This document shows, piece after piece, positions 1 to 64,000 of a stretch of 64,000 bases of DNA. Each line of letters opens with the position of its first letter. Positions within the stretch are counted from its first letter, which is position 1. The stretch lies in contig CACOYM010000002.1 in the NCBI GenBank assembly GCA_902631395.1, positions 62,001 to 126,000 of the forward strand, written 5' to 3'. This DNA comes from Halieaceae bacterium (GTDB taxonomy: Bacteria > Pseudomonadota > Gammaproteobacteria > Pseudomonadales > Halieaceae). Both the position numbers and the translations under genes were made by a program. The notes under the pieces were generated by a model that saw only the letters and a list, made by a program, of their open reading frames with translations, was not told the DNA's origin and ran no database searches.

Positions 1-1749
1 GGCAGTGGAGACGGTGGCGATATAGGCGCTACTGACATTTTTTCTGGGCGTTTTAAATTTCGCTGGCAACCAACCGATCAACTCGACATAAATCTGGCAT
101 ATGAAATTGTTCGGGATCGCGGCGACCAACCCCCCTCTGTAAATGAGACACCGGAGGGAGGCTACCTCTGGAATCTTCTTGGATTTACAAGCGACGCTGG
201 CGGTGATCGTGTAAAGGTGGCTGGCGCCACTAACCGGAACGATCGGCTACTGCAGATGGGAAGTCGCGGCCATGAAATTGACGTCGACGGTGTCTATTTA
301 AATATAGATTGGGAAATTAATAGTTCATACAAGTTGAGTGTTTTTGGAGGACGCAGAGAGACAGATTCATGGTTGGCTAATACCTACACTGGTGAAGTCG
401 GACCAGTATCTCTTTTCGACGCCACGCGCCAGGATGAGAGAGAAACAACTCAACTCGAGATGCGCCTTGCCTCTGATCTCGACGGCTCGTTTAATTTTGT
501 GGCTGGCGCTTTTTATCAAGAGGATGAAACGCTGTTTGCGGTGTCGCAGGTGCTTGGGTTTGTGGACATGACCATTCCTTCTGCTGCTCTATTTGGTGAC
601 CCGCAGTTTTTTAATAACAATCCCCAAGTACTGTCAAACGGGCAAGACGCTGAGGCACTAGCACTTTATCTTGACGGCACTCTGGAGCTAAGTGAGTCTT
701 GGACACTTGGCGCAGGTATCCGGTACACCGATGAAGAGAAAAAGTGGACTGGCAGAAACCAAGTTTTCATTCAAGCGCTTGATGGGGGTTTTGATCCTAA
801 TCTGAATTGGCAGACCCTAGGAGAGCCATTGGATGCGTCTGATTTTGCTCGATACCCTACAGGCGTGGTCCGTGACGAAGAATCTTGGTCAGAACCAACA
901 TGGCGAGTGACGCTTGATTACACGCCAAGCAATGATCTCTATTTCTATGGGACCTATTCACGGGGTTTTAAGAGTGGAGGGTATAACGACCAAACGGGCA
1001 CTGGCGGTAACCCCATAGAACCACTGCAAGCTCGCCCGACTGACCCTGAGACCGCCGACTCCTTTGAAGTGGGCATGCGGTCAGAGTGGCTTGAAGAACA
1101 ACTCCGCTTGAATCTAACCGGTTTCTACGTGACCTATGACGACTCTCAGCAGCAACTCCTCGCTGAAATTGAGGCGGATCGCGACGGTGACGGTATCAAC
1201 GAAAGTACATTCCAAGAAACACGCTTTTTCAATGCCGCTGAAATTGAGGTCTATGGATTTGAAGCGGAGACTGTATGGCAGGTTACTGACCGTTTCCGCG
1301 TGCAAGGTAGCCTTGGATGGATGGAATCCGAGTTTAAGGAGTTCCAAGCGGACACCAATTTCGACGGTAATATCGACACATCCCTGGACGGCAATCCAGT
1401 CGCCAGGGCGCCTGAGCTGACCTACAACCTAGATTTAATATTTGATCAAAATCTTGCTAGTGGAACTTTGGGATGGAATCTGAACGTAAATTATGTTGAT
1501 GAGGCAACTTATGCCTACACCTCAGTACCAAGCACTCCAGACGGTATTACCGACGAGCGGACTTTGGTCAATGCAGCCGTAACCTATCGTCCCGATGGCG
1601 GATCTTGGTGGGTTAGGGCTTTCGGCAAAAACCTCACAGACGAGGAATACCGTCTTGGGGAGCTCCCAGTTGCAAACCTTTGGGTGATGTCATTCTACGG
1701 CCAGCCGGTCACCTTCGGTATTGAAGGGGGAATCGACTTCGCTTGGTAG
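1..1749 (+). CDS. TonB-dependent outer-membrane receptor, C-terminal part (5' end outside window)
   Basis: The reading frame is open from base 1, so the GTG start at 217 in the ORF track is internal; about 582 residues are visible. The protein shows alternating amphipathic beta-strands typical of an outer-membrane barrel. It has a family signature near the end (FGKNLTDEEY) and finishes on an aromatic residue (DFAW), as BAM-inserted barrels do. The plug domain and TonB box lie upstream of the window. TonB-dependent receptors import siderophores, vitamins, glycans or other large substrates using the proton-motive force; the substrate cannot be told from this part. A terminator follows directly. 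Confidence 0.93.
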   Translation, partial: GSGDGGDIGATDIFSGRFKFRWQPTDQLDINLAYEIVRDRGDQPPSVNETPEGGYLWNLLGFTSDAGGDRVKVAGATNRNDRLLQMGSRGHEIDVDGVYLNIDWEINSSYKLSVFGGRRETDSWLANTYTGEVGPVSLFDATRQDERETTQLEMRLASDLDGSFNFVAGAFYQEDETLFAVSQVLGFVDMTIPSAALFGDPQFFNNNPQVLSNGQDAEALALYLDGTLELSESWTLGAGIRYTDEEKKWTGRNQVFIQALDGGFDPNLNWQTLGEPLDASDFARYPTGVVRDEESWSEPTWRVTLDYTPSNDLYFYGTYSRGFKSGGYNDQTGTGGNPIEPLQARPTDPETADSFEVGMRSEWLEEQLRLNLTGFYVTYDDSQQQLLAEIEADRDGDGINESTFQETRFFNAAEIEVYGFEAETVWQVTDRFRVQGSLGWMESEFKEFQADTNFDGNIDTSLDGNPVARAPELTYNLDLIFDQNLASGTLGWNLNVNYVDEATYAYTSVPSTPDGITDERTLVNAAVTYRPDGGSWWVRAFGKNLTDEEYRLGELPVANLWVMSFYGQPVTFGIEGGIDFAW

Positions 1750-1815
1750 TTACTGTCAGTTTTTCGGAAACGATTGCAAGCGAAGGCTCTACTTAGAGTA
1801 TGGAAGCTTCCTCTT

Positions 1816-1839
1816 AGGCCCCAATTTGGGGCCTTTTTT
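1816..1839 (+). terminator. Rho-independent terminator after the TonB-dependent receptor
   Basis: A GC-rich stem, AGGCCCC with GGGGCCT around an AATTT loop, is followed at once by a run of six T. It sits about 65 bases after the receptor stop codon and just before the convergent GST gene ends. Confidence 0.88.
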
Positions 1840-1840
1840 G

Positions 1841-2785
1841 TTACTGGCTGCTCTCCTTAACTGCACCCTCGCGGGTGATGTTATACCCAAAGCGCGGAAA
1901 CCATACTTGCGCTTCAAAACCCGCCAGGGGCGTGACCGCTAATACCACCTGCTCGTGATCTACGGCGAGGAGGCGGCCGTTAGCTCGGCCGCGATCAGCA
2001 GAGCCAGCTGAAACTTGCACGCTTTGACCCACCCATTCCTTCAGAGGCTCATCTTGAGGCGTTGAAGGATATGCTCTTGGTTCGGCAGCTTTGAGCGCCT
2101 CCCACGCGACCTCAATATCAGCATCAGTACGTTGACCCGTGCCCAGTGACAACAAGCGCTCGTACCACGCCGTCACGCCTGAATATCTCTCAACAATAGG
2201 CAATAAATCGGGTAGAGCACTATGGATCATCCAAACCATGCCCCAAACATGAATATCCCAGCTGTCTGCTTGCTCACCACCGAGATAATTTCCGCGAAGC
2301 GCTAGCTCTGCCTCCACTGCCCCAAAATAAGCGCGAACCTGACTGCAGCGGTCGGAATCACCGGCTATCAGCTTATCAAACTCAACATCGGGAAAGACAC
2401 GTTTTCGATCGGCAAGGAAGTCAGCGTCCCACTGACTCTGATAGGCAGCCAGCGCGGAATGCAGAAGTGGCGTGAATAACCGCTCACCCCAGGCGTATAG
2501 AGCACCATCACTCAAAGGCCCCCTCGCATTAATGGCGGGCAAATCCGGTGCGGCGTGATCAAGCGCTCTGGCAACCATCCAATTATCAACAAATACATCA
2601 GCGCCCATCTGCAGCACCGGTGTGCCGCGATATCCCCCCGTCAGCGCTTCGACGTGCGGCTTAGGCGCGATCATCGGCATCTCAACGCTGATCCAGGACA
2701 AATCCTTGAGCCCCAACATCTTTTGCGCCTTCTGCGAAAACGGCGAAATATCGTATTGGTGAAGAATGATCGGCGTTGTGGTCAT
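1841..2785 (-). CDS. Glutathione S-transferase family protein
   Basis: The first 80 residues read as a thioredoxin-fold GST N-terminal domain: a start like HQYDISPFSQKAQKMLG, a cis-proline region GTPVLQ, and a VDNWMVARALD segment in place of the usual ES-A-I motif. A helical C-terminal domain follows to about residue 230. The remaining 80 residues form an extra tail that ordinary 200-220 residue GSTs lack; a final beta-rich piece (LAVDHEQVVLAVTPLAGF) could be a small separate domain. The substrate is unknown. The gene is divergent from a LuxR-type regulator. An AAGGGAAG Shine-Dalgarno-like sequence supports the start. Confidence 0.8.
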   Translation of the reverse strand: MTTTPIILHQYDISPFSQKAQKMLGLKDLSWISVEMPMIAPKPHVEALTGGYRGTPVLQMGADVFVDNWMVARALDHAAPDLPAINARGPLSDGALYAWGERLFTPLLHSALAAYQSQWDADFLADRKRVFPDVEFDKLIAGDSDRCSQVRAYFGAVEAELALRGNYLGGEQADSWDIHVWGMVWMIHSALPDLLPIVERYSGVTAWYERLLSLGTGQRTDADIEVAWEALKAAEPRAYPSTPQDEPLKEWVGQSVQVSAGSADRGRANGRLLAVDHEQVVLAVTPLAGFEAQVWFPRFGYNITREGAVKESSQ

Positions 2786-2913
2786 AATGGCGGCTTCCCT
2801 TGGTCCACTAGCTGTTTCCGAACCCTGAGGGTATGCGCAGGACCCGTCAAGATGCCATGACAGTTACTGCGAAAAGTTTGAGCGCCGGGATACTCAGCCG
2901 CTAAGCTTAAGCG

Positions 2914-3729
2914 ATGGGCACACTATCTGATTTCTCCCGTATAGTCGCCGACACTGTATCTGCGATGGGTCATAGCGAATTCTCTCGTGTATTGAGTGAT
3001 GGCGTCCAGGAACTCATGTCTGCGGACGACATTTCACTCATTCGCTACTACCAGTCCGGGGCACCCACGATCGAATACACCGGCGCCCCAAAGCGGCGCG
3101 GCAAAACAACACTGAACCGTTATGTAAAAGGGCCTTTTCTATTAGACCCCTTTTACCGCGCTGCTTCTGTGCACCGACAGTACGGTGTCTTCAAACTCTC
3201 TACGCTCGCACCGACGGGCTTTAAGGAGAGCGAATATTTTCGGACCTGGTATCACAACTGCGGCTTCACGGACGAATGCGGTATGTTGGTCAAATTGGAT
3301 GATGGCTTTGTAAATCTAGCCCTAGGGATGACAGATAGTGGTCGCAGGTTCACTAAACGACATATTGATCGCCTGAGGGTGATCTTTCCTGCGATCGAAG
3401 CGTTAATTCGCCAGCACTGGGCCGCAGTGCCGCCCGCTACCGCTAAATCTGATCTGCGCAATCGCCTTCATTCGGCGCTGGGAGCATTTGGCTCCTCAGT
3501 CTTAACCCGCCGAGAGCAGCAAGTGATCGAACTAATTTTGCTAGGACACAGCACCCGGCTGGTGGCCGAAAAGCTCGGTATTTCAGCGGAGACCGCGAAA
3601 CTGCACAGGAAACACGCCTACGCCAAACTGGATATTTCGTCACAAGCTGAGCTCTTTTATCTATTCGTTGATGCGCTGGCGAGCCACACAGGCGCCAGCG
3701 GTGAAGATCCATTGCTGTCCTATCACTGA
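2914..3729 (+). CDS. LuxR-type transcriptional regulator
   Basis: Residues about 196-255 form a GerE/LuxR helix-turn-helix: LTRREQQVIELILLG, then LVAEKLGISAETAKLHRKHAYAKL. The N-terminal 190 residues contain no receiver aspartate pattern that I recognise and no clear match to the acyl-homoserine-lactone pocket. It may be a GAF-like or otherwise specialised sensory domain. It reads divergently from the GST-like gene with about 130 bases between the starts, so control of that neighbour is plausible but is inference. Length (271 aa) fits a two-domain LuxR regulator. Confidence 0.85.
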   Translation: MGTLSDFSRIVADTVSAMGHSEFSRVLSDGVQELMSADDISLIRYYQSGAPTIEYTGAPKRRGKTTLNRYVKGPFLLDPFYRAASVHRQYGVFKLSTLAPTGFKESEYFRTWYHNCGFTDECGMLVKLDDGFVNLALGMTDSGRRFTKRHIDRLRVIFPAIEALIRQHWAAVPPATAKSDLRNRLHSALGAFGSSVLTRREQQVIELILLGHSTRLVAEKLGISAETAKLHRKHAYAKLDISSQAELFYLFVDALASHTGASGEDPLLSYH

Positions 3730-3794
3730 GCTAAGCACTAGGACATCTAGCACCGAAAAAACAAGCGTCCCTCCACTTTGCCGTTTTTTACCTG

Positions 3795-4418
3795 CTATCG
3801 GGAGCCGCTCGCACCACTGATCAGCTGCGACCTGAGTGCTGGCTGTGGCGTGTCAGGATCTAACCAGATGCCACCAAAAAGAGGGCCAAAATCCACATCC
3901 TGGATGGCGCCAATAAATTCACCATTGAACCAGAACCCGCTGTGGCCACTGGCAGCCACGCTCAGTACCAAATTGTCACCCTCGGTGATATCGGGCCAAA
4001 TATCAGCGAGCCGCACCAACCACTCTGCTTGCATGGGATGGTTTCGTCCCTGCTCACGCCAGGCTTTATCGGTTTGTTCAATTAACTGATTGACAGTGAT
4101 ATCTCGGAGGTAGTGCAGCGAGAGTTGGTAAGGTCCTTGCCCTTGCCATTCGCCATTAGGCGTATGCAGCTCCGAGTCGTAGATATCCCAAAAAAGCACT
4201 CTCAATCGTGCTTTACCCACCCTCTGCCATTTGTCTATTGAGAGCGGTGAAGCTGCCTCTGCCGGGACCAAAGGTGCGCGGTTGACAACATTGACGTCAG
4301 CGGCAAGCACTAAACCCGACTCAGTAGATATTTCCGATGAGGAAACGGACCCATAGTCGGCGAGAGCATCAACGGCCAAACACCACAGCAGCGCAGGTAT
4401 ACACCGGGCAACTCTCAT
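3795..4418 (-). CDS. Periplasmic chalcone-isomerase-like protein
   Basis: A hydrophobic N-terminus ending near LADYG looks like a signal peptide. The rest resembles the bacterial chalcone-isomerase-like fold: VGKARLRVLFWDIYDSELHTPNG, a LHYLRDITVNQLIEQTDKAW segment and a C-terminal FNGEFIGAIQDVDFGPLFGGIWL. Proteins of this type in gammaproteobacteria are not flavonoid enzymes; the fold is linked to fatty-acid or lipid binding. The ATG overlaps the stop of the upstream DUF2878 gene by four bases, showing translational coupling. Those two families often travel together near cyclopropane fatty-acid genes, which are not present here. Confidence 0.82.
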   Translation of the reverse strand: MRVARCIPALLWCLAVDALADYGSVSSSEISTESGLVLAADVNVVNRAPLVPAEAASPLSIDKWQRVGKARLRVLFWDIYDSELHTPNGEWQGQGPYQLSLHYLRDITVNQLIEQTDKAWREQGRNHPMQAEWLVRLADIWPDITEGDNLVLSVAASGHSGFWFNGEFIGAIQDVDFGPLFGGIWLDPDTPQPALRSQLISGASGSR

Positions 4419-4915
4419 TGAGCAGGCGCCATGTGATGACTAATTCGATACAAAATCGGTAACAACACAATCCACACTGCTACTAGCACAGCAGCGCTGA
4501 CCGTCGCACCGAGCGGCAATGACACCGCGCCAAACCCTGCGCCGACCATGTAATTAAAGGGTACTGCTACACCGCCGAGTACAGCTGCTAACCATAATGA
4601 CTGCCCGATTTTCGCAAAACTGCGATAGATCGCCGCCGCAAAAACCCACCACAGCACAATCAGCCAAAGGGGCACCAGAGTCGCGACACCGAAATCAAAT
4701 ACTCCTATCAGCGTTAGCAAGACATCCACAGTGATGCCGGCTGCCGCAACCGGTAAGAGCCTCTTCGCCTCAGCTAAGCGACCTTCGACGAGAAAAAAAT
4801 GCAACGCGAGGGATAACAGCGACACAGGCACCCAGGACTCACGTCCAATCACACAGCAGAACCAAGTGGCCTGAAACCAAGCGGCGTTAAACCAGAATCG
4901 ATCAACCAGCTTCAT
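4415..4915 (-). CDS. DUF2878 family inner-membrane protein
   Basis: The 166-residue protein is almost entirely hydrophobic with about five predicted membrane spans. It carries the family-like pattern W-F-N-A-A-W-F near the N-terminus, an RLAEAKRLLPVAAAGITVDVLLT segment and a C-terminal GAGFGAVSLPLG stretch. The biochemical role of DUF2878 is unknown. It is the first gene of a two-gene unit with the chalcone-isomerase-like protein (ATGA overlap), so both probably act on the same envelope or lipid process. Confidence 0.83.
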   Translation of the reverse strand: MKLVDRFWFNAAWFQATWFCCVIGRESWVPVSLLSLALHFFLVEGRLAEAKRLLPVAAAGITVDVLLTLIGVFDFGVATLVPLWLIVLWWVFAAAIYRSFAKIGQSLWLAAVLGGVAVPFNYMVGAGFGAVSLPLGATVSAAVLVAVWIVLLPILYRISHHMAPAQ

Positions 4916-4949
4916 ACCAGTTTAAATACGTCGCCCCGCTGGGCCCAGA

Positions 4950-6329
4950 TCAAGTGGCAGACGGCATCACACCGTAATGCTGAGCGGTACGATCCAGTGC
5001 GACCACCAGTTGATCAACAAGGAAGTCGATCTCGGCACGCTCAGTAACAAAGGGTGGCGCCATGATCATCGCGTCACCTGTCTGCCGCACCATTAAGCCC
5101 TGTGTGATCGCTGTGTCGCGGCAGTGAACCGCTGCCGCGGACTCTGGTGCCAGCCGCTCCCGCGATAATTTATCGCGCACGAGCTCGGCAGCGGCGAACA
5201 ATCCCTTCACGCGCACCTGGCCGACGATGGGATGATCGGCTAACTCACTCAATCGACTCGCAAAATATGGTGCTAACTCGACAACACCCTGCTCAATGAT
5301 GCGTGTTTCCTCAAGAATATCCAGCGTAGCTAATCCCGCAGCGCAGGAAGCCGGGTGGCCCGAGTAGGTTAGTCCGTGGGCAAATTCACCCCCACCAGAG
5401 AGCAGGACACTGGAGATTTTATCGCTGACCAAGCAGCCCCCAAGCGGCATGTAACCGTTTGTCACTGCTTTGGCGAAGGTGACGAGATCTGGCTCAATAC
5501 CGTAAGTCTCGAAACCGAACCACTTTCCTGTGCGTCCAAACCCACAGATCACCTCGTCGGAAATTAGCAGAACGTCTCGCTCATCCAGAATGCGCTTCAC
5601 CTCTGGCCAGTAGGATTCGGGTGGAACAATCACCCCGCCCGCGCCCTGGACAGGCTCGGCAATAAAGGCCGCGACCCTGTCTTCGCCGAGTTTATCGATT
5701 TTGCGCTCCAACTCACGCGCGGCGGCAATGCCAAAGGCGTCCGGATTCAGTTCCGCGCCCTCTTCAAACCAGTGGGGTTGCTGAATATGGTGAACATAGT
5801 CGAGACCCATAGTTTGCTTATGCATCGCAGACATACCCCCTAACGATGACGCGCCGATGGTGCTGCCGTGATATGCATTGTGCCTGCTGATGATCAACTT
5901 CTTGTCTGGCTTGCCCAGCAAATCAAAGTAACGGTGAACAAATTTGATTTGGGTGTCATTGGCCTCAGAGCCAGAGTTAGTGAAGAAAACATGCTGGAAC
6001 CGCTCGGGTGTGACCTCGCACAGTCGCGCCGCCAGCTCCGTGGCAGGCTGGTTCGAGCATCTGAAGAAGTTGTTATAGAAAGGCAACTCGGCCAGCTGTT
6101 CCGCAACGGCCCGCTTGATCCGATCCTGACTGTACCCGAGGTTGCAACACCACAACCCTGACATGCCGTCCTGAATTTTATTGCCATCGGAGTCGTAGAT
6201 ATAGATGTGCTCAGCGCGACTAACAATACGCCCGCCATTCTGTGCATAGTCCTCAAAGTCAGTGAATGGGTGCAAATGATGCGCCTTATCCAACTGCTTG
6301 AGTGCTTGCGTATCGAGCTTAGCGGTCAT
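4950..6329 (-). CDS. Class III pyridoxal-phosphate aminotransferase (omega-amino acid:pyruvate type)
   Basis: The 459-residue length fits class III aminotransferases. The sequence shows the entry motif DGMSGLWCCNLGYSQ, the phosphate-binding FTNSGSEANDTQ, SRHNAYHGST, ISDEVICGFGRTG, and the PLP-lysine region TFAKAVTNGYMPLGG (Lys about residue 287). These enzymes move an amino group from omega-amino acids, polyamines or taurine-like donors to pyruvate; the donor cannot be read here. A GAGGAAAG Shine-Dalgarno sequence supports the start. A long upstream gap separates it from the divergent MBL gene. Confidence 0.93.
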   Translation of the reverse strand: MTAKLDTQALKQLDKAHHLHPFTDFEDYAQNGGRIVSRAEHIYIYDSDGNKIQDGMSGLWCCNLGYSQDRIKRAVAEQLAELPFYNNFFRCSNQPATELAARLCEVTPERFQHVFFTNSGSEANDTQIKFVHRYFDLLGKPDKKLIISRHNAYHGSTIGASSLGGMSAMHKQTMGLDYVHHIQQPHWFEEGAELNPDAFGIAAARELERKIDKLGEDRVAAFIAEPVQGAGGVIVPPESYWPEVKRILDERDVLLISDEVICGFGRTGKWFGFETYGIEPDLVTFAKAVTNGYMPLGGCLVSDKISSVLLSGGGEFAHGLTYSGHPASCAAGLATLDILEETRIIEQGVVELAPYFASRLSELADHPIVGQVRVKGLFAAAELVRDKLSRERLAPESAAAVHCRDTAITQGLMVRQTGDAMIMAPPFVTERAEIDFLVDQLVVALDRTAQHYGVMPSAT

Positions 6330-6584
6330 GGTGCTTTCCTCTGAGCAGTATGCCCTGTCGTAGGTTTTTTGCGCCGTCGTTTTAGCGATTTACGGCGCGG
6401 CTAAATTTAGCGCAACTAAAGCTGGCGTCGCGTTATGGCTAGAGCCTGTGTGTCGTATGTCAAATACAGGGCTTCAGTATCACACCCGATACAATTGCTG
6501 TCAGTAACCCCATAGGGAGAGCTTTCTGGACAGCGCGGCCGTTGACACGCAAACTCCCGCATCATCAAATGAGGACCTAAGTCA
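6330..6584. other. Intergenic region with divergent starts and nested palindromes
   Basis: About 250 non-coding bases lie between the divergent aminotransferase and MBL genes. It holds a 12-base perfect palindrome (listed separately) and a 7-base inverted repeat GCGCCGT/ACGGCGC at 6371-6377 and 6392-6398 with a 14-base loop. No ORF with coding character or RNA gene was seen. Confidence 0.5.
6400..6411. promoter_or_regulatory. Perfect 12-base palindrome, possible operator
   Basis: GCTAAATTTAGC reads identically on both strands and lies about 70 bases upstream of the aminotransferase start, in the region expected to hold its promoter. A dimeric repressor or activator could bind here. No family assignment is possible from the palindrome alone. 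Confidence 0.35.
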
Positions 6585-6635
6585 CTGCAACGTGTCGCTG
6601 AACAATACCGCGGACTCGTTTACCCGTGGGGCAGG

Positions 6636-7670
6636 TTGGAGCACCCGGGCGACGAGCCTTTTGAGGTGGCACCCGGTGTTTGGTGGGTCCGGTTTGTCAT
6701 GCCCGGACCTCTGAACCACATCAATCTGTGGCTGCTAGAAGATGGCGATGGCTGGACAATTGTTGATACGTGTCTCAACCTCGATTCAGCCAAAGCACAG
6801 TGGGAGAGCCTGTTTGACGGCTTCATGGCAAGTAAGCCCGTCAAACGTGTCATCTGCACGCACATGCATCCGGATCATATTGGGCTCGCAGGCTGGCTAT
6901 GTGCGCGTTTCAGCTGCGACCTGCACATGACGCAGGCCGAGTTTCTCACCGGCAGTCTCATAATGGGCTACACCGGAGAACAAGCACCTGAGGCAGCGAC
7001 CACCTTCTACCACCGCACCGGATTTTCATGCTCACAGCTGGATAACTACCGGCAGCGCTTTGGCAGCTTCGGTCAATTTGTCACACCACTTCCTCACAAA
7101 TATCAGCGGCTGAGTGACCGACAAACTCTGTCTATTGGGGGTCGTTATTGGGAGATTGTGACCGGAGAGGGTCATTCCCCTGAACATGCCTGCCTCTACT
7201 GCCCTGCGCTGCGACTAGTCATTGCCGGAGATCAGATTCTCCCGCGCATTACACCCAACGTGTCAGTGTTCCCCACCGAACCCGATGGCAACCCTCTAGA
7301 AGCATGGTTGGCCTCGAGCACGCGGCTGTTAGATGTGTTGCCCGATGATTTATTAGTGCTACCGGCGCACCAGGCACCATTCACAGGTGTCCGTGTCAGG
7401 CTCAATCAGATCATTGACAGCCATCGCCTCGCCTTAGCGAACCTGTATGACTTGCTGATGGAACCCAAAGTGCTACCCGAGTGCTTTTACTGTATGTTCG
7501 GACGCGAAATCGGTGACGAAGAGATTCAGATGGCGACAGGCGAGACGGTAGCGCACTTAAATTACCTTTGGCATCGCGGCAACATCGGACGTCAGGTCAA
7601 TACCGGTGGCCGATACGAGTACCAATCCGATCCCGCTGCACGTTACATAGACGCAGACTGGGCACAGTGA
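6636..7670 (+). CDS. MBL-fold metallo-hydrolase
   Basis: The metal-binding motif is seen as THMHPDHIGLAG, with further ligands in EGHSPEHA and AGDQILPR and a C-terminal LPAHQAPF; a helical C-terminal domain follows. Such proteins hydrolyse thioesters, lactones or similar esters using two zinc ions. The start is uncertain: no ATG precedes the domain, TTG at 6636 has GGGG upstream, and the frame stays open and coding-like up to a CTG at 6585 preceded by GAGG (upstream residues include YRGLVYPWG). It is translationally coupled to the next gene through a GTGA overlap, suggesting a two-step hydrolytic pathway. Confidence 0.88.
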   Translation: MEHPGDEPFEVAPGVWWVRFVMPGPLNHINLWLLEDGDGWTIVDTCLNLDSAKAQWESLFDGFMASKPVKRVICTHMHPDHIGLAGWLCARFSCDLHMTQAEFLTGSLIMGYTGEQAPEAATTFYHRTGFSCSQLDNYRQRFGSFGQFVTPLPHKYQRLSDRQTLSIGGRYWEIVTGEGHSPEHACLYCPALRLVIAGDQILPRITPNVSVFPTEPDGNPLEAWLASSTRLLDVLPDDLLVLPAHQAPFTGVRVRLNQIIDSHRLALANLYDLLMEPKVLPECFYCMFGREIGDEEIQMATGETVAHLNYLWHRGNIGRQVNTGGRYEYQSDPAARYIDADWAQ

Positions 7671-8551
7671 AGATTCTCCTGAATAGACTCAAGGTCGCCG
7701 CATACCGATGGTACTACAGACGTATGAATCGACTAGCGTGGGAAAATACCGATCTTCCTGAAATCAATACAAGCTCTTTACAACTTCCCCTTCCAGAGTT
7801 TTCCGTAGCGACGCGGATGTATCACGGATCACCTAAACGACCCCTAATCATTTATTTTCACGGTGGCGGTTGGACGATTGGTGACTTGGAGACGCATCAC
7901 CCCTTTTGCCTACTGTTGGCAGCACGGACGAACTGCTCGCTTATGTCCATCGATTATCGTTTGGCACCGGAATATCCTTTTCCTGCTGCTCATGAAGACG
8001 CAATGGCGGCATCGCGCTGGATTATCGACAACCTTAACGCTTTGGCACCCAATAACGGTGAGGTAGTGATAGCAGGAGACAGTGCGGGGGGCAATCTTAC
8101 CCTCGCAACAGCAGCAAGAATGCCAGATGAACCTCGATTGAGGGGCTGTCTAATGATTTATCCCGCCACGCAGCACTACCACGCTGACATGCGCTCATAT
8201 ACTGAGCATGCCAACAGTGGGCCTCTAACGACACCCATCATGCGCTGGTTTACTGATACCTACCTGAGCGGCCTGGCGCCAGCAGATCCGTCAATAGAAA
8301 TAATGTTCCCGGGGCGGCGGACCTCGTTCAACGGATTCCCTCGCTCACTGCTCGTTACCGCTGAGAAAGACCCTCTCCGGGATGATGGCAGGAGACTCTA
8401 CAAAGCATTGTTGACAGCGCGGGTTAACGTGCAGCACGAACACTTTATTGAGGAGGCTCATGGATTCCCGTGCTCCGAGGGACCCACCCCAGCGCACGAG
8501 CGCTTCATGTCACTGGCGACAGAGTGGATACAACAGATTAGCGCGCCGTAA
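7667..8551 (+). CDS. Alpha/beta hydrolase, hormone-sensitive-lipase type
   Basis: The oxyanion-hole motif FHGGGW and the nucleophile elbow GDSAGGN place this in the HSL/arylacetamide deacetylase group; EEAHGF near the end supplies the catalytic histidine. I chose the GTG at 7667, which overlaps the MBL stop as GTGA, instead of the ORF-track start at 7568, which would lie deep inside the previous gene. The resulting protein has 294 residues. It probably hydrolyses small acyl esters. Its last 14 bases overlap the convergent alcohol dehydrogenase. Confidence 0.88.
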   Translation: MKILLNRLKVAAYRWYYRRMNRLAWENTDLPEINTSSLQLPLPEFSVATRMYHGSPKRPLIIYFHGGGWTIGDLETHHPFCLLLAARTNCSLMSIDYRLAPEYPFPAAHEDAMAASRWIIDNLNALAPNNGEVVIAGDSAGGNLTLATAARMPDEPRLRGCLMIYPATQHYHADMRSYTEHANSGPLTTPIMRWFTDTYLSGLAPADPSIEIMFPGRRTSFNGFPRSLLVTAEKDPLRDDGRRLYKALLTARVNVQHEHFIEEAHGFPCSEGPTPAHERFMSLATEWIQQISAP

Positions 8552-9749
8552 TCAGCTCCAACGTGTCTATCATCTCGGTTTTTGTCAGAAGTCGCGGCGA
8601 GACGTAGCCATCACCCTCATCCATCGCCGCTTCCACGATCGCTTTCCAGTCTGCCGGCTGAATTCGTGCATCAGTGTTGGCAATGCCAACTTTAGCGATA
8701 AGGTCGGAGACGGCTTCGACAAAAGCCAACGCCCGAACTGCGGACGAAGCCGCATCCGACACGTCTGTGACTAAAGCCAATTCGGCAAGTGCCTCTTCCG
8801 CTTCAACTAAACAAGCTCTCAAAACATGCGGCATCACCAGCGCATTGGCCTGGCCATGCGGAATGCCGTAACGAGCGCCAAGCTGGTGCGCGATTGCGTG
8901 AACATTGCCGACACCGACCTGATTTATCGCAATACCCGCATGGTAAGCAGCGACTGCCATTCCCTGGCGCGCCTCGAGATCTTCCGGATGATCAACCGCC
9001 TGTTGAAGCCAACGGAATACGCCCTGCACCGCGAGGCGGCCATTTTCCTTTCGGGTGCCGCGATCCCAGATACAAATATAAGCTTCAATTCCGTGGGTCA
9101 GCGCATCAATGCCAGTGCAAGCCGTCACTGGAGCAGGCAACCCGAGCAGTAAATCAGGGTCTAATGCCACCGCTTGAGGCAGCAACCCGTCGCCCACAAT
9201 GATATGCTTAAGTTGCTCTGCGGGGTCCTTGATCACAGCACCCATAGTGGCCTCACTGCCCGTACCAGACGTCGTGGGAATCGCATAGATCGGCAGAATA
9301 TCATCCGGAATCTTGTTCAATCCTACCCACTTGTCCGGTGACTCATCACTGGATCGTGTGCAGGCGATGATTTTTGCCGCGTCCATCGAGGAGCCGCCAC
9401 CGACTGCAACGATAGCTGTACATCCTGCCGACCTTAGTACCTCTCGGCCCTGGATAACGTGCGCGAAGGTGGGGTCAGGGTCGACGCCCGAGTACCAATG
9501 AAGATTCACACCCGCTTCCGCCAGACCGGTCAACGCCCGCTCTGCCAACCCAAGCTCTTTCAGCGCCTTATCCGTGACGACCAGCACATCGGTATGACCG
9601 ATATCTGCTACGCGTCGGCATAAATCCTGCGCGGAACCCCGGCCAACGTAGGAGAGATGAACACCTGCCGCCTTATTGCCAATTAGCAGCTTGACGAGTC
9701 CCAACCTGAAACCGCGCTTTAATCGCCTGAGCGGCATCGAACGAAACAT
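8538..9749 (-). CDS. Iron-containing alcohol dehydrogenase
   Basis: The NAD-binding loop VGGGSSMDAAK and the metal-ligand region GVGNVHAIAHQLGARYGIPHGQ are diagnostic for group III (Fe) alcohol dehydrogenases. The 403-residue length is normal, with a slightly basic N-terminal extension (RRLKRGFRLG). It interconverts an alcohol and its aldehyde or ketone with NAD(P); the natural substrate is unknown. A GGGAG Shine-Dalgarno supports the start. It is convergent with, and slightly overlaps, the esterase gene, and divergent from a quinone oxidoreductase. Confidence 0.93.
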   Translation of the reverse strand: MFRSMPLRRLKRGFRLGLVKLLIGNKAAGVHLSYVGRGSAQDLCRRVADIGHTDVLVVTDKALKELGLAERALTGLAEAGVNLHWYSGVDPDPTFAHVIQGREVLRSAGCTAIVAVGGGSSMDAAKIIACTRSSDESPDKWVGLNKIPDDILPIYAIPTTSGTGSEATMGAVIKDPAEQLKHIIVGDGLLPQAVALDPDLLLGLPAPVTACTGIDALTHGIEAYICIWDRGTRKENGRLAVQGVFRWLQQAVDHPEDLEARQGMAVAAYHAGIAINQVGVGNVHAIAHQLGARYGIPHGQANALVMPHVLRACLVEAEEALAELALVTDVSDAASSAVRALAFVEAVSDLIAKVGIANTDARIQPADWKAIVEAAMDEGDGYVSPRLLTKTEMIDTLELITAR

Positions 9750-9833
9750 GATGAAAGCTCCCAGAAAGCCCGTCGTCGGGGTAGTCTAGTAACACCCCGC
9801 AGCTCATTTCAACAAGCCAGGTAAACCCAGACA

Positions 9834-10820
9834 ATGAATAGACATTACATCGCTTTCACGACACCGGAGACAGCGGACATCGTGACTGATTCAGCACCAA
9901 CCCCAAAGTCTGGCGAGGTGCTTATCAAGGTGAGCCATGCGGGCATCAACCGCGCTGACATGCTGCAAAGACTGGGACTGTACCCGCCGCCCGAGGACGC
10001 CTCACCCATACCGGGATTAGAGGTCGCAGGTGAGGTAATCGCCGTCGGCGCAGAGTGCGTCCATCTCCAGAAAGGCGACCGCGTCTGCGCGCTGACTCAC
10101 GGTGGGGGTTATGCGTCCGTCGCCCGAGCGCGCGAGGATCACTGCCTCTCTCTGCCGGAGACGCTCACTTACGAGCAGGGTGCCGCACTGCCCGAGGCGT
10201 TGCTGACCGTGTGGTACAACGTCTTCGAGCGAGGCCAACTAGCTGAGGGTGAGACGGTGCTAATTCATGGCGGCAGTAGCGGTATCGGCTCAATCGGCGT
10301 GCAAATGGCCCGTGTTATGGGTTCCATCGTGCTATCCACAGCGGGTTCTGCAGAGCGGTGCGAGGCAGTGCGCGCACTCGGCGCACGCTTTGCAGCCAAT
10401 CACCGCAAGGAAAACCTTTCAGCGCAATTTAAATCGGCGGGCTTTGCGGGGCAGGTCGACGTCATCCTGGACATTGCCGGGGGTGATCTAGTACAGACAA
10501 ACCTTGATCTGGCCGCGCCAGACGGCCGGATTGTCTGCATTGGTGCCATGCGCGGCATGCAAAGCGAGATCAACTTGGCGACGCTGTTTATGAAACGCCT
10601 GACGCTGACGGGAAGCACATTAAGAAGACTCGAGACCACCGAGAGAGCTCGGTGCTTTAGCGCCATCCGCGACCATATTTGGCCAAGAGTCGTCGCGGGC
10701 GACATTTGCCCCATCGTGGATAAAGTGTATCCCCTCAACAAGGTATTGGATGCTCATGAGCATATGCGCTTGGGGACACATTTTGGTAAGTTGGTACTCG
10801 ACTGCCAAATAGGGCGATAA
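9834..10820 (+). CDS. NAD(P)H quinone oxidoreductase, zinc-independent MDR family (PIG3/QOR-like)
   Basis: The start is MNRHYIAFTTPE, followed by a GroES-like N-terminal half (VSHAGINRADMLQRLGLYPPP, IPGLEVAGEV) and a Rossmann half with GGSSGIGSIGVQMARVMGS. No zinc-binding cysteine cluster is seen, which separates it from true zinc alcohol dehydrogenases. At 328 residues it matches the PIG3/QOR group, which reduces quinones or other electrophiles with NADPH. It stands alone, between the divergent alcohol dehydrogenase and a lytic transglycosylase. Confidence 0.9.
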   Translation: MNRHYIAFTTPETADIVTDSAPTPKSGEVLIKVSHAGINRADMLQRLGLYPPPEDASPIPGLEVAGEVIAVGAECVHLQKGDRVCALTHGGGYASVARAREDHCLSLPETLTYEQGAALPEALLTVWYNVFERGQLAEGETVLIHGGSSGIGSIGVQMARVMGSIVLSTAGSAERCEAVRALGARFAANHRKENLSAQFKSAGFAGQVDVILDIAGGDLVQTNLDLAAPDGRIVCIGAMRGMQSEINLATLFMKRLTLTGSTLRRLETTERARCFSAIRDHIWPRVVAGDICPIVDKVYPLNKVLDAHEHMRLGTHFGKLVLDCQIGR

Positions 10821-10871
10821 CCTAAAAGCAGGCAGCTATTGAGGCGGTGATCAATCAGGAAGTGCCTTTTC

Positions 10872-12506
10872 ATGTGTCCACTTTCAACTGACATGCTGTC
10901 TCGTTCATTGCTACACAAAAGGCTTTTGAGTGCCCTTATTTTGCTGGTGATTTTCACCGGATGCGGCGATGAAAGTGTGACCGAAGGGTCGGGCGCTGCT
11001 AACGACCCATCAGCACTACCTGAGTTCACTGCTCCCCGAGCTCCGCACCTGGCAACGGATCAGATCCCAGCCAAAATGGACTCCCCAGAGGCGAGCGACA
11101 AGGCCGACGACTTAAGCGGCGGCGGCGCTTCAAGCACCGGCAAACTCAAACGCTTCGGAGTCATGCCGCACTTCGGCGACCTGAACACCATGGTTGACCG
11201 CAGAACTATCCGCGTGCTGACCGTGTACGGGCCGGGACGTTATTTCCTTGAGGGAGGGCCACGAGGCACCGTTCAGGCGTACGCCGACAAGCTGCAGGAG
11301 GTCGTTAACGAGACTTTCAATACAGGCCTATTGACGGTGCAGGTCGTGGTAATACCCGTTTCGCGCGATCAGCTTTTTCCCGCGCTGGAGACCGGATACG
11401 GCGACATCGTGATGGCGGGCACCACAATTACAGACTCCCGTCAGGTGGCGGTAGACTTTACCAATCCGGTTAGCAAGCCACTCAAAGAGATTCTCATTAC
11501 CGGCCCGAGTGCCCCTTCGATCAATGCACTTGAAAATCTTTCAGGCAAAACCGTTTACGTGCGGCTATCCAGCAGCTACGCCGAAAGCGTTCATCAGTTC
11601 AGCGAGCGGCTAAGGGCGCAGGGCAAAGCCGGCATTCGTATTGAACCAGTGGACGAATCTCTTGAAGATGAAGACCTGATTGAGATGGTCGACGCGGGTC
11701 TTTTGCCTTGGGCCATTGTGGACAACTATAAACCGCAAATGTGGCGAGAGGTCTTTACTCGCGTGTCGGTGCGCGAGGACCTTGTCCTGCGCGAGGGGGC
11801 AAAACTGGCCTGGGCGATTCGCCAGGGCAGCCCTCAGCTCAAGCAGTTCTTGAATACTTTCTTGACAGACAATCGTGAGGGCACGCTGTTTGGCAACATT
11901 ATTCGTAATCGGTATGTACGAGACTTTGATTGGGCTGAAAACGCAGCCGGCGTCGAAGAGGTGAGTCGCTACCGGAAACTATCCGCCCTGTTCCGCAAAT
12001 ATGGCACCAACTACGGCGTGGATCCGACACTTTTGGCTGCACAGGGCTTTCAGGAATCGCGCTTAGATCAGAGTGTACGCAGCCACGCGGGCGCAATCGG
12101 TGTCATGCAGCTCCTGCCCAGCACAGCAGAGGATAAAAATGTCGCCATCCCCAATATCGAAGAGCTCGAGCCCAATATTAAGGCTGGCGCAAAGTACATG
12201 GCTTTTCTGAAGGAGCGTTATTTTAGCGGGCCCGAGCTTAACGAGTTGAACAGCTCTTTATTGGCTTTGGCCGCGTATAACGCGGGTCCCGGGCGCATCA
12301 GACGACTGAGACGGATCGCAGAAGAGCGCGGTTACGACTCCAATCAGTGGTTTGATAACGTCGAGGTCATTGTCGCCGAGCAAGTGGGACGAGAGACGGT
12401 TCAGTATGTCGGTAACATATTCAAGTATTACCTTACCTATCGCTGGATAAACACGGCGGATGCAGAGCGGCTCGCAGCGAGACAGGCCTCGGGTATCGAG
12501 GATTAA
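10872..12506 (+). CDS. MltF-like lipoprotein lytic transglycosylase with solute-binding domain
   Basis: An N-terminal lipobox (VIFTGC) predicts a lipoprotein. A low-complexity linker leads into a periplasmic solute-binding-like domain (about residues 110-340; TIRVLTVYGPGRYFLEGG, PAMETGYGDIVMAGTTIT-like). An SLT domain follows (about 370-520), with the catalytic glutamate in FQESRLDQSV near residue 395, then GVMQLLPST and LAAYNAGPGRI. This architecture is that of MltF, which cleaves peptidoglycan glycosidic bonds. AGGAAG lies about ten bases before the ATG; a second in-frame ATG exists at 10893. It ends eight bases from a convergent RNase J-like gene. Confidence 0.9.
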   Translation: MCPLSTDMLSRSLLHKRLLSALILLVIFTGCGDESVTEGSGAANDPSALPEFTAPRAPHLATDQIPAKMDSPEASDKADDLSGGGASSTGKLKRFGVMPHFGDLNTMVDRRTIRVLTVYGPGRYFLEGGPRGTVQAYADKLQEVVNETFNTGLLTVQVVVIPVSRDQLFPALETGYGDIVMAGTTITDSRQVAVDFTNPVSKPLKEILITGPSAPSINALENLSGKTVYVRLSSSYAESVHQFSERLRAQGKAGIRIEPVDESLEDEDLIEMVDAGLLPWAIVDNYKPQMWREVFTRVSVREDLVLREGAKLAWAIRQGSPQLKQFLNTFLTDNREGTLFGNIIRNRYVRDFDWAENAAGVEEVSRYRKLSALFRKYGTNYGVDPTLLAAQGFQESRLDQSVRSHAGAIGVMQLLPSTAEDKNVAIPNIEELEPNIKAGAKYMAFLKERYFSGPELNELNSSLLALAAYNAGPGRIRRLRRIAEERGYDSNQWFDNVEVIVAEQVGRETVQYVGNIFKYYLTYRWINTADAERLAARQASGIED

Positions 12507-12514
12507 AGCTAAGA

Positions 12515-13879
12515 TCAGCCGACAGTAACCAGCCGTTCGGTTTCCTCACACCACTCCAGGCGCCCTACCTCGGCGAAGCGGCGGCGAACGCCGGGCGTCG
12601 GACTTAAGTAAAAAAGATCGCCGTTCTGGCCTGTTAAGGTCGCGCCTACACCGGCATTTTTTGCAACATCGGCATTGGCTGTCATATGCGCGCGCTCGCC
12701 GTGCACCGGGATAACCAAAGCGGGCCTCAGTATCTGATACAAATCCGTCAGTTCGCCTTGGCAAGGATGCCCTGACGCGTGCAACGGCTCAGCGCTCTCC
12801 TCCGCCGATACCACTGCAATGCCTCGTGCTCGAAAACCCTCTATCAGGCTCGACACAGAAGCCTCGTTACCAGGAATAGTTTTGGATGACAAAATGACCG
12901 TGTCACCCGCGTCCAATGACATATCGGGGTGAGTCTGATTCATGAGTCGATGCAAGGCCGCGCCCCATTCACCTTGACTACCTGTAGCCACTGCTAGCAC
13001 TTCAGCAGGTGGCAGGTATCCGAGATGCTCCGCGTAGATAGGCTGAAACTCGGGCGGCAGCAACCCAACCTGTTGTGCGCAACGCGCCATTCCCAACGCA
13101 GAGCGGCCCAAAACGCCCAGATACCGGCCCGTCTTAACGGAAATCTTGGCCAAGGTGTGCATCCGCGCAACGTTGCTAGAGAAACAGCCCACAACAACAC
13201 GCCCCTTACAGGCCGACACTGCGCGGCCAAGCCCCACTGCCACCTCTCCCTCAGAGGGCGAATGTCCCGCCTGTAACGCGTTGGTTGAATCACAGATCAC
13301 GGCATCGATGCCCGCGTCTCCAAGCTCCTTGAAGCGTCTTGCTGACCAGGCCGAACCGACCACTGGATCACGGTCAATCTTCCAATCGGCGGTATGCAGG
13401 ACGCGCGAGTCGCCGACGGTGATGCTCAGCGCGCACGTTTCAGGCGTAGAGTGTGTGATTGGCAACCACTCCACATTAAACGGACCCAAAGCCATGGTGT
13501 CACCGGGCTCTACCTGTATCAGTGGGTTGGGTAGCGTGCCACGCCGGCCTCGTGTCTTGTGCCGCAACACAGCGGCCGCAAAAGGGGTCGCATAAACTGG
13601 ACACTGCAACTGCTCCCACAAATAGGGCAGCGCGCCAAGGTGGTCCTCATGAGCGTGCGTCACGATCAACCCGGTGAGTTGCTCTTGTCGTGCAGTGATG
13701 AATCCGAGATCCGGCATCTGCACTGTGGGACGGACCGCTCCCGGAACCTGCTCCAACGTGATCCCGCAGTCCACCGCAAACCACTGTTCACCGTGCCCAA
13801 AGAGATTGAAGTTCATGCCAATCTCCCCGCAGCCCCCAAGCGGTAGGAAGCTGATTTCACTGCGTTGAAACGTGCTCAT
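12515..13879 (-). CDS. RNase J-like beta-CASP metallo-hydrolase, short form
   Basis: The N-terminus LPLGGCGEIGMNFNLF and the zinc motif VTHAHEDHLGALPYL are hallmarks of RNase J. The beta-CASP part includes GCFSSNVARMHTL and SSKTIPGNE, and the C-terminal metal-binding loop appears as PVHGERAHM. At 454 residues it lacks the roughly 100-residue C-terminal domain of typical RNase J (about 550), so it may be a single-domain exonuclease or a diverged paralogue. RNase J is less usual in gammaproteobacteria that use RNase E. The start lies five bases after the frameshifted DUF481 gene, suggesting cotranscription. Confidence 0.88.
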   Translation of the reverse strand: MSTFQRSEISFLPLGGCGEIGMNFNLFGHGEQWFAVDCGITLEQVPGAVRPTVQMPDLGFITARQEQLTGLIVTHAHEDHLGALPYLWEQLQCPVYATPFAAAVLRHKTRGRRGTLPNPLIQVEPGDTMALGPFNVEWLPITHSTPETCALSITVGDSRVLHTADWKIDRDPVVGSAWSARRFKELGDAGIDAVICDSTNALQAGHSPSEGEVAVGLGRAVSACKGRVVVGCFSSNVARMHTLAKISVKTGRYLGVLGRSALGMARCAQQVGLLPPEFQPIYAEHLGYLPPAEVLAVATGSQGEWGAALHRLMNQTHPDMSLDAGDTVILSSKTIPGNEASVSSLIEGFRARGIAVVSAEESAEPLHASGHPCQGELTDLYQILRPALVIPVHGERAHMTANADVAKNAGVGATLTGQNGDLFYLSPTPGVRRRFAEVGRLEWCEETERLVTVG

Positions 13880-13884
13880 GGGAT

Positions 13885-14981
13885 TTACCAGATGTAGCCG
13901 ATCATGAAGTTTAGCGCTTCGTGCGGCCTCTCCTTTCCGTCTGCTGCACCGCAGTGGAAATTAGCCGTTGCTTCAGCGGCCGCCTCAAGACCAAGAAGTA
14001 AAGGGAGGCGCAGACCAACCGTGGTAAGGGAGATCGACTTCTTAATCGAAGACAGCTTCAGGATATTGACTTGTCTTGAATAAAGCTTCAGCGAGCTATC
14101 AAACAGCTGTTTTCCCGCGGTCAAGTTGAGGTTCAGGACAGTATAAGAGTCCTCGTCGGACGCAATAAAATTCGCATCCACGCAGGAGATACCAAGCTCC
14201 AACACAAGCTTTAGGGCATCACGGGTAAGTGTTTTGCGGCCAAAGTGGGGCCAAAATTGGAGCACCTGCTGACGTCAGCAAAGTTATCCCCGTTAAAACC
14301 AAGATTCACCCCAGGATAACTGCGAGCCCTGGACAGAAAGTAGTCGTGCATGCCCACTATGACCCAATTATCGGCAGTTGATGTGCTTTCGGGGATGCTC
14401 TCACCGTCAGCGCCAGACATGAATACGATCGAGCTTGAATCCTCATAATCGGCTCGCAGTGTAATCCGACCCTGGCGACTCTTGCGAATCGTTTCCAGAT
14501 CCAGATCGAATTGATCGGTGACGGTATTCACCCGATTGAACTCAAAAGCAGTAGTTATACGTCCTGTAAAACGGTAACCATGGCGCTGCTCCCACCCCTC
14601 AGGATTGGCGATATCCAGCTGATCGAACGACAAATTGTCGGCGTCACCCAGGACCACCGCGCCATAGACAACCACTAGTAAATACAGCGCAAGCTTTTCT
14701 TGTTCAGTGGTAAGCAGCTCAATATCTTGAATCGACTCGTAGTGCAGAGTCGATGACAGTGTGGTCGAGAGGTTTCCCATCAACTCGTTAGAAACAAAGA
14801 CTTCACCGTCATGAATGTTCGTGATCTCACCATAAATCACAGATTGATCGAGCAACTCGATGCGCGCCGTAGCGACGCCAGCCGCCCCTGGAAGGTCTGA
14901 ATGCGCCGATGCGGACATAGGAAATATCGCGATCAACAACCATCTGACGCGTAATGTAGTCAGCATTCGATGTATCCTCAC
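13885..14981 (-). pseudogene. DUF481 outer-membrane protein gene split by a frameshift
   Basis: Two overlapping minus-strand frames together make one DUF481-like protein. The upstream frame (14211-14981) has a signal peptide, a beta-strand region RIELLDQSVIYGEI, and strands such as GYRFTGRITTAFEFN and RITLRADYED. It runs out after FADVSR. The downstream frame (13885-14265) supplies the missing barrel end, from about LQFWPHFGRKTLTRDALKL to NFMIGYIW. The join lies near 14265-14275, where the second frame is closed just upstream by TGA. Either the gene is genuinely broken or the read has a one-base error. The role of DUF481 proteins is unclear. Confidence 0.75.
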
Positions 14982-15111
14982 GAGTGTGTGCTAGTTCGGC
15001 ATGGTCTGGTTCCTTATCCATCATGCGTTGTTAACGAGCGGACTCTAATTTAGGCATCCTGATGTTGAAATGGCGCAACGTGGCATCGGAATGCGATTTC
15101 TTGGTGATTTC

Positions 15112-16470
15112 ATGACACAACAAATTGAATATGACTTATTAGTTATCGGCGCGGGCTCGGGCGGGGTTCGAGCGGCGAGAAAAAGTGCGGAATTTGGTGC
15201 TCGCGTTGCAGTAATCGAAAAAGCGGCATTTGGCGGCACCTGCGTTAATGTGGGTTGCATACCCAAAAAACTCTACGTGTATGCCAGCCAATACGGCGCG
15301 GCATGGCGCGACTCCAGCGGGTTTGGCTGGCAATGCGAGGAGATCTCCTTTGACTGGAACACCCTTCGGGATAACAAAACCAAAGAGATTGCGCGCTTAA
15401 ATGCCATTTATGAGCGCCTGCTCGCAGCAACCGGCGTCGATATCATTCAAGGGCACGGCAAGCTCACCGGCCCAAAAAAGGTTTCAGTGGGAGATACAAG
15501 CTATCGGGCAGAAAAGATTCTGCTCGCAACGGGCACCTGGCCCGCCGTGCCGGAGATACCGGGTATTGAGCTTGCGCTGACCTCCAATGAGATATTTGAC
15601 TTGCCCCGACTCCCGAAGCGCCTGCTCATTGTCGGCGGTGGCTACATCGCAACCGAATTCGCCAGTATTTTTTCAGGATTGGGCAGCCGCGTTACGCAGA
15701 GCTACCGTGGTGAGCTGTTTTTACGCGGCTTCGATCGTGATGTGCGGCGCTTCCTGGCGGAAGAAATGCAAAAAGCGGGGGTCGACCTGCGCTTCAATCA
15801 CCATGTGACAGCGCTACAGCGAGACCCTTCAAACGCCAGCATTGTCGCACTGCTTTCTGACGGTGAGGCCGCATTCGATGCCGTGCTCTTCGCAACGGGC
15901 CGGCGGCCTAACATCGCCAAGCTAGGTCTAGAGAGCACAGGTGTCACGCTGACTGAGCAAGGCTACCTTTCAGTCAATGCGGACTTCCAAACGAGTGAAC
16001 CCAGTATCTATGCACTGGGCGATTTAACAGGTGGCTGGGAACTGACCCCGGTCGCCATCGGGGAAGCGATGGCCTTCGCGAAAACACAATTCGGCCGGCA
16101 ACCCAGCCGCATGGACTACCACTGCATCCCCACTGCGGTATTCAGCCAACCTCCTATCGGTACCGTTGGTATGACAGAGGAAGAAGCAACCGCGACGGGT
16201 CATAAGGTGGTCGTATTCGAATCAAACTTCCGACCGCTCAAACACACGGTCAGTGGATCCGAGGAACGGACTTACATGAAACTGGTTGTGGACCAGACAA
16301 GTGATCGAGTGCTGGGCGCACACATGGTAGGCAGCGATGCGGGCGAAATTTGTCAAGGGCTGGGCATCGCACTCAAACTGGGTGCGACCAAGGCTGACTT
16401 CGATTGTATGGTTGGCGTCCACCCTACCGCTGCGGAAGAATTCGTTACGATGCGCACGCCGCGAGCTTAG
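15112..16470 (+). CDS. gor: Glutathione-disulfide reductase
   Basis: The FAD-binding start is DLLVIGAGSGGVRAAR. The redox-active disulfide is in GGTCVNVGCIPKK (Cys about 44 and 49 from the chosen start), the NADPH-binding fold in VGGGYIATEFASIF with a following arginine-bearing YRGELFLRGFD, and the C-terminal active-site His/Glu in VGVHPTAAEEFV. It keeps glutathione reduced in the cytoplasm. I chose ATG 15112, which places the FAD motif close to the N-terminus as in the family; the ORF-track start at 15070 adds 14 residues without a clear Shine-Dalgarno. A TauE permease follows after two bases. Confidence 0.93.
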   Translation: MTQQIEYDLLVIGAGSGGVRAARKSAEFGARVAVIEKAAFGGTCVNVGCIPKKLYVYASQYGAAWRDSSGFGWQCEEISFDWNTLRDNKTKEIARLNAIYERLLAATGVDIIQGHGKLTGPKKVSVGDTSYRAEKILLATGTWPAVPEIPGIELALTSNEIFDLPRLPKRLLIVGGGYIATEFASIFSGLGSRVTQSYRGELFLRGFDRDVRRFLAEEMQKAGVDLRFNHHVTALQRDPSNASIVALLSDGEAAFDAVLFATGRRPNIAKLGLESTGVTLTEQGYLSVNADFQTSEPSIYALGDLTGGWELTPVAIGEAMAFAKTQFGRQPSRMDYHCIPTAVFSQPPIGTVGMTEEEATATGHKVVVFESNFRPLKHTVSGSEERTYMKLVVDQTSDRVLGAHMVGSDAGEICQGLGIALKLGATKADFDCMVGVHPTAAEEFVTMRTPRA

Positions 16471-16472
16471 CC

Positions 16473-17231
16473 ATGGAACTCGTAGCTTGGGAAATATCCT
16501 TACTTATTGTTGCCGGGGTGGCGGGTGGATTCATTAACGTAATGGCGGGCGGGGGGTCAGTCATCACGGTTCCGGTAATGATTTTTTTGGGTGTGCCAGG
16601 GCCCGTCGCCAACGGAACAAATCGACTACCTATCCTGGCGCACAACACTGCCGCTGCGCTCACTTATCTACGCCACGGACTCCCGCACTCGGGCATGGTC
16701 CTGTCACTGTCGCTTTGCGCCATTCCCGGCGCCGTTGCGGGCGCTCTGGTAGGCGCCCGATTGCCCGCGGAGACATTTAACATGCTGCTAGCGGCTGTGA
16801 TGGCGGCTGTGATGTTGCTTCTGTTAACCGAAACGGACCGAGCTGAGTCCATACCTGCAACAACAATTTCCCCTCGACGAAACGCTTTGGGGCACCTACT
16901 TATGGTCCTGGCAGGCTTTTGGGGCGGTTTTATACAAATCGGCATGGGGTTCGTGCTGTTGCCCATTTTAAATAGGGTGCTAGGAATGGACTTGGTAGCG
17001 GCCAACATACACAAGGTCTTCATCATTTTGCTCTACACAATCTCGGCGCTGCTGGTGTTTGGCAGCGAGCTTGAGTTGCTTTGGTGGGTGGGTGCGGTGA
17101 TGGCCTTCGGAAACACCTTGGGAGGCTGGATGGGCGCGAGGCTCACACTGACCGGGGACGACCAAACTATTCGTGCGATAGTAATCCTAGCCATCGTTGG
17201 CATGATAGTGAAACTAATATGGTTTACCTAA
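16473..17231 (+). CDS. TauE/SafE family sulfite/organosulfonate exporter-like permease
   Basis: The 252-residue protein is a chain of about seven or eight hydrophobic spans. It carries family features: GGFINVMAGGGSVITVPVM near the N-terminus, ANGTNRLPIL, and a repeated half with GGFIQIGMGFVLLP. The start at 16473, two bases after the gor stop, was preferred over 16404, which lies inside gor. Family members move sulfite, sulfoacetate or related anions; the substrate here is not known. Tight spacing suggests transcription with gor. Confidence 0.9.
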   Translation: MELVAWEISLLIVAGVAGGFINVMAGGGSVITVPVMIFLGVPGPVANGTNRLPILAHNTAAALTYLRHGLPHSGMVLSLSLCAIPGAVAGALVGARLPAETFNMLLAAVMAAVMLLLLTETDRAESIPATTISPRRNALGHLLMVLAGFWGGFIQIGMGFVLLPILNRVLGMDLVAANIHKVFIILLYTISALLVFGSELELLWWVGAVMAFGNTLGGWMGARLTLTGDDQTIRAIVILAIVGMIVKLIWFT

Positions 17232-17251
17232 ATAACAGATCCAGGAGTGAA

Positions 17252-17839
17252 ATGGGCATGGATCATCTCGCAAAGTCGATAAGCCGCCGATTCACATGGG
17301 TCCTGTGGATTGCGCTGGTCAGCTGCGCGAACATCGAGGTCAACACAACCTCGTCAAAGCGCTTTGCCGACAAGACCTACAAGACCTTTAGTTGGCGGTC
17401 AGAGGTTCCGACAAGCGTACCGGACTCGATGGGAAACCTTTACCGATTGTCCACCACGGTCCGAGAGGTTGTGGTCGAAACGCTCCAAGAAAAAGGTTAT
17501 CACTACAAGGCCTCGGGCGGCGACTTTCTGGTGAGTTATAGCTTCAGAACGCGGCTGGAGGGCGGCGAGGAGCCCGTAAAACCTGGTTTCAATGCAGGTG
17601 TTACCGTGATCAACCGAAATACCGATGGGGCATTGATGGACAACGCCTATGCGCTGAGCGGCCCGCGCGAGGTCGCCATTCTGATGCTCAATTTTGAGGA
17701 TGGAGGCAACCTTGCGACCGTCTGGTCAGCCAAGATCAGCCAAGCGGTTGAAAACCAGAATCAGTCCAACCTAGATAAGCTTCGACAGCGAATTAAACTT
17801 GGCATCTCCAAAGCGCTTCGGAGATTATCCGGCGCCTAA
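17252..17839 (+). CDS. DUF4136 domain lipoprotein
   Basis: The N-terminus has a basic region, a hydrophobic core and a lipobox-like LVSCAN, predicting a lipoprotein. The mature part shows DUF4136 features: KTYKTFSWRSE near the start, then REVVVETLQEKGYHY, GDFLVSYSF, and a final strand-helix (LATVWSAKISQAV). AGGAG lies four bases upstream of ATG 17252; ATG 17258 is an alternative with better spacing. The ORF-track start at 17081 lies inside the permease gene. The function is unknown. Confidence 0.85.
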   Translation: MGMDHLAKSISRRFTWVLWIALVSCANIEVNTTSSKRFADKTYKTFSWRSEVPTSVPDSMGNLYRLSTTVREVVVETLQEKGYHYKASGGDFLVSYSFRTRLEGGEEPVKPGFNAGVTVINRNTDGALMDNAYALSGPREVAILMLNFEDGGNLATVWSAKISQAVENQNQSNLDKLRQRIKLGISKALRRLSGA

Positions 17840-17844
17840 AAGAA

Positions 17845-18822
17845 TTAGCAGACCGCGCTCGCTGCATAAACCTCAGGGTTGGCGCAGTAAGATAAGCGCT
17901 CACCTGACATGCCTGCGTGAAGATTAGCCACGGCGCGATCTAACATCGCCAGGCGAGTCGCCATTGTAGCGCTGCCAACGTGAGGGAGTAGCACTGCATT
18001 GTCCTGTCGCAGCAACGGGTGATGATCTGGAACTGGCTCTGTCGAAAAGACATCCAAACCTGCCATCAATCGTTCTGCGCAGACTTCCTCTGTGAGCGCC
18101 TGCTCATCGACCAGCAGTCCGCGTCCGGTATTAATCAATGCAGCACCAGAGCGCATACTGGCAAGCCTCGTCCGGCTGGCAATATGCGTCGTGTCTTCAG
18201 TGAGTGAAGTGTGGAGCGTCACGATATCTGACATCGCGAACACCTCATCCAGCTCTAACATTTGGACGCCATCTATCGATTTGGGTGTGCGGTTCCAGGC
18301 AACTAATTTGCAGCCGAACCCGGTCAGACGTCGGATCACCGCCTGACCGATAGACCCCAGGCCCACAATCCCGACCGTAGCTTGACTCAAATCAGTGCCG
18401 AGCAATAAATCAGACTGCCAACCTTGCGTCCAATTTCCGTCGCGCATCCAGCGGTCTGCCTCAGCCATTCGCCGAGTGACCGCCAGCATCAATCCGAGTG
18501 CCAAATCTGCCGTGCTATCCACTAAGACACCTGGGGTATGCCCAACCGGGATACCCGCACTGGTTGCCGCCGCCAGGTCAATGTGGTCAACGCCAACAGA
18601 GATGGTAGAGATCACCGATAGCTGATTGGCCGACTCCATCACCTGCGAGGTAATGGGCGTCGACAACGCGCAAAGAAGGCCTCGGGCATCCGACAACCAC
18701 TCCCTGAGCGTAGCTTCAGGCATAGCAAAGGATTCAGACCAATGCATGACCTCATAGCGTTGTTCCAGGGAGGCAATCAGGTCGGGGGGCAGGCCCAACC
18801 CGACAACACATTTTGCCTTCAA
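17845..18822 (-). CDS. D-isomer 2-hydroxyacid dehydrogenase (glyoxylate/hydroxypyruvate reductase type)
   Basis: The Rossmann motif VGIVGLGSIGQAVIRRL, the substrate arginine in NTGRGLLVDEQAL and the catalytic histidine in LLPHVGSAT identify the family. It should reduce a 2-keto acid such as glyoxylate or hydroxypyruvate with NAD(P)H. I set the start at TTG 18822: it overlaps the MFS stop as TTGA, has GGGAG upstream, and gives a normal length of 325 residues. The ORF-track version adds 38 residues that are MFS codons in another frame. It lies in an overlapping run with MFS and ubiX. Confidence 0.9.
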   Translation of the reverse strand: MKAKCVVGLGLPPDLIASLEQRYEVMHWSESFAMPEATLREWLSDARGLLCALSTPITSQVMESANQLSVISTISVGVDHIDLAAATSAGIPVGHTPGVLVDSTADLALGLMLAVTRRMAEADRWMRDGNWTQGWQSDLLLGTDLSQATVGIVGLGSIGQAVIRRLTGFGCKLVAWNRTPKSIDGVQMLELDEVFAMSDIVTLHTSLTEDTTHIASRTRLASMRSGAALINTGRGLLVDEQALTEEVCAERLMAGLDVFSTEPVPDHHPLLRQDNAVLLPHVGSATMATRLAMLDRAVANLHAGMSGERLSYCANPEVYAASAVC

Positions 18823-20057
18823 GACGATACTCCCGGTGTCGGGTTGCTGCCGTTTGATAAATTCGTGGAGATTTGTGGACCCAAGGTAAAAGCCCAGACG
18901 ACCACTATGAGCACAATTGCACCAGTGCCCAACCATGCGGCGCTAAAGCCACCATAACTCAACAGCACCGAAGCAATGAGGGGTCCTACTATCCTTCCCA
19001 GGGCGGCTGAAGATGCTGTGACACCAAAAAAGCGTCCGCGCGACGCCGGGCCGACCAGGTGACTGGCAATTGTGTTGAGTACGGGGAGACACAGTGTGGC
19101 GGCGGAAAAAATCATTAGCCCCAGCGCAGCCATAAGCCACTCGCCTGATGCGACGGACGACAAAGCCAATGACAAACTGAAACAAAGCGCAGCGCCACGC
19201 AGAACAAGTAATGGGCCAAATCGGTCCGTCATACGCCCCAGTAAATTGCCCTGAGTCAATACCATTATCAAGCCCACCAAGCCGAAAAAGAGTCCCACCT
19301 CGCGAGCTTGCCAGCTCAGTTCGTGAGCCATCCATAAAGGGAACAAGTAGACCGCCGCACTGACCGCGCAGGTGTGAAAACTAAACTGAGAAATAAAAAG
19401 CCACCGCTGTGGTACCTCAACGGTGCTGTTCCCGGCACTCTGTGTAAATTCATCTTCGCCAACACTATCTAATGCGCTGCGTGAGATGCCGGCGGGCAAC
19501 AATAACCAAGCCAACAAGCCTGCTAAGCTGGACAGCACGCCCGCCACCAAGCAAGGCAACGCGAAATCTGTCTCACTGCGAGCCAAAACACCCCCTATGA
19601 CAGGGCCAAGAATCAAGCCAATACCGAACGCACGCCCTATTAGGCCCATGGCCCGCGAGCGCCGATCTGGTGTGCTGGCATCGGCAATGAGTGCTGTGGC
19701 GACCGGTACACCACCCGCCATCATGCCTGCCACTGCTCTGGATAGGTAGACAAGCCACAATGCATCTGCAATCGCCAATACAAAATGAGAGATCGCCCCG
19801 CCGAACAAACATAGCCCGAGAATAGGCCTGCGCCCGAAGCGATCAGAAAGCCGCCCCCATATGGGTGCGACAATCGCCGCTGCGAAACTGTAGGTCGCGA
19901 GAATAAACGCTATGTCCTCCGTCGTGCCGCCTAATTGCGGCGACAGAAAAGGCAGAATTGGAATGACAATCCCAAAGCCGATCAGGTCAACAACTATTAC
20001 AAAGAACACTAACCACGCCAGCGACTGCTGCCGCAAGCGTGTGATGAATGGCGTCAC
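18819..20057 (-). CDS. MFS transporter, TetA/drug:proton antiporter type
   Basis: Twelve hydrophobic spans are readable in 412 residues. The first span begins VDLIGFGIVIPILPF, the motif A loop is GRLSDRFGRRPIL, and motif C-like GRAFGIGLILGPVIGG follows, all typical of the DHA1 group that exports drugs or small metabolites. The start overlaps the ubiX stop by four bases and the stop overlaps the dehydrogenase start. The three genes probably form one transcript. The substrate cannot be inferred. Confidence 0.9.
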   Translation of the reverse strand: MTPFITRLRQQSLAWLVFFVIVVDLIGFGIVIPILPFLSPQLGGTTEDIAFILATYSFAAAIVAPIWGRLSDRFGRRPILGLCLFGGAISHFVLAIADALWLVYLSRAVAGMMAGGVPVATALIADASTPDRRSRAMGLIGRAFGIGLILGPVIGGVLARSETDFALPCLVAGVLSSLAGLLAWLLLPAGISRSALDSVGEDEFTQSAGNSTVEVPQRWLFISQFSFHTCAVSAAVYLFPLWMAHELSWQAREVGLFFGLVGLIMVLTQGNLLGRMTDRFGPLLVLRGAALCFSLSLALSSVASGEWLMAALGLMIFSAATLCLPVLNTIASHLVGPASRGRFFGVTASSAALGRIVGPLIASVLLSYGGFSAAWLGTGAIVLIVVVWAFTLGPQISTNLSNGSNPTPGVSS

Positions 20058-20617
20058 GACTCGGTCCAGCGATGGGTCTCAGCTAACGTGATGTCGAATA
20101 GATCCAGTGCACGTGCGACACTCTGAGTAACCATGGCATTTATAGAATCGGGTTGGGCATAAAATGCAGGCACTGGCGGCGCAACCACGGCACCCATTTC
20201 GGTGACGGATACCATGTTCCGTAGGTGACCGAGGTGCAAAGGCGTCTCTCGCACCATGAGGACAAGCCGGCGTCGCTCTTTCAACACCACATCAGCTGCT
20301 CGCGTTAACAACGAGGAGGTGACTCCAGAAGTGATTTCGCCTAACGTCCGTATTGAGCAAGGTGCTATCAACATACCCACAGTGCGGAACGAGCCGCTTG
20401 CCACGGCGGCACCCACATTACGCACGGGATGCCACTGATCAGCGAGCTCTCGAATAATCTCTACGGAGCACTCCAGCTCATGGTGAACCGTCAACTCGGC
20501 CGACTTACTCATAATCAGATGTGTTTCGATCGGCAGCGGCTTTAACAGCTCCAGCGCGCGCACACCGTACTGCACGCCCGATGCACCACTGATACCGATA
20601 ATGAGCCGTTCCATCAC
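20054..20617 (-). CDS. ubiX: Flavin prenyltransferase UbiX
   Basis: The flavin-binding start IGISGASGVQYG, the APCSIRTLGEI segment and MVRETPLHLGHLRNM match UbiX/Pad1. The enzyme attaches a dimethylallyl group to FMN to make the prenylated cofactor used by UbiD-type decarboxylases in ubiquinone synthesis. At 187 residues it is slightly short but complete. Two adjacent ATG codons make the exact start ambiguous by one residue. It heads a coupled run with the MFS and 2-hydroxyacid dehydrogenase genes. Confidence 0.95.
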   Translation of the reverse strand: MMERLIIGISGASGVQYGVRALELLKPLPIETHLIMSKSAELTVHHELECSVEIIRELADQWHPVRNVGAAVASGSFRTVGMLIAPCSIRTLGEITSGVTSSLLTRAADVVLKERRRLVLMVRETPLHLGHLRNMVSVTEMGAVVAPPVPAFYAQPDSINAMVTQSVARALDLFDITLAETHRWTES

Positions 20618-20724
20618 TTACCGTACTGTCTTCTGTGGGCCGATAGTGTAACGGGTTAGGCGACAGTTACCGAACCCCTCTTAGCGCGTAAAGTCAGCAC
20701 TGACATGTGGTTGTGCGATCTGGG

Positions 20725-20776
20725 ATAGGCGTTAGGTTCGCTTTCACTACTCTCCACCTTAATCGCTAACGCCTAT
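20725..20776. repeat. Inverted repeat with 11-base arms
   Basis: ATAGGCGTTAG at 20725-20735 is matched by CTAACGCCTAT at 20766-20776 across a 30-base loop. It lies in the 200-base gap upstream of ubiX and downstream of the small exported protein gene. There is no T-tract, so it is not a standard terminator. It could fold in RNA or be a small mobile-repeat remnant. Confidence 0.55.
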
Positions 20777-20817
20777 TTACTATGCTTCATTACTTTGATG
20801 AATCAACATTGCAGGCC

Positions 20818-21228
20818 CTATGGGCGCTTAAAACCAATCGGTGCCCAGCGGAAGTGGGGTTTTAATTCGGTGAAAGGCACTTCACAGCCAAATGTGAGCT
20901 GCACGGCCTCACGGCTTTTTGCGTCAAGCATTAACTGGCCAGAATGACTTTCAACAGCATCACCCTGCTCATCCTCGAGCCAAAAAAAATATTCGACATA
21001 GGAAGGCGCAAAGCTATTATTGACGATATCCAGCTTCCACACCCCGTCTTCGCTGCACTGCACTGATTTGAAGTGGATGTCTTTCAGTCCGGTGTTCGTC
21101 ACTGGTGACAAATTCGTAGTATCAGCCAATACCGGTATTTGCCACAGGCCTTGAAGAAATAAAAAACTGAGCCATGCATTACAGCTAGTTCCGTCTCTGT
21201 TAAAAGCTGATTTAGCGGCACCGTTCAC
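20818..21228 (-). CDS. Small exported protein of unknown function
   Basis: I do not recognise the family. A strong GGAGG Shine-Dalgarno lies inside the ORF-track N-terminus, six bases before an in-frame GTG at 21228, so that GTG is the likelier start than ATG 21243. The protein then has 136 residues. It begins with a polar stretch followed by a hydrophobic signal-like segment (AWLSFLFLQGLWQIPVLAD). The mature part looks beta-rich, with two cysteines (VQCSE, FGCEVP) that could form a disulfide. It is divergent from fliS. Confidence 0.6.
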   Translation of the reverse strand: MNGAAKSAFNRDGTSCNAWLSFLFLQGLWQIPVLADTTNLSPVTNTGLKDIHFKSVQCSEDGVWKLDIVNNSFAPSYVEYFFWLEDEQGDAVESHSGQLMLDAKSREAVQLTFGCEVPFTELKPHFRWAPIGFKRP

Positions 21229-21380
21229 ATTACACCTCCACATTTAACCTCATAGGAGCAAATCTAGTCATGTATACGGTAGTCGAGGCATTCAATAATT
21301 AAGGTAAAAGTGTTGCTTTTTTTCATTAATAACAATAAAAACAATGAATTAAAAGCAAGCTTGTCGGCGCTAATAAGCAG

Positions 21381-21407
21381 TAAAGTTCAGGGGTATTCCG
21401 CCGATAT
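21381..21407 (+). promoter_or_regulatory. Sigma-28 (FliA) promoter of fliS
   Basis: TAAAGTTC, then exactly 11 bases, then GCCGATAT: 7/8 and 7/8 matches to the FliA consensus TAAAGTTT-N11-GCCGATAA. It ends 36 bases before the fliS ATG chosen here, with the right orientation. Confidence 0.9.
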
Positions 21408-21443
21408 TTAGAGTATCGGAATGAGATGTATTCAGAGGTAATC

Positions 21444-21857
21444 ATGACCCGTATTAAAGCCGCAGCCGCCTATAAGCGGATCGACATTGAGTCTGCCGTC
21501 GCATCAGCTGACAAGCACGAGCTGATCACACTTCTCTTTAAGGCCCTTATTGGTGCCTTGGCCGGCGTGGAAGTGCATCATCATCACGGCAACAAAGAAC
21601 AGGTTCGTGAATACCTGACCAAAGCGTGCCGAATTCTGGCCGGCTTGCAAGGTAGTCTGGATTATGAGCGCGGGGGCGAAATCGCAGTTAATTTAGGAGA
21701 GCTGTACGGGTACTCCATCCGAAAGTTGTTTGCCGCTAACGTAAATGTGGACATCGCGCCAGATAATGTTATTGAGGTAAAAGGCTTGTTGGAGCCCATT
21801 GCTGAAGCATGGGAGAACATGGATCTAACAAAGCCTCGGCAGCTTTTGGCAGTTTGA
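21444..21857 (+). CDS. fliS: Flagellin export chaperone FliS
   Basis: The protein shows the FliS pattern: a short N-terminal AAAAYKRIDIESA, a helix DKHELITLLFKALIGALAGVE, then AGLQGSLDYERGGEIAVNLGELYGYSIRKLFAANV and a C-terminal helix with EPIAEAWENM. FliS binds the C-terminal D0 region of flagellin in the cytoplasm and prevents premature polymerisation. ATG 21444 has AGAGG five bases upstream and is preferred over 21426, giving 137 residues. It has its own FliA promoter and is about 36 kb from fliD, whereas the two are commonly adjacent. A natural run of four histidines occurs at EVHHHHG. Confidence 0.9.
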   Translation: MTRIKAAAAYKRIDIESAVASADKHELITLLFKALIGALAGVEVHHHHGNKEQVREYLTKACRILAGLQGSLDYERGGEIAVNLGELYGYSIRKLFAANVNVDIAPDNVIEVKGLLEPIAEAWENMDLTKPRQLLAV

Positions 21858-21870
21858 CGTTCTAATGGCA

Positions 21871-21898
21871 GCTGGGTGACGCGAATTTGTCATCCAGC
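21871..21898 (+). other. Stem-loop after fliS
   Basis: GCTGGGTGAC pairs with GTCATCCAGC across an 8-base loop. No U-tract follows, so a rho-independent terminator is not claimed; it may protect the 3' end of the transcript. Confidence 0.4.
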
Positions 21899-21930
21899 GC
21901 TGTGCACCGGGGCTTCGGCGCGAGCTTAAG

Positions 21931-22668
21931 TCAGGGCAAGGTGTCCAAAGCGCGGAGACAACCGCGCGCTCCGGACGCCTCACACTGCGACAACACAAAC
22001 AATGCGCTCTGAGTTTCTAACTCATCAATTCTCATCGATGCCGCATTTCGAATTTCCTCGGCTTGCTGCTGGCCCTGAATCAACGCTAAAGAGGCCCAGA
22101 CATATGCTTGCGCTGATCGTCGCTTCACGTCCGTTCCATCAAGCAACATGAACGAAAGCATATATTGACTGTCTGCATATCCTTCAATCGCTGTCTCCCT
22201 GAACCCCTCGTAGGCCAACCGCCTATTCTGGATTTGCCCCTCACCCTCGAAATAACTCAGGGCAATCATGTAACGGCTTTCAGTTAGGCCCTTTTCAGCT
22301 GCTTTTCGGAAATGAATCAACCCTTGCGCCCAGCTTTTCGCTGCGCCATGGCCGTCAACGTACATCATGCCGAGGTTATGATCCGCTTCAGCTAAACCAC
22401 CGCTGGCCGCACGGCGATACCATTCCATCGCAACGTCATACTGCTGCGTCACGCCTAGGCCCTCTTCATACATGTACCCTATGTTGTGCTGAGCCTCAGG
22501 ATCCCCAGCTTCAGCCAAATCAGACCACGATCGCATAGCCGTGGCATAGTGCTGACGCTCCATCGCAGCGAGACCTGCCCGAAGTTTGTCCAGACGCATA
22601 TCGGCAGCCACCGTAGCAGGCAGAAATACCGCAATACCAAACATAATAAGGCGCTTAGTTGCGTTCAC
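21931..22668 (-). CDS. Sel1-like repeat protein, exported
   Basis: A signal peptide-like N-terminus (MFGIAVFLPATVAAD) precedes consecutive Sel1-type repeats, for example AEAGDPEAQHNIGYMYEEGLGV, ASGGLAEADHNLGMMYVDGHGA and AEKGLTESRYMIALSYFEGEG. These alpha/alpha repeats are protein-interaction scaffolds in the periplasm. The start overlaps the CLC gene by 14 bases, so it belongs to the end of the long motility-associated run. SLR proteins in flagellar loci can act as scaffolds (MotX carries Sel1 repeats), but this one is not shown to be MotX. Confidence 0.87.
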   Translation of the reverse strand: MNATKRLIMFGIAVFLPATVAADMRLDKLRAGLAAMERQHYATAMRSWSDLAEAGDPEAQHNIGYMYEEGLGVTQQYDVAMEWYRRAASGGLAEADHNLGMMYVDGHGAAKSWAQGLIHFRKAAEKGLTESRYMIALSYFEGEGQIQNRRLAYEGFRETAIEGYADSQYMLSFMLLDGTDVKRRSAQAYVWASLALIQGQQQAEEIRNAASMRIDELETQSALFVLSQCEASGARGCLRALDTLP

Positions 22669-24349
22669 GGCCCTTTACCTCTTCCTGGCGATCAAGAGTG
22701 CCGCCAAGAATGGCGCCTTCGCTCAGGCATCCGACTAACTTGCCAGTCTCGTCCACCACAGGGATAGCTTCGCCGACGAACTGCCTAGCGACTGCCAAAG
22801 CTTGCTGCAGATCATCACCCATATGCAATACGAGGTAGTCATTTTCGATCAGCGAGTGAGCGGGTTGTTCTCCGTTAGCGAGGGCCGTCAATATGGGCAC
22901 CACCCCCACCAGCGTACCCTGCGCATCCACAACGTACGCCTCAGTTCTGTGGGCCTCCCGCAGGTGCGACACAATGTCTTCGCCGGTCATAGTTCCTGTC
23001 ACAGGCGCCACCGACTCGACATCAAGATCCGCTACGGCGATATCCTTCAGTGACAAAAATTCCCGACCTTGCCTCAAATCGAAGCCACGTGAGATAAGCT
23101 GCCGATCAAAAAACGAATAGCAGAAGAGGCGAGTCGAAATAAAGGATGACATTGATACAGCGAGGATGGCTGCAACGGCAAACTCGTAGCTACGGGTGAA
23201 CTCAAACACAATTAGTACCACGCCGATAGGCGCACCGATCACAGAGCCAGTGACGGCCGCCATTCCCACCACAGTCAGCATCACAATGGCCGACGGATCA
23301 AAACCAAAACCCACTGCAACAAATCCCGCTAGATACCCGAGCGACGCGCCAAGAAACAGTGCAGGGGAGAACACGCCGCCCACAAGTCCGAGGCCTATAC
23401 AGATCACTGTTGCCGCCAATTTGGCAATCAGCATTAGCGCGGCCTCGGCTGCAAGCTTTTCTCCTGCCAACAAGTCATTCACCGACTGGGTTCCCAGACC
23501 GACCGCCTCTGGCACCAGCATGCCAATCACTGCCATAAGCGTCGCAGCCAGTAACAGCACAGCTAAATCGTTATTCCGCGCTTTCGCCCAAGTGGCCGTC
23601 CACAAAAGCGAGCGCATGAAAACAATAGCCAACACAGCAGCACACGCACCTAATCCCAACACGACGGGGATTAACCCCCAATCAGTAGCGCTGGCCGTCA
23701 CGGAATAAGGCGATACACGATCAAAGAACAGTGGAGTAACCGCCGCTGCAACAATGGCCGAGACGGTAATCGGCGCTACAGCCCGCACCGCGAAATGCCT
23801 TAATAGCGCCTCAGACACCAGAACAACCGCAGCAATAGGTGCGCCGAAACCGGCAGAAATCGCTGCTGCGACTCCACAGGCCAGATAAATGTCAGGGGTC
23901 AAGCGCGTGGGAAAGAGTGCCCGGACTTGAGCACCGACTGAAGCCCCGAAATGCAAAACGGGCCCGTACTGCCCCACCGAGGCGCCAGCACTGGCCGAAA
24001 TAAAAGCTGCGGTGGTCGAAATAAAGCCTTCCCGCGCGGGAAATGTAGCGTCCGGGCGGTGCGCGCCCAATATAGCGTCTGCCGGGCCATGCCAGCGATC
24101 CATTTTAAATGCTTGCTTGAGTCCATATATCCCGAAGGCGCCGGTAATCAAGGCAGCCCAACGAATCAGTCCCGAGCTAAGGGCGCTCTGTCCAGCCATT
24201 TGATCACGAATCAAACCATCAATGGCGTCTACGCCCAATACAAACAGATTAGCGGCAAGACCGCCCAAAATACCGATGACCAACCCCACAAATATGACCC
24301 GAACCAGCTCGAGGCCTAGCTCCTTGAGAGATGTAGTCAGGAGTAGCAT
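22655..24349 (-). CDS. CLC-type chloride channel/antiporter with C-terminal CBS pair, atypical gate
   Basis: About ten to twelve membrane spans are seen. They include the CLC signature regions GASVGQYGPVLHFGAS and GGVFSPALFLGASLG, followed by a cytoplasmic CBS pair (VTGTMTGEDIVSHLRE; EAIPVVDETGKLVG). In most CLC proteins the first motif reads G-R/K-E-G-P, with the glutamate acting as the gate; here that position is Tyr (about residue 128). Loss of the gating glutamate usually turns transport into passive conduction or changes ion coupling. It overlaps the tiny lipoprotein gene upstream and the Sel1 gene downstream, within the run that starts at motA. Confidence 0.9.
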   Translation of the reverse strand: MLLLTTSLKELGLELVRVIFVGLVIGILGGLAANLFVLGVDAIDGLIRDQMAGQSALSSGLIRWAALITGAFGIYGLKQAFKMDRWHGPADAILGAHRPDATFPAREGFISTTAAFISASAGASVGQYGPVLHFGASVGAQVRALFPTRLTPDIYLACGVAAAISAGFGAPIAAVVLVSEALLRHFAVRAVAPITVSAIVAAAVTPLFFDRVSPYSVTASATDWGLIPVVLGLGACAAVLAIVFMRSLLWTATWAKARNNDLAVLLLAATLMAVIGMLVPEAVGLGTQSVNDLLAGEKLAAEAALMLIAKLAATVICIGLGLVGGVFSPALFLGASLGYLAGFVAVGFGFDPSAIVMLTVVGMAAVTGSVIGAPIGVVLIVFEFTRSYEFAVAAILAVSMSSFISTRLFCYSFFDRQLISRGFDLRQGREFLSLKDIAVADLDVESVAPVTGTMTGEDIVSHLREAHRTEAYVVDAQGTLVGVVPILTALANGEQPAHSLIENDYLVLHMGDDLQQALAVARQFVGEAIPVVDETGKLVGCLSEGAILGGTLDRQEEVKGRERN

Positions 24350-24534
24350 TTCAGCGCTGCCGTTTTCTTTAGTGTTTCAACGGGGTACTCCGCCTGATGC
24401 TCTCGGATGTAACGATCAAAACATTGCTTTCGCTCTGCATCAGTGGGTTCATCCTGCGCGCACGCTCCCAGAAGCAGTATGACTGTCCCCCCCGCAACAC
24501 AGCAGCGTCGGAGGGGTTTTCGATAAGCATTCAA
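24337..24534 (-). CDS. Tiny lipoprotein of unknown function
   Basis: The 65-residue product has a basic N-terminus, a hydrophobic core and a lipobox LLGAC, leaving a mature protein of about 40 residues rich in charged residues with two further cysteines (KQCFD, ALKCYS). I do not recognise the family. It overlaps the stop of the upstream coiled-coil gene by four bases and the CLC start by 13, so it is cotranslated with both. Confidence 0.7.
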   Translation of the reverse strand: MNAYRKPLRRCCVAGGTVILLLGACAQDEPTDAERKQCFDRYIREHQAEYPVETLKKTAALKCYS

Positions 24535-26261
24535 GGCTCGCTACCACCATCAAGTGACGTGATCATATTGGCCTCATCCAGCACCTTACCCAGCCGGATC
24601 ATTGCGCTGGCCATGGCGTCCTCGACGTTGGTCGCGAATGCGAGGCGCCTGTCCACTGCCGATTTATATTCACCGATCAAAGTTGCCGCGTCCTGCGTCA
24701 AAACGTCAAGGCGAGCTTTCGTCTCTTCCGCATCTTTGTTGGCGCTATGTAATGCATCTTCGAGATTCCTCGTCAGCTCCTCTTTACGGCGCTGCACTGG
24801 CTCAAGGTGCCCTGCATATTGACGATCCGCGTCTCTCTCGGCGTCCGCCATTTTTTGATCCAGCTCTTCGATTCTTGCGCGCTGCTCCCGAATCGCCTCT
24901 CGCTGTTTCTTCATCCATTCAATGTATTGATCAATAGAATCCTCATAATCCACCTCATGCTCAGTGTCGCTTTCTTCAGAGGCAAAATCGCTGCTCGTCA
25001 ATGATTGCAGGACCGTCGCGGGCGGCTCGAGGGTCTCAGCGCCCAGTTTCTTGATCAATTCGTTTGCCTGATCTGCCTCAAGCTGAATCTCAGCTATCTG
25101 GCCTTTTATCTGCTGACCCTTTTGGGCAGCAATTGCAGTCTGCTCCCGAATCACATCGGTTAGTTCAGAAGAGAGCGAGCAAAGCCACTGGTTTTGAGTA
25201 CCGGACAGATCATCGCCATTCGGCTCACCTCTCAACCCGGCATCAATGAACGCAATGCATCTTCGGGAGTCCGCCAGCCGGCCCGCGCCTTGCTCTAACT
25301 CTACGCAGACATCCCGATAGTGTGACAAAGTATCGAGCTCTTGGGAGAAACAGCCGTCGAGCGCCTGCAAGCAGCTGGATGTCACACCACCCAGAACGTC
25401 GATAAATTCGTTCATATCGTCGCCATACCCACCAAAATGCTCAGACGCATCGACTGCGCGTTCACTTTGCAACCCGGCGCGGGCCTCACCTACCGCGCTG
25501 ATGAGCTGATCAGCATGAGCAAGATTCCCAATCAACTGCTCCGTCAAAGTTATCGCGTCGGCATGAACTCCATCTGTGTCATCACGCCCGCTCACCTCGC
25601 TGTCATCCGCTGCACCAGTTGGCTCCTCAGAGCCGCTCTCTGCGGTTAGAGACCCATCGACCACCTCTGAGGGCACCGCTAAATTGTCTTCACTATTGCC
25701 ATCTGTTTTTGAATCAGCGTTATCATCACTGTTGGCAGCCTCGCTGGTTATGAGACCTTCCTGCAGCTCCTCGACCAGAATTTGAAGCGCAATGCCCTGC
25801 TCAGCGAGATCTGGAGAATCCTCGATAGAGGTAAGGCATTTATTCAAAACTACAGCACGCTCAGTGAGACCGTCCGCCTCACCAGTCATTAAAATCGCAT
25901 GCAGCACCTCGTGACGGAAGGAGGTGAAGCCCTCAGAGAGCGGTGACATGCCCTCGGGAATTTGGCATAGGGCTGCGCCAACTGCTCGCAAGTCGGCATT
26001 GCTATCAACATTGATCAGTGCAAACTGATCGGTCACGGCCTTGATCACATCACTCATGGTTGCCCCCCTATCAGCTACTACTGGGGACTGTGAGGAGGGT
26101 GCTTGCTCGGGCGGATCAGATTCGTTTGGTGCATCAAGCCTCGTCGCCTCTTCAGCGTCGGTGAGCTCTTCGTCATCAGACGATTTACCAAAAAAACCAA
26201 AGAGCTTCATCGCGCGCCAGTCCCCCAGACAGTGCCTCACAGTCTGCTTATAGGACATCAT
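24531..26261 (-). CDS. Large acidic coiled-coil protein of unknown function
   Basis: I do not recognise the family. The 576 residues contain an acidic, Ser/Asp/Glu-rich low-complexity stretch (about residues 170-235). They also hold two helical regions with heptad character (about 375-400 and 450-540, e.g. QREAIREQRARIEELDQKM) and several cysteines in the middle. No signal peptide is evident, so it is probably cytoplasmic. An in-frame ATG at 26210 (MKLFGFFGKSSDDEE) is a plausible alternative start. It overlaps the tiny lipoprotein and follows the lipoprotein gene after 62 bases. Confidence 0.7.
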   Translation of the reverse strand: MMSYKQTVRHCLGDWRAMKLFGFFGKSSDDEELTDAEEATRLDAPNESDPPEQAPSSQSPVVADRGATMSDVIKAVTDQFALINVDSNADLRAVGAALCQIPEGMSPLSEGFTSFRHEVLHAILMTGEADGLTERAVVLNKCLTSIEDSPDLAEQGIALQILVEELQEGLITSEAANSDDNADSKTDGNSEDNLAVPSEVVDGSLTAESGSEEPTGAADDSEVSGRDDTDGVHADAITLTEQLIGNLAHADQLISAVGEARAGLQSERAVDASEHFGGYGDDMNEFIDVLGGVTSSCLQALDGCFSQELDTLSHYRDVCVELEQGAGRLADSRRCIAFIDAGLRGEPNGDDLSGTQNQWLCSLSSELTDVIREQTAIAAQKGQQIKGQIAEIQLEADQANELIKKLGAETLEPPATVLQSLTSSDFASEESDTEHEVDYEDSIDQYIEWMKKQREAIREQRARIEELDQKMADAERDADRQYAGHLEPVQRRKEELTRNLEDALHSANKDAEETKARLDVLTQDAATLIGEYKSAVDRRLAFATNVEDAMASAMIRLGKVLDEANMITSLDGGSEP

Positions 26262-26323
26262 AGAACCCAGCCTACAATACAGGCAAATGGCAATAAGAGA
26301 GAAAAGTACAGGCGAGGCCTGCT

Positions 26324-27595
26324 TTACAGTGTCAACGCCTCACAGTCAGCCTCGGTGATATCGTATTGCGCGGCCTGAGAGGTCGGCACCGACTCGTAGC
26401 ATACGCGAACATAGCGCAACTTGCTGAGGGGGTCGCTATACTCGCTCCCACGTCGAGTATACAAATCAAAACGAACGACACTATCACTGATACCACTTTG
26501 CAATATCAACATCAGGCCTGATTGACCCGAGCCAGTGGCTTCACCGACGGACACGGCGTAACCGGCCTGGTCCGACAAATCGCAATTGTCAACGCTGATT
26601 GACTCAGCCGGGATAATCGAGCCGTCTCCTTCAGTAGCAGTAATGAAATCAGTGTCGTATCGCGCAAGGGTTGCTGAGATCCCGCAGCGGGGAGTTTCAA
26701 GGTTATAACTGTCTCCCACCATTTCGTCCTGTGAGACGTTCAGATAATCCAGATTCTCAAGGAGAGACGACCTATAAATTCCTGTGATGTCCAGATCAGG
26801 TGAAACATAAGCCTCACCAGCCACGGCAAAATCAATATCGAACGTGTCACCGGTCTCTTCATATGAGTAAGTTAGTCCCAGCGGTCCGGTCTGCTGATAA
26901 GTAACTAGAAGCCCTACCACAGTCCTTACTTGAAGCTGGTCATCTACTCTCTCTTTACACTGACCGGATCCCGTTGCCTCAACACCATTGACCTCTACAT
27001 CCGCCACGCATAGTAAATTAATGAATGCAGTATCGTCGGTGGCCTGAGAATACCAAAAAAGCGTCCCGGCGCGGGTGAGGACGAAATTGTTTTCATCGAT
27101 CTCCGTTACCTGGCTGCGCCCAATTGTTAGTGAATACTCGCTCTCCGCACCACCTCCATACCTTCCACCAAAATTGGCGTCGATAAACAGAGAAATCTCA
27201 TCCTCGGCAGATGCACTTCCTGAGGTGGCCGTCACCTTCACAACATACGTGCCTGCAAGCAGCGCTGTCCCTGAGATGGTTTTAGCGGTTCCATCATGAG
27301 TGAGCTCAACAGGACCATCGTAAGTGACCGATGCGCTGTCTGCACTCGTACCCGTCACACTGTAACTGAGCGAGACGCCTTCATCTGCACGATATTTTGT
27401 TTGCCCGGTCAGCTCGATTGATAACTCATCAGCAGGTGATAACGCTCCGCCATCTGCACCTGCGCCGGAGCCGGCCTCGTCGCCACCCGAGCCGATGCCG
27501 CATCCGGCTAACAGCGCTAAAAGAACAGCAAAGCAAAAATGTTGCTGGCGGCAGTGCCCTCTTAAAAACCACCTTCCCATCCGGTAAAAGCGCAC
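26324..27595 (-). CDS. Large lipoprotein with an Ig/cadherin-like domain
   Basis: The N-terminus has a clear lipobox (LLALLAGCGIGSGG) followed by a Gly/Ala linker. Residues about 65-145 read as a beta-sandwich of the PKD/cadherin-like kind (SIELTGQTKYRADEGVSLSYSV, then LLAGTYVVKVTATSGSASAED). The C-terminal 270 residues are beta-rich with paired cysteines and unrecognised. Its ATG overlaps the last base of the upstream small gene stop, and that gene overlaps motB, so an outer-membrane or stator-linked role is suggested by context only. Confidence 0.78.
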   Translation of the reverse strand: MRFYRMGRWFLRGHCRQQHFCFAVLLALLAGCGIGSGGDEAGSGAGADGGALSPADELSIELTGQTKYRADEGVSLSYSVTGTSADSASVTYDGPVELTHDGTAKTISGTALLAGTYVVKVTATSGSASAEDEISLFIDANFGGRYGGGAESEYSLTIGRSQVTEIDENNFVLTRAGTLFWYSQATDDTAFINLLCVADVEVNGVEATGSGQCKERVDDQLQVRTVVGLLVTYQQTGPLGLTYSYEETGDTFDIDFAVAGEAYVSPDLDITGIYRSSLLENLDYLNVSQDEMVGDSYNLETPRCGISATLARYDTDFITATEGDGSIIPAESISVDNCDLSDQAGYAVSVGEATGSGQSGLMLILQSGISDSVVRFDLYTRRGSEYSDPLSKLRYVRVCYESVPTSQAAQYDITEADCEALTL

Positions 27596-27939
27596 TAGGC
27601 GTCCTCCACGCAGATATGGCTTTGCAACATCACCATCTCTTGATCACGCCGGTACTTTGACGAATCCATAAACCAGATAACAAGGTATCCGTAGGTCTTG
27701 TACTCCTGGCAGAGCTGTTCACCCATAGTTTCGTAATTGAGGCCTGACTGCACGTCGGGTGACGGCCAGATAACTAAGGCGTCTTTAGACAGCCTGGCGT
27801 CGTCGATAGTAGAAACCGATTTGACTCGATCAAGAAACGCCTTCTGAGATTTGGTTTGGGCCGCAGCGTTACCAGCGGCTACGCTCAGCAATGCCAGAAT
27901 AATGACTGCAAGCAGCTTTGACGTATACCGTGACATCAT
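27595..27939 (-). CDS. Small exported protein cotranslated with the stator genes
   Basis: The 114-residue product has a signal peptide (LLAVIILALLSVAAGNAAAQ) and a mature domain of about 85 residues with two cysteines (QLCQEYKTYGYLVIWFMD, QSHICVED). I do not recognise the family. The ATG overlaps the stop of the second motB-like gene (ATGA) and its stop overlaps the following lipoprotein. That is the layout expected of a periplasmic partner of the stator, but this is inference. Confidence 0.72.
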   Translation of the reverse strand: MMSRYTSKLLAVIILALLSVAAGNAAAQTKSQKAFLDRVKSVSTIDDARLSKDALVIWPSPDVQSGLNYETMGEQLCQEYKTYGYLVIWFMDSSKYRRDQEMVMLQSHICVEDA

Positions 27940-29204
27940 CCCGCTCCCCCTTTGACCGTAATTTCTATGCGTCGGTTTTGTGCTCGCCCCACAGCCGTAT
28001 CGTTGGAAGCAATCGGCACCGTATCGGCGAAGCCGGTAACCGAAACTGCTCCGGGCTCAATAAAACCCTCCCCTACGAGATAATCGGCCACCGAAGCGGA
28101 ACGCGCCGCAGACAAATCCCAATTCGACTGGAAACGCTCGCTGAATGCGACAGGCACATTATCAGTATGGCCAGCGACGGTGACTTGGCCAGGACTATCT
28201 ACCAGGGCCTGTCCGACACTGGACAATACGCTGTAGAAGCTGGTGCGAAGGTCTGCGCTCCCGCTGACAAAAGCGCCCTGATCAGCGAGGCTGATCCTTA
28301 CCTCGTCGTCTATGCGTTCAACAGCTACCTGGCCATTGGCAATTTCTGTTGTGAGCCGGCTGCGAATCTGCTCGTACTCACTTTGAGCGACATCCTCACC
28401 TTCTTTTAAATCAGATCCTTGCGCGTTGTCGAAGGACTGCTGTTCGGTAGAGGGTGAGCGCAGTACTTGCACCTCGGATACTACCTCCGCCTGTGCTTGC
28501 GCGACCTTTGCGAATAGCGCCACAGTATCTTCGTCTAGACGCTGTCCAGTTTCCAATCCTTCTGCACCCTGATTTTCACCATTTTTCTGATCGGCGGTCA
28601 TAACAACGCTGATCTTGCCATCCGCCTCGGTAACTGAGATCTGGCCGCGCGTAATCTCGTCCTCAAGCGCGCTTCTCACCTTTTCAAGGTCAGACGAGTT
28701 GGGGTCGTTGGAGGGTTTAGTAGTGATCTTTAACTCGGGATCCGGCGGCTGCTCCTCGTCTGTGGTTTGCTCACTAATAGTGCTGAGCGCCGTGGGCTCA
28801 ACCTTAGCCTGCATAAACTGATCAGCAATAATATTGTCGGCCGTAGGGGGTTCAACCACCGGCACCACGCGCTGCACACCCATGCTGTCATTCATAGAAC
28901 CACTGACCTCTTTGAATTTCGGCACATTCATCTGCGCAAATGACAGTAGCAATACAAAAAATGCCATCAGGAGCGTTGCCATGTCGGCAAAAGTCGCCAT
29001 CCAGGCTGGAGCACCGCCACCCGCACACTTGGGGCATTCAACCGGCGGCAGTTCCTCGGGTGGTTCAGGGGGTGGACCCTCTGGTACTGGTTCTTCGGGC
29101 ACTGCAGATGCCTGCGCCTCGGGTGCATCAGCGGATTCCGCATCCACGAACTCGGCGACCTCGCCCCCAGGCGTTTCAAGCTCAACATTTTCGTCTTCTG
29201 CCAC
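27936..29204 (-). CDS. motB: Flagellar stator protein MotB/PomB, second tandem copy
   Basis: An acidic N-terminus leads to CPKCAGGGAPAWMATFADMATLLMAFFVLLLSFA, which holds the single membrane span and the ion-binding aspartate (about residue 74). A long linker precedes an OmpA-like peptidoglycan-binding domain (AGHTDNVP, NWDLSAARSASV, NRRIEITV). MotB/PomB pairs with MotA/PomA to convert ion flow into torque. It lies 20 bases after the longer copy and shares with it the same CPKC and FADMATLLM block, so this is a duplicated stator subunit. The stop overlaps the next gene. Confidence 0.92.
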   Translation of the reverse strand: MAEDENVELETPGGEVAEFVDAESADAPEAQASAVPEEPVPEGPPPEPPEELPPVECPKCAGGGAPAWMATFADMATLLMAFFVLLLSFAQMNVPKFKEVSGSMNDSMGVQRVVPVVEPPTADNIIADQFMQAKVEPTALSTISEQTTDEEQPPDPELKITTKPSNDPNSSDLEKVRSALEDEITRGQISVTEADGKISVVMTADQKNGENQGAEGLETGQRLDEDTVALFAKVAQAQAEVVSEVQVLRSPSTEQQSFDNAQGSDLKEGEDVAQSEYEQIRSRLTTEIANGQVAVERIDDEVRISLADQGAFVSGSADLRTSFYSVLSSVGQALVDSPGQVTVAGHTDNVPVAFSERFQSNWDLSAARSASVADYLVGEGFIEPGAVSVTGFADTVPIASNDTAVGRAQNRRIEITVKGGAG

Positions 29205-29224
29205 GACTAGGCCCTCCGAATCAC

Positions 29225-30736
29225 TCAGTTATCTTCCACAATCACTTCAATACGGCGATTTCGGGCACGGCCCGTTGCAGTATCGTTGCTGTTGAGTGGC
29301 CGCGTATCGGCGAACCCTGCGATTTGCACATTGCCACCCTCGAGGTTAGTCGAGTTAAGCAAAAAGTCGGCGATGGATGCAGCACGAGCTGCGGACAAAT
29401 CCCAATTTGATTTAAATCGCTCGCTGAAGGCAACGGGCACGTTATCGGTATGCCCCTCAACCATCACACTACCGGGATATTGGGCGAGGCTGTTGCCAAG
29501 ACGTGTCAGAGTCGGCGTAAACGCCTGCCGCAAATCGGAAGATCCGGAGGTGAAACTGCCCTGACTGGCGAGTCTGACGATGATCTTGTCACCATCTTTC
29601 TCCACCTCAGCAAGGCCTGCTGCAATCTCGTCCGACAGGTCAGCACGCAAGCGGTCATATTTTGACATGCCGGAAGCGTCAGCGCCCTGCGACTGTCTCC
29701 GGTTCGCATTTGCGCCTGCTTGGTTTCCTTGAGCCTTGTCCGCCAGGTGCACACCGACGTTAGAACTGAGCGTGGTGGAGACTTCAGCAACCTTGGCGAC
29801 CGCATCCAGCGTCTCCTGTGCCACTTGTCCACCCTTGCCTTCGCCTGCCGAGCCCACCTTGCCGCCTGCAGAGGCGGGTTCTACAAGGGTCACCTTGATC
29901 TCCCCGTTTTCGATACGGACGTCTGCCATACCTTTATTGAGCTCTTGCTCAAGCGCTTCCTGCACCTGCTGAAAATCGCTCTCGATCGGATCTTCGTATT
30001 CGCCCTCCTCGGTTTTTTTCTCGATGAAGTCGCCACGCACGAAGTCAGATCGCTGCTCCTTCACATCCAGCACTGAGCGCTCTGCAACGGCCGGGGTAAA
30101 GTTTTCCACCACGATACTTCGGGCCATTGGGATGGTGACTTTGGGCACAATTTTTTCGATACCAAACGCCTGCTTCAACGAACCCGCAACCTGCTTGAAC
30201 TTGGGAACCTCTGTCTCAGCGAAGCTCAGCAGCAAAACGAAAAAAGCCATCAGCAAGGTTGCCATATCGGCGAAGGTCGCCATCCAGGCAGGCGCGCCAC
30301 CACCAGCGCACTTCGGGCAATCGTCTTTGGGCTCTTCCGGTGGGGGTGGTCCGAGTGGAGGAAGATCGGTCTCTTCGAGCTCTTCTTCTGCATCGCCCTC
30401 CTGAGCATCTTCCACCGCAGCATCGCCATCATCCTCTGCTGGAGACTCGTCCTCAACAGTTTCATCTTCTGGAGTCTCAGAAGGGTCAGCAAGATCGTCA
30501 GCTTCATTCTGAGCCGCGGCGTCGAGGGAAATTTCACCAGTCACGTCAGCTGCATCAGGCCCGCGATAGGTGGAGTCCGTCCCATCAGATTCTGACGCAG
30601 GTGTCAGAGCTTCTTCATCCGCGCCATCAGCAGCATTCGCTACAGAATCTGTCTGGCCCGCGCTCATAACATCAGAGGGTGCCTGAACGTCAGTATTCTG
30701 GCCCTCGGCTCCGGATTTGATGTCATCATCAGCCAC
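29225..30736 (-). CDS. motB: Flagellar stator protein MotB/PomB, first tandem copy with long acidic extension
   Basis: The layout matches its neighbour: CPKC at about residues 140-143, the ion-site aspartate near 157 in TFADMATLLMAF, and an OmpA-like C-terminus (EGHTDNVP, NWDLSAARAAS, RNRRIEVIV). Its first 138 residues are an acidic, repeat-poor extension (many Asp, Glu and Ala) far longer than the short cytoplasmic tail of usual MotB. This extension is predicted to be cytoplasmic and disordered. It is 33 bases downstream of motA. Two B subunits per A gene suggest alternative or mixed stators. Confidence 0.92.
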   Translation of the reverse strand: MADDDIKSGAEGQNTDVQAPSDVMSAGQTDSVANAADGADEEALTPASESDGTDSTYRGPDAADVTGEISLDAAAQNEADDLADPSETPEDETVEDESPAEDDGDAAVEDAQEGDAEEELEETDLPPLGPPPPEEPKDDCPKCAGGGAPAWMATFADMATLLMAFFVLLLSFAETEVPKFKQVAGSLKQAFGIEKIVPKVTIPMARSIVVENFTPAVAERSVLDVKEQRSDFVRGDFIEKKTEEGEYEDPIESDFQQVQEALEQELNKGMADVRIENGEIKVTLVEPASAGGKVGSAGEGKGGQVAQETLDAVAKVAEVSTTLSSNVGVHLADKAQGNQAGANANRRQSQGADASGMSKYDRLRADLSDEIAAGLAEVEKDGDKIIVRLASQGSFTSGSSDLRQAFTPTLTRLGNSLAQYPGSVMVEGHTDNVPVAFSERFKSNWDLSAARAASIADFLLNSTNLEGGNVQIAGFADTRPLNSNDTATGRARNRRIEVIVEDN

Positions 30737-30769
30737 GTTGCGTTATCTCAATTTGTGCACGAAGCTGTA

Positions 30770-31525
30770 TTACGCCGCTGCAATCTTCTCGCGGGCTTTT
30801 GGTGAGACAAACGAAGCAAGCATGTCGCCCAGCACTCTGGGGTTACCTCCCTCCTGCATAAACAACACGCCCTCAATCACCAACTCGTTATTGGCTGACT
30901 CTAGCGCAGAGGCATTTTCAAGCTTTTGCGCGATAGGTAAACAGATCACGTTGGCCAGAATTGCACCGTACATTGTTGTCAGTAGCGCAACCGCCATCGC
31001 TGGCCCAATAGCTTTGGGGTCCGACATGTTACCCAGCATAATTACCAAACCGGCCAGGGTTCCGATCATCCCCATTGCCGGCGCAATTTCTCCCCATGCA
31101 CTAAAAATTTTTGCCCCCATTTCGTGACGCAGCTTCATCATGTCGTTGTCGCGATTGAGTGAGCTCTTTATTATTTCGCCATCGGTGCCATCAACCAGCA
31201 TGGAAACCGCCTTGGCTAAAAAGGGATTGGCAATATCCTGGCCCTCCAGCGCGATCATGCCGTCTTTGCGCGCGATGTTGGCAAGCTCAACGATTTGGGT
31301 AATGAGCTCAACCGGGTCATCAATCTTTCTAGAAAAAGCCTTACCCATCACACCCATTGCGCCTAAGAACTCTCCAAGGGAACACCGCGCCATCACCACG
31401 GCTATCGAACCTGCGACCACGATCAGCAGGGAGGCGGTGTCCACGAACGCAGGAGCGTTTTCAGATATAGCCATGAAAATAAGGCCAAACGCCGCTAGCA
31501 AACCTACAATCGTCGCAATATCCAT
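30770..31525 (-). CDS. motA: Flagellar stator protein MotA/PomA
   Basis: From the internal ATG at 31525 the protein begins MDIATIVGLLAAFG, like PomA, and has GAGGAG upstream; the ORF-track start adds 13 residues. Four membrane spans are seen, including LIVVAGSIAVVMARCSL and the conserved pore segment PAMGMIGTLAGLVIMLGNM with DPKAIGPAMAVALLTTMYGA. The charged cytoplasmic loop (about residues 55-140) contacts the rotor. PomA likeness suggests sodium coupling, but ion choice cannot be proven from sequence. It is the first gene behind a FliA-type promoter. Confidence 0.95.
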   Translation of the reverse strand: MDIATIVGLLAAFGLIFMAISENAPAFVDTASLLIVVAGSIAVVMARCSLGEFLGAMGVMGKAFSRKIDDPVELITQIVELANIARKDGMIALEGQDIANPFLAKAVSMLVDGTDGEIIKSSLNRDNDMMKLRHEMGAKIFSAWGEIAPAMGMIGTLAGLVIMLGNMSDPKAIGPAMAVALLTTMYGAILANVICLPIAQKLENASALESANNELVIEGVLFMQEGGNPRVLGDMLASFVSPKAREKIAAA

Positions 31526-31671
31526 GAACCGCTCCTCAACATTGAACAGGTGAAGTATCTCCACCTAATATAGCAACACCATTTACATAGGTGATAGGTA
31601 ACAATTAGCGCATTGCCTCCCACGAGACCAAAGCGGTGCGAAAAGTTGCCTAGCGCCTATTTTCTTCCCAA

Positions 31672-31698
31672 ATATCGGCTTTTTAGACGAAAGCTTGA
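31672..31698 (-). promoter_or_regulatory. Sigma-28 (FliA) promoter of the motA run
   Basis: On the minus strand TCAAGCTT, 11 bases, GCCGATAT: 6/8 at -35 and 7/8 at -10, with exact spacing. It lies about 150 bases upstream of the motA start and is divergent from a second FliA promoter 70 bases away. Confidence 0.72.
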
Positions 31699-31766
31699 TT
31701 TTGACGTCGGACTCTCTGCAAATAAATACTAGGGCCTCAAAAAGGCGTTGTGTTAGCGTCGATTTT

Positions 31767-31793
31767 TAAAGGTAAATGCGCCGAATCCGATAG
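31767..31793 (+). promoter_or_regulatory. Sigma-28 (FliA) promoter of the DUF1566 lipoprotein gene
   Basis: TAAAGGTA, exactly 11 bases, TCCGATAG: good matches at both hexamer cores (TAAAG, CCGATA). It points toward the lipoprotein start about 180 bases downstream, placing that gene in the late flagellar regulon. Confidence 0.78.
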
Positions 31794-31970
31794 TATGTTG
31801 GGAGCGTCGAACCTTGTTATCGGGGTGGTTTGAGGCACAGAAAGTCGCCGGGTAAATCTGGTCGATACTCAATCATCACAGATTTATCGCGCTATATGAG
31901 GACGCTGCAATAGTGACGCAAACCACCAAACGCGTTGGATAAGGTCTGGTGAACTCAGGGGGTGCAGTTT

Positions 31971-32513
31971 ATGGGAGCGATAGGAAAGCATAGTAACCGG
32001 GTACTTTTATCGAGCCTAATGCTCCTTACGGTACTCGCTGGTTGCAATGACCAACGCAATCAACCCGATTGCAGCGACGTTTATAAAAGCCGCATTGATG
32101 AAAATGACTTCGACGTACTTGATGGTGGCATCGCGCTTCATAGACCTACAGGCCTTACGGTTACGCAATGTGCCGTTGGTCAACGGATGAGCAACTTCCG
32201 CTGTCGGGGGAACTCATTAAAGCTGAGCTGGGATGACGCTATGGCCTACGCCAGTGAAGTGGCAGAAAAAACGGGTGAAGCATGGCGGTTGCCGGAGAAA
32301 GGTGAAATACCAAAAATCCTCGAAAATAAATGCATTAACCCTGCCGCTAACCCGTTCGTATTCCCGGGGCTAGAGGTGGCGAATTTTTGGACGGCATCGA
32401 AGGGGCTTCACCAAGATAAATTTCGCTGTTCAATTTATTCCTATCAAGGCAGGGTTTTTTGCAGACAGGCACGAGATATTGCTCAACCTTTTTTACTGGT
32501 GAAAGGTAACTAG
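31971..32513 (+). CDS. DUF1566-type lipoprotein under FliA control
   Basis: A lipobox (TVLAGCND) predicts a lipoprotein. The mature domain resembles DUF1566/FGE-like folds: SWDDAMAYASEVAEKTGEAWRLPEKGEI, then NPFVFPGLEVANFWTAS, with six cysteines outside the lipobox. CAGGGGG sits about eight bases before ATG 31971, which is preferred over the GTG at 31962. It is transcribed divergently from the stator genes from its own sigma-28 promoter. That makes a cell-surface motility or adhesion accessory role likely, though none is known. Confidence 0.8.
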   Translation: MGAIGKHSNRVLLSSLMLLTVLAGCNDQRNQPDCSDVYKSRIDENDFDVLDGGIALHRPTGLTVTQCAVGQRMSNFRCRGNSLKLSWDDAMAYASEVAEKTGEAWRLPEKGEIPKILENKCINPAANPFVFPGLEVANFWTASKGLHQDKFRCSIYSYQGRVFCRQARDIAQPFLLVKGN

Positions 32514-32520
32514 TCAGGGC

Positions 32521-32706
32521 CTAACGCACTGGCTTTAGGTGGTGCTTTGGCTCACAGCGTTTACAAGCGGCGCCATCGGCTCTCAACACTTCCAGACACG
32601 GTAGCTGGCGAGATTTAAACCCCATCACTGCGCAAGCGTATGGGAACGCCTTATGGTGAGTTATCTGAAAATGCCGGCATTTCCAGCAATTAGCCTGTCT
32701 ATTCAT
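32521..32706 (-). CDS. Small cysteine-rich protein
   Basis: Starting at ATG 32706 the product has 61 residues with a zinc-knuckle-like layout: CWKCRHF, YACAVMGF, LPCLEVL, and a final CKRCEP. Similar short proteins are widespread in proteobacteria and have no assigned function. The ORF-track start at 32775 adds 23 residues that lie inside the upstream gene. The start overlaps the end of the membrane-protein gene by eight bases. Confidence 0.7.
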   Translation of the reverse strand: MNRQANCWKCRHFQITHHKAFPYACAVMGFKSRQLPCLEVLRADGAACKRCEPKHHLKPVR

Positions 32707-33034
32707 GGTCGGATCGCGACTCTTGAGCTGGCTCAGAGGTCTCACACTCGCTGTATTGCTCCGCCGCCTCATCAAACTTAGCCTTGGCTTCTGCTAGTGC
32801 CCTCTCTCGCTTGCGCGGCAAATAATATTCCTCGTGGGCACGATAAGCGACGATCAATATCAGTGCCGCCAAACAGCCCCAGGATAAAAGATCGATCAAT
32901 TCAACACGGGCAAACCACGGGGCCTCCGAACCCAGACCACCGCCCATTGTGCTAGCACCCACCAGTGCCAACAACGGTACTGCGAACAACAGATACGTGC
33001 GAATGATCTTACATACCGCGCACTCCTGCGCCAT
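32699..33034 (-). CDS. Small membrane protein with CxxC N-terminus
   Basis: The 111-residue protein begins MAQECAVCKI, has two hydrophobic spans (TYLLFAVPLLALVGAS and LLSWGCLAALILIVAYRA), and ends in a charged, helical cytoplasmic tail rich in Ala, Glu and Lys. I do not recognise the family. It follows the Maf gene after three bases and overlaps the small cysteine-rich gene, so the three are probably cotranscribed. Confidence 0.65.
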   Translation of the reverse strand: MAQECAVCKIIRTYLLFAVPLLALVGASTMGGGLGSEAPWFARVELIDLLSWGCLAALILIVAYRAHEEYYLPRKRERALAEAKAKFDEAAEQYSECETSEPAQESRSDHE

Positions 33035-33037
33035 GCC

Positions 33038-34939
33038 TTACGCCCCCGAGATCTCCTGCGCACGACCGAGGTCGTTCATTGCTGCCTCGCACAGTGTAAT
33101 CAATTGTCTGGATGCCTGCGTAATCGAGTCATAGTAGTCCGCCGACACGCGAAGATTTTGCTCTAGATTCTGTACCGATTCCGTGGCTGCGTTCAGAGCC
33201 ATTGATTCCCGCGAGGTGTAGTATTTAAGAAGCGGGCATTCCTCGTCGAATATTCGCTTCAGACGTTGCTCCAAAAGATCGATTACCGTGCAGTCATTGC
33301 TGCGAGACTCGATTTTTTCAAGACACTCTTTTTGTATCTCGTCGCAAATCCTCGCAGCATGATCGAGCCGAACGACCATGCTGCTCAGTGCATCACTCAC
33401 AGCCTGGTAACGCGGCTTATAATCCCTAAAAGCTACGACAAGATTTTTTTTCGGCTTTTTAACCGACCGCTGCTCAACCAAAGGGTGTTGAGCAAACGGA
33501 ATATGCTCCCAACCCCGCAGGTAAGCACCGGATGCCGTAGAATTATGGAGCGGCATACGACCCTGATAGTAATTCGCTATGTTTTGGAACTCCCTTATAA
33601 AAGCGTAGTAATTTGGTAGAGTTGGGAGATCCTCCCCATTTATACCTTCACAAGTCAAATAGCCGTCCTGAGACAGGGCCTCCTCTTCTGTTGGCGAACC
33701 CCCTGTCACATATAGGCCGCCGCCAATACTTAGGTCCTGGCCCAACAGGGTGACGGAGCGCGCATTAAACTCGATCGCCATAACCGCAGATAGCGTGGAT
33801 ACAGAGGTACCACCGAATTTAGGTGACATGCCGCCGTGAAGCGTGGAAGAAAGCTCAGTCCCTAAAAAGCCAGGATCTGGATAGGGGAAGTGCGTGGCAA
33901 AGCCAGCCCCATAAAATGCGGGATGACAGCCCTCATTCAGAACCAATCCCACTTCAGCAATTTCCTGTCGATCTGGTATGGCGTAGCTATGATCACGAGG
34001 ATCTTGCCAGATCGCCAAATCTGGCTTGATGCCGGCGTCAAATAGTGCCGCCAAAGCCTTCACGCTAGCAAAGATCAAAAATTGGTCCTGTACTTCGGCC
34101 AACAATTCCAAATCCTTTTCTAAGGAAGGGCCCGGCGAGACAACCAACACGTCAGCACCATCAAACTCTGACTTTAACTCCATTATCGAGGGTAATTTAG
34201 CCAGAGTAGGCGCAGAGGCTAGCCATTGCTCTGCGGTTGTCTGGGGTAACCATTGTGTTGTAGACCCCGCAATAACAGCTGAGCCAATCGCGCGCGCTAC
34301 AGTGTGGAAATTTTGCTCATCCTCGGCATTAGCATGGGTTGCAATCAATGCCGCTCGTGGCACAGAGAATTGGTTAAGAAACAGTTCGAGGTGAGTATTT
34401 CCGGGATAGTGGCCTTCCAAAACAAACAGCGTGTCGCTATCAAGAAGAGCGGTCGCGCTGTCGCCTATCTCGGGGATATTTCGCGTCATCCATATAAATT
34501 TGGATTGCCCACGAGTCCGCAACACATCCCGAATGACCTCACCATCTGCGTCAGTGAGTAGCACAATATCTTGATTAAAATCCCATATGCCAGGCAATGC
34601 GTCGTCTACAAAAAGATTCATACCGGCACGAGATTGCCGCAATTCTTCGACAGAAAATGACGCTCGAGATTCGGTAATCCATTGGTGAATTGTCTGTAGG
34701 CGCTGATTTACCGACGAGGCGATTTCACTATACCGCATTAATTGATCAGGCCTTTCTGCCATAGTTTTTGCCTGTTCGCTATGGCTGATTTCTCCTGTAC
34801 CTCGGCTCTGAACCAGTAAGCTCCTTAAAAAACGGATCCGGTCGAGACATACCCGTGCCTCATCGATGGCGCCGGATTTAGCCATTTCGATAGCTTCGTT
34901 ACATTGGTCAAGCAGCGGTTCTAGAGTAGCCGAGAACAT
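33038..34939 (-). CDS. maf: Motility-associated factor glycosyltransferase (Maf, DUF115 family)
   Basis: The DUF115 core is readable as VLVVSPGPSLEKDLELL, then ASVKALAALFDAGIKPDLAIWQDP and FGGTSVSTLSAVMAIEFNARSVTLLGQDL, with GGLYVTGG close behind. Maf proteins transfer nonulosonic or related sugars to flagellin in the cytoplasm before export. ATG 34939 has GGAG eight bases upstream and is preferred over 34972, giving 633 residues. It is divergent from the first flagellin gene. No nonulosonate synthesis genes (pse/leg) occur in the window, so the donor must be made elsewhere or be a different sugar. Confidence 0.9.
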   Translation of the reverse strand: MFSATLEPLLDQCNEAIEMAKSGAIDEARVCLDRIRFLRSLLVQSRGTGEISHSEQAKTMAERPDQLMRYSEIASSVNQRLQTIHQWITESRASFSVEELRQSRAGMNLFVDDALPGIWDFNQDIVLLTDADGEVIRDVLRTRGQSKFIWMTRNIPEIGDSATALLDSDTLFVLEGHYPGNTHLELFLNQFSVPRAALIATHANAEDEQNFHTVARAIGSAVIAGSTTQWLPQTTAEQWLASAPTLAKLPSIMELKSEFDGADVLVVSPGPSLEKDLELLAEVQDQFLIFASVKALAALFDAGIKPDLAIWQDPRDHSYAIPDRQEIAEVGLVLNEGCHPAFYGAGFATHFPYPDPGFLGTELSSTLHGGMSPKFGGTSVSTLSAVMAIEFNARSVTLLGQDLSIGGGLYVTGGSPTEEEALSQDGYLTCEGINGEDLPTLPNYYAFIREFQNIANYYQGRMPLHNSTASGAYLRGWEHIPFAQHPLVEQRSVKKPKKNLVVAFRDYKPRYQAVSDALSSMVVRLDHAARICDEIQKECLEKIESRSNDCTVIDLLEQRLKRIFDEECPLLKYYTSRESMALNAATESVQNLEQNLRVSADYYDSITQASRQLITLCEAAMNDLGRAQEISGA

Positions 34940-35044
34940 TCCGAAATCTCCAATAATGCCCCGCATTTTCAAAATGAAGCGGTGCCTTAATCAACACGCT
35001 GTTTCTGCTTGCAAAAATTGGGCCAAAATAAAGCGCTTGGAAAC

Positions 35045-35071
35045 TAAAGGATGCCCTTAATCCTCCGATAG
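35045..35071 (+). promoter_or_regulatory. Sigma-28 (FliA) promoter of flagellin 1
   Basis: TAAAGGAT, exactly 11 bases, TCCGATAG. It lies about 75 bases upstream of the flagellin 1 start and matches the other FliA promoters of the window. Confidence 0.83.
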
Positions 35072-35146
35072 AACTATTGAATGAGGTTGTCGCAGGCAAA
35101 AGTTAGGACATGCCGCGTCAAAGTGACTAATAAGTAGGAGGCCGTG

Positions 35147-36010
35147 ATGGCAGTAGTTAATACCAACGTGAACGCTACGGTTGCGCAGAACGCATTGATT
35201 CGCAACGAGCGTCAAATGAACACCGCTATGGAGCGGCTGTCAACAGGCCAAAGAATCAATGGCGCAAAGGACGATGCGGCAGGTCTGGCGATTTCATCTC
35301 GCATGACTTCACAAATTCTGGGCCTGGAAGCGGGCATTAGAAATGCAAATGATGCTATCAGCATGATTAGCACCGCAGATGGAGCGTTGGTTGAAGTTAC
35401 CAACATGCTGCAGCGGATGCGCGAACTTGCGGTACAGGCCTCCAATGGGACTACTACAGAAGATGACCGCACTTTCCTTAACTCCGAGTACCAGAACCTG
35501 ATTACTGAGATCGACCGCATTGCACAAAACACACAGTGGAACGGTGGAGCGATCCTTAACCATACGACTACGGCTAGCAGCACATATAAGTATCAAGTCG
35601 GAGCGAACGGTGGCCAAACAATTGCTGTGGACTTTGGAGACTTCAATAACACTGGGGCCTCAGGCGTTATGCAGAACGTGAACTCGGCAAATGGCAGTAT
35701 TGCGGCTGGCACTACTGCGTCCGCTATTACAACTGGATCAGCGGCCATCACATCGATCGACTCTGCTATTACCGCAGTAAATACGCAGCGATCGACTTTC
35801 GGTGCCGCTATTAACCAACTTACTTACGCAGTTGACAATCTAGCTAGTGTTAAAGTTAATGCGGAAGCTTCTCGCAGCCGGATTCTTGATACGGATTACG
35901 CGCTGGAGACCTCTGAGCTTGCCAGAACACAGATCATCCAGCAGGCGGGTACCGCGATGCTGGCGCAGGCCAACCAACTGCCTCAAACGGTGCTTTCGCT
36001 GCTGCAGTGA
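35147..36010 (+). CDS. fliC: Flagellin 1
   Basis: The D0/D1 ends are typical: MAVVNTNVNATVAQNAL, ERLSTGQRINGAKDDAAGLAISSRM, and a C-terminal ELARTQIIQQAGTAMLAQANQLPQTVLSLLQ-type helix. The middle is short and Ala/Ser/Thr-rich (GTTASAITTGSAA), so surface domains D2/D3 are nearly absent; length is 287 residues. ATG 35147 has TAGGAGG five bases upstream; the track adds one GTG-coded residue. Flagellin forms the filament and is exported with FliS help. A FliA promoter and a strong terminator flank it. Confidence 0.96.
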   Translation: MAVVNTNVNATVAQNALIRNERQMNTAMERLSTGQRINGAKDDAAGLAISSRMTSQILGLEAGIRNANDAISMISTADGALVEVTNMLQRMRELAVQASNGTTTEDDRTFLNSEYQNLITEIDRIAQNTQWNGGAILNHTTTASSTYKYQVGANGGQTIAVDFGDFNNTGASGVMQNVNSANGSIAAGTTASAITTGSAAITSIDSAITAVNTQRSTFGAAINQLTYAVDNLASVKVNAEASRSRILDTDYALETSELARTQIIQQAGTAMLAQANQLPQTVLSLLQ

Positions 36011-36034
36011 GAGTGAGGTCATTGAAAAACGCAA

Positions 36035-36060
36035 AAGCGCCCAATCGGGCGCTTTTTTTT
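36035..36060 (+). terminator. Rho-independent terminator after flagellin 1
   Basis: AAGCGCCC and GGGCGCTT pair around AATC, followed by a run of T. It closes the flagellin 1 transcript, so flagellin 2 needs its own promoter. Confidence 0.93.
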
Positions 36061-36293
36061 CTCTTAAAAACAGAGACTCTGCGATCAACGGGCTGAAAAT
36101 AGAAATTTGACCAGCTAAATCCCCTCACACTCCCTTAATTTGGCGACATGAAGCCTATAGCTCTCGGGGCGGCAACACCTTGCCGGTAACCATATTCGTT
36201 AAATGCGCGTATACCCGCCACTAATATAAAAAAATAAAAAGAAAAAATTATTTTTATATATATATCAGTGCTTTATGAATTTTTAATAAAAAT
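36061..36293. other. AT-rich spacer between flagellins 1 and 2
   Basis: About 230 bases with no ORF of coding character. The last third is very AT-rich (runs such as aaaaaataaaaag and tatatatata), as is common upstream of sigma-54 promoters, where activator or IHF binding occurs. No defined IHF site was assigned. Confidence 0.5.
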
Positions 36294-36309
36294 TGGCACG
36301 CTTTCTGCT
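36294..36309 (+). promoter_or_regulatory. Sigma-54 (RpoN) promoter of flagellin 2
   Basis: TGGCACG-CTTT-CTGCT: the GG and GC dinucleotides are ten bases apart, as in the -24/-12 consensus TGGCACG-N4-TTGCW, with one mismatch. It ends about 48 bases before the flagellin 2 ATG. This is unlike the sigma-28 promoters of flagellins 1, 4 and 5. Confidence 0.85.
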
Positions 36310-36356
36310 CCTCCAATACCGCTAACACCCAACTATGCCGTTGGAGGAGATTAAAC

Positions 36357-37211
36357 ATGGCAGTTGTGAATACGAACATTAGCGCTTCATTAGCGCAGGC
36401 ATCACTTGCCAAGAACGAGCGAGCGCTAAGTAAGGCGATGGAACAACTCTCCACTGGTAAAAAGATAAATTCAGCTGGGGATGATGCCGCAGGTCTAGCA
36501 ATCAGTTCTCGCATGACGTCGCAAATCGTGGGTTTAGAGCAATCCGTGCAAAACGCTCACGATGCGATCAGCATGATTCAAACTGCCGAGAGCGCGTTGG
36601 ATGAGATGACCAATATGTTGGTGCGAATGCGCGAACTAGCGCTTCAGGCATCCAACGGCACCACGTCCCTTGCTGATAGGGACTTCCTGCATCAGGAGTA
36701 TGAGCGGTTGGTCGCCGAAATCGACCGGATTGCTAACAACACTGAGTGGAATGCGCGCCCTGTGCTAAACGGAAACGCAGGTGGTACTGGAGTCACCGAC
36801 GTTTCCTATCAGGTAGGTGGAAACGCCGGGCAGACCATTTCTGTAACCTTCGGGACTATGGTAGGTGGCGGCAGCGGGTCACCTCTGTCGGGTACAGTCA
36901 TTTCAGGCGCCACAACAGCCGCTGCCCAAACCGTCGCATCTGCTGCGATGACAGGGATTGACCAAGCGATTGAAAATGTTAGTAACCAGCGCGCCTCCTT
37001 TGGAGCTGCGGTTAATCAACTCACACATGCGATCGATAATTTAACTCAGGTCTCTATTAACGCTGCGTCGACGCGGAGTCGCATCATGGACACTGATTAC
37101 GCGCATGCTACCTCGGAGCTCGCAAAGACACAGATCATCCAACAAGCAGGTACCGCGATGCTCGCGCAAGCAAATCAGTTGCCCGCTAACGTATTGGATT
37201 TATTGAAGTAG
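36357..37211 (+). CDS. fliC: Flagellin 2 (divergent copy, sigma-54 promoter)
   Basis: N-terminus MAVVNTNISASLAQASLAKNERAL and STGKKINSAGDDAAGLAISSRM, C-terminus ending QLPANVLDLLK; 284 residues. It is the most different of the plus-strand copies, with a distinct central region (QVGGNAGQTISVTFGTMVGGG) and a different final segment. TTGGAGGAG lies eight bases before the ATG. Sigma-54 control suggests expression before FliA is released, as for the essential flagellin of polar flagella in Vibrio; it may build the filament base. No terminator separates it from flagellin 3. Confidence 0.95.
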   Translation: MAVVNTNISASLAQASLAKNERALSKAMEQLSTGKKINSAGDDAAGLAISSRMTSQIVGLEQSVQNAHDAISMIQTAESALDEMTNMLVRMRELALQASNGTTSLADRDFLHQEYERLVAEIDRIANNTEWNARPVLNGNAGGTGVTDVSYQVGGNAGQTISVTFGTMVGGGSGSPLSGTVISGATTAAAQTVASAAMTGIDQAIENVSNQRASFGAAVNQLTHAIDNLTQVSINAASTRSRIMDTDYAHATSELAKTQIIQQAGTAMLAQANQLPANVLDLLK

Positions 37212-37313
37212 TAAGCGATGAGAATCTGCGTGAATGGTTACAAAGTTTTCCGTAACGCAAAGCTCTTCGAAAATTAATCAACAAGGCAAACACAGCAATA
37301 TAGGGAGGCCGTC

Positions 37314-38186
37314 ATGGCAGTTGTTAACACTAACGTAGGCGCTACGATCGCACAAAATGCGTTGGCAAAAAATGAGCGCGCAATGAATACCGCCATGGAA
37401 CGTCTGTCTACAGGCGCCCGGATTAATGGCGCCAAAGATGATGCAGCTGGTCTGGCAATTTCATCACGAATGACTTCGCAGATACGAGGCCTTGACATGG
37501 GGATTCGTAATGCCAACGACGCGATCAGCATGCTCCAGACCGCTGACGGCGCGCTGATAGAAGTCACTAACATGCTTCAGCGAATGAGGGAGCTAGCAGT
37601 ACAGTCATCAAATGGAACTACCACAGAAGATGATCGTACTTACCTCAATTCCGAGTACGCGAACCTCATATCAGAGATGGAGCGCATCGCCAACAACACA
37701 CAGTGGAACGGGCGATCAATCCTGCAGGGCGATGCTAACGCAGCTGGTGACTCTAACGTGAAGTTCCAGGTTGGGGCCAACGGTGGGCAAACAGTGGCTG
37801 TGGATTTTGGGGATATCTCTCAATCTGGAGGAGCAACATTCCAAAATTTCAGTGCTGCTGCAGCTACCGCGTCAATCGCAGCGGGCACAACGGCCTCAGC
37901 TATTACTACAGGCTCAGCAGCGATCACTGCTGTGGACAGCGCAATTACTGCCGTCAACACGCAGAGAGCGACTTTTGGTGCTGCAATAAACCAGCTGACA
38001 TACGCTATCGACAATTTGGCGAGCGTTAAAGTCAACGCCGAAGCATCAAGGAGCAGAGTGCTTGATGCGGACTACGCAAAAGAAACTTCTGAATTAGCTA
38101 GGACACAGATTATTCAGCAGGCTGGCACAGCGATGCTTGCGCAGGCTAACCAACTCCCTCAAACAGTTCTGTCGCTCTTACAATAA
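37314..38186 (+). CDS. fliC: Flagellin 3
   Basis: The protein begins MAVVNTNVGATIAQNALAKNERAM and ends QLPQTVLSLLQ, 290 residues, with the same thin Ala/Ser/Thr-rich centre as flagellin 1. The leader TAGGGAGGCCGTCATGG is almost identical to those of flagellins 1 and 5, indicating recent duplication. Unlike them, no FliA or sigma-54 promoter was found in the 100 bases upstream, so it may be read through from flagellin 2. Its residues GDANAAGDS and KFQVGANGGQT match flagellin 5 closely. Confidence 0.95.
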   Translation: MAVVNTNVGATIAQNALAKNERAMNTAMERLSTGARINGAKDDAAGLAISSRMTSQIRGLDMGIRNANDAISMLQTADGALIEVTNMLQRMRELAVQSSNGTTTEDDRTYLNSEYANLISEMERIANNTQWNGRSILQGDANAAGDSNVKFQVGANGGQTVAVDFGDISQSGGATFQNFSAAAATASIAAGTTASAITTGSAAITAVDSAITAVNTQRATFGAAINQLTYAIDNLASVKVNAEASRSRVLDADYAKETSELARTQIIQQAGTAMLAQANQLPQTVLSLLQ

Positions 38187-38202
38187 TCAGACTGAAAAGA
38201 AA

Positions 38203-38226
38203 AAACGCCCTTACGGGCGTTTTTTT
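38203..38226. terminator. Bidirectional rho-independent terminator between flagellin 3 and flaG
   Basis: ACGCCC and GGGCGT pair around TTAC, with A-rich bases on the left and a T-run on the right, so the hairpin can stop transcription from both sides. It lies between the converging ends of flagellin 3 and flaG. Confidence 0.88.
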
Positions 38227-38249
38227 ATAGCTTCGATCATTGGCCGTTC

Positions 38250-38672
38250 TCACAGCGTTTCATCAAAGAGTATTCCTTTCAACTCCTCGAGGTTCCGCGC
38301 AAACTTCAACAAAGCCTCGTCAGGAATTTCTCTCACGATTTCGCCTGAAACTTCGTCTTTTATCGTTACGAGGAACCGATTGAGCTGCTCATCTCTGCGG
38401 ATCTGTGCACTGGTGTTTTTCCTACTCAAAGCTTCATTGAGAATTTCTACTGCATCATCTATGGACTCACTAACCGATGCCAAAGTGCTTAGACTTTTGA
38501 TCTTACCCTCAGCTGCATCGGCCGCGACTTGAGCCACGGATACGTCTGGTCTCACTGGCTCCGCGACATCAGACCGCGCCCGTGTGTCAGTTTTGGGCTG
38601 TTGAGAACGGCCACCCCCTGTGGACACCATATCCCGAGGCGCTGCCGCTGTGCTTGAAGCAATGTTATCCAT
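38250..38672 (-). CDS. flaG: FlaG family protein
   Basis: The C-terminal half carries the FlaG pattern: LNRFLVTIKDEVSGEIVREIPDEALLKFARNLEELKG. The first 60 residues are polar and low in order. FlaG affects filament length in polar-flagellated bacteria and sits beside flagellin genes, as here. It is 140 residues, follows flagellin 4 across a terminator and converges on flagellin 3. No promoter with correct FliA spacing was seen upstream. Confidence 0.9.
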   Translation of the reverse strand: MDNIASSTAAAPRDMVSTGGGRSQQPKTDTRARSDVAEPVRPDVSVAQVAADAAEGKIKSLSTLASVSESIDDAVEILNEALSRKNTSAQIRRDEQLNRFLVTIKDEVSGEIVREIPDEALLKFARNLEELKGILFDETL

Positions 38673-38685
38673 GTCTCAATCTCTC

Positions 38686-38731
38686 AAAAAAGGCGCCATA
38701 AAAGCGGGCTCACTTTTATGAAATCGGCGCC
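38686..38731 (-). terminator. Rho-independent terminator after flagellin 4
   Basis: On the minus strand GGCGCC pairs with a second GGCGCC, and inside it CATAAAAG pairs with CTTTTATG. Six T follow. The two-part stem lies just after the flagellin 4 stop and before flaG. Confidence 0.78.
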
Positions 38732-38742
38732 CACACCGCTCC

Positions 38743-39600
38743 TTACTTTAGCAACGCCAGTACCGTGGCCGTCACTTGATTTGCCTGTGCAAGCATCGCG
38801 AGCCCGGCCTGATGAATTATCTGCGTTCTCGCCAGCTCAGAGGTCTCCTGAGCATAGTCAGTATCTTCTATCCTGGACCGTGCCGCCTCGGAATTGACTT
38901 TAACACTAGCCAGATTGTCAATGGCGTGGGTTAGCTGATTTATTGCAGCACCGAACGTGGCTCGATTCTCATTCAGCTCAGTAATTGCGGCGTCAATTTT
39001 AGTAACTGCTGCGCTACCAGTCGTGATGGCGGACGCAGTTGTACCAGCGGCGATCGAAACCGCTGCGCCAGTGGATGAGAAACTGCCGAAAGCCGATCCA
39101 TTAGTTTGATCGACCGCTGCAAAACTGACTGCTATCGTTTGCCCACCGTTTGCACCCACCTGATATTTGATAGAGTTGCTGGCAACATTAAGAATGTCGG
39201 AGCCATTCCATTGGGTATTTTGCGCAATACGCTCTATTTCAGCATGCAGATTCTGATATTCCGTATTGAGGTAAGTGCGGTCATCTTCTGTGGTAGTACC
39301 GTTGGCAGACTGGAGCGCCAGTTCCCGCATTCGTTGCAGCATATTGCCGATTTCTACCATCGCGCCGTCAGCGACGCTTATCATACTTATCGCATCGCCG
39401 GCATTCTTCATACCCGCCTCTAACCCTCGAATTTGCGAGGTCATTCTGGCAGAGATAGCGAGCCCCGCTGCATCGTCTTCAGCGCCGTTTATTCTCTTGC
39501 CTGTAGACAGCCGTTCCATAGCGGTATTCATAGAACGCTCGTTTTTGTTCAAAGCGTTCTCAGCAATAGTCGCAGAAATGTTTGTGTTAACTGAAGCCAT
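38743..39600 (-). CDS. fliC: Flagellin 4 (divergent copy)
   Basis: From ATG 39600 (GGGAG eight bases upstream) the protein reads MASVNTNISATIAENALNKNERSM with STGKRINGAEDDAAGLAISARM, and ends ARTQIIHQAGLAMLAQANQVTATVLALLK; 285 residues. The N-terminus and last helix differ from flagellins 1, 3 and 5, so it is an older paralogue. The centre is again Ser/Thr/Ala-rich. The track start (39615) is a TTG without its own Shine-Dalgarno. A FliA promoter lies about 58 bases upstream of the start. Confidence 0.95.
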   Translation of the reverse strand: MASVNTNISATIAENALNKNERSMNTAMERLSTGKRINGAEDDAAGLAISARMTSQIRGLEAGMKNAGDAISMISVADGAMVEIGNMLQRMRELALQSANGTTTEDDRTYLNTEYQNLHAEIERIAQNTQWNGSDILNVASNSIKYQVGANGGQTIAVSFAAVDQTNGSAFGSFSSTGAAVSIAAGTTASAITTGSAAVTKIDAAITELNENRATFGAAINQLTHAIDNLASVKVNSEAARSRIEDTDYAQETSELARTQIIHQAGLAMLAQANQVTATVLALLK

Positions 39601-39657
39601 ATCTTTATCTCCCAATGAAGCCCAGCAGCTGGAAATCGTTTAATTCTTCATCTTTAA

Positions 39658-39684
39658 TTATCGGTAGAATGCAGAGAATCTTTA
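39658..39684 (-). promoter_or_regulatory. Sigma-28 (FliA) promoter of flagellin 4
   Basis: On the minus strand TAAAGATT, exactly 11 bases, ACCGATAA: near-consensus at both elements. It lies about 58 bases upstream of the flagellin 4 ATG. Confidence 0.87.
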
Positions 39685-39741
39685 ATACCGCGAACAAATT
39701 TTTGCGATCTTTTAGGCGCTGCGTTTAAAACACCTCTCCAT

Positions 39742-39767
39742 AAAAAAAGCACCCAATTGGGTGCTTT
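39742..39767 (-). terminator. Rho-independent terminator after flagellin 5
   Basis: AAAGCACCC pairs perfectly with GGGTGCTTT around AATT; on the minus strand a seven-T run follows. It closes the flagellin 5 transcript upstream of the flagellin 4 promoter. Confidence 0.92.
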
Positions 39768-39785
39768 AAAAAATCTTGCCGAACG

Positions 39786-40658
39786 TCACTGGAGAAGTGA
39801 GAGAACGGTCTGCGGCAGCTGGTTGGCCTGGGCCAGCATTGCAGTGCCAGCTTGCTGGATAATTTGCGTTCTAGCCAACTCAGAAGTTTCAGATGCGTAG
39901 TCCGTATCCAGAATTCTACTTCGAGACGCTTCTGCATTGACTTTAACACTGGACAGATTGTCGATGGCATAGGTCAACTGGTTCACGGCTGCGCCGAAAG
40001 TTGCACGCTGAGTATTAACAGCCGTTATTGCAGAATCTATCTTGGTCACCGCTGCGGACCCGGTAGTGATGGCTGATGCGGTAGTTCCTGCGGAGATGAA
40101 GGAGCCCGTAGCGCCTGCACTGAACGCAGCAAACTCCGTGCTTCCTGATTGCGAAATATCACCAAAATCTACCGCGATAGTCTGCCCGCCATTCGCACCC
40201 ACTTGGAATTTGACAGAGGAGTCCCCGGCAGCGTTTGCATCGCCATGCAATATAACCTTGGCGTTAAACTCTGTCGCGTCAGCAATCCGCTCCATCTCAT
40301 TAATGAGATTTGAATATTCATCATGAAGAAAATCTCTGTCGGCCGCAGTCGTTGTTCCGTTAGCCGACTGCAGGGCTAGCTCCCGCATACGTTGCAACAT
40401 GTTAGTGACTTCAACAAGAGCCCCGTCAGCAGTTTGAATCATACTTACGGCGTCATTAGCGTTTCGGACACCCATATCAAGACCTCGGATTTGCGAAGTC
40501 ATTCTGGAAGAGATAGCCAACCCAGCGGCATCATCTTTAGCGCTATTGATACGCTGACCGGTAGAGAGCTTCTCCATGGCAGCATTCATCTGGCGCTCGT
40601 TGCGCACCAGTGCGTTTTGCGCGACGGTAGCGTTCACATTGGTATTTACAACTGCCAT
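39786..40658 (-). CDS. fliC: Flagellin 5
   Basis: The protein begins MAVVNTNVNATVAQNALVRNERQM, contains STGQRINSAKDDAAGLAISSRM, and ends QLPQTVLSLLQ; 290 residues. It is closest to flagellins 1 and 3 and shares the leader AGGAGGCCGTCATGG with flagellin 3, but stands in the opposite direction. The centre keeps FQVGANGGQTIAVDFGDISQSG and GTTASAITTGSAA. A FliA promoter lies about 67 bases upstream. The inverted near-identity with flagellin 3 could allow recombination. Confidence 0.95.
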   Translation of the reverse strand: MAVVNTNVNATVAQNALVRNERQMNAAMEKLSTGQRINSAKDDAAGLAISSRMTSQIRGLDMGVRNANDAVSMIQTADGALVEVTNMLQRMRELALQSANGTTTAADRDFLHDEYSNLINEMERIADATEFNAKVILHGDANAAGDSSVKFQVGANGGQTIAVDFGDISQSGSTEFAAFSAGATGSFISAGTTASAITTGSAAVTKIDSAITAVNTQRATFGAAVNQLTYAIDNLSSVKVNAEASRSRILDTDYASETSELARTQIIQQAGTAMLAQANQLPQTVLSLLQ

Positions 40659-40724
40659 GACGGCCTCCTAGTTTTGCAGTTCGCTTGCCCCTCGCTTAAC
40701 GTCAAACTGGGGCGGTCAATAGAG

Positions 40725-40751
40725 TTATCGGCACCCCTTGAGAAAACCTTA
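40725..40751 (-). promoter_or_regulatory. Sigma-28 (FliA) promoter of flagellin 5
   Basis: On the minus strand TAAGGTTT, exactly 11 bases, GCCGATAA: a perfect -10 and a one-mismatch -35. Confidence 0.88.
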
Positions 40752-40854
40752 GCGTTTTTCAATATTTTTTTGCTCAATAGACTGGCGCGCAGCGGCTTCC
40801 CGCGCCTGATGCCGATTGTTACCATGTGACAGGCCATCTTCGGAACGATCCCTT

Positions 40855-42666
40855 ATGTGCGGAATCGCAGGAATCATTCAGTTCGGCGCGCCCCACCAGA
40901 AATTTCTTGATATCAGAGCTAGCACGCACCAGTCAGTTCTTCGCATGTGCCAACTCCAGGCGCACCGAGGCCCTGATATGGAAGGAATATGGCAGAGCGA
41001 TGATGGAATGTGCACGCTGGGACACCGGCGGCTCAGCATCATTGACCTATCTGACGCAGGCCGACAGCCCATGACCGACCGCTCCGGTCGCTATCATATA
41101 ACCTTCAACGGGGAGATTTATAACTACAGGGTCCTCAAGCTAGACCTTGAGGTAAAGGGTGCTCAGTTTCGTACGAACACTGATACTGAAGTATTGCTTG
41201 AAGGCTTCGCGTTGCACGGGCCTAGAATTCTTGAAAAAGTCGATGGCATGTTCGCCGCAGTTATTTACGACACCCAAACGGGTGAGACCACTCTATTCAG
41301 AGACCGCGCAGGAGAAAAACCGCTTTACTATAAGAGTGATGGGCAGCAACTTATTTTTGGGTCAGAGTTGCATACAGTTGCATCGGTAATTGACGAGCCG
41401 ATCAATATCAACCCACTTGCTCTCGGACTCTATCTGACCCTGCGTTACGTGCCACCACCGCACACCATGGTCGAGGGGATAAACAAACTTGAGCCGGGAC
41501 AGGTACTGATCTTTGATGCAGAGGGCTTGCAGGTGCTCAGGCGCTATTTTTCTTTTGAGCCACAGCCAATTTATACCTTTAGTCAAGAAGATTTCGAGGC
41601 AAAATCCAAAGCCCTGGAGAGTTTGCTCATCACGTCTATCTCAAAACGGCTAGAAAGTGATGTGCCACTCGGTCTGTTTCTATCATCAGGTATTGATTCT
41701 TCATTGGTTTGCGCCCTCACGAAAAAGGGATTGGGCGTGACCCCAAACACCTTCAGCATTGGTTTCGAAGGAGACGACAACAGCGAACATTTCATTGCTG
41801 AAAAAATTGCAAGCCACTTGGGGACAGAGCATCAGACTTTTATGTTATCAACCACCGAATTACAGCGGCTGGGCAACAACATTGGCGCGGTGATGGATGA
41901 GCCAAATGGTGATCGATCGTGCCTACCAACATTACTGTTATCACGAGAGGTCAAGCAACACGTCACAGTGGCTTTATCTGGTGACGGAGCAGACGAGTTA
42001 TTTGGTGGCTACGGCCGTTACGGATTGCCGATTGGGCCAACCCCTGCGCACTCTCACCCAGAGGCGGCTTTAAGAGACTACTTCAACAAGGCTTTACCTG
42101 TGTTTGGCATTGATCGTGTTAAAACCCTATTCGACAGCGTCACTGATGTATCGGGTGAACTCTTGAGTCAGTTCCGAGGCGTTTTTATCCACACCGATAG
42201 GGCAGCATTGCATTTTTGGCGGATGCTGGATTTCTATAGCTACTTACCGGGGGCCGTTTTAGCCAAAGTCGACAGGATGAGTATGCGCCATGGACTTGAA
42301 GTACGGAGCCCGTTTTTAGAACCACAGGTGATGGCTATGGCTGAAACAATGCCCCAAGCGTATTTGGAACAAGGAGAAGAACGGAAAATTATCCTTAAGC
42401 AAATATTGTCTCAGTATTTACCGCGAGAAGTCATTTCGCTGCCCAAACGTGGCTTCGGTATGCCACAGAGTGTGTTCATGAATAACGCTGAGCTGATTCA
42501 TCAGATGCTCGACGAGGCTTTGGAGAGCTTGAGAGGGACTCGCTTTTTTTCAGAATACAAAGGACTTCTTCACAGTATTGGTCAGGCGGCCCCGGGTAAT
42601 ATCAATTCGGCATGGGCGACGATTGTCTTAGGGCAATGGGTCCGATCTTTCCCTAAGAAACTCTGA
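40855..42666 (+). CDS. asnB: Asparagine synthase (glutamine-hydrolysing) family amidotransferase
   Basis: From ATG 40855 the protein starts MCGIAGII, exposing the N-terminal nucleophile Cys2 of class II glutamine amidotransferases; the track start would bury it. NGEIYNY and RDRAGEKPLYY follow in the glutaminase half. The synthetase half has the PP-loop LSSGIDSSLVCAL, SGDGADELFGGYGRY and KVDRMSMRHGLEVRSPFL. Members outside primary metabolism amidate sugars or peptides in surface-glycan clusters. Its place between flagellins and glycosyltransferases suggests an amidated flagellar or O-antigen sugar. Confidence 0.92.
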   Translation: MCGIAGIIQFGAPHQKFLDIRASTHQSVLRMCQLQAHRGPDMEGIWQSDDGMCTLGHRRLSIIDLSDAGRQPMTDRSGRYHITFNGEIYNYRVLKLDLEVKGAQFRTNTDTEVLLEGFALHGPRILEKVDGMFAAVIYDTQTGETTLFRDRAGEKPLYYKSDGQQLIFGSELHTVASVIDEPININPLALGLYLTLRYVPPPHTMVEGINKLEPGQVLIFDAEGLQVLRRYFSFEPQPIYTFSQEDFEAKSKALESLLITSISKRLESDVPLGLFLSSGIDSSLVCALTKKGLGVTPNTFSIGFEGDDNSEHFIAEKIASHLGTEHQTFMLSTTELQRLGNNIGAVMDEPNGDRSCLPTLLLSREVKQHVTVALSGDGADELFGGYGRYGLPIGPTPAHSHPEAALRDYFNKALPVFGIDRVKTLFDSVTDVSGELLSQFRGVFIHTDRAALHFWRMLDFYSYLPGAVLAKVDRMSMRHGLEVRSPFLEPQVMAMAETMPQAYLEQGEERKIILKQILSQYLPREVISLPKRGFGMPQSVFMNNAELIHQMLDEALESLRGTRFFSEYKGLLHSIGQAAPGNINSAWATIVLGQWVRSFPKKL

Positions 42667-42678
42667 GGCTGGATACCT

Positions 42679-43632
42679 ATGGAATCGGCTGAGTTAATCG
42701 ATTACTGCCGACAGTTTGTGAAGCCGGGCGCAGAGCTAGCCCCGGATGCTATGCCGATGCAGTATGTTGAGATTTTCGACGCCCACCTTTGCGATCTAAA
42801 TAACAACCAAAAAATCAATATTTTCACTTTTCATACCAGCGTGCCTGACTCAGCATCGAAAATTTCTTTACCGGACGTAGCGATAGATCATGGCGCAATT
42901 GATTACGACGTGATCTGCGAGGAGATGGTGCGCTCTGCGCTTGCGTTTCAGCCTGACGCGCACGTCTTTTTCGTTACTGACTTGTACACAATGCCGACAC
43001 TCGAGCATCCCAGGGTCAGCGTGATCCGGCTTCCCCTAGAGCGTGAATTCCCCATGTACGAGCGAGTCCGAGCAATGTGGGCTTACGCGCGTTCTTCGCT
43101 ATACCAGAAACCCACCGTATTTTTGGATAGCGACGCCTTCATTAATAAGGATATCAGTTGGGTCTTTCATAAAAATATGGATCTTGCTGTGACTTATCGC
43201 GGTGGTGGCTTGATGCCAATCAATGAGGGTGTGTTCTTCGCTAACGCCGAAGATATAGAGGCCATCTCGCGTTTTTTTGATCATTACCTCATGATATACC
43301 GCAGTTTATTGAGCGATCCGGTCGTGAAAAAAAAATATGGCGACGTGCGCCGATGGAGAGGCGGACAACTCAGCCTGAATGCGATCGCTTGCCCGTTAGG
43401 GCTACCTTGCTCAATGGATACAGCTTTTTTCGCAGGCTCTAAAATAGATTATCACCCCTGCGATGACCTAAATTTCTCTTTCGATTACAACCTCAAGCAG
43501 CTGTCAGAAAATGAGTTGGGCGCAAAGTCAATTATCCACCTAAAAGGCGGCAGAAAGGCGCTGCTTGATCATCTGGTTGCACTGCAAAATAAACGTGAGT
43601 TTTCTCGGCGAGATATTCTCCTAGCGGCTTGA
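42679..43632 (+). CDS. Putative glycosyltransferase with a DxD motif
   Basis: I cannot name the family precisely. The protein has a nucleotide-sugar-transferase-like layout: HVFFVTDLYTMPTLEHPRVSVIRL, then MWAYARSSLYQKPTVFLDSDAFINKD with the D-S-D metal site, an RGGGLMPINEGVFF segment, and a final IIHLKGGRKALLDH. The order resembles GT-A transferases of the GT8-like kind. It follows the amidotransferase after 12 bases, so the two are probably cotranscribed. The acceptor is unknown. Confidence 0.65.
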   Translation: MESAELIDYCRQFVKPGAELAPDAMPMQYVEIFDAHLCDLNNNQKINIFTFHTSVPDSASKISLPDVAIDHGAIDYDVICEEMVRSALAFQPDAHVFFVTDLYTMPTLEHPRVSVIRLPLEREFPMYERVRAMWAYARSSLYQKPTVFLDSDAFINKDISWVFHKNMDLAVTYRGGGLMPINEGVFFANAEDIEAISRFFDHYLMIYRSLLSDPVVKKKYGDVRRWRGGQLSLNAIACPLGLPCSMDTAFFAGSKIDYHPCDDLNFSFDYNLKQLSENELGAKSIIHLKGGRKALLDHLVALQNKREFSRRDILLAA

Positions 43633-43710
43633 ATCCCATGGAGGCCCTGCAAAGCTTTCCGTCCTCCCCTCATATGAGGCAACTAACCATTGAGGATACT
43701 TCGCAACCAG

Positions 43711-44490
43711 TCAACTCACTTTTCTCAAAAAGCCTCCTGGAGCGACGCTTAGTTGCAATTTGGAATCTATCTCTTTGTCGACAACGAACTGGCTGTTAGT
43801 CGCCAAAAACTGACGAGTCGCAGTTTTAGGATTATCGCCATGGCCCCATGGACGTGACGAGTAGTGTTTGTTGCTTGTTTCTGCAATAACGGTATCAAAC
43901 ACCACACAGTAGCTACCTACGCTGGTCAACCCCGCATAGGCCTCAAGCTCACTAAGCACGTGCTCATGAGAATGGTTAGAATCTAAGAACACCATAACCC
44001 TGTCGAAATTGGTGGCAAAATACGACACTCGAGCTACGACATCAGGGTCAGTTGACGACCCCTCGATCATGTTAATCCTGTCCTTCATCGCGTGATTCTC
44101 GATAGCCTCCCGATTGTGCTCCCGGATATCAATGTCAACCCCTAATACTCTCCGCCTTGGCTTCGCTGGGTCCAAAGTAACACCTTCAAATACCGCCTCT
44201 TGATAATCCAACATGGCAAGGATTGAGGCCGAGAGCACTAGCGACCCCCCATGCGCTATTCCCGTCTCAATTATCAAATCAGGCATTACCCGCCAGATAA
44301 GTTCTTGGACCGCTACCATGTCCTGTGGAATCTGAATAATGGGTCTGCCCAGCCACTTAAAGTTGTAAGTGTATTTATGAGGCACGATCGCCTCGATCCA
44401 CTGATTGGATAATCTTTTCAGCGATGGGTCCTCTGACAGTCTCTTGATATTTAGTTTGACTTGTTGTTCAAACTCATCTTGGGGCGTCAT
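43711..44490 (-). CDS. CmcI-family methyltransferase/hydroxylase-like protein
   Basis: The sequence matches the cephalosporin hydroxylase (CmcI) group seen in glycan clusters: LGRPIIQIPQDMVAVQELIW, the SAM-binding-like IETGIAHGGSLVLSASIL, VLGVDIDIREHNR, IEGSSTD, and FLDSNHSHEHVLSELEAY. These proteins are Rossmann-fold SAM-dependent enzymes that methylate sugars. It ends a minus-strand run with WbqC, another methyltransferase and a flavoprotein, overlapping WbqC by one base. Confidence 0.87.
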   Translation of the reverse strand: MTPQDEFEQQVKLNIKRLSEDPSLKRLSNQWIEAIVPHKYTYNFKWLGRPIIQIPQDMVAVQELIWRVMPDLIIETGIAHGGSLVLSASILAMLDYQEAVFEGVTLDPAKPRRRVLGVDIDIREHNREAIENHAMKDRINMIEGSSTDPDVVARVSYFATNFDRVMVFLDSNHSHEHVLSELEAYAGLTSVGSYCVVFDTVIAETSNKHYSSRPWGHGDNPKTATRQFLATNSQFVVDKEIDSKLQLSVAPGGFLRKVS

Positions 44491-45197
44491 TACATATCCT
44501 TTTTATTTACTGCATTTGAACAGATGTAATCCGCCCCTGCCTTTCCACAATTGGCAACCAAGTCTAGGCTACTGACGAAAGGATTAAACGATCCGAAATT
44601 TTGGGGGTACGGACATTTTTGATAGTCCATATACCGAACTTCAATACCTTCGTCACGGAAAATGCTCTCATCAAGATATTTCAACGCCCCCAAGCCAGTC
44701 AGATATATTTTGCCGTTAACAGCTTTTACTAAATTCATCAATCGCTCGCTTTTTGTGCCTGCAGTTTCGAGCTCTCGGGCATGAAAAAATTTTGTGGAAT
44801 TAAAAATATCAAAATAACCCGCTAGGCGAGTCATTGACTCACGAGCTAAGTCCCCAATGTTATCTATATCCTCACCATATAAATCTGCAACCAGCGAAAT
44901 TGCCTCGTCTCGATAAGGGCTTCCCTTGAAGCTTTCATTCAAGAGGGAAAAATGCTTTGCCTTCCATGAACCCTCAGGATCTATTTTGACATCTTGTATT
45001 TCTTGACCCCTGTGGAAATTAAGCAGCGGGATCGTCATCCAAGAGAACCCCCGTGCCGTTTTCACCTGCACCCTTCTAGTACGTGCACTTAGAGATAACG
45101 GGACATCATCAAGGTGAATAAAGACATCTGCCAACTTGATTTGTTCAAGCATGCCCACCCATGGAAAAAGCATTGACTGTGAAATAACCACATTCAC
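44490..45197 (-). CDS. WbqC family protein
   Basis: The start MNVVISQSMLFPWVGMLEQIKLADVFIHLDDVP and later TRRVQVKTARGFSWMTIPLL, with SPYRDEAI and SAGADYICS-like end segments, match WbqC. Family members occur in O-antigen and flagellar glycan loci and are thought to act on aminosugars, perhaps as transferases. At 235 residues the length is normal. It overlaps its neighbours by one base (CmcI) and four bases (methyltransferase), so translation is coupled. Confidence 0.87.
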   Translation of the reverse strand: MNVVISQSMLFPWVGMLEQIKLADVFIHLDDVPLSLSARTRRVQVKTARGFSWMTIPLLNFHRGQEIQDVKIDPEGSWKAKHFSLLNESFKGSPYRDEAISLVADLYGEDIDNIGDLARESMTRLAGYFDIFNSTKFFHARELETAGTKSERLMNLVKAVNGKIYLTGLGALKYLDESIFRDEGIEVRYMDYQKCPYPQNFGSFNPFVSSLDLVANCGKAGADYICSNAVNKKDM

Positions 45198-46294
45198 ACG
45201 ATGGACTTCACAGAATGAATATTTTCATCCGGTACGCCGCTTGAAATTAATGTCTTCGTGATCTGCTTACAGAAGGTCAATGATCCTACAAAAAATTGGT
45301 GACCAACACTTGCCGTATACCCTTCCAAATTCCGAATTGGATTGGAGTAGCCATCAATAAACTTGCCTGCCCAAGAGGAATTAGAATCAAAAATCTGTGT
45401 ATCGCCGTAGTCTGCAACTGTTGCCAAATAAGGTATGCATCTAAGCGGGACGTAACACTTCAATATTCCTGCCGACTTGTAGAGCTTTTCGAAAGCCCTG
45501 ATCCGGCTGCACGCCCTCTCCAAGAAAAAAGTCGTCGAATCCTCTAAGGAATTCAGCTCTAAAGGCGCCTCGGCTTTTTTTTTCTTCTCTGCCGTTATTT
45601 GAAACGTACTTCCATACGAACCTGATTCTATAGTGATATTTGAAAATCCTGCATCGCTAAGAATTTGGTAAATTGACTTCTCAGTAAACATATTAACGTG
45701 CTGGTGTTCCAACATGGAAATATCGCCAAGTTGAATTGAGTCTGACGAGTTCGTCGTGACAATCGCAAATGTGCCGTTTTCGGACAATGAATCAAAAACT
45801 TCTTTTGCAAAACGCTTGACGTGAGGCACGTGCTCAAACACATCATTACAAAATATGAACTGGGCGTTCTCAACTAACAGATCTGGGCTGAAGAAATCGT
45901 TTATTAACTCAAATCCTAGCTTTTCGCTCCACACCGACGAATACTCTGACGGGTCTACACCAACTACCCTCCACCCTTTATCCCGCAGAAATCTGATGCT
46001 AAAGCCCGCTCCGCATCCAATCTCGTAAATTCGCTCTGGTTTGCGTGTTTGAATGTTTTTTAAAAAAAAACTATTGGCACTCGCACCATAAGTATCTAAA
46101 TGGCCAGATTCATCATTAATAAATCCGATGGTAGCGTTCTGTCGATACGCAAGCTCGAGCGCTTGCCATTCAACATCAGTTGGCTGGCACCGCAGATAGT
46201 CAAAATCGCTATCTCTGGCCACTCGTATCGGCAATTTCTGCGGAATGCCAGCAAATGGCCGTCCATCAGCAGTAAGGCGCCAGTAAAACGGCAT
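45194..46294 (-). CDS. Class I SAM-dependent methyltransferase with extra domains
   Basis: The SAM motif is IYEIGCGAGFSIRFLRDKG, followed by VVGVDPSEYS, FIFCNDVFEHVPHVKRF and LSENGTFAIVTTN. A C-terminal piece of about 110 residues (CYVPLRCIPYLATVADYGDTQIFDS, ending LISSGVPDENI) looks like the C-terminal domain that C-methyltransferases of sugar pathways use. I set the start at ATG 46294, just after the upstream gene; the track start at 46384 overlaps that gene by 86 bases. No convincing Shine-Dalgarno was seen for either. Confidence 0.8.
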   Translation of the reverse strand: MPFYWRLTADGRPFAGIPQKLPIRVARDSDFDYLRCQPTDVEWQALELAYRQNATIGFINDESGHLDTYGASANSFFLKNIQTRKPERIYEIGCGAGFSIRFLRDKGWRVVGVDPSEYSSVWSEKLGFELINDFFSPDLLVENAQFIFCNDVFEHVPHVKRFAKEVFDSLSENGTFAIVTTNSSDSIQLGDISMLEHQHVNMFTEKSIYQILSDAGFSNITIESGSYGSTFQITAEKKKKAEAPLELNSLEDSTTFFLERACSRIRAFEKLYKSAGILKCYVPLRCIPYLATVADYGDTQIFDSNSSWAGKFIDGYSNPIRNLEGYTASVGHQFFVGSLTFCKQITKTLISSGVPDENIHSVKSIV

Positions 46295-46298
46295 CTTG

Positions 46299-47642
46299 TC
46301 AATTTCTAGAAAATCTTTCTGTACAGTCCAGTGCTGCTTGATACGCTGCTCCAATAGTCTGATGTGAAAAGAAAACCCCAGCATCCGTTCTCATACCAGT
46401 AAAATAAACAGGCTTGCCTGCGTAGCTTGCTTTAATTTTTTTTTCCAATCGATCGAGGTTGCACTTATTTTTTAGTGTCGGGGACAATATTTTTAGCTTG
46501 CGTTTGACTTCAAAGGAACCTTCCACATTAAAGTCAGGAAACATCATCTCAACCTCTGACTCTATGTCCTCTAGGCTCGGCGCATCCCCCAGTTTGTGAA
46601 GTGCTTCGGCTGCTACTACACTGCCAGCGGATTTGTGGACAGGCGGAGAATATGCGTCATAGTTAACCAGTCTAGATATGCGGAAAGAATTGTCTTGATT
46701 GACAACATAATACGCGGGGCAGCACCTAGCTAAGTCGACATCTAGTTTTAAATAGTAAATTGATAGTTGTCGCACATCCATGTCTGCGCCTCCAAAGTCG
46801 CAAATCGCATTCAGCGGCATTGCGATGACGCCTCCATCATAATTGTCTGCCAAGCTATCGCCACATGCCGTCAAGAGCCCATCTTTGATTGATATATCAG
46901 CGTCATATTTTATTTTTATTTTCTTTTTCTCGGCCCAGTCATTGATGCGCTTGGAGAGAAGCCCACTCTCTGGATGAAAACATATTCCAACCCTTCCTGA
47001 AAAAACACTACCTGAAGGCTTAAATTGGTTAGGGTTGGCGAGAACTGTATCAACTTCAGGTCGGTTTTTTAGTTCAGCGGCCCTCCCTTCAGAACAAGCA
47101 ACTATCCTCCTCAAATCAAAATAGCAGTGGAGTGACTCAGGGGTTAGATTGCTTGCTGCCTCAAGCCATAGGCGCTCTATGATGGGCAAAACTATTTCTT
47201 TGCCTGCAATAGTGCCAAACCTGGCTAAAATCTCATGCTCAGCGGTTGAACTAGATTTTGTCACGGCAGGCCTGCTCACAATTTGCTGCAGAATTTCTCC
47301 CTGCCGGACATGGCCAATCGCTGATGGATAATGGCTATTTAATCTTATACGACCGTTCGCAAAAGCAGCACCGATGTCTACGTGTATTCCACGCAATATT
47401 TTGACTTCATCCGCAGCGAAAATTTCATTTATTATTTTTAACTGAGGCGGGCTGACATAAAGAACGTGCATGCCAAACTCTTGCTCACCGAAAGGCGTCG
47501 CGACTGTCTTATATAGCCCACCGATCTCCGAGCCCTTCTCATAAATAGTCACGTCAACCCCGGACTTCCTCAATTCCCCAGCTGCAATAACGCCTCCAAT
47601 TGAGCCGCCTAATATGCTTACTGTTTTTTTAATTTGTGTCAC
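46299..47642 (-). CDS. FAD-dependent oxidoreductase, UDP-galactopyranose-mutase/amine-oxidase-like
   Basis: The dinucleotide motif is SILGGSIGGVIAAGELRKSG, with YEKGSEIGGLYKT as the second FAD contact. A closing YFTGMRTDAGVFFSHQTIGAAYQAAL binds FAD in the same way as amine-oxidase-type proteins. The whole layout is that of UDP-galactopyranose mutase-like and protoporphyrinogen-oxidase-like enzymes, but the specific mutase residues cannot be verified by eye. It is the first gene of the minus-strand run and probably modifies a sugar for the cluster. Confidence 0.77.
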   Translation of the reverse strand: MTQIKKTVSILGGSIGGVIAAGELRKSGVDVTIYEKGSEIGGLYKTVATPFGEQEFGMHVLYVSPPQLKIINEIFAADEVKILRGIHVDIGAAFANGRIRLNSHYPSAIGHVRQGEILQQIVSRPAVTKSSSTAEHEILARFGTIAGKEIVLPIIERLWLEAASNLTPESLHCYFDLRRIVACSEGRAAELKNRPEVDTVLANPNQFKPSGSVFSGRVGICFHPESGLLSKRINDWAEKKKIKIKYDADISIKDGLLTACGDSLADNYDGGVIAMPLNAICDFGGADMDVRQLSIYYLKLDVDLARCCPAYYVVNQDNSFRISRLVNYDAYSPPVHKSAGSVVAAEALHKLGDAPSLEDIESEVEMMFPDFNVEGSFEVKRKLKILSPTLKNKCNLDRLEKKIKASYAGKPVYFTGMRTDAGVFFSHQTIGAAYQAALDCTERFSRN

Positions 47643-47892
47643 AGGATTGAATTCTCAGGCTGCAGCTTTACTAAGCTAAATAGCGACCATGCTGATAGTT
47701 GTCTAGATGGAGCTCTGGAGAGGCACTATTAAGTATTGACCCTGCCCGGAGTTTGTCAACCGCGGCGCGGTGACATAAAGTTACAAGGTCGCTTACCGGC
47801 CTGCGACCACGGTCAACTTTGCCATAGAGCTCAAAACGTGAACACGGGGATAAAACTCTGATAAATATTAAAGAGCAGGACTGGCACCTCGC
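47643..47892. other. Divergent intergenic region
   Basis: About 250 bases between the flavoprotein (minus) and the glycosyltransferase (plus). No coding ORF, terminator or FliA/sigma-54 promoter was seen. It must contain the promoters for both clusters. Confidence 0.5.
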
Positions 47893-49143
47893 ATGAAGGC
47901 GAAAAGTGAGTGCCTAATTACCGTCGCCATACCGACTCGAAACAGAGCATTCTATTTGTACCACGCACTAGAAAGCTGCAGGCTTCAGCCGGCTCACAAC
48001 TTCCAATATTTGGTGGTTGACAACAATTCTGAGGACAACACTAGCTCTGTTTGCGCGGGCTTTGAGCAAGACCCAAGATTCAAATACGTCCGGTACGAAG
48101 AACTAGGGAATATCAACGATCAATTCGCACGCTGCCTTAAGCACGCGAATGGTGAATGGCTATCAATTATTGGCGACGATGATTGCATATTTCCAGACTT
48201 TGGTGCCCTAGTCGAGATTGCAATCGAGCAAGCTCATTCAAACTCCGTGGACTGTATCACCTGGGACGCCTGCATATACCGGTGGCCGTCTTTTTCTGGA
48301 CGTGAGCGAAATTTTTACAAGTGGTTCGGGCTCAACAGTCGCTATGAATTTAGCGCCGATCATATGTTGATCAGGCCAGCACTGTCTTTTCAGAAGCACT
48401 TAAACTCAAATCTAAAATTGCTTTATCAGGCTCCCGGCGTCTATCACAAGGCCTGTCGTATTAATGTGCTACGCGCACTAGTAGAGAGGTATGGCGAGAA
48501 AAGTGTCTTTTTCCATTCCGCTGATATTTCTGTGTCAGCTCACTTTGTTGCGTCCGGAGAAGCGGCGCTGCATTTGAGGCAGCCCTTGTCAATCACCGGC
48601 TACAGTGGAGAGAGCACAGGAGCGAGTCACTCAGTTGGCAAGAATGACGAGGTCTCGAACCGTTACTTTAAAGAAAATCCTGACGCAAAACCTGATTATC
48701 TCGCGTTGCTTCAGATCTCAGAGAGTGTCGACGCTGAAAAGGTAACTGTTACAGAGGTTGGGGTGACTTTTCTAATCGTATCAAAGGTATTACCAAGATA
48801 TGGGATGGCCCCGCCGACATTGATTGAGTACGTTCGAAACGAAATTAATAATGCGAAGAAGTTATCGCCAGATGGGCGCCCTATTGTAAAGGGACTTATG
48901 GATACCCTGATTAAGATAAATAGTCTTGGCATATCAGAAGAGGAAATGCTGCCGCTTGCCAGCGCAGCACCGCCTAAATCATTGCCGGATCCCGACCCGA
49001 GCATTAGGTATCAGCCGACAGGTATCATCTCTAATGGAGAGGAACTTGTAAGACTTGAGCGAACGATGGATTGCTCACAACATTCGGTACATTCTATTTT
49101 AGATGCCGCCCTCTATTGTTATTTCCAATTGAGATTCAAGTGA
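47893..49143 (+). CDS. Glycosyltransferase family 2
   Basis: The GT-A start ITVAIPTRNRAFYLYHALESC, VVDNNSEDNT and the metal-binding GDDDCIFPDFG are typical of family 2. The C-terminal 200 residues are an unrecognised extension. The enzyme transfers a sugar from a nucleotide donor to an unknown acceptor and has no membrane span, so it is cytoplasmic. A GAGCAGGA element precedes the ATG. The cytidylyltransferase gene begins two bases after its stop region, starting a run of sugar genes. Confidence 0.87.
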   Translation: MKAKSECLITVAIPTRNRAFYLYHALESCRLQPAHNFQYLVVDNNSEDNTSSVCAGFEQDPRFKYVRYEELGNINDQFARCLKHANGEWLSIIGDDDCIFPDFGALVEIAIEQAHSNSVDCITWDACIYRWPSFSGRERNFYKWFGLNSRYEFSADHMLIRPALSFQKHLNSNLKLLYQAPGVYHKACRINVLRALVERYGEKSVFFHSADISVSAHFVASGEAALHLRQPLSITGYSGESTGASHSVGKNDEVSNRYFKENPDAKPDYLALLQISESVDAEKVTVTEVGVTFLIVSKVLPRYGMAPPTLIEYVRNEINNAKKLSPDGRPIVKGLMDTLIKINSLGISEEEMLPLASAAPPKSLPDPDPSIRYQPTGIISNGEELVRLERTMDCSQHSVHSILDAALYCYFQLRFK

Positions 49144-49144
49144 T

Positions 49145-49936
49145 ATGAATTCTCTATCGAAGGTCCAGTGCGTAATTCTAGCGGGTGGTCTTGGCACGCG
49201 GATCAGCGAGGAAACGACCGTAAAGCCTAAACCAATGATTGAGTTAGGCGGGAAACCTATTTTATGGCATATCTTGAAAACATATAGTCATTATGGTGTT
49301 GAAGACTTCATAGTCTGCTGCGGCTATAAGGGATATTTAATAAAAGAGTATTTTGCGAACTATTTTTTGCACAACAGCGACGTCACATTTGATTTAAGCA
49401 ATAACAATCAGATCGAAATTCACAGGCAAACCAGAGAGAAGTGGAAAGTAACGCTAGTGGACACTGGACACCACACGCTTACTGGCGGACGTTTGAGCCG
49501 CATTAAACAGTTTCTCCGTGATGGGCCATTCTTTATGACTTATGGTGATGGAGTGGGTGATATAGACGTTAGGGGACTTTTCAATAGACACCTGGAGCAT
49601 GGCAAGCCGGCCACTGTCACTGCAGTGCAGCCACCCGGCAGATTCGGTGCATTAAAAATAGACAATGAATACGTGACTGAATTTCTGGAGAAAGTAGACT
49701 ACGCGGACTCCTGGATAAATGGAGGTTTCTTTGTTCTTTCACCTGAGGTGCTAGACCTTATAGACGGAGATTTTATCAGCTTTGAGGATACTGTCCTTCC
49801 GATTTTAGCAAATCAGGGGGATTTATGTGCTTTCAAACACTACGGTTTTTGGCGGCCAATGGACACTATGCGAGACAAGGTACTTTTGGATTCGCTTTGC
49901 GCCGAGGGAAAAGCGCCGTGGGAAGTTTGGTTATAA
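49145..49936 (+). CDS. rfbF: Glucose-1-phosphate cytidylyltransferase
   Basis: The nucleotidyltransferase loop GGLGTRISEETTVKPKP and the substrate segments GGKPILWHILKTYSHYG, FMTYGDGVGDIDV and WINGGFFVLSPEV match RfbF. It makes CDP-glucose from CTP and glucose-1-phosphate, the entry to CDP-deoxysugars. The next step needs a CDP-glucose 4,6-dehydratase (RfbG), which is not next to it as usual. The length (263 aa) is normal. Confidence 0.93.
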   Translation: MNSLSKVQCVILAGGLGTRISEETTVKPKPMIELGGKPILWHILKTYSHYGVEDFIVCCGYKGYLIKEYFANYFLHNSDVTFDLSNNNQIEIHRQTREKWKVTLVDTGHHTLTGGRLSRIKQFLRDGPFFMTYGDGVGDIDVRGLFNRHLEHGKPATVTAVQPPGRFGALKIDNEYVTEFLEKVDYADSWINGGFFVLSPEVLDLIDGDFISFEDTVLPILANQGDLCAFKHYGFWRPMDTMRDKVLLDSLCAEGKAPWEVWL

Positions 49937-49960
49937 CGTAATATTTTTATGAAGTGACCG

Positions 49961-49975
49961 AGCAGCAATCCTGCT
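49961..49975 (+). other. Short hairpin between rfbF and the epimerase
   Basis: AGCAG and CTGCT pair around CAATC. There is no T-run, so termination is not claimed. Confidence 0.3.
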
Positions 49976-50041
49976 GCCCGGAGAAATACGATCCTGACAC
50001 ACTGGTTCCATTAAGCTACGCAACAAACAAAAGGGCACCAA

Positions 50042-51100
50042 ATCAAAATCCTAATAACAGGCAACCTAGGCTACGTTGGCGCGCCAGTGATGACGAGGCT
50101 TAGTGATTCTCTTGAAGGATCAGAAATCGTTGGCTTCGACACAGGTTTTTTTGCTGCCTCATACTCCGGCGCGGGGGTATTGCCGGAAATAGTGTGCCAA
50201 AGCCAAATGTTCGGTGACATTCGCAATATTGATCTTGAATTTCTGGCGCAATTCGACGCTTTTGTGTTGCTAGCGGCCATTTCAAATGACCCTATGGGAG
50301 ACAGATTTTCTGATGTCACCTATCAGATAAACCTCGACGCCAATATGCGGATACTCACAGCAATTGCGAAAATGCGCAACAAACGAGTAGTTTTTGCGTC
50401 TAGTTGCAGCATGTACGGGGCTGCCGGTGCAGCTGCTAAAGTTGAGGAAGACGAGCTAAATCCGCTTACCGCTTATGCAAAATCGAAAGTTGGCGTTGAG
50501 AAATTCTTGGAGGCTCTGTCGTCAGGTGACAACTTGTATACATCCCTTCGGTTTTCTACCGCGTGCGGTGTCAGCGACAGAGTACGGCTGGATCTTGTAC
50601 TAAATGACTTTGTAACCAGTGCCCTCCAAACCGGAATAATAGAAATTCTCAGTGACGGGCAAGCATGGCGTCCTCTCATATCGGTTTCAGACATGGCTAG
50701 TGCGATTGAGTGGGGGCTCACCCGCTCAGTAGCCAATGGAGGAAGATACATCGCTATCAATGTAGGGTCAGACGACTGGAATTACCAAATTCACGACCTA
50801 GCCGCCCATGTTGCAACTGAAATTCCAAGTACCAAAATATCAGTAAACGATAGTAATCCCGCTGACCAAAGATCATACAGGGTGAACTTTGCAAAGTTCA
50901 GGGAACTAGCCCCTAACCACCAGCCACAAAGCGCGCTACCCGGAGTCATAAATAACCTAGCTGATTGTGTCGAAGGGATCTTGGCCAATATGAATGGAAC
51001 TTTCAGAGAATCCGAATTCATCAGACTGAAAGCCCTAGAGAGACTTTTATTTAAGGGCCAGCTGGATGAACAGCTTAGTTGGCAGAAAAATCTCCACTAA
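50042..51100 (+). CDS. NAD-dependent epimerase/dehydratase (SDR), apparently starting with ATC
   Basis: The Rossmann strand and glycine motif read IKILITGNLGYVG, but lie upstream of the first usual start codons (GTG 50087, ATG 50090). The frame is open back to 50015 with no ATG, GTG or TTG; ATC 50042 has AAGGG six bases before it. The active-site YAKSK lies beyond ASSCSMYG, as in extended SDRs. It should act on a CDP-4-keto sugar, as epimerase or reductase. A start at 50087 would remove the cofactor motif, so I favour ATC, or a mutated or misread ATG. Confidence 0.85.
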   Translation: MKILITGNLGYVGAPVMTRLSDSLEGSEIVGFDTGFFAASYSGAGVLPEIVCQSQMFGDIRNIDLEFLAQFDAFVLLAAISNDPMGDRFSDVTYQINLDANMRILTAIAKMRNKRVVFASSCSMYGAAGAAAKVEEDELNPLTAYAKSKVGVEKFLEALSSGDNLYTSLRFSTACGVSDRVRLDLVLNDFVTSALQTGIIEILSDGQAWRPLISVSDMASAIEWGLTRSVANGGRYIAINVGSDDWNYQIHDLAAHVATEIPSTKISVNDSNPADQRSYRVNFAKFRELAPNHQPQSALPGVINNLADCVEGILANMNGTFRESEFIRLKALERLLFKGQLDEQLSWQKNLH

Positions 51101-51134
51101 TTTGCAGTTTGATCGCCAAAGGTCGACTTTAATT

Positions 51135-51677
51135 ATGAAATTCATGCCGCAACTAAAAAGTTCAAACGCTGCCGAATTCCTGTGCCCGCCGTTCCAAGAT
51201 GACAGGGGCGCTTTTATTAATCTAATCTGTTTGAAGCGAGAGGCGTTCAATCAGTACTGGGGCGACCGGCAGATTAGGCAGGTAAACCTGAGCACCAATA
51301 GTAAGAAAGGCACACTTCGCGGATTACATTTTCAGAGAGGGCAGTCCAGCGAGGCCAAAATTGTTAGATGTTTAAGGGGAAGGGTTTTCGACGTCATTAT
51401 TGATCTTCGCGCAGAATCTGCGGGGTATCTGAAAGTAAAACACTTCGTTCTTGATGCAACAGAGGGTAATTCGGTGTTCGTGCCCGAGGGGCATGCCCAT
51501 GGGTTCCAAACATTGGAGGCTGACAGCGAGGTGCTTTACATACATTCCAAGGATCGAAACATTGAAGCAGAGACAGGTCTGCGATGGAACGACCCCGAGC
51601 TCGCGATCACATGGCCGTTGGAGCCAACAGTAATGAGCGAGCGTGATTCAAAATTACCGTATCTAAACAGCTTGTGA
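51135..51677 (+). CDS. rfbC: dTDP-4-dehydrorhamnose 3,5-epimerase-like protein
   Basis: The cupin motifs TLRGLHFQRGQSSEAKIVRCLRG and VPEGHAHGFQTLE carry the catalytic histidine of RmlC-type epimerases. Here it probably epimerises a CDP-4-keto-6-deoxysugar. ATG 51135 gives a normal 180 residues and does not overlap the preceding gene; the track start (51066) does. Its stop overlaps the methyltransferase GTG start as GTGA. Confidence 0.88.
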   Translation: MKFMPQLKSSNAAEFLCPPFQDDRGAFINLICLKREAFNQYWGDRQIRQVNLSTNSKKGTLRGLHFQRGQSSEAKIVRCLRGRVFDVIIDLRAESAGYLKVKHFVLDATEGNSVFVPEGHAHGFQTLEADSEVLYIHSKDRNIEAETGLRWNDPELAITWPLEPTVMSERDSKLPYLNSL

Positions 51678-52873
51678 CGCACGCCTGCAGACACTGCCAA
51701 GAACCGTTATTGACGGAAGTGTTAAACTTAGGTCATCAACCACCCAGCAACTCATACCTTACGTTCCACGAGCTTGACCAGCCAGAGGTCTGCTACCCTC
51801 TCCGACTCTATGTGTGCACAAGCTGTTGGCTAGTTCAATTGCCCGTTCATGTGCCGCCTGAGCTACTTTTCACTGAGGATTATTCTTATCTTTCTCGAAC
51901 ATCCGTAAGTTGGTGCAACCACGCCAGAAAGTTCTCTGATGATGCCTGCGAGCGTTTAAGCTTGGACTCAAGCAGTAGGGTACTGGAGATCGCCTCGAAC
52001 GACGGCTATCTTCTGCAATATTTCAATGAGAAAGGTATTCCAAATCTTGGCATTGAGCCGACTAAAATAGCCGCAAAAGCCGCCGAATCAATTGGCGTAA
52101 GAACACTAAGGTGTTTTTTTGGGTCAAAGACAGCTGAGCGTCTCGAGCCGGCAGACTTGGTAGTTGCAAATAATGTTCTGGCACACGTCCCTGACATCAA
52201 CGATTTTATCGAGGGGTTGTCGAGAGTACTTAAGCCTAACGGATCGATATCATTGGAGTTTCAGTATCTTCTCACTCTGATTGAAGGCAACCAGTTCGAT
52301 ACCATCTACCATGAGCACTTTAGCTACCTCAGTCTTTCAGTCGTGAATAGAATTGTCGGCAAATACGGACTGGCCGTAACAGACGTTGAAAAACTTTGCA
52401 CACAAGGCGGTAGTCTTCGTGTCTGGCTGCAACACGAGAGTCAAGTCATGCCCTCAAACGCAGTGTTTCAGATGCTTCAAGATGAGGAGGACTTTGGGCT
52501 TGAGACCTTGAAAGTATTCGCCAACTTTCAAGAACGCGCATCGTCAGCGGCCCTGGGTTTAACTGAATTCCTGGTCAATCAAGCTAGAACCGGGAGACAA
52601 GTCATTGGCTATGGCGCAGCCGCAAAGGGAAATACGCTGCTTAATTATGCGGGTATAACAAGGGATATGCTTCCCGCGGTTTGCGATAAGGCTCCCAGTA
52701 AGCAAGGAAAGTATTTGCCGGGAACCCATATTCCAATTATCTCGGTATCAGAATTTGAAAAAATCAATCCTGAAATGGTGCTGCTTCTGCCATGGAATTT
52801 ACTGAGTGAGATTTCGAGCGAGTGGCCAGACAAAAAGTTCGCTACCGCTATCCCGTCATTGCAAGTCAGATAA
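51674..52873 (+). CDS. Sugar C-methyltransferase (SAM-dependent, zinc-containing)
   Basis: A four-cysteine N-terminal zinc site is visible (CRHCQE and CTSCWLVQL). The SAM motif is EIASNDGYLLQYF, followed by NNVLAHVPDINDFI and EFQYLLTLIEGNQFDTIYHEHFSY. The C-terminal domain has IGYGAAAKGNTLLNYAG. This three-part layout matches NovU/TylCIII-type 3-C-methyltransferases, which add a methyl to the C3 of a 4-keto deoxysugar. It starts with GTG overlapping the RmlC-like stop. Confidence 0.9.
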   Translation: MTHACRHCQEPLLTEVLNLGHQPPSNSYLTFHELDQPEVCYPLRLYVCTSCWLVQLPVHVPPELLFTEDYSYLSRTSVSWCNHARKFSDDACERLSLDSSSRVLEIASNDGYLLQYFNEKGIPNLGIEPTKIAAKAAESIGVRTLRCFFGSKTAERLEPADLVVANNVLAHVPDINDFIEGLSRVLKPNGSISLEFQYLLTLIEGNQFDTIYHEHFSYLSLSVVNRIVGKYGLAVTDVEKLCTQGGSLRVWLQHESQVMPSNAVFQMLQDEEDFGLETLKVFANFQERASSAALGLTEFLVNQARTGRQVIGYGAAAKGNTLLNYAGITRDMLPAVCDKAPSKQGKYLPGTHIPIISVSEFEKINPEMVLLLPWNLLSEISSEWPDKKFATAIPSLQVR

Positions 52874-52882
52874 TTGGATCAG

Positions 52883-54007
52883 ATGGTGACGAACAGAATT
52901 CCCTATACCAAACCGTCTATCACCGAGCTGGAGGTGGAGTTTGCAACAGATGCAGCGCGAAATGGCTGGGGGGAGAATTGTTACGACTATATCATTCGAT
53001 TTGAGGAGGAATTTAAAAAGCACTTAGGCGTTAAGCATGCTATCGCCACAAGTAGTTGCACCGGCGCATTGCACATGGGACTACATGCGTTAGGGATAAA
53101 AAACGGAGATGAAGTAATCCTCTCAGACATTAATTGGATAGCTACCGTTGCGCCAGTTATTCATCTAGGTGCCACGCCAGTGCTCGTAGATATCGAACCC
53201 GACTCTTGGTGTCTTGACCCAGCCCAAGTAGAGGCCGCGATATCCCCTAGAACCAAAGCCATAATAGCGGTCCACTTGTACGGTAATCTTTGTGACATGA
53301 GTGCACTGAGAAGCCTGGGAGAAAAGCACGGCATCCCAATAATCGAGGATGCAGCAGAGGCCATTGGATCTTGCTACTTTGATAGGCGCGCCGGATCAAT
53401 GGGTCGATTCGGAGCATTCTCTTTTCATGGAACTAAGACAATCACGACCGGTGAGGGCGGTATGTTTGTCACCAATGACTCTGATCTGTATGAATATGTA
53501 ATGACCCTCTCCAATCACGGAAGACACCGTGATCAGCACAAACAATTTTGGCCGGATACAATCGGATTCAAATATAAAATGAGCAATATCCAAGCAGCTG
53601 TGGGCTGTGCTCAGCTGAAAAGAATTGAAGAGTTAATGCAACAGAAAAGAAAAATTTTCATGACTTATAAGGCAGCGTTGGGAAGCCTACCACTCACCAT
53701 GAACATTGAAAAAGACGGTTGTGTCAATGGCTACTGGATGCCGACCATAGTCCCTGATAACAATCTACCGTTTCGACGCGATATTCTGCTGGAAGAGCTT
53801 AAAGAAGCTGAAGTAGACGCAAGGGTATTTTTTTGGCCGCTCAGTATGATTGTTGAAAACGCCAAATTTGATCCTTCTAAATTAAAAACTGCAAATTCAA
53901 TTCATTCTAGAGGGATTAATCTTCCTTCTGGCCTCGATATAACTGAGGAGCAAATTCACGTCATCACAGACGTTATCTCGCGCCACATAAGACGTCTAAT
54001 AAACTAG
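52883..54007 (+). CDS. DegT/DnrJ/EryC1/StrS sugar aminotransferase
   Basis: The N-terminus IPYTKPSITELEVEFATDAARNG, SSCTGALHMGLHALGI, and the PLP-lysine segment FSFHGTKTITTGEGG place it with perosamine-synthase-like aminotransferases. The closing region NGYWMPTIVPDN fits. It adds an amino group to a keto-sugar, probably at C4. ATG 52883 was chosen; TTG 52874, nine bases upstream, follows the previous stop directly and is an alternative. It is the last gene of the five-gene nucleotide-sugar set. Confidence 0.9.
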   Translation: MVTNRIPYTKPSITELEVEFATDAARNGWGENCYDYIIRFEEEFKKHLGVKHAIATSSCTGALHMGLHALGIKNGDEVILSDINWIATVAPVIHLGATPVLVDIEPDSWCLDPAQVEAAISPRTKAIIAVHLYGNLCDMSALRSLGEKHGIPIIEDAAEAIGSCYFDRRAGSMGRFGAFSFHGTKTITTGEGGMFVTNDSDLYEYVMTLSNHGRHRDQHKQFWPDTIGFKYKMSNIQAAVGCAQLKRIEELMQQKRKIFMTYKAALGSLPLTMNIEKDGCVNGYWMPTIVPDNNLPFRRDILLEELKEAEVDARVFFWPLSMIVENAKFDPSKLKTANSIHSRGINLPSGLDITEEQIHVITDVISRHIRRLIN

Positions 54008-54057
54008 GTGTAATGCCTGACGAAAACCTTCCCGCCGCGGCGATGGAGATTTACCAG

Positions 54058-54960
54058 TTAACGCGCCTTTTTAAAGCTCACAGCGGTATCCACCTTGCAA
54101 ATCACATCTGTGCTTTGGACATCGTTTAAATATGTCATTTGGTGCTCAAACCACTGGTGATCTAGTAGGTAGTGGTATTCCGGCCCCAGCCCATCGTAAA
54201 GAATATGACGGGTGTATTGCTTCGTATTCTTCAGACTAAAACTGATATCGTTTGCAAACATATTGAGATAATGCCGTGATGTTAATTGCAGACCATGCGC
54301 TGTATCAGCAAGAACGTTAGCCACGTCAAGCATCTCTTCCTCATCTAGGTGAGAGAAGTAATGCGCTAGTAGCGACCGTTTAAGATAGTTCTTGTCTCTA
54401 GCGTAAACCCAGATCGCAAGAGTGCCTCCAGGCGCCACCACTCTCCAGAGGTCACGGAGTGTCTCTGCAGGGTCTGCTGTGTGATGTAGTACCCCCCAGC
54501 AGAAAACGAAGTCGATGCTTCCATCTAACAACGGTATTCCGTCACCACTCGCTCTAATCGGCACGAAGCTCGGAGTGGTTATAAGCCGCGCTGCTTCGGT
54601 AACAGCATCAGACAAATCCACACCAAACACTAGGTCAGCGGATCCAAGGCAAATTTCTGATAACCGGCCCAGACCGCACCCCACATCAAGGCAAGTCTTA
54701 CCGCGCAACTTAATCGGATGCACGCCAAGTCGCATAAACTGGTCCAAGTGTTTGAACCGGTCATGCCTATAATCATCATATAGTTGCGTCCACTGTAAGC
54801 CGAAGTCTTCAGCATAATTTGCGGCGTCGACTCGGGTATCAGACAAATAGTAAAAGTCCCTTCTCAAGTTCTTGTCCGCTGGCCTACAAACAGGCTTCTG
54901 ACAATCAGCCCAGTCTATCGCACGGACTCGATTTTCCATGATGAAATCGGCAAGATTCAA
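54058..54960 (-). CDS. Class I SAM-dependent methyltransferase
   Basis: The SAM motif DVGCGLGRLSEICLG, followed by FGVDLSDAVTEAARL and VFCWGVLHHTADPAETL, is a standard methyltransferase_11/25 core. Upstream of it, LRDFYYLSD-type residues and a YDDYRHDRFKHLDQF helix form an N-terminal cap. The substrate is unknown, but a sugar or lipid carrier is likely from the context. The start overlaps the unknown gene upstream by four bases. Confidence 0.85.
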   Translation of the reverse strand: MNLADFIMENRVRAIDWADCQKPVCRPADKNLRRDFYYLSDTRVDAANYAEDFGLQWTQLYDDYRHDRFKHLDQFMRLGVHPIKLRGKTCLDVGCGLGRLSEICLGSADLVFGVDLSDAVTEAARLITTPSFVPIRASGDGIPLLDGSIDFVFCWGVLHHTADPAETLRDLWRVVAPGGTLAIWVYARDKNYLKRSLLAHYFSHLDEEEMLDVANVLADTAHGLQLTSRHYLNMFANDISFSLKNTKQYTRHILYDGLGPEYHYLLDHQWFEHQMTYLNDVQSTDVICKVDTAVSFKKAR

Positions 54961-55796
54961 TGGTCTTCTATTCCGAGTGAGCCGTCGGGCATGGTGAACA
55001 AGTCCGAGATCAAAGTGACCGGTTCTTTGATTTCTCTCCGCGCCCGAGGGGATGTTATGAAATTGGCCAGTCTTTGGTGAGTGATGTCGCGAACTTGCTC
55101 AGCTCGCTCATCGAAATAAGTGTGTGCTTGCACCGTAAAGCCTGAAGCCGAGCTTACTAACTTTGACGCAACTACGGATCCCTCATATTGCAATGCAGAG
55201 AGATCTGAAAACTCCGGTTTTTCACCTGATGAAACCGGTAAATTCTGTGAGTGAGAACCGACCTTTTCCGCCGATACTGTTACGGTACCGACGCCCTCAA
55301 AATAGTGAGAAAAACTCGCTTTTCTTGGGTCAGAATACTTTGAGCAAGTGACGCGGTCGTCGATCGGAAACTTAACGGACAGCTTCTGTGACCCTAAACT
55401 GAGATGAAGATTAGGCGAAGAAAACTCCGCTTGAACGGCTGGGAAATACGCCGACACGTAACACTCTAAATGCGCACCGGGATCAAATTCACCCAGCAAA
55501 TAGAAAGGCCAGACGGGGAGCGGCAAGGCTGCAACCGCTGAAAAACAATACTTTATGGGAGTCGATCTGAGCTGCTGAGCCTCGGCCAGCCTGTACCACT
55601 GGAGGGCGTTACCCGCCTCTTTGTTGGGGATGGCAGCCAGAACAAAACTGCGGGCTTCGTCGGGTAGATTATTGACTTCTGCCTCGGTTAACTCTGTGAA
55701 CTCTAACAAGTACCGCAAACTACGGCATAGTTTTCCCTCATGAATAGAGGAAATCATCTGTGCGGTCAGGATGTGCTGTAGAGACTGGAGATTCAC
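54957..55796 (-). CDS. Protein of unknown function in the glycan cluster
   Basis: I do not recognise this 279-residue protein. The first 90 residues are helical and TPR-like in feel (AGNALQWYRLAEAQQ). The rest is mainly beta-strand with no signal peptide or membrane span. It overlaps the methyltransferase stop-start (ATGA), so the two products probably work together. It follows the small methyltransferase-like gene after 21 bases. Confidence 0.6.
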   Translation of the reverse strand: MNLQSLQHILTAQMISSIHEGKLCRSLRYLLEFTELTEAEVNNLPDEARSFVLAAIPNKEAGNALQWYRLAEAQQLRSTPIKYCFSAVAALPLPVWPFYLLGEFDPGAHLECYVSAYFPAVQAEFSSPNLHLSLGSQKLSVKFPIDDRVTCSKYSDPRKASFSHYFEGVGTVTVSAEKVGSHSQNLPVSSGEKPEFSDLSALQYEGSVVASKLVSSASGFTVQAHTYFDERAEQVRDITHQRLANFITSPRARREIKEPVTLISDLFTMPDGSLGIEDH

Positions 55797-55817
55797 TGCC
55801 GAGACATCTCAATTTGC

Positions 55818-56519
55818 TCACATCATTCGGATAGGCAGGCATTGTTGCCTGGACAGCTGCAGAACCTCGGGCGGCACAAGAAGAGCAAGTGGTGGTGATT
55901 CCTGACTACCATCCGGGGCTTTTCCATTTGGCCGGATGAGGATTAAATCCGGATAGATGTCCCGCAGTTTGATTCCGTTGATGATCCCTTTTTCTAAGCC
56001 TTCAAAATCGTCCAACACAAACACTGTTTTGTTATGCGTCATAGACGGAAGCAAATTCAGGTCTGCATCCTGTAATCGCCCGTCTAAAAAAAATAAATCG
56101 GCTTGCACACCTCTAGATACCAGAAGCTCAAACATCTGCGTTGATGTGGTCTTGCCGAAGTACTCGATTTCTCCTGCGGAGGCTAAATGTCCGGGATCCC
56201 ATGCATCAAAGGTTGCATCACAAGTGTACAGTTTTTCAATTGCCGGTCTGGCGCCCATGAAGAGGGCCGCAGTAGATCTCCCAATATACGTACCAACTTC
56301 TATGGCCACTTTCGGAGAGAAATAACGTCCGAGTAACCACAATAATTTGGTGGCTTCGAGCGACATAGAGCCCGTCTCACCAGGAAAATCTCTGGCAAGC
56401 ACACTAGAAATACTCAGAATGCTCTCTGCATCGGATGTGGCTTCTTTAGCACACGCCGCACGCTGCAGCTGCGGCCAAAATGCACCAGTGATCATTGACT
56501 CCGACAAATATAATTGCAT
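55818..56519 (-). CDS. Small class I methyltransferase-like protein
   Basis: The SAM fold is readable: AIEVGTYIGRSTAALFMGA, CDATFDAWD, ADLFFLDGRLQDADLNLLP and VFVLDDFEGLEKGI, the usual order of a class I SAM-binding Rossmann domain. It resembles methyltransferase_24-type proteins of glycan clusters. The substrate is unknown. ATG 56495 is an alternative start. It is 21 bases before the unknown gene and about 50 bases after a glycosyltransferase. Confidence 0.72.
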   Translation of the reverse strand: MQLYLSESMITGAFWPQLQRAACAKEATSDAESILSISSVLARDFPGETGSMSLEATKLLWLLGRYFSPKVAIEVGTYIGRSTAALFMGARPAIEKLYTCDATFDAWDPGHLASAGEIEYFGKTTSTQMFELLVSRGVQADLFFLDGRLQDADLNLLPSMTHNKTVFVLDDFEGLEKGIINGIKLRDIYPDLILIRPNGKAPDGSQESPPLALLVPPEVLQLSRQQCLPIRMM

Positions 56520-56572
56520 CGCTGGCCACCCAAGGCTATTGATCGATTCTCAAAAAAGCGCCGATGAAGTCA

Positions 56573-57331
56573 TCACCCCGCCAGAAGATTGCTAACTAGC
56601 TGATGGTGAGAATCGTTGACTTTTTGTTCGTTGTTATTCCAAACGTATTTTGGGAAATGATGCCCATTGATTTGCACAGAATGCACCGACGGCCCCATGA
56701 TCTCCCCCCAGGTTTTTGTCACGCCAATCGCGCGCTTGGCGCAGTTTGTCCAGATTTGTCCGAACTCAGACGTTGAGGTCTCGGGAAACGCGGGCACCCC
56801 CATGGTGAAATGCAGGTTACCGCTCATACCCTGACAATCCTGATAACCAACGAGCTGGTTCCATTTACTATCCATCTCGCCAATATCTGCCTCATCCAAC
56901 CAGCAAAGACCGTGCATATTCTCTTCCGTGTTCTCAATGAATTCAGGTGTCAGCGTTCTATTTTTCGGGTGTGCGTTGTTGAACAACATCACGGAAGATT
57001 GCTCAAACTGTGCGATGGAGCGCACAACACTGATTGCATGCTCATCGTTGAAGTACCGAGTCATCTCGCAGATGTCCGATACCAGAAACATGTCAGCATC
57101 GAGGAAAAGAGCATGGCCCTGATAATTGCATAGCCACGGCACCAAAAACCGCGAAAACGTGAATGGCGTCAGGCCTCGGCGCTTGATGGGGAGCGTATTT
57201 AAAATCAACGGGGTGACGCTGACGGGCTGCGAGGCAGTCTCAAGAATAGATTGCTGCAAGGCGGTGTAAGACACCGCTTGGCGCTCGTCGTAGCCGATAA
57301 ACACTCTGAACACATTTTCTGACTGACTCAT
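56573..57331 (-). CDS. Putative glycosyltransferase (GT8-like)
   Basis: From ATG 57331 (GGGAGAG upstream) the protein starts MSQSENVFRVFIGYDERQAVSY. A metal-binding D-A-D is seen in GHALFLDADMFLVSD, with NNAHPKNR and LHFTMGVPAFPET further on. GT-A enzymes of this type add sugars to cell-surface glycans. The track start at 57352 adds seven residues. It follows fliD on the same strand after a 58-base gap, so a flagellar role is reasonable. Confidence 0.75.
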   Translation of the reverse strand: MSQSENVFRVFIGYDERQAVSYTALQQSILETASQPVSVTPLILNTLPIKRRGLTPFTFSRFLVPWLCNYQGHALFLDADMFLVSDICEMTRYFNDEHAISVVRSIAQFEQSSVMLFNNAHPKNRTLTPEFIENTEENMHGLCWLDEADIGEMDSKWNQLVGYQDCQGMSGNLHFTMGVPAFPETSTSEFGQIWTNCAKRAIGVTKTWGEIMGPSVHSVQINGHHFPKYVWNNNEQKVNDSHHQLVSNLLAG

Positions 57332-57389
57332 TACTGCTCTCCCGCGCGTCATCGCGCTCTCACGAAGTCAACTGCTCTGCATCGACCCA

Positions 57390-58859
57390 TTAATCCTTGC
57401 CAAAATTACCCATGTTCTCCCATGTAGTCGCCATCGACTCACGCGTGCTGTTGAGCGTGTTCACGAGGCTTTCCATGACCGTGAATTGCTGGAGATAACG
57501 CTGGTATACCGCCTCCATGCGTGTCTCCAGCGTCTGCAGATCGGCTTCGTAGCGTTTGATCGCTGTTTGCGCAGAGGCTGTCCGCGTCACGAAAATGCCG
57601 CTGATTGAATCGGTGAGAGTCTCTAGCTTAATCACGGCGTCAGTAGCCAGACCTTGAGACTGACCGTCGTAACGCGACTGATTGTTGTTACCTGCCGATA
57701 GCATGGTTGATATATCATCAAAATTAGAGGCGGCTACGGTGTCATAGGTCGATTCTGTGAAGATTAGTTTGCCCTCCCGGTCCACCGAGACTCCGATGTC
57801 ACGCATGGCCTTGATATTGCCGCTGGGTGTCGAAGAATCCTGAGTTACTGCCTGATAAATCGTGTCGCGCACAGTGCGAATCGTAGCTAGATCGCCAGCT
57901 AATGCCCCGCCGACTTCCTCTTCCTCAGAATCTACGTTCGATAACTCATCGAGCGCGAACTTCACATCGTTGTATAGTGTGACGAGATCCTGCAGTTTTG
58001 TTTTTAACGTGGTTTGATCGCTGACAACATTTACACTAGTGGTGGCTCCGCCACTGTGAGTAGCGTTGAGGGACAACGTAACGCCCGGAATCACGTCATT
58101 AAGATTGTTGCTAGTACGAGTAATCGAAACGCCATTATAAGTAAGCGCTGCATCAGCAGGGTTTTGCAATGACTTGAGGCCGGAGTTATCTGTGGTGTTT
58201 CCGTTGGTGGTATCGTGGAAACCTAGGTCACTGTCTCCTAGAGTGGAGCTTATCGTGAAACTGTTCGCTGCGCCGGTCGCGCCGTCCAACATAATACGAT
58301 AATTGGATCCACTAGAGTCCTCCGCCAACAATGTTGCGTTGACGCCCGCATTAGCCGCATTTATTGCGTTGACGATACCTTGGGGCGTGTCATTACCCGC
58401 CTCTATACTGACATTAGTGGCAGTTCCTGTTCCTGGCGTTACAGTTAACGTGAACGCGTTACCGCTATTGACCGATTGAGTGGTTGAAGTGTACTGATTC
58501 GACTTATTCCTTTGTGCGGCCGCCAAGGCGGTCACACCGATATCAGATATACCACTCAAGGCTGATCCGTCAGTAGCAGTGACCGATACCTTGGTGATAT
58601 CTGAGCTGGTGGCAGTAGGGGTCGCCAACTCGGAGGCATCATTCAGTGAGTTGAACTGGTCGATCAGCAACTGCACGTTGAACTTCAAAACCGCCAAACC
58701 TGAGATCTTGGCTTCGCTCGCTTCAATGCTTGCGTTTAGCTTAGACTCTCGCGGCGCCTTCTCGACGTCAGTCAGGTCACGTGCAAGCTTTATGATATCG
58801 ATACCTGAACCTTTCCCCATCCCAAGCAGGACAGTAGAGGCTACGTTTTCAGTTGACAT
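57390..58859 (-). CDS. fliD: Flagellar filament cap protein FliD
   Basis: The N-terminal helix GKGSGIDIIKLARDLTDVEKAP and C-terminal helix ALSTRESMATTWENMG-like end match FliD/HAP2. The region about 133-245 is a Flagellin_IN-type segment (DTPQGIVNAINAANAGVNATLL, DLGFHDTTNGNTT), and a second motif, DQTTLKTKLQDLVTLYNDVKFAL, belongs to the standard FliD_C part. The protein caps the filament and helps flagellin fold. It is 489 residues, preceded by GGAGGAG, and follows flgL closely. fliS is absent here. Confidence 0.93.
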   Translation of the reverse strand: MSTENVASTVLLGMGKGSGIDIIKLARDLTDVEKAPRESKLNASIEASEAKISGLAVLKFNVQLLIDQFNSLNDASELATPTATSSDITKVSVTATDGSALSGISDIGVTALAAAQRNKSNQYTSTTQSVNSGNAFTLTVTPGTGTATNVSIEAGNDTPQGIVNAINAANAGVNATLLAEDSSGSNYRIMLDGATGAANSFTISSTLGDSDLGFHDTTNGNTTDNSGLKSLQNPADAALTYNGVSITRTSNNLNDVIPGVTLSLNATHSGGATTSVNVVSDQTTLKTKLQDLVTLYNDVKFALDELSNVDSEEEEVGGALAGDLATIRTVRDTIYQAVTQDSSTPSGNIKAMRDIGVSVDREGKLIFTESTYDTVAASNFDDISTMLSAGNNNQSRYDGQSQGLATDAVIKLETLTDSISGIFVTRTASAQTAIKRYEADLQTLETRMEAVYQRYLQQFTVMESLVNTLNSTRESMATTWENMGNFGKD

Positions 58860-58885
58860 TGCTCAGCTCCTCCAAATCTCTTCAA

Positions 58886-59770
58886 CTATCGAATGAAGTT
58901 AAAAAGCGAGAGCTGTGCGACTTTAGCGAAGCTAGCTTGCAATGCTTGGAGGGCGACCGATTCTTTCGTGAGCTCGGTAACGGCCTCTGAATAGTCGAGA
59001 TCATCCTCACGAATCAAGAGCTCGTCGATCCGAAGCTTGGTCTCATCAATTACGTTTCTCTGGGACTCTATTGCGGCCATGCGGCCCGCCATAGCTCCAT
59101 AGGAGTTGATGAGCCGATCATTAATATCGTTCACCTTACCTAAACTCGTTCGAACGCCATCACCATCATTGGACCTAAGCTCAGCCACCAAGTCATCCAA
59201 GGCAGTAAAATCGGCGGCGGAAAAAAGGTCCGGGCCGAGCGTGTTGATAGCAATACTGCGCACATCAGACACATTGATCTCAAGCCGACCATAGTCGCCG
59301 TTATAAGACACCGCTCCGTTTGCATCTTCTATAAACGCTGGGGAACCCGTTTTATTTCCCGAAAAAATATAGCTTCCGCCTAGGTCCTGTGTATTCGATA
59401 AATTCAGGAGTTCATCCCGGAGTGCTTTAATCTCGGTGGCGATCACATCACGGTCCGACACACCGAGTGTGTCACTGCTACTTTGGACTGTAAGCTGGGT
59501 AACCCGCTGCATAATTGAAGTCATTGACTCAAGCACAGCGCTCTCTGCGGTTAAACGCGTTTCCGCAGCATCCACATTTTTGCTGTAAACGTTCTGACGC
59601 TCTTTGGCGTTAGCCAATTCGGAAATAAGGTTCGCTTTACCTGGGTCCTCACTGGGATGCAGCATCTGTTTGCCGCTGCCGAGCTTCGCCTGAATCTCCG
59701 CGACCTTGCCCTGAGTGGTCTGCATTTGCTCGGCGTTAACAAGATAAAACTGATTGGTAGATACTCTCAT
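58886..59770 (-). CDS. flgL: Flagellar hook-filament junction protein FlgL (HAP3)
   Basis: N-terminus MRVSTNQFYLVNAEQMQTTQGKV, a segment SGKQMLHPSEDPGKANLI, and C-terminus LQASFAKVAQLSLFNFIR match FlgL; 294 residues, a typical small version. It joins the hook-associated FlgK to flagellin. It lies seven bases after flgK and 26 before fliD, in one operon. Confidence 0.95.
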   Translation of the reverse strand: MRVSTNQFYLVNAEQMQTTQGKVAEIQAKLGSGKQMLHPSEDPGKANLISELANAKERQNVYSKNVDAAETRLTAESAVLESMTSIMQRVTQLTVQSSSDTLGVSDRDVIATEIKALRDELLNLSNTQDLGGSYIFSGNKTGSPAFIEDANGAVSYNGDYGRLEINVSDVRSIAINTLGPDLFSAADFTALDDLVAELRSNDGDGVRTSLGKVNDINDRLINSYGAMAGRMAAIESQRNVIDETKLRIDELLIREDDLDYSEAVTELTKESVALQALQASFAKVAQLSLFNFIR

Positions 59771-59777
59771 AGCTCAA

Positions 59778-62700
59778 TCAACCCGCCTGAATTAAAGTAT
59801 CGAACATGCGCTGTGATATCTGAATCACTTGCGCCGCCGCCTGATACGCCTGCTGGAACCGAATTAGGTCTGCGGCCTCTTCATCAAGATTGACACCAAC
59901 CGCTGCCTCTCTGCTCGCTTGAGCCTGATCACGCACTACCTCCATGGCATCACGACTTAACTCGGCCAGATGAGCGCGTGATCCTGTTCCCGCCACCAGA
60001 TCCCGGTAGGCTGCTGAAAAGGTTTGCCCTGAAATAATGGGCTCTTTACCCAACTCAATCAGACGCAACATATTTTCGTTATTTCCAACCCCGTCAGTGT
60101 TGGCCTCAACCGTGAAGCGATCACCCTGCTTGGGTATGTCGTTAAACTGAACCCGAATACCTTGAAAGTCTATATCGTCTCCAGCTGCATAGGTTCGCGT
60201 CGCAACCACCGTATCAGTGGCGATATCAGTAATGGTGTAAACACTGTCAGTAGAAAAGTTGATAACGAAGGTATCTGCGGGGTATCCGTTGCTGCCTTTT
60301 TCCTTGAAGGGTTCTGCGCGAAGCGTTGTCGTCACCGAGCCGCTCCCTGTCATGAAGATCGCGAGATCATCAGCGACCGGCCCATCGAAAATCACCTCTG
60401 TAGCAAAGCCTAACCGGCCGAGATCTGCAGGAGCACCAGTGGAGGAAAGGGTTAATGAAATTTCCGTCGGTTTATTCAAGCCAGATTTGCGGTTATTTAG
60501 GTCGTTAAAGCCTAAATCCATGTCGGCGTCGCCATTCGCGTCGACATTGTAAGCGGCAATATCAGAACTGACGGTGAAGCCATTACCGACGCCCGTCTGA
60601 TCATGAAGCGCGATGCGATGACCAGCGCCATCTGCGACCAATGTCGCGTTGATGCCTGTGATACCTGTCAAGCCATCATTAATCGCCGAGACGATGCCCT
60701 CAGGGGTGTCATCGCCATTAGCGATATTAACTGTGGTCGCGCTACCGTCGGCTCGGGTCAGTGTCAGAGCGAAACCTGTGCCGCCATTTAAGACCTCAGC
60801 CTCTGACGTAAAGAGATTGGAGACAACCTCCTCACCCGCTGCGCCGATCGTATACGTGCCACTGTAGGCACCAGGGACGATGCCCAATGCTGTGACCGGG
60901 TCTCCGCCGATGATGATGTTTTCACCTTCATTTCCAGCAGTGTTAGTGAGCGCCAAGCCAGCATCAGTATTCCACTCTGCACGCACACCGGTCTGGCCCG
61001 ATACAACATTGATAGCTTGAATCATCTCGTTCAGCTTGGCATTTGCAGAATGACCAATTGAGACACCGTTTATCGTAAGAGATTTGGTGGCATCAATATC
61101 ACCAGACAACAAGCGGGTCTGCGCAGTGGCCACAACGTTGCTATTACCCAAGGTGTCAAACTGTCCATTGAAATAATCAGCCATGAACTTCGCTGAGACG
61201 GTCTCTCCGTCTGCCAGATCTAGCGCGCCGAGGGCAATAGAGGCACTGACATACCCGTCAGCATCTGCAGAGACATCGATCGGGTCATAGTAGGTGTGAC
61301 TAAAATTAATCGCACCGGCCGCCACAAGGGTTGCCGAGATCCCCGAGTTGTTACTGGTGGGAGAAACCGATTTCGAACTGAACTGAGCAGGGTCAGTTGT
61401 TGTGATTTCTGTCATAACGCCGGTATCAGGATCTATGGCCAACCGCGAAACGTCCTCGGCTCTGCCAACTGCACCAAATTTAATCTCAGCATCGAGATAT
61501 GCATTAGAGCCGCTCTGATTCAGGTATGTACTGCTGTAACCGCCGTCTCCAAAGCCAGTGTCAAGCGACATCAGACTATTAGCCTCCGCGACGGTGATTG
61601 CCGCAGTGCCTGCCACGTGAACTCCCTCACGTGTAAGAATCTGTATTTGCTGGTCGCCACCTGCTGGGATATCAAAAAGCATCTGTGCACCGGTTGTGCC
61701 CTTGGCCACTTGAACAGCGGGCCTCAAAGCATCCGCAGAGACAACGACATCTCTGCGGGTGGTTGTCTCTCCTTCATTAGTCAATTCATGGCCGAACTCG
61801 AAACCCCGTGGCTGATCTTCAATAGAAATGGCCAGCAAAGAGGCCTCTGTGCTAGTAGCATTACTGGCATCAGGCATGGTTCGCATAGACGCTGATACGG
61901 CGACTCTATCGACGTCCTTTATCAGCAGCTCGAAGGTACGCGATGGCCTCGCCTCGGGTGCAAAAATCACCACATCGCCGTTCTCTGGCGCCCCTTCCAA
62001 AGAGAAACTTATTCCTTGGAACAGCTGATTTTCACCAGCGGCCACCTGCCCAAGACGCTCGCGTGTTTGAAGATCCAGCACATCCCAGGCGCCAACACTC
62101 TCTTTGTAGATAAGCTCAAGCGCTTCCGTAGATGCGATTGCCGGGTCAATGACTTTGGCCGAGGCCGATACCGCGCCTCGTGCGGTATCCGTAGACGCGA
62201 CGAAACTTGATGACGTTCGGAATAAATCACCACCAAATTGGCCTTCTGCGTCGAGGCCGCTGCGATGAATTTTGTTGCTCTCACTTGAAAAGGTTTGAGC
62301 CAAATGATCGAGGCCAACCCTAACGGGCCTGAGCACCTCTGCGCTCAGCGTCAACGCGCCTCCAATCAGGCCGCTAGGTGAGGTTGGCAAAGGGCGCGCC
62401 ACACCGAAGGGGTCAAGCACCATGCGCAAGTCTGCGCCCGCAGACTTTTCGCTCGACATAACTCCGACAGGTCGACTCTCGGTGGGTGTAACGATCTCAA
62501 AGCCTCGACCACTACCCCCAAAGTTAACGATGACCTGGCCATTCTGTAACTCTGTTACACCTAGCTTCGCAAACCCGGACATCTCTCTCAGCAGATTATC
62601 GCGCTGGTCCAACAAACTGGGGGGCTGCTTGTCGACGCTATCTTTTCGATTGAGTTGCTCATTTACCCTCAACAGTTGCAATGAAAGGGCGTTGAGGTCG

Positions 62701-63200
62701 TCTACGGCTTGGCGAAAATCCACTTCTGACTCTTCAGATATCTTGTCTACCTGCATCGACAAATCATTGAAGCGCACGGCGATCAATTCACCTGAGTTGA
62801 TGAAGTCACCGCGCAATGCATTGGAGCGAGGGTCCGTACTCAGCTGCTCAGCCGCGTTGAAAAAGTCATCCATTGCATTAGCAAGACTAGCGCTCTCCGT
62901 TGCAATCAAGTCCACAATGCGGTTAGCAAACTCAATGACGGGCTCAGTGACTTTTAGATCACTGGTCGCATCACGCAGAGAACGCTCGATGAACTCGTCG
63001 TAAGCACGTGAGACAGACTCTGCCTGAGCACCGGTACCGAAGCTAAAAACTCCTTCTTGAACGGGGAAGCTCTCGCTGACCGACAAAGCGCGCCGGGTGT
63101 ACCCCGGGGTATTGGTGTTGGCGATATTGTTACTGGTTGTCGAGAGCGCCTGCCGATAAGCATTTACCGCCCCGCTACCAATTGCGAGGATATCAACCAT
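59778..63200 (-). CDS. flgK: Flagellar hook-associated protein FlgK (HAP1), unusually large
   Basis: N-terminus ILAIGSGAVNAYRQALSTTSNNIANTNTPGY and C-terminus DEEAADLIRFQQAYQAAAQVIQISQRMFDTLIQ are diagnostic. At 1140 residues it is about twice the common length (550-650). The added part holds one classical Flagellin_IN motif (about 708-780, SLTINGVSIGHSANAKL) and a second segment (about 803-903) that resembles one in FliD. Two related beta-domains (about 365-425 and 975-1035) suggest internal duplication. FlgK is the first hook-filament junction protein. It lies 16 bases after flgJ. Confidence 0.93.
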   Translation of the reverse strand: MVDILAIGSGAVNAYRQALSTTSNNIANTNTPGYTRRALSVSESFPVQEGVFSFGTGAQAESVSRAYDEFIERSLRDATSDLKVTEPVIEFANRIVDLIATESASLANAMDDFFNAAEQLSTDPRSNALRGDFINSGELIAVRFNDLSMQVDKISEESEVDFRQAVDDLNALSLQLLRVNEQLNRKDSVDKQPPSLLDQRDNLLREMSGFAKLGVTELQNGQVIVNFGGSGRGFEIVTPTESRPVGVMSSEKSAGADLRMVLDPFGVARPLPTSPSGLIGGALTLSAEVLRPVRVGLDHLAQTFSSESNKIHRSGLDAEGQFGGDLFRTSSSFVASTDTARGAVSASAKVIDPAIASTEALELIYKESVGAWDVLDLQTRERLGQVAAGENQLFQGISFSLEGAPENGDVVIFAPEARPSRTFELLIKDVDRVAVSASMRTMPDASNATSTEASLLAISIEDQPRGFEFGHELTNEGETTTRRDVVVSADALRPAVQVAKGTTGAQMLFDIPAGGDQQIQILTREGVHVAGTAAITVAEANSLMSLDTGFGDGGYSSTYLNQSGSNAYLDAEIKFGAVGRAEDVSRLAIDPDTGVMTEITTTDPAQFSSKSVSPTSNNSGISATLVAAGAINFSHTYYDPIDVSADADGYVSASIALGALDLADGETVSAKFMADYFNGQFDTLGNSNVVATAQTRLLSGDIDATKSLTINGVSIGHSANAKLNEMIQAINVVSGQTGVRAEWNTDAGLALTNTAGNEGENIIIGGDPVTALGIVPGAYSGTYTIGAAGEEVVSNLFTSEAEVLNGGTGFALTLTRADGSATTVNIANGDDTPEGIVSAINDGLTGITGINATLVADGAGHRIALHDQTGVGNGFTVSSDIAAYNVDANGDADMDLGFNDLNNRKSGLNKPTEISLTLSSTGAPADLGRLGFATEVIFDGPVADDLAIFMTGSGSVTTTLRAEPFKEKGSNGYPADTFVINFSTDSVYTITDIATDTVVATRTYAAGDDIDFQGIRVQFNDIPKQGDRFTVEANTDGVGNNENMLRLIELGKEPIISGQTFSAAYRDLVAGTGSRAHLAELSRDAMEVVRDQAQASREAAVGVNLDEEAADLIRFQQAYQAAAQVIQISQRMFDTLIQAG

Positions 63201-63216
63201 CTATCGATGCCTCGCT

Positions 63217-63582
63217 TTAGCGCACAGAGGCAAGTGATTGATATTCACTCACCCCCATGCCTTTCCGTGCCGCAGCCAAGCCACCTGGATTTTCAAGCTG
63301 TCTCACCAGCCAATCGGTCATGCCGATTCCTTGAGACTGCGCCAAAGAAGTTGAAAGTTCGCCGTCAAACATTTCCTCGTAGCTGTCGCCCGCACTGGAA
63401 TTCCAAAGGCCACTCTTGAGCCCTTCACTAGCATTGCGCATAGACTTCAGCATCATTTGAATGAAAAACGCCTCAAACTGCTGGCCAACTTCACGGGCGG
63501 CAGACATTTGGTCCTTCTCAGCCTTCGCGCGCAGCTTGGCAAGCCCCTGAAAGTCGTTATGGTTTGAGACGACGAAATCCAT
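63217..63582 (-). CDS. flgJ: FlgJ-like rod-binding protein without muramidase domain
   Basis: The 121 residues cover only the FlgJ N-terminal rod-capping domain (AREVGQQFEAFFIQMMLKSMRNASEGLKS, then DGELSTSLAQSQGIGMTDWLVRQL). The C-terminal glucosaminidase domain of enteric FlgJ (about 310 residues) is missing, so a separate lytic enzyme must open the wall; the MltF-like protein elsewhere in the window is one candidate. The start overlaps the flgI stop by one base. Confidence 0.93.
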   Translation of the reverse strand: MDFVVSNHNDFQGLAKLRAKAEKDQMSAAREVGQQFEAFFIQMMLKSMRNASEGLKSGLWNSSAGDSYEEMFDGELSTSLAQSQGIGMTDWLVRQLENPGGLAAARKGMGVSEYQSLASVR

Positions 63583-64000
63583 CAGATCACCACCAGTTCT
63601 GCTTTCAAGCTTCCTGCACTCTTGAGTGCTTCAAGAACGGCGATAAGAGATGTCGTGGACGCTCCACTTTGCTGGATAGCATCTACGATGTCGCGCAGAT
63701 CCACCGTTTCTTCGATCATGCTCGTCTGGTTGGACTCATTGACCTCCACTGTTGAGTTGGCGACGTCTCGCGTCTCTACACCTTCGCCCCCTGTGAAAGG
63801 TGCCGGTTGTGACACTTCGTTCAAAGTAGACACACTGACGCTAACCGTGCCGTGTGAAACTGCCGCCGCTGAAATTTTGACCTGCTGGTTGATGACCACG
63901 GTCCCAGTTCTTGAATTGATTACAACCTTCGCCGCGGGTATTCCGGGTTGAACCTCTAGGTTCTCAATCATGCCCACGAAACTGACGCGCTCAGAGAGAC
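63582..64000 (-). CDS. flgI: Flagellar P-ring protein FlgI, C-terminal part (gene runs off the window)
   Basis: The frame is open past base 64000. The visible part has the FlgI end: IENLEVQPGIPAAKVVINSRTGTVV, VKISAAAVSHGTVSV, and a final IVDAIQQSGASTTSLIAVLEALKSAGSLKAELVVI-type helix. FlgI forms the P ring in the periplasm around the flagellar rod. The stop overlaps flgJ, confirming the operon order flgI-flgJ-flgK-flgL-fliD. Confidence 0.94.
   Translation of the reverse strand, partial: LSERVSFVGMIENLEVQPGIPAAKVVINSRTGTVVINQQVKISAAAVSHGTVSVSVSTLNEVSQPAPFTGGEGVETRDVANSTVEVNESNQTSMIEETVDLRDIVDAIQQSGASTTSLIAVLEALKSAGSLKAELVVI

Follow-up and report, generated by a model that had tools for sequence, protein, structure and literature searches.

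Two co-retained MotB subunits in a putative Na+-type stator operon of Gammaproteobacteria

The flagellar stator operon of a Halieaceae bacterium encodes, next to a single MotA, two adjacent MotB proteins that are retained together across many lineages of Gammaproteobacteria. Most likely, the two would form an unlike pair inside one MotA ring, in a stator of the Na+ type, a reading that we regard as evenly balanced between right and wrong. The window, that is the whole stretch of 64,000 nucleotides analysed, belongs to an assembly of 2.3 Mb that is 88.8% complete. On its minus strand a PomA-like motA gene is followed, in the order of transcription, by motB1 and motB2 with gaps of 33 and 20 bases (Table 1), the B genes sitting directly downstream of the MotA/PomA gene, as expected for MotB/PomB. 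Both motB frames begin with GTG. The motA frame (30770-31564) is open from a GTG at 31564, and a start at the ATG at 31525, giving 251 aa, is likely because orthologues align from Met14.

Table 1. Features of the stator locus, in window coordinates
Feature	Position	Strand	Evidence
MotA/PomA-like A subunit	30770..31525	-	MotA_ExbB Pfam 94 bits; phmmer to 8bri_A, E 4.6e-72; GT + ALLTT motifs
MotB1, first copy, 503 aa	29225..30736	-	MotB_plug + OmpA; p1 clade, support 100/100
MotB1 acidic N-terminal tail, residues 1-139	30320..30736	-	composition; predicted disorder, pLDDT about 36-47 to residue 130
MotB1 CPKC (140-143) + span (151-173) with Asp157	30218..30319	-	invariant columns C140, C143, W151-M158, D157
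MotB1 linker half-OmpA-like domain, residues 250-331	29744..29989	-	AF2 model; hhalign vs own OmpA, E 5e-8
MotB1 OmpA-type peptidoglycan-binding domain, residues 357-503	29225..29668	-	Pfam OmpA; Foldseek best match 3wpw
MotB2, second copy, 422 aa	27936..29204	-	MotB_plug + OmpA; p2 clade, support 100/99
MotB2 CPKC (57-60) + span (68-90) with Asp74	28935..29036	-	protein identical to MotB1 block
MotB2 linker half-OmpA-like domain, residues 170-249	28458..28697	-	AF2, moderate confidence; hhalign vs own OmpA, E 2e-8
Divergent neighbour: small lipoprotein-like protein, Lcl_C domain	31962..32513	+	Pfam Lcl_C

The original prediction, made from the DNA letters and their open reading frames, was that two adjacent MotB-like proteins share a CPKC block and an OmpA domain, and Pfam, NCBIfam and alignment all confirm it. 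MotB_plug matched MotB1 and MotB2 with 67.5 and 66.1 bits (cut-off 24), OmpA was found in both, and both passed the cut-off of the NCBIfam model NF006508, ‘MotB family protein’ (270 and 268 bits against 259), as did the first copy of another locus (L042). This is a general subfamily model, which does not tell the copies apart. A single MotA had been proposed to serve both, and this also held: the operon MotA is resembled only by the copy in the window among the four MotA_ExbB matches of this 88.8% complete genome, and a Pfam search of the same assembly found MotB1 and MotB2 as its only MotB_plug proteins. Because the assembly is incomplete, a further stator gene could be absent from it.

The two B proteins are 46% identical over 361 residues, and identical from CPKC through LLLSFA, i.e. 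over the block from CPKC to the span. Between the copies of one genome, identity falls to 19% in the linker and 53% in the OmpA domain. The ion-binding aspartate (D157 in MotB1, D74 in MotB2) and the columns C140, C143 and W151-M158 (MotB1 numbering) are invariant in first, second and single copies, and the peptidoglycan-binding motifs GHTD, NW.LS..R and GR..NRRIE are kept in both copies. A span helix was predicted in both AF2 models (residues 150-173 in MotB1); a post-span helix was modelled in MotB1 (179-191) and is not clear in MotB2, where pLDDT is low. Non-synonymous differences amounted to 0.035 and 0.043 per site for the two copies versus 0.70 for synonymous ones, indicating strong purifying selection. 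Both copies thus look functional, and degeneration of one of them, through loss of plug or peptidoglycan-binding site, is ruled out by the conserved aspartate, span, plug match and peptidoglycan-binding residues together with this selection. Few positions clearly separate first from second copies; the strongest (window 228/145) stands at an indel and is maybe an alignment effect. Immediately ahead of the span, first and second copies carry a CPxC motif with hardly any variation (30308-30319 and 29025-29036, minus strand), and CxxCxxC is frequent there in single-B relatives. Two adjacent CPxC motifs could bind metal or be redox-active.

As to the coupling ion, three threonines form the Na+ site of Vibrio PomA (PMC10374538), and on alignment of the window MotA to 8bri all three (T158, T185 and T186 of Vibrio PomA) proved to be conserved. 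The GT and ALLTT motifs that hold them were present in 52 of the 52 tandem MotAs examined. Judged by these motifs, a Na+-type stator is the best explanation.

The long N-terminal stretch of the first copy was indeed found to be acidic, with 139 residues before the CPKC cysteine and 47 D+E versus 4 K+R over the 150 positions preceding the span. As for the proposed N-terminal contrast between the copies, it holds for length, MotB2 having 56 residues before its CPKC, and not for acidity, since both tails are acidic. Median net charge was -13 for first copies, -16 for second copies and -13 for single-B relatives, and long tails recur elsewhere in first copies (L103) as well as second ones (L105, L109, L110). 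Because all three kinds of protein have acidic tails, we take that of MotB1 as an elaboration of a general feature rather than a distinguishing one. It had been suggested that the acidic part senses ions or binds a regulator. This found no support: the tail is predicted to be disordered (pLDDT about 42 in the AF2 model), in intact close relatives the stretch before the span measures 151, 149, 146, 97 and 67 residues, and all classes commonly have shorter acidic tails. A conserved sensory domain is ruled out by this lack of predicted fold and variable length. At one further locus (L036:5540-5990), motB1 has an acidic tail that starts alike (VADDDIK), and its frame is broken before a proline-rich stretch, which may be a sequencing or assembly error.

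Between plug and OmpA domain, both MotBs were modelled with a folded helix-strand-strand-helix-strand unit, at high confidence in MotB1 (block pLDDT mostly above 90 for helices and strands) and moderate confidence in MotB2. By profile comparison, done separately for first, second and single copies, the unit is related to the first half of the protein's own OmpA region (E 2e-8 to 5e-8), and it seems to have arisen when the first half of the peptidoglycan-binding domain was duplicated within the protein. It belongs to the whole long-linker family, single-B relatives included, and predates the split of the two copies. PomB-type proteins of 300-330 aa are about 80-100 residues shorter, from which we infer that they do without it.

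Relatives of MotB1 and MotB2 were scanned in one genome per species, yielding at least 79 loci; the scan relied on the motif WMATFAD, and more diverged pairs would be missed by it. Two adjacent B genes were present in at least 58 loci (57 relatives and the window), with a median gap of 14 bases and with motA in view upstream in at least 53. The hosts are Halieaceae/Luminiphilus, to which the closest loci of known origin among the matches listed also belong, SAR92/Porticoccaceae, K189A, Pseudohongiella and unclassified Gammaproteobacteria; a few bins are named as other groups, and these names look mislabelled.

In a tree of 93 B proteins, the first copies formed one clade (support 100/100) and the second copies another (100/99), in 200 of 200 bootstrap trees, and a quick tree of 138 B proteins gave the same picture except for loci cut by contig ends. 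This complete separation by copy points to a single ancient duplication as the source of both clades. A recent duplication is ruled out by the two old clades and by saturated synonymous sites. Near the base of the tree lie single-B relatives that share the long linker (Litorivicinus, MOLA814 and others); for the grouping of first and second copies together to the exclusion of these relatives, the AU test gave p 0.11.

Retention of the pair was strict. First and second copies were always side by side in the loci examined, and among the matches listed neither was found alone, except at most 131 bases from a contig end or cut by one (L078, L089, L099, L104 and L108); the single-B loci with room on both sides, among the same matches, all come from other lineages. 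MotB_plug was also searched for in 112 genomes of another, SAR92-like family. In three of its genera, a same-strand tandem about 1-1.3 kb apart was present in 37 of the 42 genomes with any MotB_plug match, and in the other five, counted from coordinates, the match lay no more than about 1 kb from where its contig ends. In other genera of the family the matches were not in tandem. When 38 tandem genomes were searched whole, 33 of them contained no MotB_plug protein besides the pair. MotB is missing altogether from many genomes of the same genera, and the pair therefore seems to disappear as a unit together with motility. Two side observations concern unusual pairs. One SAR92-like genome (G365) carries two separate tandem motB pairs, on contigs C55 and C93, in the same places as another genome (G311). 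Much diverged, shorter tandem MotBs of about 320-400 aa occur in related genomes (L112, L114 and low-scoring pairs, e.g. G341 and G366).

We asked how alike the two copies of one genome are, segment by segment. In the CxxC segment they were more alike than copies of different genomes (0 of 5000 shuffles), and this persisted when shuffling was done inside clades only (0 of 3000). The same shuffling gave no such likeness in the linker and only tiny effects in the plug and OmpA parts. MotB1 and MotB2 of the window agree in 11 of 30 informative codons of the CPKC-span block and in 25 of 80 of the OmpA domain; within genomes, codon identity was 0.41 in the block and 0.36 in the OmpA domain. Recent gene conversion is thus ruled out for the identical span of the window, the codons being near saturation, and because they are as diverged as elsewhere, the block would have been kept alike by selection. 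In some other lineages, codon likeness could be explained by gene conversion. The within-genome likeness of the CxxC segment, a hint of co-adaptation of the two copies, could partly come from older gene conversion or from both copies adapting to one MotA. Charges next to the span were complementary between the copies (rho -0.49), but with only about four independent clades behind this value we do not count it as evidence.

Several neighbouring genes were recorded on the way. A homologue of the Lcl_C protein occurs in at least 65 of the compared loci, both tandem and many single-B ones, nearly always divergent beside motA; it is a possible unrecognised stator partner. Directly 3' of motB2 lie three genes of unknown function (27595-27939, 26324-27595 and 24531-26261, minus strand), common only to the nearest Halieaceae loci among the matches listed, with a four-base overlap between the first of them and the motB2 stop. 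Genes near the stator further include, in more than 40 loci each, one for a CLC channel and one for a Sel1-repeat protein that matches MotX weakly (below cut-off), and, in at least 35, a K+ channel gene with a TVGYG filter; this neighbourhood lies at 21931-24349 (minus strand) in the window and, for example, at L109:6396-7424. At 33038-36010, beside a flagellin gene near the stator operon, an MptE-like protein matches the flagellin modification protein PseD weakly. No sigma-54 site was found within 400 bases upstream of motA, and the total for the whole window was not above chance.

How might the two B proteins work together? Solved stators consist of five A and two B chains (PMC9389320), and by analogy five MotA would form a ring enclosing two B helices. 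To judge from the short gaps, motB1 and motB2 are probably co-transcribed; because of this, and because their spans are the same, both proteins should fit the same MotA ring. With one MotA, probably co-transcribed B genes and identical spans, mixed units are expected by mass action, and most likely each unit would have one MotB1 and one MotB2 in its two B positions. That the copies are strictly co-retained suggests that this mixed form may even be required. Since plug, linker and peptidoglycan-binding parts have diverged, a division of labour would be possible, in which, for example, one chain mainly gates the channel and the other mainly sets the place and time of anchoring. An obligate hetero-pair of this kind, MotA5-MotB1-MotB2, with gating and wall anchoring split between unlike chains, is a tentative proposal, in which our confidence falls somewhat below even.

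The main rival to the hetero-pair is that the operon makes two homodimeric stators using one MotA, MotA5-MotB1(2) and MotA5-MotB2(2), which replace each other in the motor as load, salt or the state of the cell wall changes and mix by chance only. We consider it a serious possibility, if a doubtful one. One MotA, identical spans and divergent plug, linker and OmpA parts suit it as well, and stators generally exchange dynamically in running motors, according to a review (PMC9039648). The Aquifex operon has the same pattern, and by its published description chimeras carrying either MotB span worked singly with MotA in E. coli, so that one B type can suffice there (PMC4525482). However, optional alternatives should vanish in some lineages, and no intact locus among the matches listed has lost one; the copies keep constantly side by side, and their common operon offers no obvious separate control. 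Co-retention is also compatible with two different homodimers if both are needed. Of the mixed and the alternative stators that had been envisaged from the start, the former remain plausible, while an ancient duplication co-kept across many lineages disfavours optional alternatives and favours obligate cooperation.

Two further readings carry less weight. Instead of forming half of the channel, MotB2 (or MotB1) might serve mainly as a non-conducting helper, such as an assembly factor or an additional anchor to the wall. In favour of this, divergence is far greater in the periplasmic parts than in the spans, and each copy has the additional half-OmpA domain predicted by modelling. Against it, both copies keep the entire span almost without variation, aspartate and flanks included, and a helper would have no need of this; we hold this reading to be improbable. 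That adjacent paralogues within one operon reflect nothing more than redundancy for gene dosage, or a recent duplication whose products have not split in function, is very improbable: two strongly conserved copies of only 46% identity, with saturated synonymous sites, form two old clades, and the tree largely refutes it.

In models of the flagellar motor, the two B chains inside the five-fold ring are taken to be identical. Were the hetero-pair true, B chains from unlike genes would let each position be mutated separately, and it could then be tested whether ions pass the two Asp sites in turn, which of the plugs does the gating and which of the chains the anchoring. The two B chains are made non-equivalent by rotor contact (review PMC9389320). 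Common marine bacteria are among the lineages in question (SAR92, Halieaceae, Pseudohongiella and K189A).

Among known systems, Vibrio PomA/PomB (PDB 8bri, 8zyv and 3wpw) are the closest solved A and B subunits by sequence. The window MotA shares the Na+-site threonines of PomA, and the best Foldseek match of the MotB1 periplasmic domain is the PomB periplasmic fragment 3wpw (TM 0.89 by target). Vibrio PomB differs in being 315 aa long, without a counterpart of the extra linker domain in the alignment, and in its short N-terminus with CDC instead of CPxC. The gliding motor AglR/AglQ/AglS of Myxococcus xanthus likewise combines one MotA homologue with two MotB-like homologues; unlike the present proteins, it is not a flagellar motor, and its AglQ/S domains are TolR-like peptidoglycan-binding domains, not OmpA (PMC9389320). 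Whether AglQ and AglS form homo- or heterodimers is stated there as unknown, a question on which a hetero-pair would bear.

A 2025 survey of MotAB evolution assigns proteins as B subunits from their position beside the A gene, and the words tandem and heterodimer are absent from it (PMC12505986). Our literature search, with most subscription journals outside its scope, found no paper on the gammaproteobacterial motB pair. The gene order of one A and two B is itself already known, from the Na+-driven motA/motB1/motB2 operon of Aquifex aeolicus (Takekawa et al. 2015, PMC4525482). By the published description, its two MotBs are 97% alike in span and N-terminal region and very different in their periplasmic parts (PMC4525482); with the order motA-motB1-motB2, near-identical spans and divergent periplasmic parts, the present operon is of this type, and the gammaproteobacterial pair is a variant of it. 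The variant differs in its extra half-OmpA domain, and whereas that account concerns a single organism with each MotB tested separately, the pair described here is old, widespread and strictly co-retained in Gammaproteobacteria.

Follow-up and report, generated by a model that had tools for sequence, protein, structure and literature searches.

A DUF1566 lipoprotein gene with a FliA-type promoter opposite motA, co-inherited with one stator clade in Luminiphilus and Litoricola

Genes at the motA-lipoprotein locus

The window analysed here is a stretch of 64,000 nucleotides (contig CACOYM010000002.1 of assembly GCA_902631395.1, positions 62,001 to 126,000) from a genome that groups with Halieaceae/Luminiphilus assemblies. 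Within it, motA and the gene for an Lcl_C/DUF1566 lipoprotein lie back to back, each with its own FliA (sigma-28)-type promoter. The motA gene (30770..31525, reverse strand; ATG at 31525 after GAGGAG) encodes a PomA-like stator A subunit (PF01618, 6.4e-27), for which the best NCBIfam model was that of PomA (NF006527), at 316.9 bits slightly below the cut-off of 341. On the same strand lie motB1 (29225..30736), which has a long N-terminal extension and conserved synteny, and in tandem with it motB2 (27936..29204), both encoding proteins with MotB_plug and OmpA domains. The two B subunits (27936-30736) are about 45% identical and both follow the single motA, and a stator of mixed B subunits is therefore possible. 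Two motB copies are present in Luminiphilus and in the K189A clade (L115, L116), and one in Litoricola. The interval from motB2 to a ClC-type channel gene (24531-27939) holds three proteins conserved in Luminiphilus: a secreted one of 114 aa, one of 423 aa with an Ig-like domain, and a coiled coil of 576 aa.

The lipoprotein gene (31971..32513, forward strand, with its likely start at the ATG at 31971) encodes 180 aa, with a signal peptide and the lipobox LAGC, and shares the Lcl_C/DUF1566 domain above the curated cut-off (PF07603, 4.4e-12; 46.8 bits against 34.9). The protein is small and repeat-free, with a single domain that makes up most of the mature region, and Lcl_C was the sole family matched by all 26 aligned lipoproteins (at 0.001). 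Read off this alignment, the lipobox is of the LAGC or LTGC type, the lipid-bearing Cys25 is invariant, and so are six further cysteines (Cys34, 67, 78, 121, 153 and 164), which suggest disulfides. In the pairs close enough to measure, dN was far below dS (dN/dS of 0.014/0.21, 0.029/0.69 and 0.035/0.27), so purifying selection acts on the protein. Lipoproteins of Luminiphilus have Asn, Gly, Ser or Ala directly after the lipid cysteine, those of Litoricola an Asp or Glu, and those of the K189A clade an Asp; as this position varies by lineage, it does not reveal the target membrane. In E. coli, Asp at this position favours the inner membrane.

Searches beyond the alignment returned little that resembles the protein. 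Neither the domain searches for ring or scaffold families nor those for catalytic or cell-wall-binding domains gave a match, PDB sequence searches found no relative, and the structures predicted for the full-length and mature forms (from 26 and 20 sequences) reached pLDDT values of only 48.3 and 47.4, which is below what a fold search would need. No viral contig encoded a relative, and the DUF1566 proteins in plasmid records were all distant, at about 30% identity. A class-wide profile search returned many DUF1566 proteins, and the other loci checked from it had no motor gene within their 3-kb stretch. In the open-access literature searched, no tie was found between DUF1566 and the flagellar motor or stator.

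Divergent FliA-type promoters

Two FliA-type elements point outward from the region between the two genes, as the preliminary description had noted: one toward motA (31672..31698, reverse strand), reading TCAAGCTT-TCGTCTAAAAA-GCCGATAT in full on its own strand, and one toward the lipoprotein gene (31767..31793, forward strand), reading TAAAGGTA-AATGCGCCGAA-TCCGATAG. Each consists of an TAAAGTTT-like -35 element, an 11-base spacer and an GCCGATAA-like -10 element. That description had given them as TAA/TCAA-N11-CCGAT, 70 bases apart; N11 is correct for the spacer, but measured from the four-base word the gap is 16, and TCAA/TAAA-N16-CCGAT is the usual sigma-28 layout of 8 + 11 + 8, while the separation of the two elements is 68 bases.

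These elements are part of a wider pattern in the genome, which itself encodes FliA (TIGR02479, 215 bits against a cut-off of 189.6). Across the 2.3-Mb assembly, TMAA-N16-CCGATA had 26 matches, against 4 for a reversed-pattern control, and several of the other sites lie upstream of fliS, flagellin genes and flgM. The two elements were scored with a promoter matrix from which both were left out, built from seven other sites of the source genome and the E. coli consensus. The six top-scoring sites in the window belonged to fliS, three flagellins, motA (19.2 bits) and the lipoprotein (17.7 bits), with the seventh at 14.1 bits, and in 500 dinucleotide shuffles of the intergenic sequence no site scored as high as either of the two. 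With one mismatch tolerated, the bare motif occurred 39 times in the window against 27.6 expected; so mild an enrichment makes the loose motif unconvincing alone, and it is therefore the stringent score and the conservation that carry the case. On this evidence the FliA sites would switch on both motA and the lipoprotein gene, FliA being the sigma factor that probably uses them in the cell.

Other FliA-type sites accompany other gene clusters. Five clustered flagellin genes adjoin an MptE-like (Maf-type) gene at 35144-40658, and at least three of them have FliA-type sites above 18 bits. A second FliA-type site next to lipoprotein-like genes, TAAAGATG-N11-GCCGATAT, precedes two small genes of this kind elsewhere in the genome (L171:1787-2733; G000:C4:136786), and the FliA regulon may therefore include more envelope proteins.

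The intergenic region matched no Rfam family, and it contains two further conserved elements. Upstream of the FliA site of the lipoprotein gene, a run of invariant columns reading TGTGTTAGCGT (31749..31759, forward strand) is a possible extended -10 of a putative second promoter. Its TGTG-TA-C-T pattern is invariant in Luminiphilus; the extended -10-like motif has a single match in the window, a count no better than chance, and is accompanied by no clear -35. In the motA leader (31567-31600), TTGCTATATT, which may be another extended -10, does not vary among the eight aligned Luminiphilus loci. In one subclade an inverted repeat with covarying arms (TTTGTGCCC/GGGCACAAA versus AATTGTTGTC/GACAACAATT) lies before it, and it is in this Luminiphilus subclade only that the covarying hairpin is clear.

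Conservation of the promoters among relatives

Both divergent elements are kept in 8 of 10 Luminiphilus-type loci. The motA-side element is nearly invariant in these loci and is conserved across all Luminiphilus loci but G044/L109, and the remaining intergenic sequence drifts. The two departures differ in extent: G024/L107 has kept the motA-side FliA site and lost the lipoprotein-side site, though it still carries TGTGCTATCGT at the conserved upstream element, whereas neither side of G044/L109 carries a clear FliA site, only weak ones at best. In the K189A clade (L112, L114-L116), the strict FliA motif is missing from both sides.

The Litoricola loci (HIMB30, LSUCC0096 and relatives) have an intergenic region of only about 160 bases (162), and in most of them FliA-type sites are found on both sides, nearly touching, with sequences of their own and a spacing different from that in Luminiphilus. 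With the pattern used, L111 and L113 are without a motA-side site and L126 without a lipoprotein-side site; in LSUCC0096-type loci, the lipoprotein-side spacer is one base longer. The lipoprotein-side site persists near the start codon. In HIMB30-type Litoricola (L121:5866-5952, L124) the divergent FliA -35 elements are just a few bases apart, which makes simultaneous occupancy by two polymerases improbable.

FliA control of the lipoprotein is thus well supported by sequence comparison in two lineages, Luminiphilus and Litoricola; as neither the K189A clade nor two divergent Luminiphilus loci have a recognisable lipoprotein-side site, such control is not family-wide. The preliminary description had placed the lipoprotein in the FliA regulon. 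The matrix scores, the presence of fliA and the recurrence of the site pair in Luminiphilus and Litoricola uphold this assignment, but G024/L107, G044/L109 and the K189A clade keep it from being universal.

Co-inheritance with one stator clade

Wherever both ends of a locus could be read, the lipoprotein gene is divergent from motA; the exceptions to this arrangement are L103, which lies at a contig edge, and L128, whose protein is 26% identical and has unrelated surroundings. In the genus sample, the lipoprotein was present in 10 of 10 genomes with this MotA and in 0 of 17 with another MotA (Fisher 1.2e-7, which overstates independence because the genomes are related). The genomes compared are mostly incomplete metagenome assemblies, and any single absence is therefore weak.

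The phylogeny of the stator follows the same division. In a tree of 45 MotA sequences, all lipoprotein loci fell in one clade with support of 100/100, which joins Luminiphilus, Litoricola and K189A; other Luminiphilus MotA proteins fall elsewhere. The lone unlabelled row of this clade, L127, does contain part of the lipoprotein gene, truncated where the contig stops. Identities of MotA and of the lipoprotein are correlated (r = 0.87). As the lipoprotein loci coincide with one MotA clade, the module appears to have been gained or lost together with its stator, and the earlier proposal that the lipoprotein is made with the stator is strengthened by this correspondence between the sequences. The lipoprotein is therefore likely an uncharacterised part or helper of the flagellar motor. 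Its co-inheritance fits any function tied to the motility system, that of a scaffold being one.

Further candidate members of the module

The secreted Sel1-repeat protein encoded at 21931..22668 (reverse strand; PF08238) resembles MotX in architecture only. It was found in the same eleven genomes as the lipoprotein, as well as in G029, a fragmented assembly, with a 38% match in G018, and in Litoricola its gene directly follows motB. It is not a true MotX, scoring 26.1 bits against the cut-off of 330 for NF047621.

Convergent to the lipoprotein gene is that of a small CxxC protein of about 61 aa (32521..32706, reverse strand), and upstream of this is the gene of a 111-aa membrane protein that also has a CxxC motif (32699..33034, reverse strand). 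Both are candidate members of the module. Among 98 relatives, eight genomes were found to encode the small protein, each of them with the lipoprotein as well, and its gene adjoins that of the lipoprotein in 23 loci; in Luminiphilus, K189A and Litoricola alike, the genes of both CxxC proteins lie next to the lipoprotein gene. One of the pair (32521-33034) looks cytosolic and the other has membrane segments, and the best family assignment was a weak match to DUF350.

MotY_N (PF18393) was absent from all lipoprotein-bearing genomes of the sample, including the source genome. It was also absent from the rest of the family in the sample, including close relatives with another stator and no lipoprotein; a loss of MotY specific to lipoprotein carriers is thereby rejected, and the absence of MotY_N alone demands no substitute.

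Discussion

Co-regulation of this lipoprotein with the stator is very probable. The explanation we favour extends this to a mechanism: FliA, active late in flagellar assembly, would turn on the stator operon motA-motB1-motB2 and, in the opposite direction, the Lcl_C lipoprotein. The lipoprotein would be exported, tethered to the envelope by its lipid and stabilised by disulfides, and would assist a single stator type from the periplasm or the outer membrane. There it may recruit or anchor stator units, perhaps with the Sel1-repeat protein, in a job like that of the T ring. Taken whole, as stator co-regulation by FliA plus an accessory scaffold lipoprotein, we give this explanation a probability of about 0.5; its mechanical part, the envelope-anchored stator scaffold, is drawn by analogy and remains tentative, at or just short of even odds.

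The nearest analogy is the T ring of Vibrio. MotX, the Sel1-repeat tip of that ring, contacts PomB and is joined to the basal body through MotY (PMC9093738), and its gene belongs to the FliA class in V. cholerae (PMC6504787). Like the T-ring protein, the secreted Sel1-repeat protein described here travels with a PomA-like stator. Unlike in Vibrio, MotY_N is lacking and the Sel1-repeat protein falls far below the MotX cut-off, and where the T-ring partner is the peptidoglycan-binding MotY, the partner here is a predicted lipid-anchored Lcl_C protein. The lipoprotein itself is not a T-ring MotY, having Lcl_C as its sole domain and no MotY_N. Hence the module would at best work like the Vibrio T ring, without being a member of that family of structures. 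A more doubtful extension is that a scaffold of the Lcl_C and Sel1-repeat proteins, perhaps with the small CxxC proteins, replaces the T ring in one marine gammaproteobacterial motor clade, and moves between lineages with its own stator.

Two other systems offer points of comparison. FlgP of Vibrio is an outer-membrane lipoprotein required for motility (PMC6504787), but the H-ring genes flgP and flgO of V. cholerae are of class III, dependent on sigma-54, rather than FliA genes, whereas the lipoprotein gene here has a FliA site. Nor does the lipoprotein look like an FlgP by sequence: a lipoprotein of that type would be expected to match some other Pfam family, and no family besides Lcl_C was found in any of the 26 sequences. 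In the Fla2 system of Cereibacter sphaeroides, rotation depends on MotK and MotE, lineage-specific periplasmic proteins whose interaction partner is the stator protein MotB2 (PMC10954123). They provide a precedent for lineage-specific periplasmic partners of the stator, and any likeness to the lipoprotein would be one of role.

The lipoprotein could instead be a surface lectin or adhesin, as the preliminary description had also suggested beside a surface or ring component of the motor, binding particles or algal glycans and merely timed with motility by FliA. DUF1566 is known from the C-termini of adhesins, from scattered lipoproteins and as a target of diversity-generating retroelements, and the name Lcl_C itself derives from the Legionella collagen-like adhesin, although the collagen-like repeats that precede the C-terminal domain in that adhesin have no counterpart here. 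C-type-lectin folds have been reported for DUF1566 domains (PMC6642488), and V. cholerae FliA has been linked to a surface haemagglutinin (PMC6504787). An adhesin would not, however, be expected to track one stator clade exactly, nor to stay adjacent to motA over three lineages, and co-inheritance as exact as this with one particular stator points to a role linked to the motor instead. A small, single-domain protein without repeats is also an unpromising adhesin, as is one in which the lipid cysteine is followed by the acidic residues found in Litoricola and the K189A clade. Adhesion is thus the weaker reading when set against the motor scaffold, and we consider it unlikely.

A general envelope role, such as remodelling of the cell wall or sensing in the envelope close to the motor, with no physical contact to the stator, is comparably improbable. 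The neighbourhood gives it some appeal, since it includes the small CxxC proteins and, in Luminiphilus, the ClC-type channel and secreted proteins, and the co-inherited set extends beyond the stator. Set against this are the domain searches, which found no catalytic or cell-wall-binding domain, and the links of the lipoprotein, the tightest and most widespread of which is to motA and motB. Least probable of all is that FliA control is incidental, with the lipoprotein mainly expressed from a housekeeping promoter at the conserved TGTGNTAGCNT and the FliA-like site minor: the invariance of that element, its retention in G024 and the loci without a lipoprotein-side FliA site would suit this reading, but its frequency in the window is that of chance and it has no clear -35, whereas the FliA site is kept close to the start codon in Litoricola and scores on a par with flagellin promoters.

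The scaffold reading gains its interest from the part of the motor that it concerns, as the periplasmic parts that hold the stator are where flagellar motors vary most. The locus draws attention to a set of uncharacterised proteins of the Luminiphilus and Litoricola groups whose inheritance strictly follows that of one stator clade. Litoricola includes the isolates HIMB30 and LSUCC0096, and both groups are without MotY where checked. If the lipoprotein is a part of the motor, then the DUF1566 domain would gain a mechanical role beside that of ligand binding.
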